Part shown: one piece after another, positions 1-64,000 of the stretch
How positions within the stretch are numbered: the first letter of the stretch is position 1
Layout of the letters: each line of letters starts with the position of its first letter
NCBI RefSeq assembly: GCF_029350975.1
Contig: NZ_JARKMR010000001.1
Location: 1 to 64,000 of the forward strand
Source of the DNA: Maribacter zhoushanensis
Lineage (GTDB): Bacteria > Bacteroidota > Bacteroidia > Flavobacteriales > Flavobacteriaceae
DNA: 64,000 nt
Reading direction: 5' to 3'
The notes under the pieces: generated by a model
Databases searched by the model: none
The model's input: only the letters and a program-made list of their open reading frames with translations
Told to the model about the DNA's origin: nothing
Made by a program: the position numbers and the translations under genes

Positions 1-77
1 TTAGCAATTAGCAATTAGCAATTAGCAATTAGCAATTAGCAATTAGCAATTAGCAATTAGCAATTAGCAATTAGCAA
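1..77. repeat. TTAGCAA heptamer tandem repeat, 11 copies
   Basis: Eleven uninterrupted copies of the 7-bp unit TTAGCAA begin at the first base, so the array probably extends beyond the window. It decays into an A-rich stretch after base 77. No reading frame of note covers it. Arrays like this can change length by slipped-strand replication, but no promoter or gene whose phase it would control is visible here. Confidence 0.95.
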
Positions 78-141
78 AAATTAAATTTTTTGACATTTAA
101 AACCTAGTTGCTAGGGTAAACAATTTTATACGCACAACTGC

Positions 142-391
142 TGTCAGTTCGAGTGGTTTTTAATTCAATTTTTTCATTGAATTAAAAAATGTATCGAGAA
201 CCATTTGGGACGCGAAAGCTTCTCGATACAAATTTTATCGTGCCTCTAAAATTCACTCGAAGTGACAATAAAAACACTTATTACAAAATCCCTTTCTTAT
301 TATTTCGAGTCAAGATGTATCCTAATAATTAACATCAAACAAAACCCATCTCTAAAAAAGAATAGATTGCTTAGTGCCTCGCAATGACGAA
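142..391. repeat. REP-like nested inverted repeats in intergenic DNA
   Basis: An outer inverted repeat pairs 142-155 (TGTCAGTTCGAGTG) with 254-267 (CACTCGAAGTGACA), with one mismatch. Inside it TGTATCGAGAA at 190-200 pairs perfectly with TTCTCGATACA at 220-230, and a small hairpin (AATTCAAT/ATTGAATT) sits at 162-184. A separate GCCTCGCAATGACGA-type string near 377-391 resembles another common flavobacterial intergenic repeat. The family assignment is from memory of similar repeats. No gene is seen in 1-394. Confidence 0.6.
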
Positions 392-394
392 TAA

Positions 395-967
395 TTATTT
401 CAAAATATCAGCAACCAATTCCTGCAACTCCCCAACAACATCTTCTTCGAACCACGGGTTTTTACTTCGCCAAAAACGATTTACGGGCGATGGGTGTGGT
501 AAAAGAAAAAACTTTGGCAAGTATTCTTTGTAATGCAATACATTTTCGGTCAGGTTCTTTTTGGCTTGCTTGCCTAAATATTGGTCTTGAGAATATTTAC
601 CAATTAGTAGAATGAGTTTTACATTTTTAAATTGCTCCCATACTTGAGAATGCCACAAGGGAGCACATTCCTTTCTAGGTGGTAGATCTCCCGTTCTACC
701 CTTACCAGGATAACAAAATCCCATAGGCAATACCGCAAAATTATCTGGATTATAAAATACTTCTTCATCTACCCCCAACCATTCACGAAGTTTTCTACCA
801 CTTGGGTCGTCCCATGCCTTATTCTCTACATGGGCTTTTCTACCTGGTGCCTGACTTACCAATATAATTTTAGAATTAACTGTACCTGCAATAATAGGTC
901 TGGGTTCTAAAGGCAGATGCGCCTTACAAACCGTACATCCCCTTATTTCAGTTAATAATTCTTGCAT
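395..967 (-). CDS. Uracil-DNA glycosylase family protein with 4Fe-4S cysteines
   Basis: This 190-residue protein belongs to the uracil-DNA glycosylase superfamily, which removes uracil from DNA in base excision repair. The first catalytic motif region reads SQAPG (about 38-42) and the second is HPSP (158-161). Four cysteines, C11, C14, C85 and C101, have the C-x2-C ... C-x15-C spacing of the iron-sulphur family 4/5 enzymes, so a 4Fe-4S cluster is likely. The motif-1 sequence departs from the usual GEAPG, so exact substrate preference is uncertain. It appears to be a single transcription unit, 52 bp downstream of the HopJ-like gene. Confidence 0.8.
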   Translation of the reverse strand: MQELLTEIRGCTVCKAHLPLEPRPIIAGTVNSKIILVSQAPGRKAHVENKAWDDPSGRKLREWLGVDEEVFYNPDNFAVLPMGFCYPGKGRTGDLPPRKECAPLWHSQVWEQFKNVKLILLIGKYSQDQYLGKQAKKNLTENVLHYKEYLPKFFLLPHPSPVNRFWRSKNPWFEEDVVGELQELVADILK

Positions 968-1019
968 GATTCATAGTTAACCTATCCCGATACGAATAGA
1001 AATCAAATGGTAAATAGTT

Positions 1020-1367
1020 CTAAAGCAACTTTAATGCTTCACCTTCAAATGACAAGCCTTCAAAACCAGTTTCTATAAAGTTTCTAATATTCTGATGAGA
1101 AGTGCCTTTTAGGTCCAGTAACACCTCATCAAAATAATATTGACCGAAACATGTTAAAGTTTCCTCTTTTGTAAGCCCTTCTTTAATAGCAAAAGAAAAT
1201 AATTTACACGAACCGGAATTCTGCCCAACTTCATTGCTTACGCTACCATTTGTATATGCCGTAGGCGTAAAACTGTACTTAGAATCTATTACCCCCATGG
1301 TGTCTGAAAAGGAAACATCTTTTGGTGCGGTCGTTAATTTTTTCTTGAATTCTGCTAATGTCATCAC
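1020..1367 (-). CDS. HopJ type III effector family protein
   Basis: The 115-residue product matches the HopJ family as I recall it: an N-terminal F-x-dTM-x-vId motif, a central AYTNG, GQNSGSCK, and a TCFGQYYxDEV segment. The family is named after a Pseudomonas type III effector but is common in free-living bacteria with no such secretion system, and its biochemical role is unknown. No signal peptide or membrane segment is visible, so it should be cytoplasmic. An in-frame Met-Met start is used; the second Met is equally possible. Confidence 0.75.
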   Translation of the reverse strand: MMTLAEFKKKLTTAPKDVSFSDTMGVIDSKYSFTPTAYTNGSVSNEVGQNSGSCKLFSFAIKEGLTKEETLTCFGQYYFDEVLLDLKGTSHQNIRNFIETGFEGLSFEGEALKLL

Positions 1368-1396
1368 TTACTATTGGTCTTAAATTGGGTTATTTC

Positions 1397-2368
1397 TTAA
1401 ATATTGATATTCAAATATAACGAAACCCTATTCTTAACCTCAACTTTACCCGCATTCAAATTTTGAGAAATTGGTAACATACTTGAAACACCCAAGGCGT
1501 ATCTATTGTAATTTGCCTCTATACCAATACGCGCAAAATACACTTCGCCTCCGGTATCTGGAACGGCTAAATTAAACTCTTTATTTTCTTCAAAATATTC
1601 TGCACCAAGACCTACTTGAGGTGTTAAAGAAACTGAGTTTGACAGGTAATACGTTTTGTAAGTATTCAATGCCGCATTCCATTGATTACCGAACAGATAA
1701 TTTTTACTGTTCTCCGTTTTTATAGTGTAATTCAAAATTGCAGAGAGCCCCCAATTTCTATAGGTAATTCCATAATTGGTTGCCAAAATATAGTCCCAAC
1801 TACCGGTTCCCAACTGAAAACTAGGGTTGACACTACCTTCTATATTGGCAGCATCAAAGCTACCTGTTGGTAATTTTATTCCGCCACCAACTTGCAAGGC
1901 ATGTTCTGGTTTAATAGAAATGATGCTATCAGGTGTTTGGCGTAGTACATTGTAATATGCCAAAACTGTAGCATCGCCAATACCGTTAATGGTCTGCTCA
2001 GTATTATCTGCAAATGTTCTGTTATGTGAATGGTAAGGTAACAAGGCATTTATCAAAACTCGTTTCCCCACAGGAAATTTTCCCCATACCTGTACAGTAT
2101 TAAAGTTTTCGTTTATCCATGGAGAATTATCAAAAATACCATCTCTTGAGCGGTACTTCTGACCTATGTATCTTAGCCCAAAAAAGTTATTGTTCAGTCC
2201 GGTTCCAAAACCCATACTACCTCCATTCCCCCCGCATCCGCAGGTATCACAGAAGTATTCATATGCTGTATTTTTCCAAATACATTCAGATGTCGCTTCT
2301 GGTAAATCATTTGCTTGGGCAGTAAATAAGCCACCAAGCAAAAACATATATATTATAATCTTGTTCAT
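1397..2368 (-). CDS. Outer-membrane beta-barrel protein of the metal/MbnPH locus
   Basis: The 323-residue protein starts with a signal peptide (cleavage near AQA-ND, residue 19) and continues as alternating beta strands ending in aromatic and asparagine-rich turns, typical of a transporter-like outer-membrane barrel. Directly after the signal there are four cysteines (C29, C40, C43, C45) in a CxxCxCGGxGG setting, which could bind metal. It begins 3 bp after the MbnH-like gene ends and is the last gene of that operon. An export or uptake channel for a copper- or iron-type ligand is a guess from context; the family itself has no firm assignment. Confidence 0.65.
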   Translation of the reverse strand: MNKIIIYMFLLGGLFTAQANDLPEATSECIWKNTAYEYFCDTCGCGGNGGSMGFGTGLNNNFFGLRYIGQKYRSRDGIFDNSPWINENFNTVQVWGKFPVGKRVLINALLPYHSHNRTFADNTEQTINGIGDATVLAYYNVLRQTPDSIISIKPEHALQVGGGIKLPTGSFDAANIEGSVNPSFQLGTGSWDYILATNYGITYRNWGLSAILNYTIKTENSKNYLFGNQWNAALNTYKTYYLSNSVSLTPQVGLGAEYFEENKEFNLAVPDTGGEVYFARIGIEANYNRYALGVSSMLPISQNLNAGKVEVKNRVSLYLNINI

Positions 2369-2371
2369 ATT

Positions 2372-3412
2372 TTAATATTCTGAAAATCGTTCGTCATTAA
2401 TAAAAGTATCATCCGTCAAAATTTCAAAAAAAGCTAACAAGCCTTCCTTTTCTTCATCGTTCAATGCAATGCCCAATCCGTCGTCTGTTCGCAAAGAATC
2501 ATCTAACGTTTCTGATTCAACCATGCCATTGGTATAAAAATTCAGTACAGACTCTAAACTACCAAACCTACCATCATGCATATAAGGTGCGGTCAATGAA
2601 ACGTTTCTTAAACTAGGTACTTTAAACTTGTAATTATCACTTTCACTACCACTAACTTCTGCTCTACCAACATCATTTAATTGTACGTTTGGCGGTAAGC
2701 CATTGTTTCGAAAACTACCGTCTGTAAACAAATCTGTGGCATGACAAGAGGCGCATTTTTGCTGAAAAACCTGTAAACCATACAGCTCGGTTTCCGTTAA
2801 TTCCCCACCTTCTTCATTACGTACATACTTATCGTATTTAGAATTTGAAGAAATCATCATCACCATAAACTGAGATATAGCTTTCAAAAAATTCTCGGCA
2901 TTTACGCCACCCTCATCAAAAGCCATTTCAAATTCTCTTTGATATTCGCTATCTGCAATAATCTTATTGATGACACCTGTCATCGTTTCTCCCATTTCTA
3001 CTTCATTTGTAATGGGGATTATTGGAAAGAGGTCTAAATGTGACGTAGCACCATCCCAAGCAAACTCATTAAAGAATGCCATATTGGATATAGATGGCGT
3101 ATTTCTAGTACCTTCTAAATCATTTACACCATGACTAAACTGGTGCCCGTGATGGGTGAACGCTGAACTCTGCTCGTGACAAAAGCCGCAAGAGATAAAA
3201 CCGCTAGAGGAAAGTTTGCCATCGTAAAATAATTTCTTACCCAGTTCAAACCCTAATTGCGTTGGCGGATTTGCTTCTATGTCATAAGCCAATTCAGGAA
3301 AATTCTCTGGAACGTTTACCGTTAAAAAAGTATTCTCAATAGCTACATAGTCGTCATCTTCATTGCAAGACACCAAAAACATGCACAGCAATACCCAAAA
3401 TAGATATTTCAT
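2372..3412 (-). CDS. MbnH-like di-heme cytochrome c peroxidase family lipoprotein
   Basis: This 346-residue lipoprotein (lipobox LVSC, Cys16) has two c-type heme motifs, CGFCH at 75-79 and CASCH at 220-224, the layout of bacterial di-heme cytochrome c peroxidases. It is encoded next to an MbnP-like protein. In characterised MbnH/MbnP pairs the di-heme enzyme oxidises a tryptophan of MbnP to kynurenine, which helps form a copper site. The neighbourhood therefore favours an MbnH role over simple peroxide removal. It acts outside the cytoplasmic membrane. A hairpin lies between this gene and the upstream mbnP-like gene. Confidence 0.8.
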   Translation of the reverse strand: MKYLFWVLLCMFLVSCNEDDDYVAIENTFLTVNVPENFPELAYDIEANPPTQLGFELGKKLFYDGKLSSSGFISCGFCHEQSSAFTHHGHQFSHGVNDLEGTRNTPSISNMAFFNEFAWDGATSHLDLFPIIPITNEVEMGETMTGVINKIIADSEYQREFEMAFDEGGVNAENFLKAISQFMVMMISSNSKYDKYVRNEEGGELTETELYGLQVFQQKCASCHATDLFTDGSFRNNGLPPNVQLNDVGRAEVSGSESDNYKFKVPSLRNVSLTAPYMHDGRFGSLESVLNFYTNGMVESETLDDSLRTDDGLGIALNDEEKEGLLAFFEILTDDTFINDERFSEY

Positions 3413-3431
3413 CTGTTATATTTTTAAAAGT

Positions 3432-3455
3432 AGGGTCACCCAAAAGGGCGACCCT
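3432..3455 (-). terminator. Intercistronic hairpin between mbnP-like and mbnH-like genes
   Basis: A 10-bp stem pairs AGGGTCACCC (3432-3441) with GGGCGACCCT (3446-3455) around an AAAA loop, with one imperfect pair. On the minus strand it is followed by ACTTTT and an A/T tract, a weak U-run. It may act as a partial terminator or RNA stabiliser giving more MbnP-like than MbnH-like product. Confidence 0.5.
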
Positions 3456-3462
3456 TATTAAT

Positions 3463-4266
3463 TTAGTGTGAATCTCCCGTACCGTTATGTACGTGGTCAA
3501 CAGTGAACATGCTTGCCGTATTTAAAGCTACAAGTGGCGATTTCTCTTCACTCACCATAATTACGGATTGCTCTGATAAAGACAGCTTGTTTTCTCCATC
3601 TAAAATGGCACCGGCATCTGCTACTAGATGAATAATAGGTGACATTTCATCACTTACTAAAGCGTCTGTTCCCAAGCTTAATGTAACCTCTTTATAATTA
3701 TCCAAGCTAGAACCGTGGCTACCCATATGCACCTTAAAGTCTGTTGCTTCGGTTACCGTATCAGAAGTAAAGGTTCCCTCAAAATTTAAAAACTTATAGC
3801 CCGCTTGCCATGACCACATCATGTTCGTTTCTTCTGCGACAATTAAAAAATCTCCTTGTCCTTCAGCTCCTTGAAGGTATTTTTCCTGATCTACACCTAC
3901 TCCAAAAGTTACAGATACGTAAGTACCTGCCGGTATGTTCTCCAATACTACCTCTGTATTACCCGTTTCTTCACTGGTAACAAAATAACTGTCATCTTTC
4001 TCATAGGTAAAAACTTCTCCCATATCATTTGTTAACCTAAAATTGCTGACAATGTAATTAAGCCTATTTATGGTCAGTGTTTCGTTTTGAGAATTAGTGT
4101 AACTTGAGGTTGCTAGTAACAAATCATCTGAACCAACACTGTTATCGAACTCTAGGGTTACACTATTCTCACCCATTAGTTCATCTGTAGTATCATCATC
4201 ACTGCTACAGCTAGCGAATGCACTTAAAATAAGGGTTCCAATAAAAAGTCTGTTTATAAATTTCAT
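3463..4266 (-). CDS. MbnP-like copper-binding lipoprotein
   Basis: The 267-residue protein has a lipobox (FASC, Cys20) followed by an acidic SSDDD tether, as usual for Bacteroidetes surface or periplasmic lipoproteins. The hallmark of the MbnP family is present as MMWSWQAGYKF at about 149-159, with W151 and W153, plus histidines H180 and H184 and a C-terminal HVHNG. In MbnP a tryptophan is oxidised by the partner MbnH to kynurenine and contributes to copper binding. The mbnH-like gene follows 50 bp downstream, supporting this pairing. Copper as the ligand here is inferred, not seen. Confidence 0.8.
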   Translation of the reverse strand: MKFINRLFIGTLILSAFASCSSDDDTTDELMGENSVTLEFDNSVGSDDLLLATSSYTNSQNETLTINRLNYIVSNFRLTNDMGEVFTYEKDDSYFVTSEETGNTEVVLENIPAGTYVSVTFGVGVDQEKYLQGAEGQGDFLIVAEETNMMWSWQAGYKFLNFEGTFTSDTVTEATDFKVHMGSHGSSLDNYKEVTLSLGTDALVSDEMSPIIHLVADAGAILDGENKLSLSEQSVIMVSEEKSPLVALNTASMFTVDHVHNGTGDSH

Positions 4267-4366
4267 CTGTTAATTTTATTATTATCCAGATGTAATCACC
4301 TTTATATATTCTGAGTCCAACCCAAAACATAATGGCTCATTACATCTTTGTTTACGTAATGGATTT

Positions 4367-4388
4367 ACCTAATGACTATGCATTAGGT
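4367..4388. promoter_or_regulatory. Inverted repeat upstream of the mbnP-like gene
   Basis: ACCTAATG (4367-4374) and CATTAGGT (4381-4388) form a perfect 8-bp inverted repeat with a 6-bp spacer. It lies about 100 bp upstream of the mbnP-like start, in the 231-bp gap after the small Cys-rich gene. Its position suits an operator for a metal-responsive regulator, but no regulator gene is nearby. Confidence 0.35.
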
Positions 4389-4497
4389 TTGATTTTAAAA
4401 TAATTGATTATGTCCACGACTACAGATTTTGTGACGTGGTATGGATATACAACAGTATACACCTTTTAAAAAAAGGCATAGGTATGTTAAGTTGTAT

Positions 4498-4869
4498 TTA
4501 AGATAAGAAGTTTGGCGGATGAAAAACAGCCGATATATACTGTTGCTCGTTTAAATTAGGATGCATTGAAACCACTCTTGTTTCAACGATGGTACTTTGA
4601 AAATCACAATTAAGAATGCTTACAAAACCAATAGGATATTCACGAAGATCTGCTGAAGGAATATCTTGATGATCTTCTTTTTGCTGCTTTTTTATTAATT
4701 GAGACAAATAACATTTTCCATCGCAATTAAGCATTGGTTTGTCTTTGTTGATACACAAAACCTCAGCAATGTAATCTTGATTAATTACATACTCCAATAC
4801 AGGCAACACCGGTTTTACCATAGCAGTGAGGTATAGCAATATAAATGTGTATGTTAGATATTTTTTCAT
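4498..4869 (-). CDS. Small Cys-containing exported or membrane protein
   Basis: This 123-residue protein starts with a hydrophobic segment (residues 4-27) that may be an uncleaved signal or a membrane anchor. It then carries three cysteines, C39, C49 and C53, in a CINKDKPxLNCDGKCYL context, and ends with HPPNFLS. I recognise this as a conserved flavobacterial type often found beside metal-handling genes, without a known function. It sits just upstream of the mbnP-like gene on the same strand, separated by 231 bp, so it may be a separate transcript of the same metal module. Confidence 0.6.
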   Translation of the reverse strand: MKKYLTYTFILLYLTAMVKPVLPVLEYVINQDYIAEVLCINKDKPMLNCDGKCYLSQLIKKQQKEDHQDIPSADLREYPIGFVSILNCDFQSTIVETRVVSMHPNLNEQQYISAVFHPPNFLS

Positions 4870-4962
4870 TAAAACCGAACCAAAGATAATTCTGAATTTG
4901 AAATATTCTTATTTATTTCATGGAATTAACACAAAACCTAGACTTCAACAGTTTTGCAAAAC

Positions 4963-5634
4963 TTACCTATTCCCACCAACAATAATAACAATTTCCCCTT
5001 TTGGTGGTTTTTCGGTAAAGTGCTTTAGTACTTCCTCTGCAGTTCCACGAACAGTTTCTTCGTAGAGTTTTGTCAGCTCTCGGGAAACGGAAACGGGTCT
5101 TTCTGCGCCAAAATATTCCACAAAGTTGCCCAAGGTCTTTAACAGCTTATGCGGAGATTCATAAAAAATAATGGTACGTGGTTCTTCTGCCAATAATTTT
5201 AATCTTGTCTGCCTACCTTTCTTTACAGGTAAAAATCCTTCAAAAACAAATTTATCATTTGGCAATCCGCTATTGACCAATGCAGGCACAAAAGCTGTTG
5301 CTCCAGGTAAACACTCTACCTCAACCCCTGCTTCAACACAGGCACGTGTTAACAAAAATCCTGGGTCAGAAATTGCCGGTGTACCTGCATCTGATATTAA
5401 TGCGATGTTCTCGCCTCCTTTTAACTTACCTACCAAAAAATCTACCATATTATGCTCGTTGTGCATATGGTGACTTTTCATTTGAGTACCTATCTCAAAA
5501 TGGTGTAATAATTTTCCGCTGGTACGTGTGTCTTCTGCCAGAATTAAATCTACCTCCTTTAAAATCCTGATAGCCCTTAAGGTCATATCTTCTAGGTTAC
5601 CGATCGGTGTAGGTACTAAATAAAGCTTTCCCAT
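4963..5634 (-). CDS. rsmI: 16S rRNA 2'-O-ribose C1402 methyltransferase RsmI
   Basis: RsmI uses S-adenosylmethionine to 2'-O-methylate C1402 of 16S rRNA in the ribosomal decoding centre. The 223-residue protein has the family start LYLVPTPIGNLEDMTLRA, the AEDTRTSGKLL motif and the LISDAGTPAISDPG segment near residues 77-92. The length fits bacterial members that lack the extra C-terminal part. It is followed on the opposite flank by a hypothetical gene transcribed in the same direction but separated by a terminator, so it is probably monocistronic. Confidence 0.95.
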   Translation of the reverse strand: MGKLYLVPTPIGNLEDMTLRAIRILKEVDLILAEDTRTSGKLLHHFEIGTQMKSHHMHNEHNMVDFLVGKLKGGENIALISDAGTPAISDPGFLLTRACVEAGVEVECLPGATAFVPALVNSGLPNDKFVFEGFLPVKKGRQTRLKLLAEEPRTIIFYESPHKLLKTLGNFVEYFGAERPVSVSRELTKLYEETVRGTAEEVLKHFTEKPPKGEIVIIVGGNR

Positions 5635-5703
5635 GTATTAAAAGTAAAAAGCCTTACCGCAGACCCGCAAGGCATAGTAATGAAAATTAATCTCGATTAT
5701 CGA

Positions 5704-5731
5704 ATAAAAAACCCAACACAAGTGCTGGGTT
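5704..5731 (-). terminator. Rho-independent terminator of the 5753-6445 gene
   Basis: AACCCAACAC (5710-5719) pairs with GTGCTGGGTT (5722-5731) with one mismatch. Read on the minus strand the stem is followed by a run of T (complement of 5704-5710). Confidence 0.85.
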
Positions 5732-5752
5732 CATAACACATATATTTTATTA

Positions 5753-6445
5753 TTAAGAGAATCTACGCGACACCAATTCTATAAACCGTTCTTCATATGA
5801 TTCTTTGCCCACCCAATTATTATAATCTGGCTTCACCATATTCTTAATGAATGAAATGGAACGCTCTTCCGTATCGATCGTGTTCAATTGAGATAGTACA
5901 CGGTTATAATCTTCCATGTTGTCATTGAATAAATGCTTAACGAATGCTAAGCGATCATTTAAATCTACTTTTACATTACTCTTTGCTAAACGGTCATTTA
6001 ATGATTTAGGTGTAGAATCTACTTGTTGTAAGTCTTCTTTTCTTGGCGTAAAGAGTTCCTTGTCATTTTTCATTAAATCTGGTTTTGACATAAAATCTGC
6101 CAAAACATCCTCTAACTGATCATTATCGGGCATTTCAGAAACAAACCCTTTAATGGTATCCATACCTGGGTACTTAATTATATCTTCTTCATGCGGATTG
6201 CTCTCTGGCACTCCTGTATTTCCTCTCATTACAGCATTCGCCATTTCTTCGAATTTTGCCGCAATAGCATTTTTAGAAACATCAACTTCCATATCATTGA
6301 GTTCAACTTCAATAAACTTAAGTACAGCGAGTTTCTCATATAGGTTTTTAGAAACCTCATACAATTTTGTCACATCATCTAAATTATCGGCAGTTAAAAT
6401 TTCTGTAGATAACTTTCTCAATTCCAGTTTCAACTTACTTTTCAT
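5753..6445 (-). CDS. Conserved hypothetical protein, mainly helical
   Basis: I recognise this 230-residue product only as a conserved flavobacterial hypothetical. It has no signal peptide or membrane segment. The N-terminal half looks helical and acidic. The sequence LNDRLA occurs twice, at about 148-153 and 162-167, followed by a FVKHLFN ... RVLSQLNT segment, which suggests a small repeated helical motif. It has its own terminator and is divergent from tdk across about 100 bp. Confidence 0.6.
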   Translation of the reverse strand: MKSKLKLELRKLSTEILTADNLDDVTKLYEVSKNLYEKLAVLKFIEVELNDMEVDVSKNAIAAKFEEMANAVMRGNTGVPESNPHEEDIIKYPGMDTIKGFVSEMPDNDQLEDVLADFMSKPDLMKNDKELFTPRKEDLQQVDSTPKSLNDRLAKSNVKVDLNDRLAFVKHLFNDNMEDYNRVLSQLNTIDTEERSISFIKNMVKPDYNNWVGKESYEERFIELVSRRFS

Positions 6446-6549
6446 CTCACAATTTTTATGGTAAAGACTTAAATAGCGGGTTTTTTAAATACCTTTATCA
6501 TTCTTAAACAATAAACGAAAAACCGATTATTTTCGTCTAAAATTACAAA

Positions 6550-7194
6550 ATGTTTCTTGAAAACACAGTTAATCATAAAGAACAATTCGGTTGGATAGAA
6601 GTCATTGCCGGGTCAATGTTTTCTGGAAAGACAGAAGAATTGATTCGCAGACTTAAGCGAGCACAGTTTGCCAAATTAAAGGTTGAAATATTTAAACCAA
6701 TGGTTGACACTCGTTATGACGATGAAATGGTAGTATCTCATGATGCCAACGAAATTCGTTCTACACCCGTACCGGCAGCTGCCAACATTCGTATTCTAGC
6801 GGACACTTGCGATGTCATCGGTATTGACGAAGCACAATTCTTTGATGATGAAATAGTTACCGTATGTAATGATTTGGCCAATAAAGGTGTAAGGGTTATC
6901 GTAGCAGGACTAGATATGGACTTTAAAGGAAAACCCTTTGGTCCCATGCCCGCTCTTATGGCAACCGCAGAGTATGTTACCAAAGTACATGCCATTTGTA
7001 CCCGTACGGGCAATCTTGCCAATTACAGTTATAGAAAATCTAGCAATGACAACCTAGTTATGCTTGGTGAAGTAAATGAATATGAACCTTTAAGTAGAGG
7101 TGCATATTACAAGGCTATGCTAAAAGAAAAGGTAAAGACAATGGATGTAAAATCTGAAGAGGTCAATACCCTTAAAAAGAAGCAAAATGGCTAA
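6550..7194 (+). CDS. tdk: Thymidine kinase (type II) with degenerate zinc site
   Basis: Thymidine kinase phosphorylates thymidine with ATP in the pyrimidine salvage pathway. The P-loop GSMFSGKT lies at 21-28, the catalytic-base region GIDEAQFF at 91-98, and the lasso YRK near 161-163. Type II enzymes usually bind structural zinc with four Cys/His residues. Here C150 is kept, but the positions expected to hold the others read T153, S182 and A185, so zinc binding is probably lost. The stop overlaps the start of alr by 8 bp, indicating translational coupling. Confidence 0.93.
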   Translation: MFLENTVNHKEQFGWIEVIAGSMFSGKTEELIRRLKRAQFAKLKVEIFKPMVDTRYDDEMVVSHDANEIRSTPVPAAANIRILADTCDVIGIDEAQFFDDEIVTVCNDLANKGVRVIVAGLDMDFKGKPFGPMPALMATAEYVTKVHAICTRTGNLANYSYRKSSNDNLVMLGEVNEYEPLSRGAYYKAMLKEKVKTMDVKSEEVNTLKKKQNG

Positions 7195-8293
7195 GGCAGA
7201 AGAGACCGTTTTAGAAATTAATCTAAAGGCACTTGGTCATAATTATAGGTATTTACGCTCTAAAATAAAGCCCGAAACTAAATTTATGGCAGTTGTAAAG
7301 GCGTATGCCTACGGCAGTGACTCTATTGCTATTGCTAAATACCTACAAGATTTGGGCGCCGATTATTTTGCAGTAGCTTATGTAAATGAAGGGGTCACGC
7401 TTAGAGAAGGTGGAATTACCACTCCTATTTTAGTACTACACCCACAGAAAGTTCATTTTAAAACGCTCATTGAAAATAACCTTGAGCCAAGTATTTACTC
7501 TGCTACTATTTTATCAGATTTTATTACTACCGCCAAAGAATTGGGTAAGGCAGATTATCCTATTCATTTAAAATTTAATACGGGGCTTAATAGACTCGGT
7601 TTTTCTGCGGATGAACTACTGGAAATCGCTACACGTATTCAACAACAAAATACTGTAAAGGTAATTGCGCTTTTATCGCATTTGGCAGCGACAGAAGATG
7701 CAAATGAAACCGATTTCACAAATCTTCAATTAGAACGGTTCGATGCAATTTGCAAAAAAGCAGATACATTATTTAAAACCGAAACCTTAAAGCATGTTTT
7801 AAATACTTCGGGCATTATTAATTATAGTCATGCCCAATATGATATGGTTAGAAGCGGAATAGGACTTTATGGCTATGGCAACGAACCACATGTAGATGCT
7901 GAACTACATCCTGTGATGACACTTAAAACGATTATTTCTCAAAAGCATACTATAAATGCAGGTGAATCTGTTGGTTACAATCGTAAATACACATCTGATC
8001 ATAAAACCGTAACCGCTACGTTACCTTTGGGTCATGCAGATGGTATTGGACGAGAATATGGCCATGGAAAAACATACGTTAGTATACATGGAAAACTAGC
8101 CCCAATTATTGGTAATGTCTGTATGGACATGATTATGGTAGATGTCACAAATATTGACTGTGAAGAAGGAGATGAAGTGGAAATTTTTGGAAATAATATT
8201 TCTGCAAACGAATTTGCTGAAACTGCCCAAACCATCACTTATGAAATACTTACGGGTCTTTCACAGAGAATTAAGCGAGTTTTAACAAATTGA
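7187..8293 (+). CDS. alr: Alanine racemase
   Basis: This PLP enzyme converts L-alanine to D-alanine for peptidoglycan. The 368-residue protein has the cofactor lysine in VVKAYAYG (K38), the second active-site tyrosine in the SVGYNRKY segment (about 265), and the conserved CMDMIMVD motif near 306. The length is standard. It overlaps the 3' end of tdk by 8 bp and the two genes form an operon. A stand-alone racemase rather than a MurF fusion. Confidence 0.95.
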   Translation: MAKAEETVLEINLKALGHNYRYLRSKIKPETKFMAVVKAYAYGSDSIAIAKYLQDLGADYFAVAYVNEGVTLREGGITTPILVLHPQKVHFKTLIENNLEPSIYSATILSDFITTAKELGKADYPIHLKFNTGLNRLGFSADELLEIATRIQQQNTVKVIALLSHLAATEDANETDFTNLQLERFDAICKKADTLFKTETLKHVLNTSGIINYSHAQYDMVRSGIGLYGYGNEPHVDAELHPVMTLKTIISQKHTINAGESVGYNRKYTSDHKTVTATLPLGHADGIGREYGHGKTYVSIHGKLAPIIGNVCMDMIMVDVTNIDCEEGDEVEIFGNNISANEFAETAQTITYEILTGLSQRIKRVLTN

Positions 8294-8378
8294 TTTTGTT
8301 AACATATATTTAAGGAATCGTTTTTTTTAGTAAATTGCGGTACTTTATAATTTAACCATTAATAAAAATTAGGTAAAC

Positions 8379-8780
8379 ATGTTAAAAGAATTCAAAAATT
8401 TTATTTTGACGGGTAACGTCATCGATTTTGCTGTAGCAGTTATTTTAGCTGGAGCAGTAGGATTAGTAGTAAACGGATTTGTTGCTGATATCATCATGCC
8501 AATCGTAGGTCACTTCGCAGGTGGAGTTGATTTCGCTGATTTGAAAATCGTATTGGATGAAGCTGTTGTTGGTGCAGATGGCGCTATTGCTAAGCCAGAA
8601 AATGCTATCCGTTGGGGTGCATGGGTAAATGCTATCGTAAACCTTCTTATCGTTGGATTCGTAATGTTTATCATTGTTAAAGCTTACAACAAAACTAAAA
8701 CTCCTCCAGCTCCAGCTGCTCCAGCAGGACCAACTGCAGAAGAGTTATTAGCAGAAATTAGAGATGCTTTAAAGAAGTAA
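8379..8780 (+). CDS. mscL: Large-conductance mechanosensitive channel
   Basis: MscL opens under membrane tension to release solutes on osmotic downshift. The 133-residue protein has the typical start FKNFILTGNVIDFAVAVILAGAVG, forming the amphipathic N-terminus and first membrane helix, a periplasmic loop around 55-85, a second helix (about 88-108) and a Pro/Ala-rich linker before the C-terminal helical bundle (EELLAEIRDALKK). A strong terminator follows. Confidence 0.97.
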   Translation: MLKEFKNFILTGNVIDFAVAVILAGAVGLVVNGFVADIIMPIVGHFAGGVDFADLKIVLDEAVVGADGAIAKPENAIRWGAWVNAIVNLLIVGFVMFIIVKAYNKTKTPPAPAAPAGPTAEELLAEIRDALKK

Positions 8781-8838
8781 TCTTTAAAATACTCCCTTAT
8801 TATTAGGGAACCGTTGCACTGCAACTTACATTAATTAA

Positions 8839-8885
8839 AACCGTCAACTTTGTTACGCTAACATTGTTGACGGTTCTTTTTTTAC
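8839..8885 (+). terminator. Rho-independent terminator of mscL
   Basis: AACCGTCAAC (8839-8848) pairs perfectly with GTTGACGGTT (8866-8875), followed by C and eight or more T. Confidence 0.93.
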
Positions 8886-8967
8886 TTCACATTCCAATAT
8901 TGTCCTAATAGACCATTGTTATATTTTAAACAATTTGTTATATTTTGATTATTCTTTTCTTTTTTGC

Positions 8968-8997
8968 TTGCGTACGTACCAGTATTACCTATTTTTG
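8968..8997 (+). promoter_or_regulatory. Bacteroidetes-type promoter of asd
   Basis: TATTTTTG at 8990-8997 matches the TAnnTTTG -7 box, with TTG at 8968-8970 exactly 19 bases upstream as the -33 element. The asd start codon lies 24 bp downstream. Transcript start not proven. Confidence 0.6.
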
Positions 8998-9020
8998 CGG
9001 CTTAATATAATTGTTTACAA

Positions 9021-10010
9021 ATGAAAGTAGCTGTAATTGGTGCCACAGGCATGGTTGGCGATGTAATGTTGAAAGTATTGGCAGAACGTAATTTTCCGTT
9101 GACGGAATTATTACTTGTTGCCTCTGAACGTTCTGTTGGCAAAAAGATGACCTTTAAAGGAGAAGAACATACGGTTATTGGCTTAGCAGATGCGGTAGCC
9201 GCAAGACCAAATATTGCCATATTCTCTGCAGGTGGAGACACCTCGTTAGAATGGGCTCCTAAATTTGCAGAAGTAGGAACTACGGTAGTAGATAATTCTT
9301 CAGCTTGGAGAATGGATCCTACCAAAAAATTGGTTGTTCCAGAGATCAATGCTCATGAGCTTACGGCCGAAGATAAAATCATTGCAAACCCCAACTGCTC
9401 TACCATTCAACTCGTAATGGCATTACACCCTTTACATAACAAATACAAAATGAAACGTGTTGTTGTTTCTACCTACCAGTCGGTTTCCGGTACTGGGGTA
9501 AAAGCAGTAAAACAACTAGAAAATGAAATTGCCGGTGTACCAGGCGAAATGGCTTATCCTTACCCAATTGGCAGAAACGCATTACCACATTGTGATGTTT
9601 TCATGGAAAATGGATATACCAAAGAAGAAATGAAATTGGCTCGCGAACCACAGAAAATTCTTGATGACCGCACTTTCTCAATTAGCGCAACAGCGGTTCG
9701 TATACCTACTGCCGGTGGGCATTCAGAATCTGTAAACGTAGAGTTCGAAAATGACTTTGAACTTAACGAAGTACGTCGTTTGTTGAACGAAATGCCTGGC
9801 GTTACCGTTCAAGACAATCCAGATACGAACACCTACCCTATGCCAATATATGCCCATGATAAAGATGAGGTTTTTGTAGGTCGTATACGTAGAGATGAAA
9901 CGCAAAGAAATACCTTGAACATGTGGATCGTGGCAGATAACCTTAGAAAAGGAGCAGCAACCAACGCAGTACAAATTTCAGAATATCTAGTAGAACAAGG
10001 CTTAGTTTAA
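9021..10010 (+). CDS. asd: Aspartate-semialdehyde dehydrogenase
   Basis: The enzyme reduces aspartyl phosphate to aspartate semialdehyde with NADPH, supplying lysine/diaminopimelate, threonine and methionine synthesis. The 329-residue protein has the dinucleotide-binding GATGMVG at 8-13, the catalytic cysteine in NPNCSTIQ (C126), and the RIPTAGGHSESV segment around 228 with a catalytic histidine. Monocistronic, with a clear promoter and a clear terminator. Confidence 0.96.
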   Translation: MKVAVIGATGMVGDVMLKVLAERNFPLTELLLVASERSVGKKMTFKGEEHTVIGLADAVAARPNIAIFSAGGDTSLEWAPKFAEVGTTVVDNSSAWRMDPTKKLVVPEINAHELTAEDKIIANPNCSTIQLVMALHPLHNKYKMKRVVVSTYQSVSGTGVKAVKQLENEIAGVPGEMAYPYPIGRNALPHCDVFMENGYTKEEMKLAREPQKILDDRTFSISATAVRIPTAGGHSESVNVEFENDFELNEVRRLLNEMPGVTVQDNPDTNTYPMPIYAHDKDEVFVGRIRRDETQRNTLNMWIVADNLRKGAATNAVQISEYLVEQGLV

Positions 10011-10032
10011 TTTATACCCTTTACAACGTTAA

Positions 10033-10069
10033 AACCTTCAAAACTTGACTGTTTTGAAGGTTTTTTTAT
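10033..10069 (+). terminator. Rho-independent terminator of asd
   Basis: AACCTTCAAAAC (10033-10044) pairs perfectly with GTTTTGAAGGTT (10051-10062), followed by a T run. Confidence 0.93.
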
Positions 10070-10096
10070 GGTATTTTAGTAAAAACTAAACTATTC

Positions 10097-12253
10097 ATGA
10101 AAAGCATTATCCCTGCGCTATTGGCCATTGCGCTACTTTCTTCCTGTAAAAACGAATCTAAACCTGAACCCATTATTGTGAATTACCCTGTTACCGCAAA
10201 AGTTGATACCGTAGATACTTATTTTGACACTGAAGTTAATGACCCTTATCGTTGGTTAGAAGATGATAGAAGCCCCGAAACCGAAGCCTGGGTAAAAGAA
10301 CAGAACAAAACAACATTCGGTTATTTAGAAAATATTCCATTTAGAGCCGACTTAAAAAATCGATTGGAAAAATTATGGAATTATGAGAAACTTGGTTCCC
10401 CTTTTAAAAAAGGAGATTACACCTATTTCTATAAAAATAATGGTCTTCAAAATCAGTATGTAATATATAGGGCAAAGAAAGATGAAGAGCCAGAGGTATT
10501 TTTAGATCCTAATACCTTTTCTGAAGATGGTACTACTTCATTAGCAGGCTTAAGTTTTACCAAAGATGGCTCATTGGCCGCTTATCTTATTTCAGAAAGT
10601 GGTAGCGATTGGAGAAAAGCAATTATTCTAGACGCTATAAACAATGAAATTGTAGAAGACACCTTAGTTGACATCAAATTTAGTGGCCTTTCCTGGAAAG
10701 GTAATGAAGGGTTTTATTACTCTAGTTATGATAAACCAAAGGGTAGTGAACTATCTGCCAAAACAGACCAACACAAAGTATACTATCATAAATTGGGTAC
10801 TTCTCAAAAAGATGATAAACTCATATTTGGTGGTACAACAGCTGAAAAGCATAGATATATTGGCGCTTATGTTACTGAAGACAATAAGTACTTATTAATT
10901 AGTGCCTCTGTTTCCACTTCTGGTAATAAACTATTTATAAAAGATTTAGAAGACCCTAACGGATTGCTTATTCCTATGGTTGAAGATACTGACTCTGACA
11001 ATTATGTAATTGACAATGTCGGCTCTAAACTTTACATAGAAACAAACAGAAATGCACCGAACAAGAAAATAGTTACCGTCGATGCCAAAAATCCTGAAGC
11101 TAAAAATTGGGTTGATTTTATTCCAGAAACAGAAAACGTTCTAAGTGCTGATTTTGGTGGTGGATACTTCTTTGCAGATTATATGGTAGATGCTGTCTCT
11201 AAAATTTTTCAGTACGACTATAATGGCAAACTGATACGTGAAGTAAACTTACCTGGTCTAGGGACAGCTAGCGGTTTTGGTGGTGAAAAAGAGGATAAAG
11301 AATTTTACTTCTCTTTTACAAATTACAACACACCGGGTTCTACATATAAATACGATGTTGAATCGGGCACCTATGAGTTGTATTGGAAACCAGAGATAGA
11401 TTTTAATCCGGAAGACTATACTTCTGAACAAGTATTTTATGATTCAAAAGATGGTACTAAAATACCTATGATCATTACGTATAAAAAGGGAACGCAATTA
11501 AACGGTAAAAACCCGACAATTCTTTACGCCTATGGCGGATTCAATGTAAGCCTAACCCCTTCATTCAGTATCGGTAACGCCGTTTGGATGGAACAAGGCG
11601 GAGTTTACGCTGTACCTAATCTACGTGGTGGTGGTGAGTATGGTAAAAAATGGCATGATGCGGGTATTAAAACTAAAAAGCAAAATGTATTCGATGACTT
11701 TATTGCCGCTGCTGAATATTTAATAGCGAACAACTATACATCAAAAGAGTATTTGGCTATTCGCGGAGGTTCTAATGGCGGATTATTAGTTGGCGCCACA
11801 ATGACACAAAGACCAGATTTAATGAAGGTAGCACTACCTGCAGTTGGTGTTATGGATATGTTGCGTTATCATACATTTACGGCTGGCGCAGGATGGGCTT
11901 ATGATTATGGTACTGCAGAAGATAGCGATGAAATGTTTCAATATTTAAAAGGTTATTCTCCCGTACACAATGTAAAGGCAGGAACTTCCTACCCTGCAAC
12001 TTTGGTAACAACGGGTGATCATGATGATAGAGTAGTACCTGCGCATAGTTTTAAATTTGCGGCAGAGCTTCAAGAAAAGCAAGTAGGTACTAACCCTACC
12101 TTAATACGTATTGAAACCAATGCCGGTCATGGTGCCGGTACTCCTGTAAGTAAAACTATTGAGCAATATGCAGACATTTTTGGCTTTACACTTTACAATA
12201 TGGGCTATACGGAACTACCTAACAAAAGTGTTTTAAAAGAATTTAAGGAGTAA
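10097..12253 (+). CDS. Prolyl oligopeptidase (S9A), lipoprotein
   Basis: This 718-residue serine peptidase cleaves short peptides after proline. It has a lipobox (LLSSC, Cys17), so it should be anchored in the periplasm or outer membrane rather than cytosolic. An N-terminal seven-bladed propeller (about 80-440) precedes the alpha/beta hydrolase domain. The active-site serine is in RGGSNGG, the aspartate in GDHDDRVVP and the histidine in NAGHGAG, so the triad is complete. A terminator follows at once, making it a single-gene unit. Confidence 0.95.
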
Positions 12254-12281
12254 TTACTATCTTAAATCAATAAATTATTGA

Positions 12282-12311
12282 AAAATCCGTTTCAAATTGG
12301 AACGGATTTTT
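12282..12311 (+). terminator. Terminator of the prolyl oligopeptidase gene
   Basis: AAAATCCGTT (12282-12291) pairs with AACGGATTTT (12301-12310) around a 9-base loop and runs into T. It covers an in-frame ATG at 12297, which argues against that codon as the start of the next gene. Confidence 0.85.
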
Positions 12312-12338
12312 CAATTTTACATTCCTAAGAACAAAAGC

Positions 12339-13328
12339 ATGTTACGAGTAGAGAATCTATCATTTTCATATGATAAACTTCCAGTTTTAGAATCTATTAA
12401 TCTACGTATTCAACGTGGAGAACATGTAGCTATTATTGGTGAAAGTGGGTGCGGCAAAAGTACCTTGCTCAAACTAATGTATGGTTTAATGGATTTAGAA
12501 CAAGGCGAAATATTCTGGGAAGATGAGCAAATTTTAGGTCCTGCATTTCACCTAGTACCAGGTATGCCCTTCATGAAATACCTATCTCAAGATTTCGACT
12601 TAATGCCGTTCATTACAGTTTCTGAAAATATAAGTCAGTACCTATCCGTTTTTTATCCTGACGAATTAAAGGAGCGAACCCAAGAGCTATTAGAGATGAT
12701 TGAGCTCACCGAATTTGCCGATAAAAAAGTTAAAACCTTGAGCGGTGGCCAACAACAACGCGTTGCCCTAGCTAGAGTATTGGCGCAAAAGCCAGAAGTG
12801 CTTCTTTTAGACGAACCTTTTAGTCATATTGACAACTTTCTTAAAAACAGTTTACGTAGAAACATTTTCAATTACCTAAAAGAAAATCTTATTACTACCA
12901 TTGTTGCTACCCATGATGTGCACGATGTTTTACCTTTTGCCGATCGTGCTGTAGTTTTACGTGATAAGGAAATTAAAGCTAGGGCAAGACCTATGGAGCT
13001 TTATAAAAACCCTAAAAACTTGTATGTAGCTTCTCTATTTGGTGAAGCCAGCATGATTTCTATTGATGTACTTAAAACATATGCGAATACTAAAAGAAAG
13101 ATTATAGTGTATGCACATGAATTTAGGGTTTCTCCTTCACAAGGGTTTCATGTTACCGTGGAAAAAGCATACCCTATGGGCAGTCATTACCTAACAGAAA
13201 GTAAAAGTGACGATAACGAAACCATCTTCTTCAATGCAGATAAACTATACCCAAAAGGAAAAGAGGTATTCTTAAACGTAGCCATTGAAACTATCAATCA
13301 ACGTATACAGGAGGCAGCTGCCAATTAA
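12339..13328 (+). CDS. ABC transporter ATP-binding protein with TOBE-like C-terminus
   Basis: The protein has Walker A GESGCGKST (about 34-42), signature LSGGQQQR, Walker B VLLLDEP and the H-loop ATHDV, so it should be an active ATPase. The C-terminal 110 residues (AHEFRVS ... TVEKAYPMGSHY) resemble a TOBE-like regulatory domain of the PotA/FbpC type importers. No permease or binding protein is adjacent, so substrate and partner are unknown. I start it at ATG 12339 (MLRVENLSFSYD) because the in-frame ATG at 12297 lies inside the upstream terminator. Confidence 0.85.
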   Translation: MLRVENLSFSYDKLPVLESINLRIQRGEHVAIIGESGCGKSTLLKLMYGLMDLEQGEIFWEDEQILGPAFHLVPGMPFMKYLSQDFDLMPFITVSENISQYLSVFYPDELKERTQELLEMIELTEFADKKVKTLSGGQQQRVALARVLAQKPEVLLLDEPFSHIDNFLKNSLRRNIFNYLKENLITTIVATHDVHDVLPFADRAVVLRDKEIKARARPMELYKNPKNLYVASLFGEASMISIDVLKTYANTKRKIIVYAHEFRVSPSQGFHVTVEKAYPMGSHYLTESKSDDNETIFFNADKLYPKGKEVFLNVAIETINQRIQEAAAN

Positions 13329-13414
13329 TATAATATTTATAAACAGATGTCTATCGCTATTTCTCCATAAATGAAGGAGGATTCCATTTTGTTTACATTT
13401 GCTAAAACCTTGTT

Positions 13415-13816
13415 GTGAACAAAGAACAAATACGTAGCGACTTACAATTTAAAGCCATTAGAAGTAGTGGACCAGGCGGTCAGCATGCCAATAAAGTATC
13501 CTCTAAAGTTGAATTATCATTTCATATTGAAGCTTCAGCGGGACTAACGGAACGCCAGAAAAAAAGAATGCTACTAAAATTAGGAAACAAACTGAGTAAA
13601 GAAGGTCTGCTTATTTTACAGTGCGATGAATCTCGCAGTCAACATAAAAACAAAGAATTGGTTGTTAAGCGATTCTTTAAACTTCTTGAAAAATCATTGG
13701 TAGTACAGAAAGCCCGAAAGAAAAGTAAACCTACCAGATCATCTATTGAAAAAAGATTGAAGAGCAAGAAAATTTCATCCTTGAAAAAACAAAACCGGAG
13801 TAAGCCAGACTACTAA
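13415..13816 (+). CDS. ArfB-like peptidyl-tRNA hydrolase (RF-1 domain)
   Basis: ArfB-type proteins release peptides from ribosomes stalled without a stop codon. The 133-residue protein has the GPGGQHANK motif at 19-27, where GGQ (21-23) enters the peptidyl transferase centre, and a long basic C-terminal tail (KKSKPTRSSIEKRLKSKK) that would sit in the empty mRNA channel. There is no codon-recognition domain. The start appears to be GTG; no in-frame ATG fits the domain. Transcribed towards the GntP gene with only 13 bp between. Confidence 0.9.
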   Translation: MNKEQIRSDLQFKAIRSSGPGGQHANKVSSKVELSFHIEASAGLTERQKKRMLLKLGNKLSKEGLLILQCDESRSQHKNKELVVKRFFKLLEKSLVVQKARKKSKPTRSSIEKRLKSKKISSLKKQNRSKPDY

Positions 13817-13829
13817 TAGTTATACCCCT

Positions 13830-15158
13830 TTATGCGAAGATGGAATAGAATACAAATACAGTTATGGCACCTGTAAGACCAAGAACTCCTGTACCTAAAC
13901 CAAAAAGGCGATATCCAGTCTTTACATTCATACCACTCATTTGCGTTACCACCCAAAAGAAACTATCGTTAGCATGAGAAATTACCGCAGAACCTGCCCC
14001 AATAACTACCACAACTAAAGCCTTCTGTATTTCGGTATCAAAACCTAAAGATGACATCATAGGCATAATAATAGATGCGGTTGTTACCAGTGCCACCGTT
14101 GAAGAACCTTGCGCAGTTTTCAACGCTGCCGCCAATACAAATGGCAAGAAAATACCCATGTTATAATCGGTCAAAGTTTGCCCTAGAATCTCTGCGATGC
14201 CTGAGTTCTGTAGTATTTTACCAAAAATTCCGCCAGCTCCGGTAATCAATAATATGGAAGCTGCATCTTTTATTGCCTTACCTACCCAACCCGCAGAAGA
14301 AAGCATATCATAATTCAACTTTTTTGGCAAGAGTAGACATAAGAACACCCCAATTAATAATGATATAACCGGCTCACCTACAAAATTGATGAAATTTAAT
14401 AATCCGTTTTCTTGTCCGATATCCATAGAGTTTAGAACGGACTTCAAGACAATTAGAAAAATAGGAACTAGAATAGGTATAGAGGCTTTTAAGGCACTAG
14501 GCGAATCCTTAATTTCTTGTTCTGCTTCTAGTGCATCTTCAACATCTGGTGCTATCATCGTTTTTGATGCATATTTTTTAGCGAATATGATACCGACAAT
14601 TAAAGCCACGATACTTGTTGGAAAGCCAAAAGCGATGACCAAACCTAAATCTGCTCCAAGAATACCTGCGGCAGCTATAGGACCGGGAGTTGGCGGCACC
14701 ATGGTATGCGACGCCATTAAGCCCAAACCTAAAGCTATTGCCGGACCAGCAATTGATATTTTCGCTTTCTTGGAAAGACTTTTATTTAAGGGATGCAATA
14801 ACATAAATCCGCTATCTGCAAAGACAGGTATAGACACGATATAACCAATAATACCCATTGCCGTTGTCACCCGTTTCTTTCCTATTAAGCCTAATACCTT
14901 CTCTGCAATGGCAAATGCGCCACCTGTATGCTCTAAAAACGCACCGATGATCACCCCAAGCACTATAATCAATCCTATTTTACCAAGTGTACCGCCAAAA
15001 CCATCATTGATAGATACAATGATATCGGCATAAGGCATGCCGGCAAATACACCATATAAGATTGAAATCATGAACAAGGCAAGAAAAGCGTGAATCTTAA
15101 GCTTTGTCGTCAATATAATTATGGCAATGACCGCGAGAAGTAAGTAGAATATTTCCAT
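13830..15158 (-). CDS. GntP family gluconate:H+ symporter-type permease
   Basis: The 442-residue integral membrane protein has about 12-14 hydrophobic segments and the GntP family landmarks: IPVFADSGFMLLHPLNKSL, a MASHTMVPPTPGP segment near 155, and LKTAQGSSTVALVTTASI near 345. Family members take up gluconate or related sugar acids with protons. No gluconate catabolic gene is adjacent, so the exact substrate (gluconate, glycerate or other hydroxyacid) is open. Confidence 0.9.
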   Translation of the reverse strand: MEIFYLLLAVIAIIILTTKLKIHAFLALFMISILYGVFAGMPYADIIVSINDGFGGTLGKIGLIIVLGVIIGAFLEHTGGAFAIAEKVLGLIGKKRVTTAMGIIGYIVSIPVFADSGFMLLHPLNKSLSKKAKISIAGPAIALGLGLMASHTMVPPTPGPIAAAGILGADLGLVIAFGFPTSIVALIVGIIFAKKYASKTMIAPDVEDALEAEQEIKDSPSALKASIPILVPIFLIVLKSVLNSMDIGQENGLLNFINFVGEPVISLLIGVFLCLLLPKKLNYDMLSSAGWVGKAIKDAASILLITGAGGIFGKILQNSGIAEILGQTLTDYNMGIFLPFVLAAALKTAQGSSTVALVTTASIIMPMMSSLGFDTEIQKALVVVVIGAGSAVISHANDSFFWVVTQMSGMNVKTGYRLFGLGTGVLGLTGAITVFVFYSIFA

Positions 15159-15241
15159 GATTGATATTTGTTGTTATCTAGATCACTCCATAAGTACTCA
15201 AATATCATCAAGGATGCAAATAAAATAAATTTAACAGAACA

Positions 15242-15712
15242 TTATTTAATACTATTTATAGTTATCTCCTTACCATTAAAACTAAAAACATCGCCTACTG
15301 ATTTTCCAAAAACTAACTTTCCAATGGGTGTTGCGGCAGAAATGCAGTAGACCGACTTAGGCTTACTTTTAAACTCCCCTGCCGATATAGCTATGTAATA
15401 GATGAAGGCATCTGTAACAACCAAGCTACCTAAACCTACCGTTGGGGCATTTCTGTCTTTTGGTACTTTTGAAAGTAGCTGTTGGGTTTTTTCAAGTTCT
15501 GCCAACTGTTGACCTAGTTTTTCTCGCTCTAGCTGAATCATGGCACGACCGGTTTCATGCTTATCGCCAGCACTACTCTTTGTCTCTGAGGTTAATGCAA
15601 GCTCCAATTCTTTTATTTGATTCTGTATTCTTGTCAACCTATCGTTCACAAAAAGTACACAAAAGTCGTAAGCCTCTTTTTTTAAAATATCAAGTGATTC
15701 AATTTCCTTCAA
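15242..15712 (-). CDS. GreA/GreB-like protein
   Basis: The 156-residue protein has an N-terminal coiled-coil region (about 20-85) and a C-terminal GreA/GreB-type domain with VGLGSLVVTDAFIYYI and SAATPIGKLVFGKSVGDVFSFNG. True Gre factors rescue backtracked RNA polymerase with acidic residues at the coiled-coil tip. The tip here has no clear DE pair, so it may be a Gre-like or Rnk-type binder rather than a cleavage factor. Its start overlaps the end of the upstream lipoprotein gene by 14 bp. Confidence 0.75.
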   Translation of the reverse strand: MKEIESLDILKKEAYDFCVLFVNDRLTRIQNQIKELELALTSETKSSAGDKHETGRAMIQLEREKLGQQLAELEKTQQLLSKVPKDRNAPTVGLGSLVVTDAFIYYIAISAGEFKSKPKSVYCISAATPIGKLVFGKSVGDVFSFNGKEITINSIK

Positions 15713-16310
15713 TGTGATATAGATCTGCCAGTTTATAAATTAAGTAATTTACAATTTGAGTATCACTTTCCCCTCCATTAATCATGTTTTGAATCTCAAT
15801 TTCATGTTCAGCTTTAAAATAGTCTAAATCACCAGAGCGATCATCACTAAAAATATTCCAAGATTTTAATCCGCTTAACATCGCCTTATGTGCTTCGTAT
15901 CGGTTGGTAACTGCTTGTATCTTTTTCTTATCTACCTTTTCGGTTGCGCCACTATCATTTAGCAACTGATAATCTGCCGTAATCTGTGCATCTGCTTTTT
16001 CCGCTTCGGTAATGATTTTAAAATAAGCTCTAGACACTAAAGATTCATACTTAGAATGGAATCCAGATTCCATATTGTTATCATCGGCTAAAGCCGTCTC
16101 AGAATCCGCACTAGCGTACAAATCATCTTTGGCATAGGTGTTATCGGTTATTAGCGATTGCTTCCAAGCCTCACTCTTAAGATATTCTTTCCAAACTTTT
16201 GCATATTCTCGCTGATAATGGGTTTTAGATAAACCACAACTATTAAGACCTATTATTGCTGCTGCGGCTATAAGAGTAACCGAAGTAATTCTTCTAATCA
16301 ATGTTTTCAT
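15699..16310 (-). CDS. Hypothetical lipoprotein
   Basis: I do not recognise the family. The 203-residue protein has a signal peptide with lipobox LNSC (Cys25), then a helical, charged region with KVWKEYLKSEAWKQ and a C-terminal segment ENxINGGESDTQIVNYLIYKL-like in character. It is co-transcribed with the downstream Gre-like gene, whose start lies inside this gene's last codons. Nothing links its function to that neighbour. Confidence 0.6.
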   Translation of the reverse strand: MKTLIRRITSVTLIAAAAIIGLNSCGLSKTHYQREYAKVWKEYLKSEAWKQSLITDNTYAKDDLYASADSETALADDNNMESGFHSKYESLVSRAYFKIITEAEKADAQITADYQLLNDSGATEKVDKKKIQAVTNRYEAHKAMLSGLKSWNIFSDDRSGDLDYFKAEHEIEIQNMINGGESDTQIVNYLIYKLADLYHIEGN

Positions 16311-16481
16311 ATAGTATACATGCTATTACACATCATCTTAAAAAATCACTGTTCTAAGGTGAATTTTTAAGTGCATTTTAGGTAATAGATAATCTGAGGG
16401 GATATACAATTTAGAAATAAAAACAAGAGTAAGCCCATCTTTACAATAAGAATTTAAAAATTAAGATAAACGGTAGATGCT

Positions 16482-17597
16482 TCAACCAACTAAACCGGCT
16501 AGATTTTTGCCAATTGTGCTACCAATAGCAATACCCATACCGCCCAAACGAACACCGCATACCACATTATCAGATACTTGCTTTACAATGGGTTTCTTCA
16601 GTTGACCCACACCCATTATGCCACTCCAGCTATAATCTATTTCAAAAGGCTGCTCTGGTAAAATAACTGTTTCCAATAATTCTTTTAGTTTGTTTTCCAC
16701 TAAAACGGTATTGCCAAATTCAGCTGTTTCTTCCGTTTTAAAATCCAAATTACGACCACCACCCAACAGAATTCGATTATCAATATTGCGGAAATAATAA
16801 TAACCTTCTTCTAGATGGAATGTACCTTTTATATGAAGATTTTTAATAGGTTTTGTAATCAATACCTGAGCTCTTGCAGGTTTAACATCTTCTGATAGTA
16901 ATTGAGCAGCAAAGCCATTTGTTGCTATCAATAGTTTCTTTGTTACAAATTGCAATTCATCGGTTTTGACCGTTACTTCTGTACCTGTATCTTCAAAAGA
17001 TTGTGCTTGTGTTGAATTTAAAATGGTAATACCGTCTTGCTGTGCTAATTGCACTAGGGAACGCATCATCTTACCAGTATCTATTTGCCCTTCAAAAACC
17101 TGAGAAATATAGTTTTTGTTTATTCCTTTGAAATTAAACCTGTCTGGCACAACCTTAAATGCATCGTTTTTAAAAACAGGTTGCAGTAGTTCATTTACAA
17201 ATTTCAATTCACTAAAACATCTCTCATAGAGCTCTACATCTTGATTCAAGAACAATTCATGCCCTCCATTGTTCTGATACTCGATTACATTATCGCCCAA
17301 AAGAGTACGAAGCGATTGTATCCCATTAAACCGATCTTGTACCAATTGCAAAACCTCTTGTTCTGAATGTGTTTTTAGGTCGGATAAGATTTCAGAAATA
17401 CTACCAAAACAAGCAAACCCTGCATTTTTAGTGCTGGCGCCTTGCGGAAGTTTTCCTTTTTCCAACACAAGAATTCGTGCCTTCGGATGCTTTCTCCTTA
17501 ATTCTAAAACACAATTTAAACCAACAATACCACTACCAACAATAGTAAAATCGATATTAGAAAACCACGATTTTCGTTCCCAGTAACTTAAATTCAT
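16482..17597 (-). CDS. FAD-dependent oxidoreductase (DAO family)
   Basis: This 371-residue flavoenzyme has the N-terminal FAD-binding GSGIVGLNCVLELRR (about 22-36) and an EKGKLPQGAST motif, then GFACFGS, typical of D-amino-acid oxidase/glycine oxidase-like proteins. The C-terminal VRLGGMGIAIGSTIGKNLA completes the FAD fold. Substrate is probably an amine or amino acid but cannot be told. A 171-bp stretch without genes separates it from the upstream-coordinate lipoprotein. Preceded on its own strand by the accC terminator. Confidence 0.85.
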   Translation of the reverse strand: MNLSYWERKSWFSNIDFTIVGSGIVGLNCVLELRRKHPKARILVLEKGKLPQGASTKNAGFACFGSISEILSDLKTHSEQEVLQLVQDRFNGIQSLRTLLGDNVIEYQNNGGHELFLNQDVELYERCFSELKFVNELLQPVFKNDAFKVVPDRFNFKGINKNYISQVFEGQIDTGKMMRSLVQLAQQDGITILNSTQAQSFEDTGTEVTVKTDELQFVTKKLLIATNGFAAQLLSEDVKPARAQVLITKPIKNLHIKGTFHLEEGYYYFRNIDNRILLGGGRNLDFKTEETAEFGNTVLVENKLKELLETVILPEQPFEIDYSWSGIMGVGQLKKPIVKQVSDNVVCGVRLGGMGIAIGSTIGKNLAGLVG

Positions 17598-17651
17598 AGA
17601 TGTATTTTAATTGGATTATAAGATAGAAAAACCAATCTAAAATAAGGACAT

Positions 17652-17680
17652 AAAAAAACTCCAACATTGCTGTTGGAGTT
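17652..17680 (-). terminator. Terminator of the fabH-accB-accC operon
   Basis: AACTCCAACA (17657-17666) pairs perfectly with TGTTGGAGTT (17671-17680); on the minus strand a T run follows (complement of 17652-17658). Confidence 0.92.
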
Positions 17681-17685
17681 CGTTA

Positions 17686-19038
17686 TTAATTTTCTGGTTG
17701 AGGATCCATTTCCCAATCATCCATAAATGCTGTTGTATAATTACCAGCCAAATAATCTGGATGGTCCATCAACTGCCTGTGGAAAGGAATAGTCGTTTTT
17801 ATTCCCTCAATTACGAATTCATCTAAAGCTCGCTTCATTTTGTTGATTGCCTCTTCCCTTGTTTGGGCGGTAGTAATCAACTTAGCGATCATAGAATCAT
17901 AATTTGGAGGAATACTGTACCCACTATAAACGTGCGTATCCATACGTACCCCATGACCACCTGGTGTGTGTAAAGTTGTAATCTTACCTGGCGATGGTCT
18001 AAAGTTGTTATAAGGATCTTCCGCATTAATTCTACACTCAATAGAATGTAATTTTGGAAGGTAGTTTTTACCTGAAATAGGCACACCTGCGGCTACAAGT
18101 ATTTGCTCACGAATTAAATCATAATCAATAACCTGCTCTGTAATTGGGTGCTCTACCTGAATACGGGTATTCATTTCCATAAAATAGAACTTACGGTGCT
18201 TATCTACTAAAAATTCTATGGTACCTGCACCTTCGTATTTTATGTATTCTGCAGCTTTAACCGCAGCTTCACCCATTTGCTCTCTTAACTTATCTGTCAT
18301 GAAAGGTGACGGAGTCTCCTCTGTCAACTTTTGGTGACGACGTTGTACAGAACAATCTCTTTCTGATAAGTGACATGCTTTACCGAATTGATCACCAACA
18401 ATTTGAATTTCAATATGACGTGGCTCCTCAATTAGCTTTTCCATATACATACCGCCATTACCAAAAGCAGCGGTTGCTTCATTTACGGCGCTATCAAAAA
18501 GTTCTTCCATTTTGTCTTCCGAGAATACGGCACGCATACCTTTACCACCACCACCGGCAGTAGCTTTGATCATTACCGGATAGCCCATTTTCTTAGCTAT
18601 CTTCTTGGCATCCGCAACATCTTTCAATAGACCTTCTGAACCAGGTACACAAGGTACACCAGCTTCTTTCATGGTTTCTTTGGCCGTAGCCTTATCACCC
18701 ATTTTGTCTATTTGATCACCAGAGGCACCAATGAATTTTATATCATGCTCTGCACAAATACGCGAGAACTTTGAATTTTCTGAAAGAAAACCATAGCCTG
18801 GGTGAATAGCATCTGCATTTGTAATCTCTGCAGCCGCAATTATATTTGGGATCTTTAAATAGGATTCGCTACTAGCAGCAGGACCAATACATACAGCTTC
18901 ATCTGCAAAACGCACATGTAAACTTTCTTCATCTGCCTTACTATATACAGCTACCGTTTTAATACCCATTTCTTTACAGGTACGGATAACACGCAACGCG
19001 ATTTCTCCCCTATTGGCAATCAGTATTTTTTTAAACAT
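17686..19038 (-). CDS. accC: Biotin carboxylase subunit of acetyl-CoA carboxylase
   Basis: AccC carboxylates the biotin on AccB with ATP and bicarbonate, the first half of malonyl-CoA formation. The 450-residue protein starts [16 protein letters not shown], has the ATP-grasp glycine loop [12 protein letters not shown] near 160, the [13 protein letters not shown] segment near 225, and [15 protein letters not shown] near 290 with catalytic residues. Length is standard. It lies 83 bp downstream of accB in the same operon and is followed by a terminator. Confidence 0.97.
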
Positions 19039-19121
19039 CTTTTAAATTTTAAGTTCTAGGTTCTACAACATTCTTACATACCGTATAAAACGGCATCTAA
19101 CAATTACTACTCAAAATTTAG

Positions 19122-19613
19122 TTAAGAAGGATCTACCAAAAATAATGGTTGATCAAACTCTACCGGAGAAGAATCATCTACCAAAATCTTAACGATCTTA
19201 CCTGATACTTCTGATTCTATGTCGTTGAACAATTTCATTGCTTCAATAACACAAAGTACATCTCCTGTACCAATAGTTTGCCCTACCTCAACAAAAACAG
19301 GTTTATCCGGAGAAGGCTTTCTATAGAAAGTTCCAATAATAGGAGACTTTATAGTAATGTACTTATCATCTTCAGCCTCAGCAGCAGGTGCTGCAGGTGC
19401 AGCCGCTTCAGTTGCCGCCGCAGGTGCTGCTGCTACTGGAGCCTGTACCGCTGGCTGAGCCATAGGCATAGTATGTACATAAGTAGGTTCAGAATTACCA
19501 GTTAAGCTTCCAGTACGAATGGTGATTTTAATATCATCCGTTTCCAGTTTTACCTCGCTAGCGCCAGACTTGGCAACAAACTTGATAAGGCTTTGAATTT
19601 CTTTAATATCCAT
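19122..19613 (-). CDS. accB: Biotin carboxyl carrier protein of acetyl-CoA carboxylase
   Basis: AccB carries carboxybiotin between the carboxylase and transferase subunits. The 163-residue protein has an N-terminal helical region, an Ala/Pro-rich linker (about 55-80), and a C-terminal biotinyl domain with the biotin attachment lysine in EAMKLFN (K127). It is located between fabH and accC in one operon. Confidence 0.97.
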
Positions 19614-19646
19614 ATTTTCTAAGTTATAATTGGTAGTTGTTGTTAG

Positions 19647-20639
19647 TTAATAAGCCCATTTAAGGTAAATGGAACCCCAAGTAAAGCCGCCACCAAAGGC
19701 TGCAAATACAAGGTTATCTCCTTTTTTAAGCTGTTTTTCGTAATCGAACAATAATAGTGGTAACGTTGCCGAAGTGGTATTACCGTAGCGCTGAATATTC
19801 ATTAACACTTTAGAATCATCTACACCCATTCTTTTTGCCGTAGCGTCTATAATACGCTTATTGGCCTGATGTGGTACCAACCAGTCAACATCTGACTCGG
19901 TAAGATCATTTCTATCCATAATCTTCGCCGCTACATCTGCCATGTTGGATACGGCAAATTTGAATACCGTTTTTCCTTCTTGAAAAATAAAATGTTTTTT
20001 ATTGGTAACACTCTCTATAGTAGCCGGCATTAAAGAACCGCCACCTTCCATGCCCAAATATTGTCTACCGCTACCGTCTGCCCTTAAATACTCATCTTGA
20101 AAGCCAAGACCTTCAGTATTTGGTTCAAAAAGAACTGCACCGGCACCATCTCCAAAAATGATACATGTTGTACGGTCTGTATAATCAATAATAGATGACA
20201 TTTTATCCGCACCTATAAGTAGTACTTTTTTATATCTACCGGTTTCTATATGACCGGCAGCCGATGACATGCCAAAAAGAAAACTTGAACATGCCGCTAA
20301 TAAATCATAGGCAAAAGCATTGACCGCTCCTATCTCTGAAGCAACGAAAGCTGCCGTAGAAGCAACCATACTATCCGGTGTTGCCGTTGCAACTATTACA
20401 AGGTCTATTTCAGAAGCTTTTAGCCCCTTCTTTTCCATGAGGTCCTGTGCCGCTTTAATGGCTAAATACGACGTACCTTCTCCCTCTTCCTTCTTTAGTA
20501 CCCTTCTTTCCTTAATCCCTGTTCTGGTAGTGATCCATTCGTCATTGGTTTCAACCAAATCCTCAAGCATTTTGTTGGTCATTACAAACTGGGGAACGTA
20601 GCCTCCTACCGCGGTAATAGCTGCTGTAATTTTGGTCAT
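19647..20639 (-). CDS. fabH: Beta-ketoacyl-ACP synthase III
   Basis: FabH condenses acetyl- or branched acyl-CoA with malonyl-ACP to start fatty acid synthesis. The 330-residue protein has the triad: C117 in DLLAACSSF, the histidine in VPHQANKRI (about 257), and the asparagine in RYGNTTSA (about 287). Heads the fabH-accB-accC transcript; the rpmF terminator upstream suggests an own promoter in the 233-bp gap 20640-20872. Confidence 0.96.
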   Translation of the reverse strand: MTKITAAITAVGGYVPQFVMTNKMLEDLVETNDEWITTRTGIKERRVLKKEEGEGTSYLAIKAAQDLMEKKGLKASEIDLVIVATATPDSMVASTAAFVASEIGAVNAFAYDLLAACSSFLFGMSSAAGHIETGRYKKVLLIGADKMSSIIDYTDRTTCIIFGDGAGAVLFEPNTEGLGFQDEYLRADGSGRQYLGMEGGGSLMPATIESVTNKKHFIFQEGKTVFKFAVSNMADVAAKIMDRNDLTESDVDWLVPHQANKRIIDATAKRMGVDDSKVLMNIQRYGNTTSATLPLLLFDYEKQLKKGDNLVFAAFGGGFTWGSIYLKWAY

Positions 20640-20818
20640 ACTTTATTTGCTTTCTTGTAAAAAACTTAAAAAACCTGTCAAAAGTCATGAAAATTAGTGA
20701 TTTTCAACGACTTTTTGGGTAAAGTTATCGGGTTTTTGAAAAATTGCAATTAATAGCCACACCTGTGTTATTCTTTAATTTATCTGAGTAACAAGGTCCT
20801 AAAATACAAATTGGGCTA

Positions 20819-20850
20819 AAAAAAACTCCCTACTTCAAATGAAGTGGGAG
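20819..20850 (-). terminator. Terminator downstream of rpmF
   Basis: CTCCCTACTTC (20826-20836) pairs with GAAGTGGGAG (20841-20850) with a single bulge; on the minus strand a T run follows (complement of 20819-20825). Confidence 0.88.
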
Positions 20851-20872
20851 CATAGTATAATGTAAAAAGGTC

Positions 20873-21070
20873 TTAAGCTTCTGCTTCTTCAGTTTTGTCA
20901 ACCAAAACTTGACCTCTATAATGTAATTTTCCTTCATGCCAGTGAGCTCTGTGAAATAGGTGAGTCTCGCCAGTTGTAGAATCGGTAGCCAATGTTGGTG
21001 CTACTGCTTTATAATGTGTTCTTCTTTTGTCTCTCCTTGTTTTGGAAATTTTTCTTTTAGGATGTGCCAT
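20873..21070 (-). CDS. rpmF: 50S ribosomal protein L32
   Basis: The 65-residue basic protein starts [21 protein letters not shown], the L32 signature, and ends with an acidic tail. The zinc-binding cysteines seen in some L32 proteins are absent (C-minus type). It follows the DUF177 gene by 7 bp, the usual yceD-rpmF pair. Confidence 0.97.
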
Positions 21071-21077
21071 TTAAACC

Positions 21078-21608
21078 TTATTTATCCGTTAATAACTTCT
21101 TTAATTCATCCCATCTGGGATCGTTTTCTTCTTTATCTGATCTTTTCTCTTTTGGTTGAAGCTCCTTTAACCTGTCTAACACTTCAGATTCTAAAGTGCC
21201 ATCTTCAATACCAGGATGAATTCTTTTTTGCGGAACTGCCAATACTAGCATTTCATACACGTATTGCGCAATATTCAATTGGTGTTCGTTATGAGGAAGA
21301 ATCAATATTTCATCATTCTCGTCATTATACTCTTCACCAAACTTTACCACTAAATGTAAATCGCCGCTTACAGCTTGATCATACGGTTCACTGGTAATGT
21401 CACAATCAACATTCACTGTTCCAGATGCTTCCATATCAACCTCCATCATTGTACTTGTTTTATGAAGTACTACATCTAAATTGATGTTGGTAGCATTGAA
21501 CTCATCATATCCAAAAGAATCAAAGAACGTATTGTCAATCTGGTAATTAAAGTTGTGTTTTCCTTGCTTCAATCCTGAGAAAGGAATATTGAACTCCTTT
21601 TGCTTCAT
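21078..21608 (-). CDS. DUF177 (YceD) family protein
   Basis: The family has one conserved CxxC-like segment; here GTVNVDCDITSEPYDQ is seen at about 70-85. YceD-type proteins are linked to 23S rRNA accumulation in other organisms and are nearly always encoded before rpmF, as here. I start it at ATG 21608 (MKQKEFNIPFSG) instead of an in-frame ATG 36 bp earlier because family members begin at this point. About 176 residues. Confidence 0.85.
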   Translation of the reverse strand: MKQKEFNIPFSGLKQGKHNFNYQIDNTFFDSFGYDEFNATNINLDVVLHKTSTMMEVDMEASGTVNVDCDITSEPYDQAVSGDLHLVVKFGEEYNDENDEILILPHNEHQLNIAQYVYEMLVLAVPQKRIHPGIEDGTLESEVLDRLKELQPKEKRSDKEENDPRWDELKKLLTDK

Positions 21609-21730
21609 CACGTACACACTTAAATTAACACTAATCGCCCACAAAAGGCGGGTGCAAAGATACTATAATTTTGATAAAAGACAATAGTTATCAACTATTT
21701 ATCTTTATAACTTTTTAATCGGACTAAATT

Positions 21731-22783
21731 TTAACGTTCTCTCTTTAAACGTTGCTTTTTTAATACGTCTTTGGTCAGCTCTTCATACTCGGTTCTGTTC
21801 TTAAAAATCTTCAGTGCCATGAAGACCGCTTCTTTGAACGAACTCTCGTCTGCCACGCCTTTTCCTGCTATTTCATAGGCAGTTCCATGATCTGGCGATG
21901 TTCTCACCTTACTTAACCCTGCCGTAAAATTTACTCCTTGACCAAATGATATTGTTTTAAACGGAATTAGACCTTGATCATGGTATGCCGCCAAAATTGC
22001 ATCGAACTTTTTATAACCGTCTGAGCCAAAAAAGCTATCTGCGGAGTACGGACCATATACTAAATGACCCATATTTGCCATTTCTTTTATAACCGGCTTC
22101 ATTACCTCATCGTCTTCTTTACCAATTACGCCATTATCTCCACTATGTGGATTTATACCCAACAACGCTATTTTTGGTTTGCGAATACCAAAATCCATCT
22201 TCAATGATTTTTCAATGGTATTGATCTTATCGCGTATCAGTCTTGGTATTATAGCTGCAGAAACATCTTTTACCGCTACATGATCTGTTAACAAACCAAC
22301 CTTTAAGGTATCTGTTACCATAAACATTAAACTTTCACCATCTAGCTCTTGAGCTAAAAAGTCTGTATGCCCCGGGAATTTAAATTCGTCTGACTGAATA
22401 TTATTCTTATTGATCGGTGCCGTTACCAATACATCTATATCTCCTTTCTTCAATGCATCTACCGCTGCTCGTAAAGATTTTATAGCATATTCACCACCGG
22501 CTTTAGTCGCTTGTCCAAAATCTACTCTAGGCACCTCTTTCCAAACATTTACAATATTGACCTTATTATCTATTGCTTTTGACGCATCTGGTATACCGTT
22601 GAAAACAACATTAAGTTTCAACTGCTTCATTTGAAAGGAAACTGTTTTATTTGAAGCAAAAATAACAGGAGTACAGAAGTCTAACATTCTGCTGTCTTGG
22701 AATGTCTTTAATGCAACTTCACATCCTATTCCGTTTAAGTCTCCTATTGAGATGCCTAACCTTATTTTCCTATTTTCCTCCAT
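21731..22783 (-). CDS. pdxA: 4-hydroxythreonine-4-phosphate dehydrogenase
   Basis: PdxA oxidises 4-phosphohydroxy-L-threonine in pyridoxal phosphate synthesis. The protein has ISIGDLNGIGCEVALKTF at the N-terminus, the metal-site histidine in FPGHTDFLAQ, LGINPHSGDNG near 230 and AAYHDQGLIPFK near 275, all family landmarks. I choose ATG 22783 (MEENRKIRLG); an in-frame ATG at 22834 would add 17 residues not seen in relatives. First gene of the pdxA-yceD-rpmF group. Confidence 0.94.
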   Translation of the reverse strand: MEENRKIRLGISIGDLNGIGCEVALKTFQDSRMLDFCTPVIFASNKTVSFQMKQLKLNVVFNGIPDASKAIDNKVNIVNVWKEVPRVDFGQATKAGGEYAIKSLRAAVDALKKGDIDVLVTAPINKNNIQSDEFKFPGHTDFLAQELDGESLMFMVTDTLKVGLLTDHVAVKDVSAAIIPRLIRDKINTIEKSLKMDFGIRKPKIALLGINPHSGDNGVIGKEDDEVMKPVIKEMANMGHLVYGPYSADSFFGSDGYKKFDAILAAYHDQGLIPFKTISFGQGVNFTAGLSKVRTSPDHGTAYEIAGKGVADESSFKEAVFMALKIFKNRTEYEELTKDVLKKQRLKRER

Positions 22784-22920
22784 GATAATCTGTACCTTTG
22801 TAACCCCACTTAAAACCTTAAACTTGGTTTTCACTTTCCAAAAGGAGAAGCATAGTGGTCGTCCTAATTTAAATATTGGGACACATATTAAAGGACAAAA
22901 TTACTTAAATTAAACGACAC

Positions 22921-23505
22921 ATGTTTACGGGAATTATTGAAACATTAGGTAAGGTTACTTCTCTTGAAGCTAAAGGCGGAAACTTAGATATCACCATAGA
23001 ATCTAGCTTAACCCCTGAACTTAAAATAGATCAAAGTGTGGCGCATAACGGTGTTTGCCTTACGGTTGTAAGTCTTACCGATACTACTTACACGGTAACC
23101 GCTATTGCAGAAACACTGAATAAAACCAACTTAAACACGCTTAAAGCCAATGATGTTGTAAACTTGGAACGTGCCATGATCTTAGGGTCTCGTTTAGACG
23201 GACATATTGTGCAAGGTCATGTAGATCAAACAGGCCAGTGTACAAGTGTAAAGGAAGATAATGGAAGTTGGATTTTCTCATTTACCTATGATGCCGCAAC
23301 CGGTAACCCTACTATTGAGAAAGGTTCTATTACTATTGACGGTACAAGTTTAACTGTAGTAAATTCTAGTAAGAACACTTTTGAAGTAGCGATTATACCT
23401 TACACCTATGAACATACAAGATTTAACACTTACAAACCAGGTACTATTGTAAATCTGGAGTTTGATGTTATTGGGAAGTATGTTGCTAAATTGATGGCGA
23501 AATAA
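22921..23505 (+). CDS. ribE: Riboflavin synthase, alpha subunit
   Basis: The enzyme dismutates two lumazine molecules into riboflavin. The 194-residue protein shows two tandem lumazine-binding repeats, the first starting MFTGIIETLGKV with HNGVCLTVV and the second with DGHIVQGHVDQTG and IDGTSLTVV. Divergent from pdxA across 137 bp. No FMN riboswitch-like structure is seen upstream. Confidence 0.96.
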   Translation: MFTGIIETLGKVTSLEAKGGNLDITIESSLTPELKIDQSVAHNGVCLTVVSLTDTTYTVTAIAETLNKTNLNTLKANDVVNLERAMILGSRLDGHIVQGHVDQTGQCTSVKEDNGSWIFSFTYDAATGNPTIEKGSITIDGTSLTVVNSSKNTFEVAIIPYTYEHTRFNTYKPGTIVNLEFDVIGKYVAKLMAK

Positions 23506-23509
23506 GCCG

Positions 23510-24598
23510 CTACACCTTTATAAATATCTTTTTCTGATATAGAATATAGCCAACCAAGCTATAAAACAACACTACACTTAATCCGTATAATAAAGATGAT
23601 GTTTCTAGTGCCAAAAAATCATGGACATATACTTTTTGGAACAACCACCCGTGTAATGAGGTGTTGCCAATTTGTATTTGACCCATTACCTTACTTATAA
23701 AACTAGATAAAAAATAAATAACGATTGCATTTGCTCCTGCATATCTAAACACAGACCCGAACTCTATTTTCTTTATGTCTGTCAAATAATAAATCAAGGC
23801 TAAAATAAGATTTGCCCAACCTGCGGTTACTAAAACGAAACTACTTGTCCATAGTGCTTTGTTGATGGGAAAGAATATATCCCAAATGTGACCAATGATT
23901 AAAAGACTACCTCCTAAACCCATTAAAATGGTGGCTTTCTTTTCTTGTTTACTGGTTAAAATGAGACCTGTAAAAACTCCTAATAAGGAGCTTGCAATAG
24001 AAGGCATAGTACTTAATAATCCTTCTGGGTCATAATCTGCTTTGTAATTATGAGAACCAAAAACTTTTACATCTATCCAATTGGCTAGATTATTTGGTGC
24101 CCGTTCTAATGTAGATGTCACACCTTCCACAGGAACAAATGTCATCAACAACCAATAGCCTATTAATAATATCGCTGTCACCCAAATCAACTGTTTCCAA
24201 TTCAAGTTGATGAACAAAATTGCTGCGAAGAAGAATACCACGCCTATTCGTTGCAATACCCCAGGAAAACGAATATCACTGAAACTTTTAAAGAACGGAA
24301 AATGAATAAGAAATGCTCCTAAGAAAAGACCCAAGGCAATTAACTTCAATGCTCTAATGGCTATCTTTTTATAGGCAGCTACATCTACAGTTCTATTTTT
24401 ATAAGAGAATGCAATTGATGTACCCACTATAAATAAGAAGAACGGAAAAACTAAATCGGTAGGTGTATAGCCATGCCAATCGGCATGCAAGAAAGGGGCA
24501 TACACATTAGACCAAGTTCCCGGTGTATTTACCAAGACCATTAACAGTATGGTTGCTCCCCTAAAAATATCGACCGATAAAATCCTTTCCTTTTTCAT
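23510..24598 (-). CDS. NagX/HGSNAT-like membrane acyltransferase
   Basis: The 362-residue protein has about ten membrane segments and the family signature: RILSVDIFRGATILLMVLVN at the start and TPTDLVFPFFLFIVGTSIAF at 46-65. Relatives include the transmembrane domain of heparan-alpha-glucosaminide N-acetyltransferase and bacterial NagX, placed in N-acetylglucosamine use. It lies 9 bp downstream of a sodium:solute symporter, suggesting the pair transports and modifies an amino sugar or similar solute. The substrate is inferred only. Confidence 0.8.
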   Translation of the reverse strand: MKKERILSVDIFRGATILLMVLVNTPGTWSNVYAPFLHADWHGYTPTDLVFPFFLFIVGTSIAFSYKNRTVDVAAYKKIAIRALKLIALGLFLGAFLIHFPFFKSFSDIRFPGVLQRIGVVFFFAAILFINLNWKQLIWVTAILLIGYWLLMTFVPVEGVTSTLERAPNNLANWIDVKVFGSHNYKADYDPEGLLSTMPSIASSLLGVFTGLILTSKQEKKATILMGLGGSLLIIGHIWDIFFPINKALWTSSFVLVTAGWANLILALIYYLTDIKKIEFGSVFRYAGANAIVIYFLSSFISKVMGQIQIGNTSLHGWLFQKVYVHDFLALETSSLLYGLSVVLFYSLVGYILYQKKIFIKV

Positions 24599-24607
24599 AT
24601 CTCGCCA

Positions 24608-26416
24608 TTATAGTATGTTTCTTTTCATTTTATTCCATGTCATTATCAATAATATTGCAGAAAATATAGCAACGCCACTTAAAATTAAAGCATCTGAAGT
24701 ACGACCATAAATCCAATAACCGGTAGCAAACATCATAGAATACACCAAAATCACTCCTAAAACCATTGCTGTTAGTCCTGAAGGAACACTCCACTTTTCT
24801 CCCGTATTTATTTCAATATCATCTTGCTTAGCATCTTGAACCACCTTTTTCCATCCAGGACCACCAGGTTGAATCTTAATGTAAAATGAACGTAGTACTT
24901 CATTTGATTCCGGTTTAGTTACAAATGTGGCTATTAACCATATAATTGTGGTAACAACCATTACAAAAGGAACCTCACCCCAACTAGGAAATATCCCAGT
25001 ATCTGCAGCAAATAGCATAGACCCTAAAAATGTTGTTTTTAATAAAATTGATAAAATTCCTGAAGCAAACATTGCTGAAATTTCAGTCCATGCATTTATT
25101 CTCCACCAAAACCATCTTAAGATAAAAATCAAACCTGTTCCTGAACCAAATAAAATTAACAGCTTAAAAATTTCTTCTGCATTCTTCATTTTTAAAGCCA
25201 AAAACGCACTTAATACCATTAATAATACCGTTGATAACCGACCAACCATAACCATTTGCTTCTCAGTAGCTTTTGGATTTATCTGTTGCTTATAAAAATC
25301 AAAAACCAAATAAGAAGACCCCCAATTTAACTGAGTAGAAATAGTACTCATATACGCAGCAACTAAAGAGGCTAATACAACTCCAAGTAATCCGCTAGGA
25401 AGTTTGGTTAACATAGCAGAATACGCCAAGTCATTACCAAGTTTATCTTCTGGAACATTGGGAAATGCCTCTGCGATACTAGCAATATCCGGATACACCA
25501 CTAATGAAGCTAAAGCTACCAATATCCACGGCCATGGACGTAAAGCATAATGCATTATATTAAAGAAAAAAGTAGCTCCAATTGCATGGTTTTCATCTTT
25601 TGCCGCCAACATACGTTGCGCAATGTAACCACCACCTCCAGGTTCTCCTCCAGGGTACCATGAACTCCACCATTGTATAGCTAAAGGAATTACTAATAGG
25701 GTAATTAATAAATCAGTATCATTAAAATCAGGTAAAATATTCATTTTGGAGATAACTAATTCATTTGATAGCATTGCTTCCAACCCGCCAACTTCAGGAA
25801 TATTAACCAAGTAATACGCAGCTCCGATAGCACCTGCCATAGCCACAAAAAACAGCAAGAAATCTGTATAAACAACACCCTTAAAGCCACCCAAAGCACT
25901 AAAAGCCACAGTAATTAATCCAGCTCCTATGATTGTTTCTTCTGGTTCCAAACCAAGCATAATTCCACCAATTTTTATAGCTGCCAAATTAACGGCCGAC
26001 ATCGTAATTACATTAAATATTACTCCCAAATAAACAGCTCTAAATTTTCTAAGAAAGCTTGCCGGTTTACCACCATAACGTAACTCATAAAACTCTAAAT
26101 CTGTTTTAACATTAGACTTACGCCAAAGTTTAGCATAAATAAAAACAGTTAACATACCTGTTAAAAGCATACACCACCAACCCCAGTTTCCAGAAACACC
26201 TTGTGTCCTTACCAAATCAGTTACCAAATTGGGTGTATCTGTTGAAAATGTGGTTGCCACCATTGAAAGCCCTAAAAGCCACCATGGCATTGTACGACCC
26301 GATAGAAAAAACTCTGATGAATTTTTACCTGATGTTTTTGATACATAAAACCCTATGCCTAAGACAAGGGAAAAGAAAACTATAATAAAAGTATAGTCTA
26401 ACGTACTGAGTTCCAT
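24608..26416 (-). CDS. Sodium:solute symporter (SSS family)
   Basis: This 602-residue transporter has about 14-15 membrane helices with the SSS features LSMVATTFSTDTPN near 52-65, and VSGNWGWWCM and ALGGFKGVVYTDF segments. It resembles the large SSS transporters with an extra C-terminal soluble segment (VVQDAKQDDIEIN) in flavobacterial sugar-use loci. It forms an operon with the downstream NagX-like gene; no hydrolase is present to fix the sugar. Confidence 0.88.
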   Translation of the reverse strand: MELSTLDYTFIIVFFSLVLGIGFYVSKTSGKNSSEFFLSGRTMPWWLLGLSMVATTFSTDTPNLVTDLVRTQGVSGNWGWWCMLLTGMLTVFIYAKLWRKSNVKTDLEFYELRYGGKPASFLRKFRAVYLGVIFNVITMSAVNLAAIKIGGIMLGLEPEETIIGAGLITVAFSALGGFKGVVYTDFLLFFVAMAGAIGAAYYLVNIPEVGGLEAMLSNELVISKMNILPDFNDTDLLITLLVIPLAIQWWSSWYPGGEPGGGGYIAQRMLAAKDENHAIGATFFFNIMHYALRPWPWILVALASLVVYPDIASIAEAFPNVPEDKLGNDLAYSAMLTKLPSGLLGVVLASLVAAYMSTISTQLNWGSSYLVFDFYKQQINPKATEKQMVMVGRLSTVLLMVLSAFLALKMKNAEEIFKLLILFGSGTGLIFILRWFWWRINAWTEISAMFASGILSILLKTTFLGSMLFAADTGIFPSWGEVPFVMVVTTIIWLIATFVTKPESNEVLRSFYIKIQPGGPGWKKVVQDAKQDDIEINTGEKWSVPSGLTAMVLGVILVYSMMFATGYWIYGRTSDALILSGVAIFSAILLIMTWNKMKRNIL

Positions 26417-26491
26417 AAGTTGGTTTTAGGTTGATTGTTAAAGATATATTATTTTAGGACATTTTAATATCTAATACGCTAAACGTACCAC

Positions 26492-27247
26492 GTGCTTCTA
26501 TCAATAACTACTGAAATTACCCCAACCGCATGGATCTTGGCGTCTATTGCAACTTTTATCATAGGATTATCTAAAGCTGGCATTAAAGGGATTGCCGTTT
26601 TAAACGTAACGATAATGGCTTTGGCATTTGGCGCAAGACAGTCAACAGGCATGGTAGTACCGCTTCTTGTTCTTGCGGATATTTTTGCCGTAATCTATTA
26701 CAATCGATATACACAGTGGAAGTATGTTTTTAAAGTACTACCATGGATGCTTTTTGGCTTGCTCATTGGTGTTTTTATTGGAAATGAATTACCCGAGAAG
26801 TTTTTTAAAATAGGCATGGCAATCATAATTATCATTACCGTAGCCATGATGTTTTATTGGGATCGTAAAAAAGACAAAAACGTGCCTTCTCACTGGACGT
26901 TTGCCGGAGCTATTGGTACTATTGCGGGTATTACCACCATGGTAGGAAATTTAGCCGGAGCATTCTCTAACATTTACTTTTTAGCCATGCGGTTGCCCAA
27001 AAATCAATTTATTGGTACTGCTGCTTGGTTATTTTTGATTGTGAATATCATTAAACTTCCCTTTCACTTTTTCGTTTGGAAAACTATTACACTAGAATCA
27101 CTAACTCTAAACCTGATGCTTTTACCTGGTATACTCTTAGGTTTCTTTGTAGGCATTCGCTTTATAAAGCATATTAAAGAAGCATTTTTTAGAAAAATGA
27201 TATTGGTTTTAACCGCTGTTGGTGCTGTGCTGATTATGCTTAGTTAG
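26492..27247 (+). CDS. TauE/SafE family anion exporter
   Basis: The 251-residue membrane protein has about eight helices and the two glycine-rich family repeats: FIIGLSKAGIKGIAVLNVT near 22-40 and GITTMVGNLAGAFSNIYFL near 146-164. Family members move sulphite, sulphonates or other organic anions. The start seems to be GTG at 26492. Its last ~45 bases (GAVLIMLS-stop) are echoed by a degenerate copy 0.9 kb downstream (28102-28166), on the far side of the next gene. Confidence 0.88.
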   Translation: MLLSITTEITPTAWILASIATFIIGLSKAGIKGIAVLNVTIMALAFGARQSTGMVVPLLVLADIFAVIYYNRYTQWKYVFKVLPWMLFGLLIGVFIGNELPEKFFKIGMAIIIIITVAMMFYWDRKKDKNVPSHWTFAGAIGTIAGITTMVGNLAGAFSNIYFLAMRLPKNQFIGTAAWLFLIVNIIKLPFHFFVWKTITLESLTLNLMLLPGILLGFFVGIRFIKHIKEAFFRKMILVLTAVGAVLIMLS

Positions 27248-27314
27248 TGTTGTATCTTTAGGTTTGAGTTATTTTGGTGTGAAAATCAATTTTAAAGACC
27301 TTTTTCGATACTAG

Positions 27315-28064
27315 ATGAAAAATTACATTTTAATACTTTCGATTTTTTCTGTCCTAAATATATTCGGTCAAGATCCGATGACTACAAGTTTAGTTGAAAG
27401 TATTATTGATCATGATTTCCCGAAAGACTTTGAGTACTACTTATTATTTAAAGAAGGTTTAGAAGATCCTATTATTAAAGATTCGCTTCAAAAATTTCAA
27501 ATACGAGAATTAAAATTGTTAGACAATAATTTTCCATTAGACTTGATATATAGATCAAATGAGGAAACAATAGATTGGACAAACTACTCTTTAAAAAATG
27601 TCAAATATCTGTCAAGAGATAAGTATAAAAGATTTTCTCCACCTCTAGGAAAGAGTATCATTTTTGTAAAATATAATATTAAATCCGGGAAATACGATAG
27701 TATTTTAAGTAATAAAAAACTCCATACTATAGTAGTAAAGAAAAAAATGCTTTGGAATAAAAATAAGATTTGGAAAAATAAAAAGCTTAACCAAGAACTG
27801 GTCAAAGCTTGGGAAATTGACGAGAAAATTAATGATGAAGAGAATATATACTTCCAAATTTCTAAACCTATATTTTCAAAAGACCATAAATATGCTAAAA
27901 TTTCAATTTTGGAAAACCAGCGATGTAAAGGTGAAGGTTACACCGAACTTTATAGATACCACAATGAAACTTGGGAAATGCTATTGAGATACAATTTTGT
28001 GTCATCTAAGGTTTGGATATCGCATGCAAAATGTGGCAATATTCGAATAGTAGGAACAGAATAG
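27315..28064 (+). CDS. Hypothetical secreted protein, inserted next to tauE
   Basis: I do not recognise this 249-residue product. It begins with a signal peptide (ILSIFSVLNIFG-Q) and is rich in Lys, Asn and Ile, with a central basic run (KKKMLWNKNKIWKNKK). The C-terminal part, FSKDHKYAKISILENQRCKGEGYTELYRY and a late Trp/Cys pair, resembles the tail of small flavobacterial secreted proteins of unknown role. Base composition is visibly more AT-rich than in tauE or the GH3-like gene. It lies between the tauE 3' end and a degenerate copy of that end, so it was probably acquired. Confidence 0.55.
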   Translation: MKNYILILSIFSVLNIFGQDPMTTSLVESIIDHDFPKDFEYYLLFKEGLEDPIIKDSLQKFQIRELKLLDNNFPLDLIYRSNEETIDWTNYSLKNVKYLSRDKYKRFSPPLGKSIIFVKYNIKSGKYDSILSNKKLHTIVVKKKMLWNKNKIWKNKKLNQELVKAWEIDEKINDEENIYFQISKPIFSKDHKYAKISILENQRCKGEGYTELYRYHNETWEMLLRYNFVSSKVWISHAKCGNIRIVGTE

Positions 28065-28101
28065 ATTACGAAAGAAACAAATTCAATTAATAGAATTATT
28101 T

Positions 28102-28166
28102 TGGTGTAAATTTCTGCGGGAGTTGTGCTTATTTTGCTTAGTTAAAGATTGTATTTTTAAGTTTAG
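28102..28166 (+). pseudogene. Degenerate copy of the tauE 3' end
   Basis: The segment aligns without gaps to the last 45 bases of tauE (27203-27247) at about 33/45 identities, including the stop codon position, and continues with one gap into the bases just after the stop (TTGTAT-TTTA-GTTT). In frame it reads I-S-A-G-V-V-L-I-L-L-S-stop against L-T-A-V-G-A-V-L-I-M-L-S-stop; an upstream codon has become TAA. I interpret it as a remnant of a displaced or duplicated tauE tail. Confidence 0.5.
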
Positions 28167-28192
28167 TTTAATTATTCTCAATACGCTTGTAA

Positions 28193-28780
28193 ATGAAACC
28201 AGAAGAGTTTAAAAAATTATGGACTTCTAATGAAGAAAAGCTTAACCCTATTAGTATAAATAGGTTAAATGGGCTTGGATTGAGTGATGCCTCTATCCAA
28301 TTTCTAAACACTGCTGGACTTCCACAAAGTGCTGCTCCATTCCTTAGTTTCGTTACAGATTCAGATGATTTATACCAGGGAATTCATAAACTGACAAAAA
28401 TTTATGAGTTCTTAGAGCCTGAATTTGATAAGTACATAGTTATTGGAAGTTGCAGTGACGGAGACCCCATTGTCGTAAATACTGAATTAGAGGATCGAAT
28501 AGAATTTCTTGATCATGAAGATTATTTCTCCTCTAAACCTTTCAACTCAAATTTTAGCTCAATGACCGACTCCTTAATTGCTTACAGCAAATTCATTGAA
28601 AGAGTTCAAAATGAAAACGGAGAAGACGCATATATGAATTCTAATTTTTCTGACGAACAATTTGAAGCCCTAAAATCGGAACTATTATTAGCAGATTCTA
28701 AAATTATAAAACAAAACGGATTTTGGTCGGAGCAATTAGAAATGGAATTGGAAATAAGAAAAGATTTTCAAAATGAATAA
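28193..28780 (+). CDS. SUKH/SMI1-like immunity-type protein
   Basis: This 195-residue cytoplasmic protein has features of the SMI1/KNR4 (SUKH) superfamily: an N-terminal LWxxNE segment, GLPQSAAPFLSF at about 42-53, and YIVIGSCSDGDPIVV at 82-96, the usual IG-x-DGDP strand-turn. Many family members neutralise contact-dependent or polymorphic toxins. No matching toxin is adjacent, so this would be an orphan immunity protein. It follows the tauE tail remnant, which points to acquisition. The SUKH assignment is from motif recognition only. Confidence 0.55.
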   Translation: MKPEEFKKLWTSNEEKLNPISINRLNGLGLSDASIQFLNTAGLPQSAAPFLSFVTDSDDLYQGIHKLTKIYEFLEPEFDKYIVIGSCSDGDPIVVNTELEDRIEFLDHEDYFSSKPFNSNFSSMTDSLIAYSKFIERVQNENGEDAYMNSNFSDEQFEALKSELLLADSKIIKQNGFWSEQLEMELEIRKDFQNE

Positions 28781-28932
28781 GCTTTCTAGAAATTCATATA
28801 AAATGAAATTCCAAATTTCAATATTGTCTCTAAACACCTCAACCCAATAAAGTCCACATATTTCAGATTAGGGTTAATCTTTACCCCACGTAACCAGTAA
28901 TTTAGCGATACTAACCTAAAATACCGTTACAC

Positions 28933-30456
28933 ATGAATATCATAGGAAATTTTATAAAAGGTGTCATCGATATTACCGACAAAATTACTGGTGATGATAA
29001 CCCAATTGAAGATCAAAAAGCTGTTCTTCAAAACCTTTTAGAAACCGCAAAAGAGACTTCTTTTGGTAAAGCCTATGAATTTGAACGTATTCTAGAAAAT
29101 GATAATCCTCAACAAGCATTTCGTGATACGGTGCCATATTTCGACTACAATCAAATTAATGAAAAATGGTGGCATAAATTACATGAAGACCAAACCGATG
29201 TTACATGGCCTGGCAGTCCAGATTATTTTGCATTGAGTTCTGGTACTACGGGCAAGACAAGCAAACGTATACCGGTTACCGATGCTATGATAGATGCTAT
29301 TAGACAAGCAGGTATTAAGCAGGTATTGGCAATATCAAATTTTGACCTTCCGGCAGATTTCTTTGAAACGGGTATTCTAATGCTGGGCAGTTCTACAGAT
29401 TTGGTTGAAAATGATGACCATTTAGAAGGTGAGATCAGCGGTATTAGCGCCAGTAACATTCCGTCTTGGTTTAGCGGTTACTACAAACCCGGAAAAGAAA
29501 TAGCAAAAATTGATGACTGGGACGAGCGTGTTGCAAAAATTGCCGAAAAAGCTGCCGATTGGGATATTGGTGCTCTTAGTGGAATTCCCTCTTGGATCGA
29601 GTTAATGCTGAAAGAGGTCATCAAAAAACATAACTTGAATAATATTCATGAAATATGGCCCAACCTTCAGGTGTACACTTCTGGCGGAGTGGCATTTGGT
29701 CCCTATGAAAAGAGTTTTAATGCTTTAATGGGGAAACCTGTTACAGTAATTGATACCTATTTGGCATCTGAGGGGTTTATCGCTTTTCAAGCTAGACCAG
29801 AAACCGATGCCATGAAATTGGTAACCGATAACGGAATCTACTTTGAGTTTGTTCCCTTTAATCCTGATTATATTTTAGAAGATGGTTCTCTTTCTCAAGA
29901 TGCTCCTTCACTAACATTATCTGAGGTTGAAACGGGTCAGAACTACGTACTTATTATTAGCACGGTGAGTGGCGCATGGCGATATTTAATTGGTGATACT
30001 ATTGAGTTTACCGATGTAGAACGTGCCGAAATTAAAATTACTGGGCGTACAAAATTCTTCTTAAATACTGTCGGCTCTCAGTTATCTGTCAATAAACTGG
30101 ATGATGCACTACAAGACATCATGGAGACTTTTGATATTGAAATACCTGAATACACGCTTTGTGCAAAGAAGTATGAAGACGGATTTTATCATACGTGGTA
30201 TTTAGGAACCAATGCTACCCAAGACCCAAAAGAAATAGCTAACAAGCTAGATGAATCTTTAAAAGCTTCCAATAAAAATTATAAGGTTGCAAGGTCTAAA
30301 GCTCTAAAAGGAGTGAAGGTTTTTACTATTAATCCTGATGTGTTTTACGATTGGAACGATAGTAACAAAAAGAAAGGCGGACAAGTAAAAATGGAACGAG
30401 TAATGAAAGAAGAAAAGTTTGCCGAATGGGAAGCTTTTGTAAATAAGCACAATTAA
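28933..30456 (+). CDS. GH3-like acyl-adenylating enzyme
   Basis: The 507-residue protein is of the GH3 branch of the adenylate-forming superfamily; plant members conjugate amino acids to jasmonate or auxin, bacterial roles are unclear. The ATP loop SSGTTGKTSKRIPVT lies near 98-112, the second motif TYLASEGFIAFQ near 277-288, and YLIGDTIEFTD with the GRTKFFLN hinge near 345-375. The C-terminal lysine-containing segment KKKGGQVKMERV is present. Convergent with the peptidase-like gene, 4 bp apart, with no visible terminator. Confidence 0.88.
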   Translation: MNIIGNFIKGVIDITDKITGDDNPIEDQKAVLQNLLETAKETSFGKAYEFERILENDNPQQAFRDTVPYFDYNQINEKWWHKLHEDQTDVTWPGSPDYFALSSGTTGKTSKRIPVTDAMIDAIRQAGIKQVLAISNFDLPADFFETGILMLGSSTDLVENDDHLEGEISGISASNIPSWFSGYYKPGKEIAKIDDWDERVAKIAEKAADWDIGALSGIPSWIELMLKEVIKKHNLNNIHEIWPNLQVYTSGGVAFGPYEKSFNALMGKPVTVIDTYLASEGFIAFQARPETDAMKLVTDNGIYFEFVPFNPDYILEDGSLSQDAPSLTLSEVETGQNYVLIISTVSGAWRYLIGDTIEFTDVERAEIKITGRTKFFLNTVGSQLSVNKLDDALQDIMETFDIEIPEYTLCAKKYEDGFYHTWYLGTNATQDPKEIANKLDESLKASNKNYKVARSKALKGVKVFTINPDVFYDWNDSNKKKGGQVKMERVMKEEKFAEWEAFVNKHN

Positions 30457-30460
30457 GCCC

Positions 30461-31093
30461 CTATTTACCTTGACTTAACGCATCTCTTTCTTCAACCAAT
30501 AACATAATTTCTTCTGGAGATAAGTACAGGTTTTTAATACGGTCTACATATGCTTGTGTTAACCCTGCCTCTTTTAAAATAAATTCTTTGGTGGCAAGAA
30601 TATAGGTTTCCATACCATGTGTAACGGCAAAAGAATCTGCACGGCGTTCAGCCTCTCGTATATAATTTTCTGAGGTAATGTATTTAAATCCAAAACCAAT
30701 TAAATTTAACCCTCCACGTTGCTGGTAGTCCATCACATGACCTAGTTCATGACCCAACCACCCAATCATAATTTCTGAAGGTATATCTTTTGTGTAATAC
30801 ACAGAATCTGCAATCTTTATCCTTTCACTTATCAAAATAAAATAGGACCTATTTTTTTTAGATTTAAAGACACTCCAAAATGATGGTTGTGCCTGCATGG
30901 TAGACTTCTTTATATCCTTCTTAAACTTGAATTCAATCTTGGTATTGGAAAGTTCAGGATAATGAGAAAGCGCAATTTTTGCTTCTTCCGTTATTTCTTC
31001 AGGAATTATATGTTGTGCAGATGCAACCATAGGGTAACTTAGTAGTATTAAGATTAAATAATTTATTTTGATTTTATATATAAATTTCATCAC
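30461..31093 (-). CDS. Secreted HExxH-type putative zinc metalloprotease
   Basis: The 210-residue protein has a signal peptide (cleavage near ASA-Q, residue 27) and the zinc motif HELGH at 115-119, with a third ligand candidate in EAERRADSFA (147-156). This is the gluzincin-like layout of small M48/M78-related peptidases. No specific substrate. The stop-start overlap with cls (31090-31093) shows co-transcription downstream of cls. Confidence 0.7.
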   Translation of the reverse strand: MMKFIYKIKINYLILILLSYPMVASAQHIIPEEITEEAKIALSHYPELSNTKIEFKFKKDIKKSTMQAQPSFWSVFKSKKNRSYFILISERIKIADSVYYTKDIPSEIMIGWLGHELGHVMDYQQRGGLNLIGFGFKYITSENYIREAERRADSFAVTHGMETYILATKEFILKEAGLTQAYVDRIKNLYLSPEEIMLLVEERDALSQGK

Positions 31094-32517
31094 AATAGCG
31101 GACTAAAGAATTTGGCGAGACCTTCTAAAAATTTACTGAACGGTGATCTCTTTCTAAACTTTTCTAAATCTACTTTTGCATCGTCTGTACAATGTCTTGT
31201 AAAGAGCTTTTCTATATGCGATGCTTTTTCTTTGTCATACAAAATAGCATTGGTTTCAAAGTTGTGCTCAAAACTTCGATAATCAAAATTACCTGAACCT
31301 ACAGAGACTACTTCGCCATCTATAATTATTACCTTACTATGAGAAAAATCTGGTCTCAAGTAAATATTGGCACCAACCTCCAACAAAGCTTCAAATGTGG
31401 AAAACATACTGTATTGAGCTAGTAATGAATCTGATATTTTAGGTGTTAACAAGGTTACCTCAACTCCGCTTAAAGCTGCAATTCTAATAGCTTCCAATAC
31501 CGGTTCTCCAGGAATAAAATAAGGATTGGCTATACAAATACTCTTAGTTGCTATATTGATCATAGCCAGATATTGCTGCATAATAGCCGGGAACTTAGAA
31601 TCTGGACCACTGGAGATTATTTGTGCTACCGTATTGCCCATAGGTTCTACTTTTGGAAAGTACTTATCTTGTAACAGCAATTCTTCCTTTCCCGCAAAAT
31701 GATAGTCTTTCACAAAAACCCGTTGTAGACTGTTGACCGCAGGACCTTCAATTTTAAGATGTAAGTCTTGCCAAACACCTAGTTCAGATACAGGTTTCAT
31801 GTATTTATCTGATACATTGAATCCGCCTGTGAAACCAACTTTACCGTCTATTATGATAATTTTTCTATGATTTCTATAATTAAGGGTAAACAACAGATTA
31901 CCGAACCGGATGGGCATTGTAGAATAGGCTTTAACCCCTAAATCTTTAAAACGTTTTACCCTTTTGCCACGCATAGAATTGCTACCAAAAGAATCATACA
32001 ACATTCTAATTTCTACCCCTTCTTTTACTTTTTTAGCAAATAGGTCATGAAACTTGTTTAGCAACATGCCTTCCTCTAAAATATAATATTGAAGATGTAT
32101 AAAATCTTTAGCTTCTTCTATTGCTTTAAATATGGCTCCGAATGCTTCTTCCCCATCATTTAATAAGGTAATTTTATTACCGTCATATGGTGCGAAAAAA
32201 CTGTTTTTTCTAATAAGCGTCGCAAGTTTATCATGCTTATAATCATCAAACTCATGCACACTTTGTTCGCCGCCCTCTAGTTCTTTATGGGTTTCCGAAT
32301 ACAATCTTCTTTTTTCGGTCTGCTTTAACTTAAAGAGTTTAAATTTTCTTCTGTTAATACCAAATAGGTAATATAGTAGTGGTCCTAAAAAGGGAAATAT
32401 AATAACAGACAAAGACCAACTAATCATCTTAGTTGCCTTAGATCCATTAAAAATTATATTGACAATACTCCACAGAGTCACTGCTATATAAGCAAGCCAA
32501 AAAATTGTATTTACCAC
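31090..32517 (-). CDS. cls: Cardiolipin synthase
   Basis: Cls joins two phosphatidylglycerols into cardiolipin at the inner membrane. The 475-residue protein has two N-terminal membrane helices and two phospholipase D motifs, HRKIIIIDG near 218 and HSKVIIIDG near 395, each followed by GFTGG or SVGSGN. Both HKD sets are intact. Overlaps the peptidase-like gene by 4 bp. Confidence 0.95.
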   Translation of the reverse strand: MVNTIFWLAYIAVTLWSIVNIIFNGSKATKMISWSLSVIIFPFLGPLLYYLFGINRRKFKLFKLKQTEKRRLYSETHKELEGGEQSVHEFDDYKHDKLATLIRKNSFFAPYDGNKITLLNDGEEAFGAIFKAIEEAKDFIHLQYYILEEGMLLNKFHDLFAKKVKEGVEIRMLYDSFGSNSMRGKRVKRFKDLGVKAYSTMPIRFGNLLFTLNYRNHRKIIIIDGKVGFTGGFNVSDKYMKPVSELGVWQDLHLKIEGPAVNSLQRVFVKDYHFAGKEELLLQDKYFPKVEPMGNTVAQIISSGPDSKFPAIMQQYLAMINIATKSICIANPYFIPGEPVLEAIRIAALSGVEVTLLTPKISDSLLAQYSMFSTFEALLEVGANIYLRPDFSHSKVIIIDGEVVSVGSGNFDYRSFEHNFETNAILYDKEKASHIEKLFTRHCTDDAKVDLEKFRKRSPFSKFLEGLAKFFSPLL

Positions 32518-32662
32518 CTTATTTGTTGTTTATCATCAATATACCATAAATAAACCCACCCTTTGGCTTAAAAACCTAATCAAGATACTTTTAGTAGTAA
32601 ACGAGTTAATTACTCCCTCTAGTTGTGAGTACTTTTAAAAAAAAGTGATGGGAGTAATTGCT

Positions 32663-33058
32663 ATGGATAAAAAACAGATAACATTATATTACAGTTCGGA
32701 AAACTCAATAGGTAAACAGTTAAATGCTTACGTAACGTCTTCTGGTAAAGAACATTTAACAATAGACATTTCTAAAACAAATGTAACCGGTACCCAATGG
32801 GCAGAATTAGCCGATGGTCTCAACAAAAACATTTCCGACCTGGTCAACACAGACCACCCAGATTTTAAGGATGCCTATGGTGAAGACACGGTTAATCTTG
32901 ATGATGACGGTTGGTTGAAAATTTTGAACAAGAACCCTAGCTTTCTAAAGAATGCCATAGTAATCAAAGGAAAAGAATTCATTGAACTTACAAGTGCATC
33001 AGACTTTAAGCAATACATGGATCCTGATAGTGCAGGTATAGAAAAGCCGTATAAATAA
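32663..33058 (+). CDS. ArsC/Spx-like thioredoxin-fold protein lacking the active cysteine
   Basis: The protein, about 131 residues from ATG 32663 (MDKKQITLYYSS), has an N-terminal beta strand then SSENSIGKQLNAYV, where ArsC/Spx proteins have a C-x-x-S/C-type motif; no cysteine occurs anywhere in the product. The later KILNKNPSFLKNAIVIKGKEF segment matches the LLxKxPxLLKRPIVV region of the family. Redox chemistry is therefore unlikely; a binding or regulatory role is possible. A GTG at 32645 is an alternative start. Confidence 0.6.
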   Translation: MDKKQITLYYSSENSIGKQLNAYVTSSGKEHLTIDISKTNVTGTQWAELADGLNKNISDLVNTDHPDFKDAYGEDTVNLDDDGWLKILNKNPSFLKNAIVIKGKEFIELTSASDFKQYMDPDSAGIEKPYK

Positions 33059-33134
33059 AAGCCTTATGACCCTATAAGGTTTACTTCTGTGCATAGGGTG
33101 TCTATACCTCAAATTACTTTCTAACTATTACCTT

Positions 33135-34688
33135 ATGTCAAAGATTTTAAAATGGATTCTGCTATTATTTATTATCTGCATTGGCGGCTATATGCTTGCC
33201 GAATGGAAGATGAAGAAAGAGGTTATTAGTTTTCTAGAACGAAAAGTACCTAACCATGTAGACTTTTCATACGATGACCTTACTATTAGTCTACTACATG
33301 GAGATATCTCCTTTACAGACGTTGCCGTTGTAAGTTTTGGGAAACAAACCTCTTCATGTGAGATAAAGGTCAATGCAGATGAGCTTTCTATAAAAGGCTT
33401 TAGTTATTGGCAAATTCTATTTCAGAATTCTATCTTCATTAAAAACCTAACACTTAGCAAACCTCATCTCAACTTTAAAACGTGCCCTGACAACACAGGT
33501 AATGACGATGCCAACAAAAGCAACCCTATTAATTTATTGAAAGAAATATTTGTTGAAGAACTTATATTTGAATCTGGTGTTGTTGAAATTTGGGATGATG
33601 ACGAAGCGATAAAATTAATTGCAATAGATGAAATTAATCTCTCCCTAAAAAATGTAGTTACAGACCCAGATATCATTAAAAAATATGTTCCTTTCACCTT
33701 TGGTTCTTACCATATTGATATTCTAAATTTTAATGCTCCATTAGGTGAATTTGAAAGGTTAAAAATGAAATCTATGGTAGTCAATAACTCCACTATTGAC
33801 ATCAATAATATTTCTCTTGCAACTATTTACTCTAAGTCAGAATTAAGTAAAAAAATAAGGTATGAAAGAGACCATATTGATTTGTTTATTCCGTTGTTAA
33901 AAGTTGACAATCATAATTATTTGGCAACAAACGATTCTCTTCATATTAATTTTAAAGAACTACTTCTATCTGAACCTAATTTAGAAATATATAGGGATAA
34001 ATCTAGATTAGAAAATTTTAGAAATAAACCACTTTATGGCAAATTATTACAAAAACTGCCCTTTAAAGTCGCAATTGACTCTGTTTTCATTGAAAAAGGA
34101 GCAATTGTGTACGAGGAAGATATTCCAAATGATGCATCTGCCGGAGCTTTAAGTTTTGAAAATTTAAACGTTGCCATTAGTAACCTCTCTAATATTGAAA
34201 GTGAAGATCCTTTAAAAATTAATCTAGATTCCAATCTAATGGGTGCCGGTAAATTTCATCTAGATTGGCAGTTCAATGTGTATGACCCAAGAAGTACTTT
34301 TCTTATTTCTGGCGGACTATCAAATTTCAACACAGCCAACTTAAATGAATTTCTAGTACCTAATCTTAGGACAAAGACAACAGGTACCATAGACCAACTC
34401 TATTTTACCATTTCTGGAGATGAATATACTTCTACCGGTGATATAAAAATGAGCTACGAAGATTTTAAATTTCAAGTCTTGAACAAAGAGCGAAACGGCG
34501 TTAAAAAAATTCTTTCTTTTATTGGAAATCTATTTGTCAACGATGGCTCTAAAACAGATGCTGACGGGTATAGGTACGGCGACATTTCTGCAGAACGAGT
34601 AAGGCACAAATCATTTTTTAATTACTTATGGATCAATCTGCAAGATGGTTTATTAAGCGTGCTAACGGGTAACGGTAAGAAAGATTGA
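33135..34688 (+). CDS. AsmA-like (DUF748-type) envelope protein
   Basis: The 517-residue protein has one N-terminal membrane helix (residues 7-23) and then a long beta-rich periplasmic part with repeated strands such as FTDVAVVSFG, IFIKNLTLSKPHLNFK and DSVFIEKGAIVYEE. This is the pattern of AsmA/DUF748 proteins, relatives of bridge-like lipid transporters. It has no recognised partner here, but lies near cardiolipin synthase. A strong bidirectional terminator follows. Confidence 0.65.
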   Translation: MSKILKWILLLFIICIGGYMLAEWKMKKEVISFLERKVPNHVDFSYDDLTISLLHGDISFTDVAVVSFGKQTSSCEIKVNADELSIKGFSYWQILFQNSIFIKNLTLSKPHLNFKTCPDNTGNDDANKSNPINLLKEIFVEELIFESGVVEIWDDDEAIKLIAIDEINLSLKNVVTDPDIIKKYVPFTFGSYHIDILNFNAPLGEFERLKMKSMVVNNSTIDINNISLATIYSKSELSKKIRYERDHIDLFIPLLKVDNHNYLATNDSLHINFKELLLSEPNLEIYRDKSRLENFRNKPLYGKLLQKLPFKVAIDSVFIEKGAIVYEEDIPNDASAGALSFENLNVAISNLSNIESEDPLKINLDSNLMGAGKFHLDWQFNVYDPRSTFLISGGLSNFNTANLNEFLVPNLRTKTTGTIDQLYFTISGDEYTSTGDIKMSYEDFKFQVLNKERNGVKKILSFIGNLFVNDGSKTDADGYRYGDISAERVRHKSFFNYLWINLQDGLLSVLTGNGKKD

Positions 34689-34705
34689 AAATACTTTACA
34701 AATAA

Positions 34706-34740
34706 AAAAGCCAGGTAGCGAACTACCTGGCTTTTCTTTT
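34706..34740. terminator. Bidirectional terminator
   Basis: AAAAGCCAGGTAG (34706-34718) and CTACCTGGCTTTT (34723-34735) form a perfect 13-bp stem with a CGAA loop. A and T runs on both sides let it serve the plus-strand AsmA-like gene and the minus-strand lipoprotein gene. Confidence 0.95.
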
Positions 34741-34758
34741 CATAGCAATATTATATTT

Positions 34759-34941
34759 CTAGTTGTCATCAGTAGCATCATCTACCGCGTCTTCAACTTC
34801 GTCAGCTCCATCTTCGATTTCATCTCCAACATCATCTATTCCTTCTTCAATTTTCTCTCCTGTAGTTTTTTCTTCTCTACAGCTAGTTGCAATGCTCATT
34901 GTGGCAAATGCAAATACTATCATTAATAACGATTTCTTCAT
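34759..34941 (-). CDS. Small acidic lipoprotein
   Basis: This 60-residue protein has a lipobox (ATSC, Cys21) and then a very acidic tail in which short units of the type EExIDDVGDEIEDGADEV recur about every 7-8 residues, likely an amphipathic helix. Small lipoproteins like this are often stress-induced in flavobacteria, function unknown. The antisense frame is also open (Ser/Pro-rich) but is a by-product of this composition. No gene is seen in the 238 bp between it and the SRAP-like gene. Confidence 0.65.
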   Translation of the reverse strand: MKKSLLMIVFAFATMSIATSCREEKTTGEKIEEGIDDVGDEIEDGADEVEDAVDDATDDN

Positions 34942-35179
34942 AATATAGATTTTAATAATTAGGTTAATATTTTAATTTTCAGGAATTAAGGTCTGCCACT
35001 TATTACGTAGCTTATCTAACCTGACGTTACAAAAATGAGGTTTTTAACAGAGAGTGGTTTGTTGTAAAAATGAGATTATTGACTCATCTACCCAATATAT
35101 AGTTTCACCCTAATGACTTCAATATATTGAAACTAGACAGGTATTAAATACCTTTTTCTAAGAGGACATAATGCTATTT

Positions 35180-35872
35180 TTAACGTTCTGGATATTCATA
35201 GGGCGTTAACATGCTATCATATGAAATATCTTGATTAAAAAGATTTCTGGCAATTGGTCTTATTTCTAAATCTGTACTATGTGGCGGCTGTATTATTTCA
35301 TTTATACGGTTCAGTTCTGTATCAGCAGAAAACCAATCGTATTTATCTTCCCGATCAATTAGCACAGGCATATAATCCACTAAATTCTGGTAACGAACTA
35401 CTTCGTTCTCAAGTGGTCCTGTTAATAGAGAACAGGTCATAAACCCGTCTTCTAATGTAGTATATATACCAGCCAGATATAGAAGTTTATCATTCTTGCT
35501 GCTTATATGGTAGGGGTAAATTTCTCCGTTCTTAAGTAGGGACGTAAAAAAACCTGTTACGGGTATTATACACCTTCTATTCTTAAAAGAATCATCATAC
35601 CACATGTCCATTTCCAATTTATCTCCAGGTATGGTCAGGGTATTGGTCAATCTTTGAAATTGCTCCCAATCATCATTAAAACTACTGGGCAACAAACCCC
35701 AAATTGCCAAATTGACCTCATTAGGCTCTTTCATGGTGATTATAGGTATAGAAACCTCTGTTAAGCCACTAATAACTACTTGTGGGCTATATAAATCTGG
35801 ATACTTGAACAAAGCATTTACCTCTTGTTCTATCTCCTTCATTTTTGCTGTATTTGAAATTTTAAAATACAT
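35180..35872 (-). CDS. SRAP (YedK/HMCES-like) family protein lacking catalytic residues
   Basis: SRAP proteins cross-link to abasic sites in single-stranded DNA through Cys2. This product, about 230 residues from ATG 35872, keeps the fold landmarks (NLAIWGLLPSSF, RRCIIPVTGFF, YLAGIYTT, YMPVLID). Yet it reads MYFK instead of MCGR at the start, GFFTS where GFYEW carries the catalytic glutamate, and VDYMPV where HDRMPV has the histidine. It is therefore probably unable to form the usual cross-link and may bind DNA only. An in-frame ATG at 35914 exists but would not restore the motif. Confidence 0.7.
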   Translation of the reverse strand: MYFKISNTAKMKEIEQEVNALFKYPDLYSPQVVISGLTEVSIPIITMKEPNEVNLAIWGLLPSSFNDDWEQFQRLTNTLTIPGDKLEMDMWYDDSFKNRRCIIPVTGFFTSLLKNGEIYPYHISSKNDKLLYLAGIYTTLEDGFMTCSLLTGPLENEVVRYQNLVDYMPVLIDREDKYDWFSADTELNRINEIIQPPHSTDLEIRPIARNLFNQDISYDSMLTPYEYPER

Positions 35873-35982
35873 ATCAATCTTTTGCTTTAAACATAAAGTT
35901 CGGCAAATAACCATAGTCCTCTTATTGCAGAAACTTAAAAATATAACGCATTAAAAAAGAGCAATTTTCCTAATATTTAGCA

Positions 35983-36015
35983 CAAAAAAAAGAGGCTATA
36001 AATAGCCTCTTTTTT
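35983..36015. terminator. Bidirectional terminator
   Basis: AGAGGCTA (35991-35998) and TAGCCTCT (36003-36010) with flanking A and T runs extend to a 13-bp stem with a TAAA loop. It serves the DUF2383 gene on the minus strand. Confidence 0.92.
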
Positions 36016-36034
36016 AATTCATATAACAATGATA

Positions 36035-36484
36035 TTATCTAATGTCTTCCAACATTTTAATATTTGAAAGTCCGTTTTCAATAGCCTCTTTTTGACTTCT
36101 TAAAATGGATGCAGTAGTTGATGGTAATGAAGTGTCTTCTAAAACATCATCATACTCTTCAATGGCAGCTTTTTCTCCTCTAATTGCCTCCTCTAACATA
36201 GCCTCTGCATTATCTAAAGCAAATAAAGCTTTTACATCCATCCATGCTCTATGAGCCTTACCGGTCATGCTATCTCCTTTATCGATTTCTTGACCAAATG
36301 TCTTAATTTCTGATTTTAGTTCATGACCAAAATCGTAACGTTGCTTTGCCTTTGTTTCAAAAAACGATCTTAACGGCATATTCTCCGTATTCTCTGCTGC
36401 CTTCTTAAATCCTTTTTCGGCATCATATGTTTTTTCTAAAAGTTCGTTTAATTTATTTCCTACTTCTTCTGTGTATGTACTCAT
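36035..36484 (-). CDS. DUF2383 (PA2169-type) four-helix bundle protein
   Basis: The 149-residue all-helical protein resembles ferritin-like DUF2383 proteins: NELLEKTYDAEKGFKKAAEN at the start, then SFFETKAKQRYDF, and an EEAIRGEKAAIEEYDDVL helix. Glu and His/Asp positions could hold metals, but full ligand sets are not obvious. Family members are found in stress-related gene groups, matching the surroundings here. Confidence 0.75.
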   Translation of the reverse strand: MSTYTEEVGNKLNELLEKTYDAEKGFKKAAENTENMPLRSFFETKAKQRYDFGHELKSEIKTFGQEIDKGDSMTGKAHRAWMDVKALFALDNAEAMLEEAIRGEKAAIEEYDDVLEDTSLPSTTASILRSQKEAIENGLSNIKMLEDIR

Positions 36485-36537
36485 TTTATATTTTATTTTA
36501 ATGATGTGATTTTTTTATTTAGAGATGACAATCACAA

Positions 36538-36780
36538 TTACATCTTATAAAACTTATTTCTATTTTTAAAATCTTGCAATTTTCTTTTTAGTTCGTCTAC
36601 ATCATTTAGTTTAGATTTATTTGAATACATAAGCACATGCTCCATATCAATTTCAAACATGGCATCTTCATCATCTTTGGCCAGTTCATTTAATGTACTA
36701 TCAACCAAATAATCCCGTACCATTAAACCTATAAAACCTAAACCCATCATTATTGAAATACCTGCAATTAAATCTAACAT
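36538..36780 (-). CDS. Small single-pass membrane protein
   Basis: About 80 residues from ATG 36780 (MLDLIAGISIMMGLGFIG). One N-terminal membrane helix is followed by a charged cytoplasmic tail, AKDDEDAMFEIDMEHVLMYSN and a Lys-rich end. I do not recognise the family. An upstream in-frame ATG (36816) gives 12 more residues. It precedes the DUF2383 gene by 54 bp on the same strand and may be co-transcribed. Confidence 0.5.
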   Translation of the reverse strand: MLDLIAGISIMMGLGFIGLMVRDYLVDSTLNELAKDDEDAMFEIDMEHVLMYSNKSKLNDVDELKRKLQDFKNRNKFYKM

Positions 36781-36960
36781 CTGTATTGTTTTGATGTCAA
36801 ATATAAAGGTGATCATCGGTTCTTATTGCCTTGAAAAAAAGTAGCATTAACTCCTTTGAATTGGGTTAATAATCAGGTGTATAGGATTAAAAATAAACTT
36901 GTCATTCTACACAATAATCTCACAGTTTTTAGAACTTGCAGTATCAAATTAGTTCTCACG

Positions 36961-37030
36961 TTTGTGCACATTTATATAGGTAGTTTCCATCACTTGTTCT
37001 CAAAACACTAGAAGTGATGGAAAGCACAAA
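36961..37030. repeat. Nested inverted repeat upstream of the DUF2945 gene
   Basis: TTTCCATCACTT (36984-36995) and AAGTGATGGAAA (37012-37023) are perfect 12-bp inverted arms around 16 bases. TTTGTGC (36961-36967) and GCACAAA (37024-37030) add a second, outer pair, leaving 16 unpaired bases on one side. It ends 17 bp before the start codon at 37048, so it could form an mRNA leader structure or an operator. The rest of 36781-37047 shows nothing clear. Confidence 0.7.
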
Positions 37031-37047
37031 CAATAATTAAATACATT

Positions 37048-37260
37048 ATGATTAGAAAAGGTACAGCTGTAAAATGGTCATGGGGCAATGGCACTGCCAA
37101 AGGTAAAGTTGAAGAAACATATACTTCAAAAACGACAAAGACAATTAAAGGAAATGAAGTTACCAGAAATGGTAGTGATGATGATAAAGCGCTTTACATT
37201 AAACAAGATGATGGTGATCATGTTTTAAAAAGCGAAAGCGAAGTGGAACGTGCCGATTAA
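37048..37260 (+). CDS. DUF2945 (hypervirulence-associated TUDOR-like) protein
   Basis: The 70-residue protein matches the small DUF2945 family: GTAVKWSWGNGTAKGKVEE, TIKGNEVTRNG, and ALYIKQDDGDHVLKSESEV. The fold is a Tudor/SH3-like barrel. Bacterial function is unknown, but it is frequent among general stress genes such as those around it. A long nested hairpin lies just upstream. Confidence 0.85.
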   Translation: MIRKGTAVKWSWGNGTAKGKVEETYTSKTTKTIKGNEVTRNGSDDDKALYIKQDDGDHVLKSESEVERAD

Positions 37261-37285
37261 GTCTTTATTTTTTGAACCCAAACGA

Positions 37286-38362
37286 TTAATTCTTTTTAGA
37301 CAGACTCTTTAGCGGATTAAAGTCGGCTATTAAGTCGATCAGTACTTTTTCTGCAGCAGTTTGGTATTCCGTAGCTTTTGTAGCTTCCACCTTTTTAAAC
37401 GTTTTATCCAGTTCATTTTTTTCATACTTACTTACTACAAATGGATGTACGTAATACTTCTTACATACATTTCTAGTATTACCTAAAGCCTTTGCCGTAT
37501 CATCAAATGCTTTTATGGTATTCTTCTTTATTTCACTTTCAACTATGGTAGGTTCATTTTCTAAAAGCGATTCAAAAAAAATCAACGTACCTGACCAGGT
37601 TCTAAAATCTTTTGCAGTAAACAGGTCTCCACTAATCTCTTGTAAATATTCATTGACCATACCACTATCAACACTTGTTTTAGTGCCGTCTTCATCAAAG
37701 AATTGAAAAAGGTCCCATCCTGGAATCTCTTCGCATTGCAATACCAATTTTCGCAATTTTCTATTGTTAAGAGTAATGTTATGCTTTTTACCTTTCTTAC
37801 CGGTAAATTCAAATTTTAATTTATTCTTACTTGTTTTTAAATGTCTTGTTCTTAAAGTAGACAAACCGTAAGTTTTGTTTCTTTTTGCATACTGCCTGTT
37901 ACCAATACGAATGTGGGTTTCTTCCATTAACCTAACAATTAAGGCCAGTACCTTTTCTTTGGGCCAACCATCTAACTGCAAATCTTCATCGACCTTTTTA
38001 CGAATAGTAGGTAAGGCTTCACCAAAATGGGCCATTCTTAAAAACTTTGTACGGTTTCTTACCCTTAACCATAAATCATGATAACGGTATTGTAACCTAT
38101 GCTTTAAATCATACCCAACAGCTTGTAAATGAGCATTGGCTATAGGTGCAATTTTCACCTCTTGCCATGCTGGGGGAATCACTAGTTTTTTTATTCTGGT
38201 TAATTCAGATTTCTTATGAAGTGGTTTGTTTTTTAGTAGATATTGAAATTTATCTTTTTCCTTAATTCTCTTTATCGCTAAAGCATCTCTATTCACATAT
38301 TTTAAGTGCATATGCGCAGCTACATCATGTGGCTCACTTGCCAATAATTCTGAATAGTTCAT
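37286..38362 (-). CDS. DNA topoisomerase IB
   Basis: Type IB topoisomerases relax supercoils through a 3'-phosphotyrosine link. The 358-residue protein has IPPAWQEVKIAPIANAHLQAVGYD near 67-90, the catalytic Arg/Lys region IGNRQYAKRNKTYGLSTLRTRHLK near 153-176, AKDFRTWSGTL near 250, and the active tyrosine in CKKYYVHPFV near 303. All expected catalytic residues appear present. Bacterial topoisomerase IB is accessory and frequently found in such stress gene groups. Confidence 0.92.
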   Translation of the reverse strand: MNYSELLASEPHDVAAHMHLKYVNRDALAIKRIKEKDKFQYLLKNKPLHKKSELTRIKKLVIPPAWQEVKIAPIANAHLQAVGYDLKHRLQYRYHDLWLRVRNRTKFLRMAHFGEALPTIRKKVDEDLQLDGWPKEKVLALIVRLMEETHIRIGNRQYAKRNKTYGLSTLRTRHLKTSKNKLKFEFTGKKGKKHNITLNNRKLRKLVLQCEEIPGWDLFQFFDEDGTKTSVDSGMVNEYLQEISGDLFTAKDFRTWSGTLIFFESLLENEPTIVESEIKKNTIKAFDDTAKALGNTRNVCKKYYVHPFVVSKYEKNELDKTFKKVEATKATEYQTAAEKVLIDLIADFNPLKSLSKKN

Positions 38363-38616
38363 ATATAGATCTTTATCAATTTTTCTCTCTGCTGAAAACA
38401 GAAATTTTAGTGCATGCTTTTAATATACAGCATCATTCAAAGCTAAGAAAAGAACCGCCCAGCTAGGTGTTCAATACATTTCTTTTGTAATCTAAAAACG
38501 TCATAATTGGTTTACAGCATAGCTTTTAAAAACGTATTGTGGTAGTATTTTAGTGAAACGGATTCTTTATAATAGTCAAAGTTATCTACCTTACCATAAA
38601 TAAACATCCATAGCTT

Positions 38617-39219
38617 ATGAAAGGAGAACCTATGTTACTATGTATACCGGACATAAGCGGATTTACAGAATTTATGAGCGAAACAGATTTTGAACTGAGC
38701 TCAAAAATTATTCCTGCGCTTTTAAATCAAATCATCTACACCAATAAAATAGGACTTAAAATTTCTGAGATAGAGGGTGATGCCGTACTCTTCTTTAAAA
38801 CAGGAGAAATGCCTAGTTTAGAAAATCTTATTGACCAGTGCAGAAGTTTTTACACGGAGTTTTATAAAGAGCTAGATACACTCAGAAAAAAGTATAAAAC
38901 AAATAAAGACGCAGCGTCTATACCAGATATACTTGGTCTAAAAATCATTTTACACTACGGCAAAGAAATTGCTTTGACCAAAGTTGGCAATAGCATTAAG
39001 CTTTTTGGTGAAGACCTCATCATCGCTCATAAACTATTGAAGAACAAAATTAAAATAAGCGAATATCTACTTTTAACGGACGGTCTAACAAATTACTATA
39101 AAGAGAATAATCTAGATGCACAGTTTGATTGGGGTTCTTTAAAACAAAATGCTACGGAATATGATCACGTTGGTGAAATAAACTACTCTTATATTGACTT
39201 AAAACCGTTGGTAGAATAA
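38617..39219 (+). CDS. DUF2652 protein with class III nucleotide cyclase-like features
   Basis: The 200-residue protein resembles a single class III cyclase domain: IPDISGFTEFM (10-20) and EIEGDAVLFF (51-60) place two aspartates, D12 and D55, at the spacing of the two metal-binding aspartates. E51 occupies the purine-selecting position that is Lys in adenylyl and Glu in guanylyl cyclases. The later GEDLIIAHKLL segment lacks the Asn and Arg of the usual V-N-x-A-x-R motif, so activity may be altered or lost. DUF2652 function is unknown. It stands alone in its transcript, with 253 bp of apparently gene-free DNA upstream. Confidence 0.65.
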   Translation: MKGEPMLLCIPDISGFTEFMSETDFELSSKIIPALLNQIIYTNKIGLKISEIEGDAVLFFKTGEMPSLENLIDQCRSFYTEFYKELDTLRKKYKTNKDAASIPDILGLKIILHYGKEIALTKVGNSIKLFGEDLIIAHKLLKNKIKISEYLLLTDGLTNYYKENNLDAQFDWGSLKQNATEYDHVGEINYSYIDLKPLVE

Positions 39220-39245
39220 TTAACCACATTTCATTTTAGCACATA

Positions 39246-39275
39246 AAAAAACCACCTTTTAAAAGGTGGTTTTAT
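39246..39275. terminator. Bidirectional terminator
   Basis: AAAACCACCTTTT (39248-39260) and its complement AAAAGGTGGTTTT (39261-39273) form a perfect stem flanked by A and T runs, between the convergent DUF2652 gene and the holin-like group. Confidence 0.9.
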
Positions 39276-39294
39276 ATTATATTTTTTTTTAATT

Positions 39295-39489
39295 CTACTT
39301 AACAACTTTACGTACCAAATAGAGCATACCAAATTTCTTTGCAGCAGATAGCGCAGTGGACAACCAATTATAGGGACTCAAATCTTCCTGTACATCTTGC
39401 CTTATTCCCTTAAGTTCTTCCAGTGCAATTTCACGCTCAAGTTTTAAGCGTTTTAAATTAAATTCTACCTCCTCAAAATTTTTGTACAT
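39295..39489 (-). CDS. Small YqjK-like protein
   Basis: This 64-residue basic protein has a charged coiled N-terminus (NLKRLKLEREIALEELKGIRQD) and a short C-terminal hydrophobic end. It is the third gene after a YtxH-like and a holin-like gene, the position held by YqjK-type proteins in YqjD-YqjE-YqjK groups. Family assignment is by position and size only. Confidence 0.55.
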   Translation of the reverse strand: MYKNFEEVEFNLKRLKLEREIALEELKGIRQDVQEDLSPYNWLSTALSAAKKFGMLYLVRKVVK

Positions 39490-39495
39490 ATCTAT

Positions 39496-39843
39496 TTAAT
39501 TAAAGAATTTATCTGACAGCTTTTTTACCAACATGTTATCTATCTTACCTCTAAATATATAAGCTACTATAAACAATACTATAAATAGGGCTCCGGCCAC
39601 TAGACAAGCACTTACCATACTCTCTAAAATATTAGCTAAGAAGACAACACCGGCAACTGTAATAAATATAAGTGCCAAGAATGCAAGACCACCAATAATT
39701 GCCATCTTTAGCAACATACCAGTCGTCATTGTTAATTGTTGAAACACTTTTAGCCTATAATATTCTTGGGTTTTTTTATAGTAAACCTCCCCTACATCAA
39801 TAGCCTTGTTAGACGTCTCGTTAAGTGAATCAATTACTCCCAT
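39496..39843 (-). CDS. Phage holin superfamily III / YqjE-like membrane protein
   Basis: The 115-residue protein has an amphipathic N-terminus, then two hydrophobic segments (about 44-68 and 73-93) and a charged tail. This fits the holin_3_6/YqjE family, which are non-phage inner-membrane proteins in many genomes. It lies between YtxH-like and YqjK-like genes, adjacent with 0-6 bp gaps, in one operon. Role unknown, probably envelope stress. Confidence 0.7.
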   Translation of the reverse strand: MGVIDSLNETSNKAIDVGEVYYKKTQEYYRLKVFQQLTMTTGMLLKMAIIGGLAFLALIFITVAGVVFLANILESMVSACLVAGALFIVLFIVAYIFRGKIDNMLVKKLSDKFFN

Positions 39844-40176
39844 TTATACTGTTTTCTGCAGTTTCTTATTCTTCGTTTTTAACTCTGCCAATTTCGTCTC
39901 TAAAGTAGAGATTACATCTTCTGTCTTATAGCTTAGGTCTGATACTAAAGATTCAACTCTAGTGTCTAACGTTTGTTTTTCGTCGGTCATTTTAGACGCA
40001 ACTCTGTTCTTTAAATCAACTGCACTGTCTGCAAAATTATCTCTTGTTGCAGCCGCTTGATCAGCAATTAGTCTTCTAGTATTCTCACCCTTGTCAGGTG
40101 CATAAAGAATTCCTAAGGCCGCGCCAATGGCAGAACCTGCAATAATTGCCAATAATGTATTTCCACTATTATTCAT
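39844..40176 (-). CDS. YtxH domain protein
   Basis: The 110-residue protein has one glycine-rich membrane helix ending in AIGAALGILYAPDKGENTR, the YtxH signature, followed by a long helical coiled tail (AVDLKNRVASKMTDEK ... LAELKTKNKKLQKTV). YtxH proteins are associated with general stress responses. First gene of the three-gene group; 196 bp of non-coding DNA separates it from the divergent dehydrogenase gene. Confidence 0.85.
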   Translation of the reverse strand: MNNSGNTLLAIIAGSAIGAALGILYAPDKGENTRRLIADQAAATRDNFADSAVDLKNRVASKMTDEKQTLDTRVESLVSDLSYKTEDVISTLETKLAELKTKNKKLQKTV

Positions 40177-40372
40177 GTTTTATTTTTTTAAGGTTAAACG
40201 TTTCTTTTAATAAATGACAATAATTGCTTATCGTCTTCAACAAAGGTTATATTTAATAGCGCAATTGCTTAACTCTAAACCTTTTAATATTAACTATAAC
40301 AATCGCTTAAAAGGGTCAAGAATTAAATGAAACGAATTAACAGAGAAACCTTCTTACCTATACATTTGTACT

Positions 40373-41734
40373 ATGGAAAATTATAAAATCACAAACCCTT
40401 ATAATGGTGCCGTTGTAAATACATATACTAAGGACACCTACGCAGATATTGAAGCAAAATTGAAAAAAGCCCTGACCATTGAAGACTCTTGGGCAAATAT
40501 GGAAATTGAAGATAGGTGCACATTACTCACCAACGTTGCAGAACTGCTAATAGAACGTAAAGAGGAATATGCTGAACTGATGACCCAAGAAATGGGAAAA
40601 CCCTATGCACAGGGTATTTCTGAAATTGAAAAATGTGCTTGGGCGTGTGATTTCTATGCACATAATGCCGAAGACCTTTTGGCTGATGAAGTAATAGATA
40701 CCGATGCGGATGAAAGTTTTATAAGTCATGACCCTTTAGGATGCATTCTTGCGGTAATGCCTTGGAACTATCCTTTTTGGCAAGTAATCCGTTTTGCAGC
40801 GCCTACTTTAACAGCAGGAAATACTGCCCTTTTAAAACACGCGCAAAATGTTACGGGATGCTCTTTGGCAATAGAACAATTGTTTTTGGATGCAGGTTAC
40901 CCTGAAGGATGTTTTCAAAGTTTAAAAGCCGGACATGAAGAAATAGAAAAGCTAATTGCAGACGATGGTATAAAAGCGGTAACATTAACGGGAAGTGAAA
41001 AAGCCGGAAAATCTATTGCAGGTACCGCAGGTAAAAACTTAAAAAAATCTGTTCTTGAACTTGGCGGAAACAACGCTTGCATTGTTTGGGAAGATGCAGA
41101 TTTAGATCAGTACATTGATACAATGGTAACTGCACGTATGCAGAACACCGGTCAAAGTTGTATTGCCGCCAAACGCTTTATAGTTTGTGAAGATATATAT
41201 GATTCTTTTTTAGAGAAATTTACTGCAAAAGTAAAGTCGCTTAAAGGTGGCGACCCTATGAACGAAGAAACATTTATAGGTGTTATGGCTCGTGAAGATT
41301 TAGCCGAAGAACTACAAAAGCAAGTGAACGATTCTATAAAACAAGGCGCAAATGTTGTTTTAGGAAACATGCGAAACGGAGCCTACTTTTCACCCACCAT
41401 ACTAACGGAAGTAACTACAGATATGCCGGTATTCAAAGAGGAAACTTTTGGACCCGTTGCTGCAATTACCAAAGCAAAAAATAGGGAAGAGGCTATTGCT
41501 TTAGCTGCAAATTCTAGATTAGGACTAGGTAGTATGTTATTCACAGAAGATATAGATGCCGCAATGAACACAATTTCAAACATACCTGATGGTGCATTTT
41601 TTATAAACGATATGGTAAAATCTGATCCTAGACTTCCTTTCGGTGGCACAAAAGCATCCGGTTACGGCAGGGAACTATCAAGAGAGGGAATATTAGAATT
41701 TGTAAACAAGAAAACAGTATACATTAAAAAATAA
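40373..41734 (+). CDS. NAD(P)-dependent succinate-semialdehyde dehydrogenase-type enzyme
   Basis: The 453-residue aldehyde dehydrogenase has the general-base glutamate in LELGGNNACIV (about 227) and the nucleophilic cysteine in NTGQSCIAAKR (about 262). MPWNYPFWQVIRFAAPT near 130 and the C-terminal LPFGGTKASGYGRELS match the succinate-semialdehyde branch. It would oxidise succinate semialdehyde or a related aldehyde in 4-aminobutyrate or general aldehyde metabolism. A 53-residue membrane protein gene follows by 3 bp. A TACATTTG string touches the start codon but is too close for an ordinary promoter. Confidence 0.88.
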   Translation: MENYKITNPYNGAVVNTYTKDTYADIEAKLKKALTIEDSWANMEIEDRCTLLTNVAELLIERKEEYAELMTQEMGKPYAQGISEIEKCAWACDFYAHNAEDLLADEVIDTDADESFISHDPLGCILAVMPWNYPFWQVIRFAAPTLTAGNTALLKHAQNVTGCSLAIEQLFLDAGYPEGCFQSLKAGHEEIEKLIADDGIKAVTLTGSEKAGKSIAGTAGKNLKKSVLELGGNNACIVWEDADLDQYIDTMVTARMQNTGQSCIAAKRFIVCEDIYDSFLEKFTAKVKSLKGGDPMNEETFIGVMAREDLAEELQKQVNDSIKQGANVVLGNMRNGAYFSPTILTEVTTDMPVFKEETFGPVAAITKAKNREEAIALAANSRLGLGSMLFTEDIDAAMNTISNIPDGAFFINDMVKSDPRLPFGGTKASGYGRELSREGILEFVNKKTVYIKK

Positions 41735-41737
41735 AAT

Positions 41738-41899
41738 ATGACAGACGAAACAAAATTTGTAAAAGAACCGGAAGAAGATACACAGGAATACATCCTTCAG
41801 AAAAATAAGAAAACAAAATTAGGAGTTACCATATTGGTGGCCTTCCTAGTAATTCTAGTTATTGGAATCATTGTTTCAAATGTATTCTTCTCAAATTAA
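41738..41899 (+). CDS. 53-residue single-pass membrane protein
   Basis: An ATG three bases after the dehydrogenase stop opens a frame of 53 codons: a charged N-terminus (MTDETKFVKEPEEDTQEYI), KNKKTK, then a hydrophobic helix (about 28-49) ending VFFSN. It is probably co-transcribed with the dehydrogenase. I do not recognise the family; the charge pattern predicts the N-terminus inside. Confidence 0.6.
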   Translation: MTDETKFVKEPEEDTQEYILQKNKKTKLGVTILVAFLVILVIGIIVSNVFFSN

Positions 41900-42025
41900 G
41901 TACAAAACCTAAAGCATTTATATAATGCTTTACTTGATTTTCTAACTGAATTTAAGAAGGTTTCAAACTGACTAATTAACTGAAGCCATTTATTTTGTAC
42001 TTTTCTAAAGTATTTTAAAACAACC

Positions 42026-43237
42026 ATGTCCACATTCGTTTCTAAAGCTGAAGTATATGCCACTGATAAACTAACACATGATATTAACCCTAAATTTCTA
42101 TATCATAATCTTAGGCATACTCAGCGTGTAGTTGACAGTACTAAAGAGCTTATTGAAGGCGAACATATAAGCGATGCTGAGAGCGAGATACTTTTAGTCG
42201 CCGCTTGGTTTCATGACCTTGGGTATACCGTTTCTTATAATAATCATGAAGAGAATAGCTGTAAACTAGCTAAAGACTTCTTAGCAAAACATAATAGTCA
42301 AAAAGCATTTATAGACAATGTTTGTACCCTTATCATGGCTACCAAAAAGAACCATGAGCCTAAAAATGAATTAGAGAAAATAATACGTGATGCAGATTCT
42401 TCTCATTTTCACGTGAAAAACTTTATGGCTACCACAGAACTTCTGAGAGAAGAGCTTTCTTTGGTACAAAAGCAACGTAATTCGCCTGCAGAGTGGCGAG
42501 AAGAAAATATAACTCTCTTACGCACAAAACATCGTTTTTATACGGACTACGCCATCAATAATTGGCAAAAAGGAAAAGACAAGAATATTAAAAGACTCAT
42601 TAAGGCCAGAAAAAAGAATAATGAGCTTATTAAAAAAGAAAGTTTAAAAGCTAAATATAAAGGAGAATTACCTGATAGGGGAATACAAACCTTGTACAGG
42701 GTAACGCTTCAAAATCACTTAAAACTTAGCGATATTGCCGACACCAAAGCGAATATCCTACTTTCGGTAAACGCTATAATTATTTCAATGGCACTAGCAA
42801 ATTTGGTTCCTAAACTGGATAATCCTTCAAACGATTACCTTTTTTACCCTACTTTTCTATTTATTATTTTCAGTGTAATCTCTATGGTGATGTCTATCAT
42901 AGCTACAAAACCGAATATTACTACCGGGCAGTTTACCGAAGAAGAAGTGACCACAAAAAAAGTTAACTTATTGTTCTTTGGTAATTTTCATAAAATGAAG
43001 TTGGAGCAGTACAATTGGGCTATGAACGAGCTTATAAAAGATAAAGATTACATCTACAGTTCATTAACTAAGGATCTTTATTTTCTAGGTATTGTATTGG
43101 AAAGAAAGTATAGAATTCTACGGTGGACTTATACCGTTTTTATGGTTGGTATGATTATTTCTGTAATTGTATTTGGTATTGCACTTAAGTTTTATGGTCC
43201 AGAAAGAGTTTTAGAACTCCCCGTAATGCAGCCTTGA
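42026..43237 (+). CDS. HD phosphohydrolase fused to a PycTM-type membrane effector
   Basis: The 403-residue protein joins an N-terminal HD domain (about 10-170) to a three-helix membrane domain (about 220-390). Metal ligands H31, H63-D64, H74 and D122/D124 fit an active HD phosphohydrolase. The C-terminal part has the PycTM/DUF5706 signature DTKANILLSVNAIIIS (239-254), with helices near 243-262, 271-293 and 366-389. PycTM is the membrane effector of the Pycsar anti-phage system, gated by cCMP or cUMP. No pyrimidine cyclase is adjacent. Such fusions may have their own signalling role, with the HD domain degrading a nucleotide signal; this is inferred. Confidence 0.8.
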   Translation: MSTFVSKAEVYATDKLTHDINPKFLYHNLRHTQRVVDSTKELIEGEHISDAESEILLVAAWFHDLGYTVSYNNHEENSCKLAKDFLAKHNSQKAFIDNVCTLIMATKKNHEPKNELEKIIRDADSSHFHVKNFMATTELLREELSLVQKQRNSPAEWREENITLLRTKHRFYTDYAINNWQKGKDKNIKRLIKARKKNNELIKKESLKAKYKGELPDRGIQTLYRVTLQNHLKLSDIADTKANILLSVNAIIISMALANLVPKLDNPSNDYLFYPTFLFIIFSVISMVMSIIATKPNITTGQFTEEEVTTKKVNLLFFGNFHKMKLEQYNWAMNELIKDKDYIYSSLTKDLYFLGIVLERKYRILRWTYTVFMVGMIISVIVFGIALKFYGPERVLELPVMQP

Positions 43238-43256
43238 TTTAATACCTAACAATATT

Positions 43257-43382
43257 CTACAATTCAAAGGTCATTAGAAGTATACATAGCAATATGCCTA
43301 TTGCAGCAATAACTATGGTTAGTTTTAATGCTTTTGCCAAAATTGGCTCTTTACTTTGGTTATCTATATTTACTCTGGTCAT
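43257..43382 (-). CDS. 41-residue single-pass membrane protein
   Basis: A 42-codon frame starts ATG at 43382: MTRVNIDNQSKEPILAKALK followed by a hydrophobic helix (LTIVIAAIGILLCILLMTF) and one leucine. It is convergent to the HD-PycTM gene and lies in an otherwise gene-free 284-bp gap. Length and a single membrane helix resemble small flavobacterial membrane proteins; unproven. Confidence 0.45.
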   Translation of the reverse strand: MTRVNIDNQSKEPILAKALKLTIVIAAIGILLCILLMTFEL

Positions 43383-43521
43383 GAGTGTTGGCTTATTTAA
43401 GATTATAGTACAAATTTAGATCCATAGGCATTAGCGCTTTAACTTCATAAACCAATTTTTTATCTCTTTTGCTATTTCTTAATGTGTTAACATTATGCAT
43501 AGTATGCATTATTTACGCCAT

Positions 43522-44958
43522 TTAGCTCATTTGTATCATCGCTTCTTTAAACCTAGACTTTGGTGCTGAGCATACGGGACATTCATAATTATCATCAATA
43601 TCTTGAAATTTTGTACCCGCAGCTATGTTTAATTCTTCGTCACCAAAAGACTCGTCATATACAGTAAGGCAATCTTGACACTGAAACAAAGATTGGGTAG
43701 CATCTACAATTTCAACACTAGCCTTTTCTACGTTATCATCCACGCGACCTAATTGGTCAAAATACATTTTACTTAACTCCATCAATAAACCTGGTAATTC
43801 AATCTTGTCTATGTCTTGAGCATAAGTAATGTAGTTTTGACTATTGGGATCAAAATGTTCAAAGTGTAAAACATTATACGTAGGGCGAACTTCAAATTCT
43901 TTAACGATAGTGGGCAAACTGTTCTTTTCAATTATCACCGAGGCAAAGTGCGAACGTTTACCCACTTCATTACTAATACCAAAGGTGAGGCCATAGGTGC
44001 TAATATCATTTTGATCAAAACTTCTTACCAAATATTTTTTTAGCTCCAAGGCCTCACCGTCATCAATGGGCACATGCCAATTCATCTCTAGTTGAGAGTG
44101 CCTTACATTGATACCTTTTTTACCTAGAAAACGTTCAAGTTCTGGTCTACTAGATTTTTTTATTCCTTTTACCACAAATGATTTCCATGGGGTAATACAT
44201 ATTTTACCTATACTGTTGTCCAAGCAAAAGCCACAGAACTCTTTTAAGAAAGACAGGTCATATTTGTTGTTTCTCCAGTACAAACCCAACCAGTATAAAT
44301 CTGACCCTAACCGGTTCATACCTTCGTAGTAAGGAAAGGTTTGGAAAGGAACCTTTAATTCCTTTTCCATAGTCTTGTTATTGGTCTCCAAATTTTTATT
44401 CATGATGAAGAACAGCTCATCTATATCTGAGATGTCTTCATATATTTCTTCAATCTGTTTAGAGATAGAATTGATATCCCAACTATAAATAAGCACAGGG
44501 TAAAACGCCGATGATTTCCAATGCGGCAATTTTATATTCAAGTACCAATAATCTTCTTGATCAGATGCTATGAAGTTGAGGTTACCACTAAAAATGGGCA
44601 CTAAGCGTTGTTTTGGATCTGTAATATTGATTTTGAGCTTGGGCAAAAAATCAAATCCTTCTAAAATATAGAGATAGGTAGAACCCTTTAACCAATGGGT
44701 CATATCAAAAATATCTGCCGATACATAGGAGCTAACAATATTCTGAAATGAACGATTGGCAATGATATCTGTATTGAATTTAGAGATACTTTCTAGCTGT
44801 TCTTCTTTTGCATCCTTCAGGGGAAATAGAATATCTTGCCGTGAGCCAAAATTGACACTTGTTAGTCCGGCAGCTTCTAACATGGTAATAATATCTTTCA
44901 ATTCACCGGGAGATGTTACACCTCCTTTAATTAGTATTCTATGCAGATCATCATTCAT
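43522..44958 (-). CDS. NirA-like protein without siroheme cysteines, with C-terminal rubredoxin
   Basis: The 478-residue protein has two parts. Residues 1-420 resemble the ferredoxin-like halves of nitrite/sulphite reductases (an IKGGVTSPGELKDI start and IGKICITPWKSFVVKGI near 250), but the Cys-x5-Cys ... Cys-x3-Cys set for siroheme and 4Fe-4S is missing. Residues 424-478 are a rubredoxin with C427, C430, C460 and C463. It follows the fused nitrate reductase by 11 bp, so it is probably an electron carrier or docking partner for nitrate reduction rather than a reductase. Confidence 0.75.
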   Translation of the reverse strand: MNDDLHRILIKGGVTSPGELKDIITMLEAAGLTSVNFGSRQDILFPLKDAKEEQLESISKFNTDIIANRSFQNIVSSYVSADIFDMTHWLKGSTYLYILEGFDFLPKLKINITDPKQRLVPIFSGNLNFIASDQEDYWYLNIKLPHWKSSAFYPVLIYSWDINSISKQIEEIYEDISDIDELFFIMNKNLETNNKTMEKELKVPFQTFPYYEGMNRLGSDLYWLGLYWRNNKYDLSFLKEFCGFCLDNSIGKICITPWKSFVVKGIKKSSRPELERFLGKKGINVRHSQLEMNWHVPIDDGEALELKKYLVRSFDQNDISTYGLTFGISNEVGKRSHFASVIIEKNSLPTIVKEFEVRPTYNVLHFEHFDPNSQNYITYAQDIDKIELPGLLMELSKMYFDQLGRVDDNVEKASVEIVDATQSLFQCQDCLTVYDESFGDEELNIAAGTKFQDIDDNYECPVCSAPKSRFKEAMIQMS

Positions 44959-44969
44959 ATCGTGCTCTT

Positions 44970-47900
44970 TTAGTTTGCCAATACCAGCTGTTTCTTTAAT
45001 AAATCTTTTATTTCGGGCTTACAACTACCACACCCCAAACCTGCCCCGGTTTCTGAACATAATTTGTTGAAATCAGAGCAGCCGCCATTGATAGCATCAA
45101 TAACATTGCCTTCACCAACTTGACTACATGAGCAGACCAATTTCCCCTTTAACGGCACAGATGTGGATGCTCCACGCAATAATTCGTCTCGTTTTTCAGA
45201 GAGTTCTATTTCTTCTTCTATCAACCTTTTAAACTCTGCAAACTCATTTTTATCGCCCATTAAAATGGCACCTTTAAGCGTATCGTCTTTTACAATACAT
45301 TTCTTGTAGAAACGCTTGCTAACATCCATAAGGATAATTTCTTCATATGAAGAATCGCCAATTGGTGAGTTGACCATGCCAATGCTGCAGAGATCTAAAT
45401 TTTCGAACTTTAAAATATTCATTAAAACAGACCCGTTGTAAATACTGCTGAAATCGCCAAGAATAAAATTTGCCGCAATATCAGCTTGTTGTTCAGCTGC
45501 CGAGGTAATTCCGAACAACGAATTTTTGTATTCCGCTATTTCCCCGAGTGCAAAAATAGAAGGGTCGCTACTTTGTAAGTATGAATTTACAACGACTCCT
45601 CTACGGGTATGAACCCCTGTCTGTTTTGCCAGTTCTATATTTGGTCTAGTGCCTATGGCATATACAATTGCATTACACTGAATGGTACGTCCTGTTTTCA
45701 GGTTTACCAAAAGGCTATGTTTTTGTTCTTTATCTTCAAAAACGGTACTTACTTCATTATCAAAATATAGATTAATACCGCGTTCCATAACATCTTCTGC
45801 CAACAAACGACTAGCCACGCTATCTAATTGGCGCTCCATTAATCTGGGCGCTCGCTGAATAATACTGATGTTGATATTTATTTTCTTCAAAGCAGCCGCA
45901 AGCTCCAACCCTAGAAGTCCGCCACCTACAATAACCACATTCTGATCTTTTGCCTGCAAGCCCGTTTCTAATAGATATTTTCTAAGTTTATCAGCATCGC
46001 CTCTTTCACGCATGGTAAAACGGCCCGGTAATTTTATTTGTACATCACTTGGTATAAAGGCTCTACTACCGGTGGCCATAATCAGCAAATCATAATTATG
46101 CTTTTCTCCTTTAGAATCTATTACTGTTTTGTCATCTGCATTTACATTATTGATACCAACACCCGGGTGCAACGTAACATCTAACTTTTGTAATTCGCCA
46201 TCTTTCAGCTTTTCCAAAGCTTCCCACGAGAGTTCATCACTCACATATTCCGGTAACAAGACACGATTATAAAATGGGTCTTTTTCCTTTGAAAATACAT
46301 GAAGCTCATCTAGGCTATTCTTCTCTCTATATGATTGAATAAAACGATAGGCTGCGGCACCAGCACCTATGACCACAACCTTTTGCTTTTCTTTCACGAA
46401 CTTGGTTACCTCAACGGCACAGTACTTAAAATCTGGTTCTTTGGACACTGGATCTACCAAATCATTGGTCAGGTTATTTGCTCTACCAAAATCATTGTTC
46501 AAAACCTTGCCCCAGTGCATAGGTAAGAAAACAACAGATTCACGAATATCATAATTAAGCTGAACCTTTACCTGTACTTGACCTCTTCTACTTTTTACAA
46601 CCGCAATATCTCCTTCCCTAATCTTTCTTAGATAAGCATCTACCGCATTCATTTCTAAATACGGTTGGGGAATATGGGTCAATAACCTTTTCACCTTACC
46701 TGTTTTAGTACGGGTATGCCATTGATCACGTACCCTACCAGAATTTAATATCAGCGGATAATCACTATTTGTTTCTTCAGATTTGTTGTACAATGTACTA
46801 GGCGCATTAAAATGTGCCTTTTTATCGTCGGTCAAGAATTTACGGTCTGTAAATAACCTTGGTGTTCCTTTGTGTGTTTTATGTGGTACAGGCCATTGAA
46901 AACTACCTTCATTTATCAACCTTTCATAAGACAGCCCAGAGATATCTATATCTGTGCCTTTTGTCAATAAACAGTGTTCATCATAAACCTCACTACTATT
47001 ATTGTAATCAAAGCCGCTATAACCCATTGCTTGTGCAAAACGCCAAATAATTTCAGCATCTGGCAGTGCTTCACCGGGAGCATCTATCACTTTAGGTAAA
47101 TAACTAATTCGTCTTTCTGAATTGGTCATGGTACCTTCCTTCTCTAACCAACCCGCAGCAGGCAGTAATAAATCTGCAAATTTGGTAGTCTCTGAGTTAT
47201 GGGATATGTCTTGAACGACAACAAACTTTGCCTTTTTTAAAGCTCTTTCTACTTTGTTAGAATTAGGCATACTTACCGCTGGGTTGGTGCATACGATCCA
47301 AACTGCTTTTAGCTTTCCTTCATCAAGGGCATCGAACATTTCTGTTGCTGTGTACCCTGGTTCGGCTTGAATTTCTCCGCCTCCCCAAAAGTCCGACACT
47401 TCTTTTCTATGTAAAGGGTTACCTAAATTTTTATGTGCCGCCAACAAACTTGCCATGCCACCTACTTCTCTACCGCCCATGGCATTTGGCTGACCGGTTA
47501 ATGAAAATGGTCCTGATCCTGGTTTACCTATTTGACCTGTTAATAAGGATAGGTTTAATAGCGATACATTTTTGGCTACACCAATAACACTTTGGTTCAG
47601 CCCCATGGTCCACATACTTATGAACTTTTTGGCATTACCAATATATTCTGCCGCCTTACGAATATCAGCAATAGGAATACCGCATTTTTTTGCCGCTTCT
47701 TTAAGCGATAGGCTATACGCCATTTCTTTACAAGCTTCAAAATTGGCAGTGTGCTTTTTAATGAAAGCTGTATCTATTTTTCTTTTCTCTATTAACCTAC
47801 GGGCAATAGCATTGAATAGAATTACATCTGTACCCGGTAATATTTGCAAATGTAAATCTGCACCGGCACAAGTCTGTGTTTTACGAGGATCTACTACAAT

Positions 47901-48500
47901 TATTTTTACCTGCGGATTCTCTTCTTTATGCTTCTCCAACCTTCTATATAAAATAGGATGGCACCATGCCGGGTTTGCTCCTGCAATTAAAAAACAATCT
48001 GCCAGTTCTATATCTTCATATGAAATGGGAACGGAGTCTTCACCCAAGGTTTTCTTGTACCCTACCACGGCAGAACTCATACATAGCCTAGAATTGGTAT
48101 CTATATTATTTGTACCAATAAATCCTTTTGTCAATTTATTGATGAGGTAGTACTCTTCCGTTAAGCACTGACCAGATACATAAAACCCTACACTATCTGG
48201 ACCGTGTTTAGCAATAATACTTTTAAAAACTGCAGCGGCACGCTCAAAAGCGGCATCCCAAGAAACACGTTGCAATGGGTGATTTCTGCTCCATTTCATT
48301 TCAGGATATAGAATTCTATCTGTAGTATCTTGAGCTACGTAGTTGAGATTACGCCCTTTGGTACAAAGCATACCTTTATTAGATGGATAATCTGGATTAC
48401 CATCTACCGAAATAGTTCCTTTTGTATCAACATCTACAAGTATACCGCAGCCTACACCGCAATAGGAACATATTGTTTTATGAGTTTTATTACTATTCAT
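44970..48500 (-). CDS. Assimilatory nitrate reductase fused to a NirB-like NAD(P)H flavoprotein and BFD domain
   Basis: This 1176-residue protein contains a whole electron path. Numbered from ATG 48500, residues 1-690 are a Nas/NapA-type molybdopterin reductase with 4Fe-4S ligands C11, C14, C18 and C46 and Mo-ligand C140 in NSRLCMSSA. About 690-1090 is a pyridine nucleotide-disulphide-type FAD domain (VVVIGAGAAAYRF, VVIVGGGLLGLELA) like the N-terminus of NirB/NasB. The end (CSCSQVGEGNVIDAI ... GLGCGSC) is a BFD-type 2Fe-2S domain. NAD(P)H could thus reduce nitrate in one polypeptide. An in-frame ATG 39 bp upstream adds residues ahead of the usual start. Operon with the rubredoxin protein. Confidence 0.9.
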   Translation of the reverse strand: MNSNKTHKTICSYCGVGCGILVDVDTKGTISVDGNPDYPSNKGMLCTKGRNLNYVAQDTTDRILYPEMKWSRNHPLQRVSWDAAFERAAAVFKSIIAKHGPDSVGFYVSGQCLTEEYYLINKLTKGFIGTNNIDTNSRLCMSSAVVGYKKTLGEDSVPISYEDIELADCFLIAGANPAWCHPILYRRLEKHKEENPQVKIIVVDPRKTQTCAGADLHLQILPGTDVILFNAIARRLIEKRKIDTAFIKKHTANFEACKEMAYSLSLKEAAKKCGIPIADIRKAAEYIGNAKKFISMWTMGLNQSVIGVAKNVSLLNLSLLTGQIGKPGSGPFSLTGQPNAMGGREVGGMASLLAAHKNLGNPLHRKEVSDFWGGGEIQAEPGYTATEMFDALDEGKLKAVWIVCTNPAVSMPNSNKVERALKKAKFVVVQDISHNSETTKFADLLLPAAGWLEKEGTMTNSERRISYLPKVIDAPGEALPDAEIIWRFAQAMGYSGFDYNNSSEVYDEHCLLTKGTDIDISGLSYERLINEGSFQWPVPHKTHKGTPRLFTDRKFLTDDKKAHFNAPSTLYNKSEETNSDYPLILNSGRVRDQWHTRTKTGKVKRLLTHIPQPYLEMNAVDAYLRKIREGDIAVVKSRRGQVQVKVQLNYDIRESVVFLPMHWGKVLNNDFGRANNLTNDLVDPVSKEPDFKYCAVEVTKFVKEKQKVVVIGAGAAAYRFIQSYREKNSLDELHVFSKEKDPFYNRVLLPEYVSDELSWEALEKLKDGELQKLDVTLHPGVGINNVNADDKTVIDSKGEKHNYDLLIMATGSRAFIPSDVQIKLPGRFTMRERGDADKLRKYLLETGLQAKDQNVVIVGGGLLGLELAAALKKININISIIQRAPRLMERQLDSVASRLLAEDVMERGINLYFDNEVSTVFEDKEQKHSLLVNLKTGRTIQCNAIVYAIGTRPNIELAKQTGVHTRRGVVVNSYLQSSDPSIFALGEIAEYKNSLFGITSAAEQQADIAANFILGDFSSIYNGSVLMNILKFENLDLCSIGMVNSPIGDSSYEEIILMDVSKRFYKKCIVKDDTLKGAILMGDKNEFAEFKRLIEEEIELSEKRDELLRGASTSVPLKGKLVCSCSQVGEGNVIDAINGGCSDFNKLCSETGAGLGCGSCKPEIKDLLKKQLVLAN

Positions 48501-48545
48501 TTTATCAATGATAAAGAATGGTTCAGAAGTATACTGCAAATTATA

Positions 48546-48571
48546 AAAAGTACGTATAAATACGTACTTTT
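48546..48571. promoter_or_regulatory. TACGTA-N4-TACGTA operator of the nitrate reductase operon
   Basis: Arms AAAAGTACGTA (48546-48556) and TACGTACTTTT (48561-48571) are perfect inverted repeats with a 4-base spacer, the half-site spacing of Crp/Fnr proteins. Its inner edge is 51 bp upstream of the reductase start. A near -7 box (TATAATTTG, minus strand, 48538-48546) abuts it on the gene side, so it sits where a -33 element would be. Confidence 0.8.
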
Positions 48572-48722
48572 TTATCGTAAATGTTTTAGATTAAATCGCT
48601 TGATTCGCAATTTTGTTAAGGTAACACTGAGAATTAATCAATAAATAGGAAAGTGAGGTGGTGAAATGTTAAAGTGAAATGTTGACTGGGTGAACTTTAA
48701 AGAGAATGCTTTTAGGCGGAAT

Positions 48723-49217
48723 TTATTTCTTTTTCCAATCTCTTACTTTTACTCCTTTACTATACTTGACTTGAGATACCGAAAATCCTTTTTCACTTAT
48801 TTCATCATTTCTCAATTCAGACTCTTCCATAGTACTTTTGCTATTAAATTCAATATACGCATCAAGTTTAAGCGATTCAGAATTCCAGAAGAAAAAATAG
48901 CTATTCAACTTCGTGTGAACAATATTTAAATATGTGCTGATTGCATTACTTTTTGAAAGATTTTTCATTGCAAGGTCCCACGTCTTAAATTCATCTTTTG
49001 TAAATTTCGAAGGATTTATGTCCCTTGCAATATTCAATCTAAAGGTGTAAAGATTTTGTAATTCTGTTCTTGGTTTGGAAAATCCTTTCTGAAATAAAAC
49101 TTCATCATATTGCATATCCAAAGCACACTGTTTTATTTTATCATCAGGATATGTCTTTAATTTAGCAAGGACTTCAGTAAATGTCATGTGTTTCAAAACA
49201 TTATTTAATATAACCAA
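48723..49217 (-). CDS. Hypothetical protein beyond the response-regulator tail remnant
   Basis: I do not recognise this 164-residue product. It has no signal peptide. Helical stretches (EVLAKLKTYPDDKIKQCALD) lead to a Trp/Phe-rich central part (WDLAMKNLSKSNAISTY, SYFFFWNSES) and a Lys-rich end. ATG 49187 (MTFTEVLAKLK) is an alternative start. It is AT-rich compared with the nitrate genes around it and lies right after the degenerate response-regulator tail, suggesting arrival with the same insertion. Confidence 0.5.
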   Translation of the reverse strand: MVILNNVLKHMTFTEVLAKLKTYPDDKIKQCALDMQYDEVLFQKGFSKPRTELQNLYTFRLNIARDINPSKFTKDEFKTWDLAMKNLSKSNAISTYLNIVHTKLNSYFFFWNSESLKLDAYIEFNSKSTMEESELRNDEISEKGFSVSQVKYSKGVKVRDWKKK

Positions 49218-49227
49218 ACAAGGCTAT

Positions 49228-49301
49228 AAATCAAATTATGCCTCTGTGATTTTTATAAAGGCCATTAAGGTTTTTTACTTGCATGTAGGCATTAAAATAA
49301 A
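49228..49301 (-). pseudogene. Degenerate copy of the response-regulator 3' end
   Basis: Bases 49228-49301 align to 49805-49880, the last ~75 bases of the response-regulator gene, with about 62 identities in 74 columns and two single-base gaps. On the minus strand it reads M-Q-V-K-N-L-N-G-L where the gene reads M-D-V-K-N-L-I-D-L, then shifts frame. The copy lies downstream of the 49316-49768 gene, so that gene is bracketed by the intact tail and this remnant. Confidence 0.8.
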
Positions 49302-49315
49302 GCCTATTATTTAGT

Positions 49316-49768
49316 TTACTGAGTTACGAGGATGGTATAAAGTCCATTTTCCTCATTCAATTCAAATTCAGCGTTTTCAATGCTAATGTCATTATACCTC
49401 GTGAACTCACAGCAATCTTCAGAAGTTCTTTCCGCGTCAACGATTAAATTTAAAATATCAATGCCAGATACATTTATTAAAACATCTACCTTTTCGGTCT
49501 CCCAGCCTATTGAGTTCAATTGAATCAGGTTAAGATTATTCTCATCAATAAAATCAAATTCTAAATTAGAGTTGTCGGTAAGGTTTATAACACTAATTTC
49601 ATTGGAATTAAAGGTCTCGTTTGTAAAAAGATTTTCCATGGTCGTTTTGTCAACCAATTCAAAGCTGAACCCATTTGGTGGTGTAAAACAATCTTTATCT
49701 CCACAATCATCACAAGATTGCAAAATCATAACGAACGTAACAAGGGCTATTATGATGCTCTTTTTCAT
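49316..49768 (-). CDS. Hypothetical lipoprotein inserted behind the response regulator
   Basis: The 150-residue protein has a lipobox (LQSC, Cys19) followed by a Cys-rich start (C22, C27) and a beta-rich part with a later CC pair (SEDCCEF). I do not recognise the family. It starts 34 bp after the response-regulator stop and is followed by a degenerate copy of the regulator's own 3' end, so it looks like cargo of an insertion at the gene's tail. Composition is AT-rich. Confidence 0.55.
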   Translation of the reverse strand: MKKSIIIALVTFVMILQSCDDCGDKDCFTPPNGFSFELVDKTTMENLFTNETFNSNEISVINLTDNSNLEFDFIDENNLNLIQLNSIGWETEKVDVLINVSGIDILNLIVDAERTSEDCCEFTRYNDISIENAEFELNEENGLYTILVTQ

Positions 49769-49802
49769 TTAATGTATTTTCTTACAATATGGTAAAAAAT
49801 AC

Positions 49803-50498
49803 TTAAATCAGATTATGCTTCTGTGACTTTTTAGAAAGGTCTATGAGGTTTTTTACATCCATCTTACGCATTAAATTAAAACGATGTGTTTCTATAGTAC
49901 GTTTGCTATTTTGAAGTTTCTCTGAAATCTGCTGATTAGTCAACCCTGATAACACCAATTCTAACACTTTTAATTCTTTATTGGTCAGGTCAAAGACATT
50001 GTCACCTGTTTTACGTGGAGCTTCTTCTTTAACAACCTCTTTTTTAGCACCCAATAAGTTATTTACAAGAACATTACTTATGTCTCCGCTAAAATATTTA
50101 CCGCCTTCTCTTACCGTATGTATTGCCTTTATAAATTCTGACTTATCGGTATCTTTCAATAAATACCCATTGGCACCTGAACTTATTGATTTTAAGATAT
50201 ATTCTTCAGAATCATGCATAGAGAGTATAATGGTCTTTACCTCTGATTTACTCTTGGTAAGTTCTGCAACGGCATCTATACCGTTCATTACAGGCATTCT
50301 AATATCGATAATTAAAATATCTGGAGATACTTTACCTACCAATTCAATAGCTTCTTCACCATTTGCAGCTTCACCAATTACTTCCAAATCAGATTCAGAT
50401 TCCAATAAAGAACGGATTCCGTCCCTTACCAAAGCGTGATCATCTGCCAATACTATCCTCGTTGTTTCACTCAAAATATAGGTAATTATACGTAACAT
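49803..50498 (-). CDS. NarL/NreC-type LuxR-family response regulator
   Basis: The protein has a receiver domain with ADDHALVRDG at the start, the phosphoacceptor aspartate in ILIIDIRMPVMNG (about 64-76), and a C-terminal LuxR-type helix-turn-helix (LTNKELKVLELVLSGLTNQQISEKL) near 170-194. Regulators of this type control nitrate or respiration genes, matching the island. The ATG at 50498 gives eight extra residues; a TTG at 50474 (MSETTRIVLADDH) would fit the family start better. No sensor kinase is in the window. Confidence 0.85.
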   Translation of the reverse strand: MLRIITYILSETTRIVLADDHALVRDGIRSLLESESDLEVIGEAANGEEAIELVGKVSPDILIIDIRMPVMNGIDAVAELTKSKSEVKTIILSMHDSEEYILKSISSGANGYLLKDTDKSEFIKAIHTVREGGKYFSGDISNVLVNNLLGAKKEVVKEEAPRKTGDNVFDLTNKELKVLELVLSGLTNQQISEKLQNSKRTIETHRFNLMRKMDVKNLIDLSKKSQKHNLI

Positions 50499-50511
50499 GC
50501 TAAATTACGTA
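50489..50511. promoter_or_regulatory. Pair of TACGTA half-sites at the response-regulator start
   Basis: TACGTA occurs at 50489-50494 and 50506-50511, 11 bases apart, wider than the 4-base spacer elsewhere in the island. The first overlaps the annotated ATG, which supports the downstream TTG start or an autoregulatory site. Weak alone. Confidence 0.35.
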
Positions 50512-50519
50512 ATATTTTA

Positions 50520-50562
50520 AAAATAAAAATACGGTCTATACAACCATAGCTGTACAGACCGT
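50520..50562 (-). terminator. Terminator of the nitrate ABC/porin operon
   Basis: ACGGTCTATACA (50531-50542) pairs with TGTACAGACCGT (50551-50562) with one mismatch; the minus-strand 3' side is T-rich (complement of 50520-50530). Confidence 0.85.
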
Positions 50563-50588
50563 TTAATTAACTACTTACTTCTATAAAA

Positions 50589-51869
50589 CTATTCTTTCTT
50601 AGTATTCAAAAATTTAGGTTTGATCGTTAACTGTACCCAAGCCCAATTTTGACTGCTTGCCGCTAGGTCTTCTGTAATTCCTTTTAACTCATACATACCA
50701 TCTGCAGCGAACATTTGAGAATACCCAATTGCCAAACCATAACCATTGAATTTTTTGGCAAAAACCAAATCTATTTCTGTACCCAATGATTTTTCACCGC
50801 TTGCCAACTCTTGCTCTCCGCTAAAGTTCAATACCTTAACCAATAAACTAGATTGCTTTCCTAAATCGAATTTAGCACTTGCGTGAATATCAAAAAGACC
50901 TATTGAATTTGCATGGTTACCTACGTAGAAATAATCCATGAATCCGTTGAACTTATGATTGGTACCGTATAGTGGAAAAAATGCCTCTGTTTTGTCCGTA
51001 GTATCAGCTTTGTTACCGCTGATCACTTCTGTACCTACGCCTAAAGACACTTTATCACTTGCCTTGTAACCTAACTCTAAACCTAATAAATAAGCACTAC
51101 TTTTTACTTCGTTTTGTCTTTCCCCAGTCTGTAAAAATAAGTTGGCGTTCGCATTAAATTTTCCTTGTTTCAAATTCAAGTGTGTACCTATTGTTTGTAG
51201 ATTGCTTACACCATCTGCAGCATCGGTATCATCGAAATTTTGAAAGCCATTATTTAATGCCAACAAACTTGCTGAAAAACCATCCCACTGTTGTTTAGCA
51301 TATAAATACTGCATGGTCTTGTAGGTAAAAAAACCAGATGTATTATAGGCTGTACCTACTGATTGAAACCCTGTTGGATTATCAAAATCTTGACTGAAAG
51401 CCAAACCTATATCCAAAATAAATTTATCTTTTTTGTACTTTAAAAGTCCCGCATCATGGTTTCTACCTTGTTGCGCCCAGTCTAGACCACCGAATATTCT
51501 TTGATCGTCATAAGATATAACCTGGCGCCCTAATTTTGTAGACCAACCTTTGCCTAAATTTATATTTGCCCAAGCTTCAAATACAGCAAAAGAATCATTT
51601 TGATCATCTGGTAAAATTTGTCTGTTTTCTCCCCAAACCATAACATCTTGTATACTTAGGTAAAACTGATACGCCTCAGATTCATACTTTGCATTTAAAC
51701 GTGCACGTGTAGAAATAGCGAAACCAGGATCGGCAGCATCAGCTATTAAACTACCAAAACCATTTCTATATTCCGTTCTTGGTCTAAACTGCCCGTCTAA
51801 TGTAAATTGTGCAAATATTGCATTCGCCGATAAAAAGAACAGCGCGATGATTACATATTGTTTTTTCAT
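50589..51869 (-). CDS. Alginate_exp family outer-membrane porin
   Basis: The 426-residue protein has a signal peptide (cleavage near IFA-Q, residue 20) and an Alginate_exp-type beta barrel: FTLDGQFRPRTEYRNGFG, then KLGRQVISYDDQRIFGGLDWAQQGRNHDA near 117-145. In spite of the name, members in nitrate gene groups are likely anion-permeable porins. It is the last gene of the nrtABCD-like operon (35 bp after the ATPase), so it probably lets nitrate through the outer membrane. Confidence 0.82.
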   Translation of the reverse strand: MKKQYVIIALFFLSANAIFAQFTLDGQFRPRTEYRNGFGSLIADAADPGFAISTRARLNAKYESEAYQFYLSIQDVMVWGENRQILPDDQNDSFAVFEAWANINLGKGWSTKLGRQVISYDDQRIFGGLDWAQQGRNHDAGLLKYKKDKFILDIGLAFSQDFDNPTGFQSVGTAYNTSGFFTYKTMQYLYAKQQWDGFSASLLALNNGFQNFDDTDAADGVSNLQTIGTHLNLKQGKFNANANLFLQTGERQNEVKSSAYLLGLELGYKASDKVSLGVGTEVISGNKADTTDKTEAFFPLYGTNHKFNGFMDYFYVGNHANSIGLFDIHASAKFDLGKQSSLLVKVLNFSGEQELASGEKSLGTEIDLVFAKKFNGYGLAIGYSQMFAADGMYELKGITEDLAASSQNWAWVQLTIKPKFLNTKKE

Positions 51870-51904
51870 AATCTTTAATTTTTAATGTTTGAGTTTGTGA
51901 TTGG

Positions 51905-52729
51905 TTAGTGTTCTAAGAAGTCTATTAAATGTTTTCTGTATGTGTAATAATCATCGTTCTCCAAAACTGATTTTCTAGTACGTGGTCTTTCAAAATCTAT
52001 GGAAAGAATATCCCCTATTTTAGCTTTTGGTCCACTGGTCATCATCACCACACGATCTGCCAAAAAGATGGCTTCATCTACATCATGTGTAATCATGACC
52101 GCAGTAATTTTTTCTTTGTTCCAAATTTCTATGAGAATATCCTGTAGTTCTCCCCTGGTCAAAGAATCTAGCATTCCAAAAGGCTCATCTAACAACAATA
52201 CCTTGGGTTTAATTGCAAATGCTCTGGCAATACCTACACGCTGCTGCATACCTTGAGATAATTCTGATGCTTTTTTGTGAAAGGCATCTTCTAGACCTAC
52301 TTTATGTAAATAGTATTTGGCAATGTCTTGACGTTGCCCTTTTGTTGCATGCGGAAAAACTTGATTTACCCCTAGCAATACATTCTGCAAAGCCGTCATC
52401 CAAGGCATTAAACTTGGAGATTGAAAAATAACCCCTCTATCTGGTCCCGGGCCTTTTACCGGATTTCCCAGTACTGAAATATTACCGCCAGAGATAGGGT
52501 TTAGCCCTGCAATCATAGAAAGCATGGTTGTTTTACCACAACCTGAGTGCCCTATTATGGTTACAAATTCTTCTTTTAGAATCTGCAGGTTCAAATCTTC
52601 AAGTACCACATAATCTCCCTTTGGCGTTGGATATACTTTCTTTAGTTTAGCTAGATCCAGCATAACTTTTGATGGATAGACAATGCCATTTTCTGAATAT
52701 ACTTCGTTAGATTGTTGTGTTGTGTTCAT
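51905..52729 (-). CDS. Nitrate-type ABC transporter ATPase (NrtD-like)
   Basis: The 274-residue ATPase has Walker [10 protein letters not shown] (60-68), Walker B VLLLDEP and the H-loop ITHDVDEA (H215). The signature reads LSQGM (157-161), with Gln replacing the first Gly of LSGGM. In a heterodimer with the neighbouring ATPase its own nucleotide site (with the partner's LSGGM) would be canonical and the partner's degenerate. It powers nitrate/cyanate-type import with the permease and binding protein upstream. Confidence 0.88.
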
Positions 52730-52740
52730 TTGCTATTTCT

Positions 52741-53580
52741 TTAGGCTACAAAGCTTTTAGGCGTTAGCTCCGGTAATTTATATTCTACGTCAGAAACTGT
52801 TTTTCTTTCATCACCGATATCCATTAAATATTCTATAATGGCATTTCTGGTTTTCTTGTATTCAGGGTTATCGTTCATTGCCGTTTTATCCCTTGGTCTT
52901 TCAATGTTAATTTTAAACTCCGGACCTAACGTTGCATTTGGTCCCGGCTTTAAAGGAATAATTCTATCTGCCATGTAAATACCTTCATCCACATCATTGG
53001 TGATCAATAATGCGGTACGTTTGTCTTTACTCCAGATATTCAAAATTTCATCTTGTAGATTTCCACGGGTCAAAGCATCTAAAGCTCCTAAAGGTTCATC
53101 CATAATGATCATTTCTGGATTCATGGCCAACGCACGGGCAACCGCTACTCTTTGACGCATACCACCAGATAATTCTTTAGGTCTTTTATTGATTGCCGGA
53201 CTAAGACTTACCATGGCTACATACTCTTTTACCCTTTCCATCAGCACTTTTTTACTGTCTTTTGGAAAAGCCTCTTTTACGGCCATGTAAATATTTTGCC
53301 CTACGGTCAACCACGGTAAAAGTGAATAGTTTTGAAATATTACACCGCGTTCATGACTGGTATCTGTAACCGGAACTCCTTTAAAAAGAACTTCTCCGCT
53401 AGTAGGCTGTAATAACCCGTTTATAAGATTGACCAAAGTGGTTTTTCCACTACCGGTAAAGCCTACAATAGCTACGAACTCTCCTTCATCCATAGTAAGG
53501 TTGATATTAGAAAGTACTTCTGTACTATTCTCTCCCTCACCATAGGTTTTGTATATATTATTTAGTTCTAAGTATGCCAT
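52741..53580 (-). CDS. Nitrate-type ABC transporter ATPase (NrtC-like, short)
   Basis: The 279-residue ATPase has Walker A GFTGSGKTT (40-48), signature LSGGMRQR (137-144) and Walker B MIIMDEP. The switch histidine of the H-loop is replaced: ITNDVDEG has N195. Unlike cyanobacterial NrtC it has no C-terminal binding-protein domain. Adjacent to a second ATPase (12 bp) with the complementary defect in the signature; together they look like an asymmetric pair with one weak and one strong ATP site. Confidence 0.88.
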   Translation of the reverse strand: MAYLELNNIYKTYGEGENSTEVLSNINLTMDEGEFVAIVGFTGSGKTTLVNLINGLLQPTSGEVLFKGVPVTDTSHERGVIFQNYSLLPWLTVGQNIYMAVKEAFPKDSKKVLMERVKEYVAMVSLSPAINKRPKELSGGMRQRVAVARALAMNPEMIIMDEPLGALDALTRGNLQDEILNIWSKDKRTALLITNDVDEGIYMADRIIPLKPGPNATLGPEFKINIERPRDKTAMNDNPEYKKTRNAIIEYLMDIGDERKTVSDVEYKLPELTPKSFVA

Positions 53581-53599
53581 GTTCTATCTTTTGAAAGCG

Positions 53600-54700
53600 T
53601 TATGCCATTTCGTTTTTATTGAAGGAAACCATATTCTGTACGGCAAGCATTAGTCTATCTAATAAGAAACCAATGATACCGATGACGAACATTGCCACAA
53701 TAATTTTTGCGTTTGAGTCATTGGCACCGTTTTGAAACTCTTCCCATACAAAAAGACCTAAACCTTGACTTTGAGCTAAAAGTTCAATAGCGATCAATAC
53801 CATCCACGCTACAGAAAGTGTAATACGTAGTCCTGTAAAAATCAGCGGTAATGAAGAGGGCAAAATCACCTTGAATACTTTTTGAAAAGTGCCCAGCTTT
53901 AATACTTTGGCAACATTGATATAATCTTTATCTACAGATGCAACACCCATTGCTGTATTGACCAACGTGGCCCACATGGCACAAAAACCAACACTTATAA
54001 ATGAGATTACAAAAGCATTATCTGAACTGTCACCGATGTACAAGGTTTTTACGATCATAAAAACCAATAAGTACCATACTACTGGGGATACTGGTTTAAA
54101 AATTTGAATGAACCAATTGAAGGCACTACGTAATGACGGACTAAGACCTATAATAATCCCGATAGGCACTGCAATCAATAATGCCAAAAGAAAGCCGGCA
54201 AATACTGTTTTAATACTTGTTAAAACGATATCGATAAATGAAGCTCTACCTGTATAAACAATTGGGTCTTTACCTGCAGCAATCATTTTTTCATTGGTAG
54301 CGGCCATTTTCTCAGCAAAAGCAGCTTTGTCAGCGCTAATTACATGGTGATCCGCTACTAAAGATTTTAAAGATGCCCATACTTGAGATGGAGAAGGCAA
54401 TGTATTTGGCTGGCAACTACTATCACCAGATGCAATACATGCACGTTCTGCAGCTGCAGCTTCTTCGCCTCTTTCCGTCAATGCTTTTTCAATCTTATAA
54501 TCTGCCTCTTTATTATATAAGGCTTTGGAACCCATGTGCCATAACCCTAAAAACAATAATATGGATAGTAGTGTTATACCAGTATTTTTTAAGGATTTCA
54601 TAATACCATCCTTTTTTATACTTGGTGTAAGTTTAGCAAGTATCTGCTTAAAATTTGTAGACATACTCTTTTCCTTTTTTAAGACCATTTCCTGTTCCAT
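53600..54700 (-). CDS. Nitrate-type ABC transporter permease (NrtB-like)
   Basis: The 366-residue permease has an N-terminal helix (about 38-60), a long periplasmic segment with Ala/Glu-rich and two-Cys features (ERACIASGDSSCQPN), and the usual five- or six-helix permease core from about 160. The ATPase-contact EAA-type loop reads VAKVLKLGTFQKVFKVILPSSLP near 268. It lies between the binding protein (33 bp) and the ATPases, in nrtABCD order. The N-terminal insertion between helix 1 and the core is longer than usual. Confidence 0.88.
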   Translation of the reverse strand: MEQEMVLKKEKSMSTNFKQILAKLTPSIKKDGIMKSLKNTGITLLSILLFLGLWHMGSKALYNKEADYKIEKALTERGEEAAAAERACIASGDSSCQPNTLPSPSQVWASLKSLVADHHVISADKAAFAEKMAATNEKMIAAGKDPIVYTGRASFIDIVLTSIKTVFAGFLLALLIAVPIGIIIGLSPSLRSAFNWFIQIFKPVSPVVWYLLVFMIVKTLYIGDSSDNAFVISFISVGFCAMWATLVNTAMGVASVDKDYINVAKVLKLGTFQKVFKVILPSSLPLIFTGLRITLSVAWMVLIAIELLAQSQGLGLFVWEEFQNGANDSNAKIIVAMFVIGIIGFLLDRLMLAVQNMVSFNKNEMA

Positions 54701-54733
54701 AATATCTAGTTTAGGGTCAATGAATTGCTTTAA

Positions 54734-56122
54734 TTATTTCTTGTCTTTATTACCAATAGAGAAACTGTTGATATACCCAATTGGGTCTTTGGCATCATAG
54801 CTTGTGCCATCTATGAAATCTGCCGTTGCTGCTTTGTAACCATCTGTATCTGGCACATCTGCTGCAGGAATTTGACCTTCTGCCACTAATAGATCTGCCG
54901 CTTTTTTCCAGATATCTGGACGGTAGATATCTTTAATTGTAGATGCATACCAATCTGTTGATTTCGCTTCTGGAATTTGTCCCCATCTACGCATTTGAGT
55001 TAAGAACCAAATACCGTCAGAATAGAATGGATATGTTGCGTTGTACTTATAGAATACATTAAAATCTGGCATTTCACGCTTGTCTCCCTTTTCAAATTCA
55101 AAGGTTCCTGTCATAGAATTAGCCAGTACTTCTTTTGGCGCACCTACGTATTGAGACATAGATAATATTTCTACCGCTTCAGCTCTATTTGTTGGTTCAT
55201 CTAACCATTTACCAGCTCTGATCAATGCTTTGGTTACCGCTATTGCGGTATTAGGATTTTGCTCCACAAATTGCTTTGTCATTACAAATACTTTTTCCGG
55301 ATTATTTTTCCAGATGTCATAGTTTGTAGTAACCGGCACACCAATACCTTTAAAAACCGCTTGTTGGTTCCAAGGCTCTCCTACACAGTATCCGTAAATA
55401 GTACCAGACTCTAATGTAGCCGGCATTTGTGGCGGAGGCGTAACAGAAAGTAAAACTTCTGCATCTATCTGACCTTGTACATTATCTGCAGTATACATAC
55501 CTGGGTGAATACCCGCTGCAGCTAACCAATAACGCAATTCGTAATTGTGAGTAGATACCGGGAAAACCATTCCCATTTTAAAAGGTTTCCCTTCATTTTT
55601 ATAAGATGTAATTACCGGCTTTAAAGCATCTGCCTTAATTGGGTGAATTGGCTTACCATCTGAATCTGCCGGTACATTTGGCTTCATTTTAGACCAAACA
55701 TCATTAGATACTGTAATGCCGTTTCCATTTAGATCCATTGAAAACGGAGTAACCAATTCTGCTTGTCTACCAAAACCTGCTCCTGCTGCAATTGGCTGAC
55801 CTGCCAACATATGTGATCCGTCTAATTGTCCGTCAATTACACGGTCTAAAACATTTTTCCAGTTAGATTGTGCTTCTACCGAAACAAAAAGTCCCTCATC
55901 TTCAAAAAAGCCTTTTTCTTTTGCAATGGCCAACGGTGCCATATCTGTAAGCTTTATAAACCCAAATGTTAATTGTGGCTTTTCAATATCTAGCATTTTA
56001 GTTTTTGATGCTACAGCTTCTTCTGTAGTAGTAGTTGTCTTTTTAGCGTCTTTACCGCCACAAGACATAAGCACTGTCGCTATTGATGCGAGTAATGTTG
56101 CTCTGTTAAAAATGGTTTTCAT
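54734..56122 (-). CDS. Nitrate-type ABC transporter substrate-binding lipoprotein (NrtA/CmpA-like)
   Basis: The 462-residue protein has a lipobox (LMSC, Cys21) and Thr-rich tether, then the NrtA/CmpA fold: [41 protein letters not shown] and [19 protein letters not shown]. These match nitrate/bicarbonate-binding proteins. The adjacent reductase and NarK genes make nitrate the likely ligand. First gene of the operon that ends with the porin; its promoter carries the TACGTA-type operator. Confidence 0.9.
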
Positions 56123-56145
56123 ATTAGTGTGTTTTAAAATTTAAC

Positions 56146-56176
56146 TACGTATTAATACTTATTTAAAGCAAATGTA
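56146..56176 (-). promoter_or_regulatory. nrtA-like promoter with TACGTA-type operator
   Basis: On the minus strand TACATTTG (complement of 56169-56176) fits the TAnnTTTG -7 box. TACGTA-TTAA-TACTTA (56146-56161) has 4-base spacing and lies just downstream of that box, about +1 to +16. A TACGTA half-site (56177-56182) abuts the box on the other side. Start codon at 56122. Confidence 0.6.
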
Positions 56177-56220
56177 TACGTAATGAGTTATACCTGTAAT
56201 GTTTTAGCACATAAACAAGT

Positions 56221-56265
56221 ATCTTTTTACGCCATGTTATAAACTATTAAAACGCAGTTTTATTA
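56221..56265 (-). promoter_or_regulatory. Upstream block shared with the globin operon promoter
   Basis: This block lies 45 bases beyond the -7 box, exactly as the block at 60031-60075 does for the globin operon. It contains GCAGTTTTATTA (56254-56265), identical in both, and CTTTTTACGCCAT near 56223. About 28 of 45 columns match without gaps. Confidence 0.5.
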
Positions 56266-56321
56266 ATATAAAATCTTGTTAATCAGTACTCCATATTTAA
56301 TAAGTAGTTCATACGTAAAAA

Positions 56322-56337
56322 AAAGTATTATTACGTA
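56322..56337. promoter_or_regulatory. Second TACGTA-type site upstream of the nrtA-like gene
   Basis: AAAGTA-TTAT-TACGTA on the plus strand, i.e. TACGTA-ATAA-TACTTT on the other, has the same 4-base spacing. It lies 200 bp upstream of the start codon, between the pentaheme gene's end and the promoter. Confidence 0.45.
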
Positions 56338-56390
56338 GGTTATAAAAAGAGAAGAATGTATATAAGGCGTGAAATAAGTATGTATTCAAC

Positions 56391-57107
56391 CTATTTATTT
56401 TGAAGAGTTTTAATCCACTCTGGTTCAGAAAGACCTAAATATTTTTTATCGGTGCCATATGGATCTTTACCACCATCTAAATAGATTTGTATTGTTTTCA
56501 GCGGAATGGTGTCATTCAATTTTGTAGGTACATCATATCTATGATTTCCATGAAAATCATGACATTGAATACAAGTAAACCACTGTTCTTTTGCAATTAA
56601 TTCTGAATGTGGAACATCTACAGGGTCATCTTCAACTTCTAAATCTTGATGACAATTCATACAGTAATTAATTGCTTCTACACTTACACGCTCTCCATTA
56701 TGTTCTGAATGGCAAGTAATACAGGTTGTTGCATCTATATTTTTAATTGCCTTTTTAAAGCGAGGCTCCGAAAATCTATATGTTGGGTGCCTATCATTAG
56801 GGCGGTCATGACATTCTAAGCAATTTTTAACGGTAACATCTTGTGAGCCAAAATCAACATTTTTTTCGCGCATACCAGCCGCATGAGAAATGTTGGATTG
56901 TATTTGTTGTACTAAATTTCCATTGGCATCTGCATGACAAGCTACACATGAAAGATCTTCATGGCCATTGTTCATAGGACCAAGTGAAATATATTCTTCC
57001 GATGATTTTAAAGAGAAAAAAACAATAATACCTACGCCTATAAGAATACCCACTAGGCCACCAACAAATTGTCTTTTTCGTAAAGGAGTTACCTTAAAAA
57101 TACCCAT
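56391..57107 (-). CDS. Membrane-anchored pentaheme cytochrome c
   Basis: The 238-residue protein has one N-terminal membrane helix (about 15-33) and five CxxCH heme motifs: CVACH, CLECH, CITCH, CMNCH and CIQCH, with further histidines (HGNH) as possible axial ligands. This is like NapC/NirT or cytochrome c3-type carriers, though those have other heme numbers. It would pass electrons across the periplasm. It is the last gene of the globin operon, 3 bp after the reductase gene. Confidence 0.8.
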   Translation of the reverse strand: MGIFKVTPLRKRQFVGGLVGILIGVGIIVFFSLKSSEEYISLGPMNNGHEDLSCVACHADANGNLVQQIQSNISHAAGMREKNVDFGSQDVTVKNCLECHDRPNDRHPTYRFSEPRFKKAIKNIDATTCITCHSEHNGERVSVEAINYCMNCHQDLEVEDDPVDVPHSELIAKEQWFTCIQCHDFHGNHRYDVPTKLNDTIPLKTIQIYLDGGKDPYGTDKKYLGLSEPEWIKTLQNK

Positions 57108-57110
57108 AAT

Positions 57111-58139
57111 TTATATTGAGATTACCACATTTTCACTTGCAGGATAGCTTACACAGGTTAATATTTTTCCTGCATCCACATCTTTCTGTTCTAAAAAATG
57201 ACCTTCGGTCATACTTATATCTCCAGATACACAAGATGCTAAACATGTTGAACACATTCCAGACCTACAAGAGTAAGGCATCTCTATATTATTAGCCATT
57301 GCCGCCTGCAGTATGGTCGTATCATTCTCCATACTTAGTTCATGACTTTCACCTTTTAATTGAATTTTCACCTTGCTAAGCACTCCGTTTTTTAGTACTA
57401 CTCTATCGGGCCTTTTAAATAACTCTTCCTTTATTTTTGTTGATGAAACACCATTTACAAATAAGATACTTTTTACAGCTTCCATAAAACCAAAGGGACC
57501 ACAAATCATATATTGACCATTTTTAAAAGCCAAATTATATTTCTCTAAAACATCCATAACAATACCGTCGGTAATTAAACCATGATGATAATTATGTAAT
57601 ACCGGCATTTCTTTTGATATTAAAAATTCGATCTTAAACCTTTCTCCATATTCTTTTTGAAGCTTATCCAATTTCTCTTTAAATATTATAGAATTTAAAA
57701 ATCGATTGGCATAAATAAGGATAATTTTAGACTTAGGTTCTTTGGTTAAAACCGAATTAATTATTGAAAATATGGGCGTAATTCCACTACCTCCAGCAAA
57801 AAATACGTAGTCTTTTTGTTGTGCTTTCTCCGGTATTACAAAAAAGCTTCCGTCTGGTTTATCTATTTGTAGCTTATCTCCAACTTTTAAAGAGTCGTGC
57901 ATATAATTAGAAACAAGTCCATTTTCAACACGTTTAATTGTAATTTTTGGCTCTTTATCTGTAAAAGGATTACTACTAAATGAATAAGCTCTTTTATGAA
58001 TTTTATCATCTAGGTTAAAATGCAAGGTTACAAACTGCCCTGGTTTATAATTCAGCTTATTGAAAAAGCCCCCGTTTTTAAAACTTATACTTACAGTATC
58101 TGCCGTTTCTTGTTCAATATTTTTTACTGTTAGTTTCAT
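57111..58139 (-). CDS. FAD/NAD(P) reductase with C-terminal 2Fe-2S ferredoxin domain
   Basis: The 342-residue protein has an FAD domain (RAYSFSSNPF near 50-59), an NAD(P) domain (FFAGGSGITPIFS near 112-124 and MICGPFGFMEAV near 213), and a plant-type ferredoxin domain from about 255 with SCRSGMCSTC and a fourth Cys in ILTCVSYP. The order matches PaaE/Hmp-like reductases with an extra ferredoxin. It likely moves electrons from NAD(P)H to a partner: the globin, the cyt b-like protein or the cytochromes of this operon. Confidence 0.88.
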   Translation of the reverse strand: MKLTVKNIEQETADTVSISFKNGGFFNKLNYKPGQFVTLHFNLDDKIHKRAYSFSSNPFTDKEPKITIKRVENGLVSNYMHDSLKVGDKLQIDKPDGSFFVIPEKAQQKDYVFFAGGSGITPIFSIINSVLTKEPKSKIILIYANRFLNSIIFKEKLDKLQKEYGERFKIEFLISKEMPVLHNYHHGLITDGIVMDVLEKYNLAFKNGQYMICGPFGFMEAVKSILFVNGVSSTKIKEELFKRPDRVVLKNGVLSKVKIQLKGESHELSMENDTTILQAAMANNIEMPYSCRSGMCSTCLASCVSGDISMTEGHFLEQKDVDAGKILTCVSYPASENVVISI

Positions 58140-58147
58140 CTTTATTT

Positions 58148-58627
58148 TTATTTATAATAAAAAACCATGGTAATATGAAAGAACATTAAGATGGTTATGA
58201 CGATAGAAAAGGCAACGTGTGCTATCATCCACCCTTTAAACAAGACATCACTATTATTTTTTAAAACATCTAAATTCACGTATCCTAAAAGAGCATTTGC
58301 AAAAAACAAATAAGATAATAGTGCCAAGTAACCATAGCCAATACCCATACTGTGTGCATAGAAAAATATAGGACTCAACGCTCCGGCCCATTTATGCATT
58401 GCAGTCATTTTAATTGAATGCTTTCTTAACTTTTTAACCATCCTAAACAACGTTAACACCCATTGAAAGATTATAAAAAGTGCTATAAATAGACCAGACC
58501 ATCTTTTATACATTTCTTGCTGCTGCTGTATTTTTAACCATGTCCATTCTAGTTTTAAAAAAAATTGTAAAAAGAACAAGAATAAAAGCAGTAGACCTAA
58601 TATTGTAGTCAAGTTTTTGTTTTTCAA
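58148..58627 (-). CDS. Cytochrome b-like membrane protein
   Basis: The 159-residue protein has four hydrophobic helices (about 7-25, 43-64, 83-110, 131-157) and histidines at helix positions suited to heme: HKWAGALSPIFFYAHSMG and HVAFSIVITILMFFHITM. This recalls ferric-reductase or cytochrome b561-like domains. In the operon it lies between a heme lipoprotein and the flavoprotein reductase, so it could transfer electrons across the inner membrane. The family is not firmly named. Confidence 0.65.
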   Translation of the reverse strand: MKNKNLTTILGLLLLFLFFLQFFLKLEWTWLKIQQQQEMYKRWSGLFIALFIIFQWVLTLFRMVKKLRKHSIKMTAMHKWAGALSPIFFYAHSMGIGYGYLALLSYLFFANALLGYVNLDVLKNNSDVLFKGWMIAHVAFSIVITILMFFHITMVFYYK

Positions 58628-58644
58628 AAAATTGAGTTTTCTAA

Positions 58645-59475
58645 TTATTTACTGGCTATTAACGTTTTCATGGTATCGTAAGAAGAAAGTTTTCTAACAC
58701 TATCTAGAAAAACTTCTGGCGAAGGAAGGTAGTTCCCTTCTGCTGGCCACTTATCTCCAATTATTGGTTTCTCTGAAGATTTAAAAGCTGCTATTTCATC
58801 TAGGTATTCTACATAAATATCAACTGTTCCCTGCGCATAGGCATTTAATACTTCCACTGCACCCGAGTATGTTAAAGAATCTTTTGGATATTGCCATGTA
58901 GTGGCACCCATTACATCACCTAATTTCCAGTCTGTTTTTGCTGTTTGAGGATGGTCATTGTGGCAGGTAACACATGCTTGCGCACTTGCCAAATCTGCAA
59001 ACATCGCTGTATGTAATTCTTGAGATTCATCGTAAAAAAATTTTGGTTCTTGTGTTACTTTTATATCTTCAAATAGAGACTCTTGTTCGCCTTCGAATTT
59101 ATTTGCATTATTAATTGGAAAGTCTGACCCTAAGTATAAACCCAAAGGAACTGGTCCTTTACGGATACTTGTGGCAACACCACGTAAAAATAATGCTGGT
59201 AAAGGACCCGCTTCTACATCATCTTTACGCCAATCTTCATCAAATTTCATTCCTTGTAGCTTGCCTTTTCCTACAATTGCTTTGGTATATAAAGTTCTGG
59301 TAACATCATTTTCTTTAGATACCATTTCTAAAACTTCGTCAACAGAGAATACATTTTCTTCTGCAATACTGCCGCTACCTTTTTCTTCAGGAACACCACC
59401 ACATGAATTTAGAACGATAAGGCTTACAACAAGAATTATTAACACAAGAAAGGGAGAGTTTTTTAGCTTTTTCAT
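58645..59475 (-). CDS. DUF3365 (Tll0287-like) heme c lipoprotein
   Basis: The 276-residue lipoprotein (lipobox LNSC, Cys25) matches the DUF3365 domain: GVATSIRKGPVPLGLYLGSDFPINNANKFEG-like core and one heme motif CVTCHNDHP near 187. DUF3365 proteins are single-heme and may sense redox, nitric oxide or oxygen. It follows the globin gene and precedes the cyt b-like gene in one operon. Confidence 0.78.
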   Translation of the reverse strand: MKKLKNSPFLVLIILVVSLIVLNSCGGVPEEKGSGSIAEENVFSVDEVLEMVSKENDVTRTLYTKAIVGKGKLQGMKFDEDWRKDDVEAGPLPALFLRGVATSIRKGPVPLGLYLGSDFPINNANKFEGEQESLFEDIKVTQEPKFFYDESQELHTAMFADLASAQACVTCHNDHPQTAKTDWKLGDVMGATTWQYPKDSLTYSGAVEVLNAYAQGTVDIYVEYLDEIAAFKSSEKPIIGDKWPAEGNYLPSPEVFLDSVRKLSSYDTMKTLIASK

Positions 59476-59500
59476 AGTCTAATGTTTTTAGGTTATTATG

Positions 59501-59914
59501 TTAGTAGGATGCTTTTATCATTACCGAAGACATGGTGCCATAAACTTTTGCCCAAGCATCTTTTACATCTGGAGTAAATTCATCGCCTAAGCCAGTTTCT
59601 AGTGTACTCAACAATGCTGAACCTACCGTATTATAATGCGATGGTTCTACTTTATAATCCACATGGCGTTTTCCTAAATTTTCTAAAACTGGAACTAGCA
59701 TTTCTAAATTATTTAACCCAGCAACCGCACTTCCTAGCATGGTCATTAATTTGTTTCCCTGCATGGCCATAGCTTCTTCACTTTTTGGAAAAATGCTTTT
59801 TAAAGAAGGGTCTAATTTAAATAGCTTATCATAAAAAATTTTAGCTGCCGTATCTGCAATTGGCTTTACTTTTTCAAATGAATCTTGTACTAACATTATA
59901 GTGTTCTGTTCCAT
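59501..59914 (-). CDS. Single-domain globin (flavohemoglobin-like)
   Basis: The 137-residue globin resembles the heme domain of flavohemoglobins: a B10-type Tyr in AAKIFYDKLF (Y28), an E7-type Gln in MAMQGNKLM, and the proximal His in LGKRHVDYKV (about 84). It lacks the reductase domain, but a FAD/NAD(P) 2Fe-2S reductase is encoded three genes later in the same operon. A role in nitric oxide removal during nitrate and nitrite metabolism fits, but is inferred. First gene of a five-gene operon. Confidence 0.85.
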   Translation of the reverse strand: MEQNTIMLVQDSFEKVKPIADTAAKIFYDKLFKLDPSLKSIFPKSEEAMAMQGNKLMTMLGSAVAGLNNLEMLVPVLENLGKRHVDYKVEPSHYNTVGSALLSTLETGLGDEFTPDVKDAWAKVYGTMSSVMIKASY

Positions 59915-59952
59915 AATAGTATTTTGGTTTTTTAAAATGTTGATTAAATAAA

Positions 59953-59986
59953 TAAGTACTTATACTTAATGATTAAAGCAAATATA
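59953..59986 (-). promoter_or_regulatory. Globin operon promoter with TACGTA-type operator
   Basis: TATATTTG (minus strand, complement of 59979-59986) fits the -7 box. TAAGTA-CTTA-TACTTA (59953-59968) is a perfect palindrome with 4-base spacing, at about +4 to +19. A TACGTA half-site lies upstream at 59997-60002. The ATTAAAGCAAATATA around the box also resembles the nrtA-like promoter. Confidence 0.6.
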
Positions 59987-60030
59987 AAACCTTGACTACG
60001 TACTTGTTATGGAATAACATAGTAGAAAAA

Positions 60031-60075
60031 AGACTTTTATACCATAGTTAAATCTGCGTTATTGCAGTTTTATTA
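60031..60075 (-). promoter_or_regulatory. Upstream block shared with the nrtA-like promoter
   Basis: This block starts 45 bases beyond the -7 box, the same distance as the block at 56221-56265. GCAGTTTTATTA (60064-60075) is identical in both and CTTTTATACCAT near 60034 is similar. No other gene is seen in 59915-60154 apart from a half-site TACGTA-TTTA near 60134-60143. Confidence 0.5.
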
Positions 60076-60154
60076 CAGAAATATGAATAAAATATAGGTC
60101 TGACCCACTTATTATATATAAGTAGATATACGATACGTATTTAAACTGAAGTTT

Positions 60155-60913
60155 TTAGTTGTCTAAGTAGAAATTGTGTTCTGCTATCTCTTTTTTAAGT
60201 AGTGCGATATTGGCAATGCCTACTCTTTTACCTTTGGTAATTAAGAGCTTTTCTTTCTTAAGAATTGAGAACATTCTTATAACTTGTTCTTCTGTAGTAC
60301 CGGCATAATCTGCGTACTCTCGTCTACTTAATAGCAATGTAGAAAAACCATTTGTTTCTCCAAATTTGCGATTTATATATAATAAGGTATCTATGACACG
60401 TTCACGAACTGTCATTTGAGATAAAGATTTTACTCGAATTTCACTGCGATTAAGTTCATTCGCATAGAACAACATAAAATCATAGGTTAAACTAGGTGTT
60501 TCCCTTAATGTTTCTTGAAGTAATTCTTTAGAAAAATAACATAAGGAACAATCTACTAAAGCTATGGCACTTATGGGGTACGTCTCTTCTGTACCAAAAC
60601 CTCTATGCCCTATTATTTCACCTCGTACCGCAAAACGAACAATTTGTTCTTTACCATGAAGCCCGGTCCTTAATACTTTTACCTTACCACTCAATAGAAA
60701 AAACAGACCTGTAACAGAAGCACCTTCCATGATAAACTGCTGCCCTTTTTTACATTTAATTTCCTTTCTAGCTTGAACTAATTTTTCAATATTAGAAGAA
60801 TGAATGTTCTTTTGAATTAAGCATTTCTTATTGGAACAAACACCACAGGCACTATCAAGTAGCTCCGGATTTTCGGAAGAAAACTTTGATATGTTTGTTG
60901 TACCTGTACGCAT
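60155..60913 (-). CDS. Crp/Fnr family regulator with candidate iron-sulphur cysteines
   Basis: The 252-residue protein has a cyclic-nucleotide-type sensor domain (about 45-145) and a winged helix (about 165-235). An N-terminal C23-x2-C26-x4-C31 set plus C122 recalls the four cluster cysteines of E. coli FNR (20, 23, 29, 122). The recognition helix reads TTEEQVIRMFSIL, unlike the FNR E-T-x-S-R, consistent with a target other than TTGAT-N4-ATCAA. The recurring TACGTA-N4-TACGTA palindromes of the island are the likely target. It follows narK by 12 bp in one transcript. Confidence 0.85.
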   Translation of the reverse strand: MRTGTTNISKFSSENPELLDSACGVCSNKKCLIQKNIHSSNIEKLVQARKEIKCKKGQQFIMEGASVTGLFFLLSGKVKVLRTGLHGKEQIVRFAVRGEIIGHRGFGTEETYPISAIALVDCSLCYFSKELLQETLRETPSLTYDFMLFYANELNRSEIRVKSLSQMTVRERVIDTLLYINRKFGETNGFSTLLLSRREYADYAGTTEEQVIRMFSILKKEKLLITKGKRVGIANIALLKKEIAEHNFYLDN

Positions 60914-60925
60914 AGATAATCTTAT

Positions 60926-62353
60926 TTATATAGTACTTGGAGATAATTTAACAACTGGAGATTCCGTTTTTTTCAATTCTTCCTTCACCTGTTTTTCATC
61001 TTCAGCAGAGAATTTAATAGCCAAGGTTGTCAACGCGGTAACAATTACAAAACCGCCAATAATAAAGTAACCGCTAGAAACTGCTCCTGATGCGGCTGCA
61101 GATTGTGCCGCCTTCATAGCCTCTTCTCCTAAATTAGCATTCGCAGCCAAGGCGTTGGTCTCTGCCAATGCCGATTTAGATTTTAATAAAATGGCAGCTA
61201 AAAATGCACCTACATTTCCGCCAGCACCAACAATGCCAGATATAGAACCAATTGCTTTTTTGTTTATAAATGGTACTACCGAAAAGGTTGCACCTTCTGC
61301 CATTTGCACGGTTAAACTAAAGGCAATTAAGAATACGATACCCATTGCAAAACTTGTGGCTAAAGAGAATGTTGAAAGCATAACCCCTTCAAGCGCTAGT
61401 ATCACGGTCAAAAAAAGTACCCTGCCGCGTAAGCCTTTAAGCCTACCAAAACGATCACCGAAGAATCCACCCAATGTACGTGCAAATATATTCATGAGTG
61501 CAAATGAAAGCACCAAGTTACCCGCAGTGGATCTTGTTAGTCCGAATGTATTCTGCAAATAATCATCCATAGTGCCGTAAACGGTAAGCTCCATTCCAAA
61601 AGATGCTGCGTAAACGATGAAGAGAATCCACACTCTATAATCTTTCAATACACTAACAAATGATTCTTCATCTTTTTTAAGCTTTGGCATTTTGCCAGCT
61701 TCCTTTAATTCTTTGAAGTTGCCTTCAGGAGTATCTTGTGTAAAAAAGTAGTATACAACACCCATTATCATTGCAATAACACCGGCAATAATCATAGAAT
61801 ACCTCCACGCAATTTCATCTGCAACTCCAAAACTTACTACTGCAGCTGCAATTAATGGCATACCAAGACGATTGGCACCACCACCTAAATTTCCCCATCC
61901 TGCGGAAGTAGCATTGGCAGTACCAACAATATTGGGGGCGAACATAATTGAAGTGTGAAACTGAGTAATTACAAATGATGCACCAATAAAACCTATAAAC
62001 AGTCTACATATTAAGAATTGCGTAGGTGTTTGAACAAATCCTATCAATATTACGGGTATGGCACCCAAGATCAACAAATAGGTATAACACAATCTAGGAC
62101 CATATTTATCACAAAGCTTACCAATTAACAGTCTAGCGAAAACAGTTCCTGTAACCGCCAATATAATAGAGTTCCATTTTTGATCAGGAGTCAACCCTAA
62201 ATCCTTAACTACATCTGGCATAAAAGGAACTATACCAAACCATGCAAAAAAGCATATAAAAAATGCTATCGATGTAATCCAGAAAGTACGTATGGGCATG
62301 CTTTTTAAATCAGTTAACTTTAAAGTTGTAGATTTTTTGGATTGATTTTCCAT
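60926..62353 (-). CDS. narK: NarK-type nitrate/nitrite MFS transporter
   Basis: The 475-residue protein has twelve membrane helices and MFS features: LLIGKLCDKYGPRLCY in loop 2-3, and the NNP-family glycine-rich segments GWGNLGGGANRLGMP near 150 and ISGIVGAGGNVGAFLAAILLK near 395-415, which mark nitrate/nitrite porters. It moves nitrate in or nitrite out at the inner membrane. First gene of the narK-fnr transcript with two palindromic operators upstream. Confidence 0.92.
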   Translation of the reverse strand: MENQSKKSTTLKLTDLKSMPIRTFWITSIAFFICFFAWFGIVPFMPDVVKDLGLTPDQKWNSIILAVTGTVFARLLIGKLCDKYGPRLCYTYLLILGAIPVILIGFVQTPTQFLICRLFIGFIGASFVITQFHTSIMFAPNIVGTANATSAGWGNLGGGANRLGMPLIAAAVVSFGVADEIAWRYSMIIAGVIAMIMGVVYYFFTQDTPEGNFKELKEAGKMPKLKKDEESFVSVLKDYRVWILFIVYAASFGMELTVYGTMDDYLQNTFGLTRSTAGNLVLSFALMNIFARTLGGFFGDRFGRLKGLRGRVLFLTVILALEGVMLSTFSLATSFAMGIVFLIAFSLTVQMAEGATFSVVPFINKKAIGSISGIVGAGGNVGAFLAAILLKSKSALAETNALAANANLGEEAMKAAQSAAASGAVSSGYFIIGGFVIVTALTTLAIKFSAEDEKQVKEELKKTESPVVKLSPSTI

Positions 62354-62383
62354 GCTATATAATATTACGTTTATGAATCAGTG

Positions 62384-62417
62384 CAAACCTAACATATTTT
62401 ATACGTAATTATACGTA
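62384..62417 (-). promoter_or_regulatory. narK promoter with TACGTA-N4-TACGTA operator
   Basis: TAGGTTTG (minus strand, complement of 62384-62391) matches the -7 box, 30 bp upstream of the ATG. TACGTA-ATTA-TACGTA (62402-62417) is a perfect palindrome about 10 bases further upstream, in place of a -33 element, as expected for activation. Confidence 0.7.
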
Positions 62418-62441
62418 GTTTTAAATATTTCATTTATTTAC

Positions 62442-62457
62442 TACGTATAATTACATA
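62442..62457. promoter_or_regulatory. Second narK-upstream TACGTA-type site
   Basis: TACGTA-TAAT-TACATA has the same 4-base spacing with one deviating base, exactly 40 bp from the first site, close to four helical turns. The remaining DNA to 62601 shows no gene. Confidence 0.55.
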
Positions 62458-62601
62458 ATATCTAGAATGAGGAATACAAATTTGTAGTATTCGGAATTTC
62501 AGGATAACAAAAATCAATTATTACTAATTTTTGAATTTTAAACAGGTACATTTTTTAGTAAATACTAAGTAGTAACAAATCATTTACTGGGGAAAAATTC
62601 T

Positions 62602-63393
62602 TTAAATAGCATCATGTAATATGCGTTGCACTTCTTCTTCAAAAAAGGATGGATGATCAGCTACAACATCACCTATTACAATGATTCCGTGCATGTTTGT
62701 ATCTATAGAAGATTGATGTTGGTGAATGGTATCTAAGGTTGCCACAACGCACCGCTCATTTTCTGTTGTTCCGTCTTGTATTACGGCAACAGGGGTCATT
62801 CTACCCCTATATTTACTAACCTCATCTATTATTTTACTTAGCTTTTTTATACCCATTAATATGACCATTGTGGTAGATGATTTAGCGGCATATTGTAAAT
62901 CTTGAGAGAATGTACCATCTTTCTTAGTAGCGGTCATTACCCAAAAACTACTACTTACTCCTCTTTTGGTCATAGGTATTCCTTGACTAGACGGTACGGC
63001 AATTGAACTTGATATTCCGGGTATAATACTTACAGGTATACCAAATGCCTCTACATATTCTATCTCTTCGTTTGCCCTACCAAAAACAAAAGGATCTCCG
63101 CCTTTTAATCTTACTACATGTCCAAATTCAAACGCGTATTTGACTATCAATTCATTAATTTCATCTTGAGTATGAGAGTGCTTACCACATCTTTTTCCTG
63201 TATAAATCTTAGGGATATCAGTACGTAGTCCAGATAATAGTTCATCGTTAATTAATGCATCGTACAAAATAACATCTGCCTCTTTTAAAACTCTTAAACC
63301 CCTTACTGTTATTAGGTCTTTTGCTCCTGGTCCTGCTCCAACCAAACTTACTTTTGCTGTTTTCTCTAATTCCATCTTCATAGTATTTAGCAT
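62602..63393 (-). CDS. cobA: Uroporphyrinogen-III C-methyltransferase (SUMT)
   Basis: SUMT methylates uroporphyrinogen III twice to precorrin-2, the precursor of siroheme needed by NirB. The 263-residue protein has VSLVGAGPGAKDLITVRGLRVL near 16-37, the VRLKGGDPFVFGRA motif near 94-107 and GIPMTKRGVSS near 138. It has no fused CysG part, so oxidation and iron insertion must be done by a protein outside the window. Starts at ATG 63381 or 63375 are also possible. Divergent from nirB. Confidence 0.93.
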   Translation of the reverse strand: MLNTMKMELEKTAKVSLVGAGPGAKDLITVRGLRVLKEADVILYDALINDELLSGLRTDIPKIYTGKRCGKHSHTQDEINELIVKYAFEFGHVVRLKGGDPFVFGRANEEIEYVEAFGIPVSIIPGISSSIAVPSSQGIPMTKRGVSSSFWVMTATKKDGTFSQDLQYAAKSSTTMVILMGIKKLSKIIDEVSKYRGRMTPVAVIQDGTTENERCVVATLDTIHQHQSSIDTNMHGIIVIGDVVADHPSFFEEEVQRILHDAI

Positions 63394-63453
63394 TATTAAT
63401 TATCGATTCTGCAACAAGAATACGTATTTATTTTGGTATAATTATAGAATATA

Positions 63454-63475
63454 TACGTATTTATACGTAATATTG
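63454..63475 (+). promoter_or_regulatory. TACGTA-N4-TACGTA operator between cobA and nirB
   Basis: TACGTA-TTTA-TACGTA (63454-63469) is perfect. TAATATTG (63468-63475), one base off the -7 consensus, overlaps its end on the nirB side. The nirB ATG is at 63500. It may control both divergent genes; a further TACGTA-TTTA half-site lies at 63421-63430. Confidence 0.7.
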
Positions 63476-63499
63476 CTGTGTAGCATAAATAATAAGGGT

Positions 63500-64000
63500 A
63501 TGAAAACTATACTAGTTGTCGGTAATGGAATGGTAGGGTACAAATTCTGTGAGAAGTTTGTCGCTAAAGAGGAAAGCAAACAATTTAAACTTATTGTTTT
63601 TGGTGAAGAGCCAAGACCGGCGTACGACAGAGTTCACTTAAGTGAGTTTTTTGAAAACCAAGATGCTAAAGCTTTAGAAATGGCTCCTGCAGAATGGTAC
63701 GCAGAAAATGGTATAGAATTAATCGTAGATGAACGCGTTGCGGATATCGATAGAACTAACAAAACCATAACTACGGCCAAAGACAGAGCGTTTTCTTATG
63801 ACTACCTTGTTTTAGCAACAGGATCATCTGCTTTTGTACCACCCATTAAAGGCGTTGAAAAAGAAGGTGTTTTTGTATACAGAACTATAGAAGATTTAGA
63901 AGGCATGTTGGCTTATGCAGCAAAAATAAAAGCAAAGAACCCAAATGCTAAAGCTGCTGTATTAGGTGGCGGGCTGTTAGGGCTTGAGGCTGGTAAAGCG
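63500..64000 (+). CDS. nirB: NAD(P)H nitrite reductase large subunit, N-terminal part (cut by window end)
   Basis: The first 167 codons are present and run off the window in frame. They start MKTILVVGNGMVGYKFCEKF, the FAD-binding N-terminus of NirB, with PRPAYDRVHLSEFF near 47-60, LVLATGSSAFVPPIKG near 105 and LGGGLLGLEAGKA near the cut, the NAD(P)H site. The siroheme part must lie beyond base 64000. NirB reduces nitrite to ammonium. It is paralogous to the flavoprotein part of the fused nitrate reductase. Confidence 0.93.
   Translation, partial: MKTILVVGNGMVGYKFCEKFVAKEESKQFKLIVFGEEPRPAYDRVHLSEFFENQDAKALEMAPAEWYAENGIELIVDERVADIDRTNKTITTAKDRAFSYDYLVLATGSSAFVPPIKGVEKEGVFVYRTIEDLEGMLAYAAKIKAKNPNAKAAVLGGGLLGLEAGKA

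What the first reader, a model, noticed from the sequence alone, without database searches (positions are those of the whole stretch)
49228..49880. Response-regulator tail duplicated on both sides of an inserted lipoprotein gene
The last ~75 bases of the NarL-type gene (49805-49880) recur at 49228-49301 in the same orientation with about 62/74 identities and two single-base gaps; the copy is frameshifted. Between the two lies a hypothetical AT-rich lipoprotein gene. This is the signature of an insertion at a gene's 3' end which keeps the host gene intact and leaves the displaced old tail as a scar. The 16% divergence suggests that the incoming DNA brought its own tail from a relative, as integrative elements do at tRNA ends, but here without an integrase.
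Basis: seen in the sequence. Interest (0 to 1): 0.75.

Follow-up and report, generated by a model that had tools for sequence, protein, structure and literature searches.

The report
Gene-tail scar at a gene-swapping site
In a marine Maribacter bacterium, a small lipoprotein gene sits between a regulator gene and a decayed second copy of that regulator's last 75 bases, most likely a leftover of ordinary recombination at a spot where related species carry different small genes.

Summary
The repeat is real: 49228-49302 and 49805-49881 align with 63/75 identities and two 1-base gaps; 0 of 1000 shuffles reach the score. The stretch between the NarL-type regulator (RR) and the nitrate reductase gene (NAS) is a cargo hotspot in Maribacter: genomes carry the lipoprotein (LIPO), ORF164, a 225-aa or 237-aa gene, combinations, or nothing. 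A LIPO-less relative (G027) has RR directly joined to ORF164, and the DNA behind the window's remnant is collinear with that behind G027's RR (0 of 300 shuffles), so the remnant is best read as a displaced RR end. G006 has LIPO and the same, better-preserved remnant before other cargo. In one genome pair the last 52 bases of RR differ together with the cargo; a second pair points that way weakly. This fits homologous recombination; no recombinase was found in the cargo proteins tested. But 12 of the 15 differences between the tails are private to the remnant, i.e. decay. Closest known kinds: integrase-free recombination hotspots and insertion with long target duplication. A clean new example, not a new system.

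The parts
49803..50498 (-). Intact NarL/LuxR-type response regulator (RR), 231 aa; its last ~75 bases are 49805-49881
   Evidence: Pfam Response_reg 1.6e-28 and GerE 1.4e-16; RR followed by NAS in 76 of 108 family loci examined
49805..49881 (-). Proximal (functional) RR tail, one arm of the direct repeat
49316..49768 (-). LIPO: 150-aa predicted lipoprotein (LQSC lipobox read by eye), cargo gene, start codon 34 bases after the RR stop
   Evidence: ORF; homologues directly behind RR in G006, G025 and G010, at other loci in G014 and G008; no Pfam match at E <= 1 or NCBIfam match at E <= 0.01
49228..49302 (-). Distal RR-tail remnant (scar), out of frame, two 1-base deletions
   Evidence: homologous, less decayed remnant in G006 with the same LIPO junction
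49303..49315 (-). Short LIPO 3' flank up to the LIPO/remnant junction; this flank is shared with G006 and G025, the remnant only with G006
   Evidence: sequences compared by eye and by the alignments printed there
48723..49217 (-). ORF164: second cargo gene behind the remnant; in G027 its homologue follows RR directly
   Evidence: 85% aa and 418/465 nt to G027; found only in G000 and G027 of 36 genus genomes and only in G000 of 397 family genomes sampled
44970..48539 (-). NAS: nitrate reductase-like protein fused to a NirB-like reductase part; far boundary of the hotspot (true start probably near 48497)
   Evidence: found behind RR in 76 of 108 family loci

Best explanation
The RR-NAS gap is a cargo hotspot that changes content by homologous recombination in conserved flanks, not by an integrase. 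Shown: a LIPO-free relative with RR joined to ORF164; a second genome with the same LIPO/remnant junction; different cargo between genomes nearly identical in RR, with the end of RR differing too. Inferred: a DNA fragment carrying the end of RR plus LIPO recombined on its left within RR, while its right end joined (illegitimately, or through an already existing LIPO-tail unit) to the resident RR about 75 bases before the stop. This left RR intact, LIPO behind it, and the displaced RR end with ORF164 further on. The displaced end has no evident function and has decayed by substitutions and frameshifts. The order of the two cargo arrivals is not settled.
For: Repeat real. G027: no LIPO, one tail, RR and ORF164 directly joined. 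The 34 bases behind the window remnant, compared with the RR flanks of 16 genomes, match G027's (0/300 shuffles) and not the window's own (250/300). G006: LIPO, the same short flank and junction, a remnant at 90.8% to the RR tail, then other cargo. G004/G033: rpoB only 92.0% identical, RR nearly identical, yet of 13 differences in the 700 bases up to the RR stop 9 are in the last 52 (binomial 3.7e-8, boundary chosen after seeing the data), with cargo 225 aa vs 237 aa and identity resuming before NAS. G010/G011: LIPO vs 237-aa cargo, 3 of 5 differences in the last 16 bases (1.2e-4, likewise post hoc). No recombinase among the cargo proteins tested. No LIPO relative in the plasmid and phage searches, nor a close one in viral contigs.
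Against: G025 carries LIPO with full downstream sequence but no significant remnant (best of three comparisons 101/1000 shuffles), so LIPO does not need a second tail. The tail's own sequence does not settle its source: 65 vs 63 of 76, and column 57 favours the window's own gene over G027. G004's last 52 bases differ by 5 from G032 (same cargo) but also by 5 from G027 and G006 (other cargo), so tail and cargo are not tightly linked. Outside RR, single 60-base windows also fall to 80-90% in G004/G033 and to 88% in G010/G011, where the tail window itself is 95%. The G006 remnant's flank has only a weak match to any RR flank (best 30/300, G011).
Confidence: 0.62

Rival explanations
1. Reverse order: LIPO was already behind RR, and a later fragment carrying an RR end plus ORF164 inserted behind LIPO, so the remnant is the incoming tail, not the displaced resident one.
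For: The remnant and ORF164 are linked as in G027; G025 shows LIPO behind RR without ORF164 or a detectable remnant.
Against: G006 has the same LIPO/remnant junction without ORF164, so the remnant predates at least one downstream cargo change, unless the junction moved as a unit.
Confidence: 0.17
2. Insertion with long target duplication: LIPO inserted at the RR end by a mechanism that copied about 75 bases of the resident target, as described for restriction-modification genes in Helicobacter; both tails come from the same strain.
For: Insert without a recombinase flanked by a direct repeat of the target, with a single-copy site in relatives.
Against: In G004/G033 (strong) and G010/G011 (weak) the RR end itself differs along with the cargo, as expected if donor DNA replaced it; G025 has LIPO without a detectable duplication.
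Confidence: 0.13
3. Tandem copy of the whole RR gene, with the second copy later deleted down to its last 75 bases.
For: Same orientation as RR and a common start point in two genomes.
Against: No longer remnant in the 15 genus loci with readable downstream sequence, and no convincing second tail in the 108 family loci except the window itself (limits in the report).
Confidence: 0.06
4. Chance resemblance, or similarity to another gene family.
For: AT-rich sequence raises background similarity.
Against: 0 of 1000 shuffles; a better-preserved remnant at the same place in G006.
Confidence: 0.01

Closest known systems
[quoted passage not shown] 2017, PMC5635113; passages seen)
   Same: Conserved flanking genes, cargo turnover, no recombinase found in the cargo tested, signs of recombination in a flanking gene
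   Different: Very small hotspot (one to a few genes), compared here between species of a genus, and one state keeps a second copy of the flanking gene's end
Insertion with long target duplication (Nobusato et al. 2000, known here through passages of PMC1643837, PMC4978471 and PMC3031569; original not seen)
   Same: Gene insertion flanked by a direct repeat of the target, seen by comparing genomes
   Different: Described there for restriction-modification genes; here a lipoprotein gene, and relatives suggest that donor DNA can carry its own target end
Homology-facilitated illegitimate recombination (abstract and outline of PMC3240628 seen)
   Same: One homologous and one illegitimate end would give this layout
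   Different: Not demonstrated here; by eye the junction shares at most a base or two, and its pre-insertion partner is not known
Integrative elements that insert at the 3' end of a gene and restore it (recalled, not from a call)
   Same: Host gene stays intact, displaced end on the far side
   Different: No integrase among the cargo proteins tested, a single small gene, and the downstream edge is shared hotspot sequence

Membership tests
Homologous-recombination hotspot without integrase | Different cargo between the same two conserved genes in related genomes | tested here: met
   six cargo arrangements or none between RR and NAS in the genus; gap at most 300 bases in 62 and larger in 14 of the 76 family loci where NAS was found
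Homologous-recombination hotspot without integrase | No integrase or transposase in the cargo | tested here: met
   for LIPO, ORF164, the 225-aa and 237-aa proteins (both cut at 220 residues) and the three G006 proteins; G018's three ORFs, cargo in other genera and the rest of the window were not searched for recombinases
Homologous-recombination hotspot without integrase | Recombination traces in the flanking core gene | tested here: met
   G004/G033 strong, G010/G011 weak, both with boundaries chosen post hoc; no genome-wide comparison rate was computed
Insertion with long target duplication | Relative without insert has a single copy of the target | tested here: met
   G027 and the empty-site genomes
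Insertion with long target duplication | Both copies derive from the recipient's own target | tested here: inconclusive
   At 3 sites the remnant agrees with G027 against its own gene, at 1 site the reverse
Integrative element at a gene 3' end | Carries a site-specific integrase | tested here: not met
   No recombinase match for LIPO or ORF164
Homology-facilitated illegitimate recombination product | One homologous end, one illegitimate junction with microhomology | tested here: inconclusive
   Junction seen in window and G006, but the pre-insertion sequence behind LIPO is unknown

The most novel reading that the evidence does not exclude
The RR 3' end works as a reusable, integrase-free docking site: cargo genes linked to a copy of the RR tail add on through RecA-dependent recombination in those ~75 bases, so that cargo can stack (RR-LIPO-tail-ORF164) like cassettes, with the tail copy as portable homology arm.
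Probability: 0.1. Interest if true: 0.6.

Novelty: new member of a known kind. Interest (0 to 1): 0.33.

Why it matters
It gives a readable case of how single genes may enter a chromosome without a recombinase: recipient-like and product states, and a possible donor-like state (G025), are present in one genus. Partial tails of core genes beside cargo could serve as a simple sequence mark for spotting such events elsewhere. It does not change any known mechanism.

Tried and rejected
A second short repeat, 48825-48845 vs 49890-49910 (19/21), was set aside as probable chance (5/500 shuffles reach its score, and it is not collinear). The idea that LIPO always brings duplicated gene ends was tried on 31 LIPO-family loci, of which 30 were compared (L068 gave no LIPO match and dropped out): only the window locus (L041) has a gene-tail repeat; short hits in L043, L056, L058, L063 and L067 were not followed up, apart from printing the L043 stretch. 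A 30-base hit in L085 was set aside as chance: it falls in other sequence that looks like a Crp-type gene by eye, and 16-base or weak translated hits in L127, L141 and L153 were not followed up. In the genus search, further tail hits were short and weak (E 0.03-0.5) and not followed up. A decayed remnant in G025 was sought and not found significant. Searches for LIPO on plasmids, phages and viral contigs gave nothing. Literature searches that ran; none of the papers listed is on this locus by title, and searches listed none. In one search the RR stop of L072 and L094 was misplaced; others (translated search; gap count) used corrected stops, and the same genomes' loci are. The value 351 for G004 vs G011 is an artefact of an ungapped comparison and was not used. 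A structure prediction of LIPO was not run.

Full report
OBSERVATION. The window stretch 49228-49302 repeats the end of the RR gene (49805-49881) in the same orientation with 63 of 75 identical aligned bases and two 1-base gaps; none of 1000 dinucleotide shuffles comes near its score. In 64 kb only one other direct self-match reaches E <= 1e-4, in two ORFs that look like ABC ATPases by eye. The remnant has a stop in every forward frame. LIPO (49316-49768) lies between the copies, and ORF164 (48723-49217) follows the remnant.

THE PLACE. The window belongs to a genome (G000) whose best named RR relatives are Maribacter (92-96% amino-acid identity, loci L072-L076). In the genus search 20 of 36 genomes had a match; 17, the window's own included, match in RR itself, and two of these (G010, G026) are cut by contig ends. 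Cargo between RR and NAS: LIPO, remnant and ORF164 (window); LIPO, remnant, a DUF6526 protein, a small protein that looks RHH-like by eye (no Pfam match) and a ParE-family toxin (G006); LIPO alone (G025); LIPO up to a contig end (G010); ORF164 (G027); a 225-aa gene (G004, G032); a 237-aa gene (G011, G033); none (G008, G014, G016, G020, G023, G031); three other ORFs without NAS in the fetched stretch (G018).

ORIGIN OF THE REMNANT. In G027 RR is followed directly by ORF164. The 34 bases behind the window's remnant, compared with the RR flanks of 16 genomes, match those behind G027's RR (0/300 shuffles), weakly those of G032 (11/300) and G004 (31/300), and not those behind the window's own RR (250/300). 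ORF164 is 418/465 identical to G027 at DNA level. So the remnant sits where the end of RR sits in G027. Two clear tails were found in 2 of 15 genus loci with readable downstream sequence, the window and G006, both with LIPO; 0 of 15 show two tails without cargo. The third LIPO genome with full downstream sequence, G025, shows no significant remnant. The 108 family loci add no convincing case apart from the window itself, with these limits: the 28 loci hold 1500 bases downstream, L075 holds 441, L148 none, and a remnant decayed much beyond the window's would be missed.

SHARED JUNCTION. The bases behind the LIPO stop are alike in window, G006 and G025; then window and G006 run into the RR tail at the same point, while G025 does not. 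The junction is therefore older than the difference in downstream cargo, or has moved as a unit. LIPO identity among the four genomes (81.1-90.1%) is close to that of the RR body (81.8-87.8%).

RR ENDS AND CARGO. G004 and G033 are only 92.0% identical in rpoB but nearly identical in RR up to 53 bases before its stop: 4 differences in the preceding ~650 bases and 9 in the last 52, after which the cargo is different and identity returns before NAS (binomial 3.7e-8). G010 and G011 show 3 of 5 differences in the last 16 bases before different cargo (1.2e-4). Both boundaries were chosen after seeing the data, so these odds are optimistic. Against a tight link, G004's end is no closer to its cargo-mate G032 than to G027 or G006 (5 differences each), and outside RR other 60-base windows also dip, to 80-90% in G004/G033 and 88% in G010/G011. 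Within RR the other windows of G004/G033 are 98-100%.

DECAY. Of 15 differences between the window remnant and its gene, 12 are seen only in the remnant when 13 other intact tails are compared; at 3 sites both states occur in other genomes and the remnant agrees with G027; at one further site it disagrees with G027 and agrees with its own gene. The 16% divergence is mainly decay. By sequence alone the remnant is closest to G027 (65/76; own gene 63/76; bootstrap 0.77), and G006's remnant likewise (72/77 vs 69/77; 0.95); G027 may simply be the least changed tail.

MECHANISM. Best supported is replacement by homologous recombination in conserved flanks, with one event that ended inside the resident RR tail and so stacked cargo instead of replacing it. 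Shown: states that look like before and after in different genomes, and one clear exchange tract reaching into RR. Inferred: the route of DNA entry, RecA dependence, the order of the two cargo genes. The general pattern is described by Oliveira et al. 2017 (PMC5635113, passages): many hotspots without recognizable mobile elements and with recombination at flanking core genes. Insertion with long target duplication (passages in PMC1643837, PMC4978471, PMC3031569) is the closest known layout, and homology-facilitated illegitimate recombination (abstract of PMC3240628) a possible route.

VERDICT. It is a good example of a known kind.

Noticed in passing
48545-48572: A perfect 13-base inverted repeat with a 2-base centre just upstream of NAS; the same stretch is nearly unchanged in the related genomes printed. 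It may be an operator of the nitrate gene.
   Followed up: no
L043 (G036:C13), LIPO homologue at 79% aa: There the lipoprotein gene lies between long imperfect hairpin-rich stretches that look, from memory, like integron attC sites; this could be an earlier carrier of the gene. They were printed and folded, but the attC resemblance was not tested with a model.
   Followed up: partly
L025 / G006:C1, behind its LIPO and remnant: A DUF6526 protein, then a small protein without a Pfam match that looks RHH-like by eye, then a ParE-family toxin occupy the same hotspot.
   Followed up: partly
G010:C64 start and G010:C46 start: The contigs of this draft genome end on both sides of the hotspot (inside LIPO and just before NAS), which may reflect strain mixture in cargo.
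   Followed up: partly
LIPO family in other genera: Homologues in 36 of 397 family genomes sampled, patchy; the contexts looked at are unrelated loci. No Pfam or NCBIfam match for the window protein.
   Followed up: partly
L083 and L088 (Zobellia), RR-NAS gap: The same gap holds a 447-aa gene that looks, from memory, like an alpha-amylase family protein.
   Followed up: no
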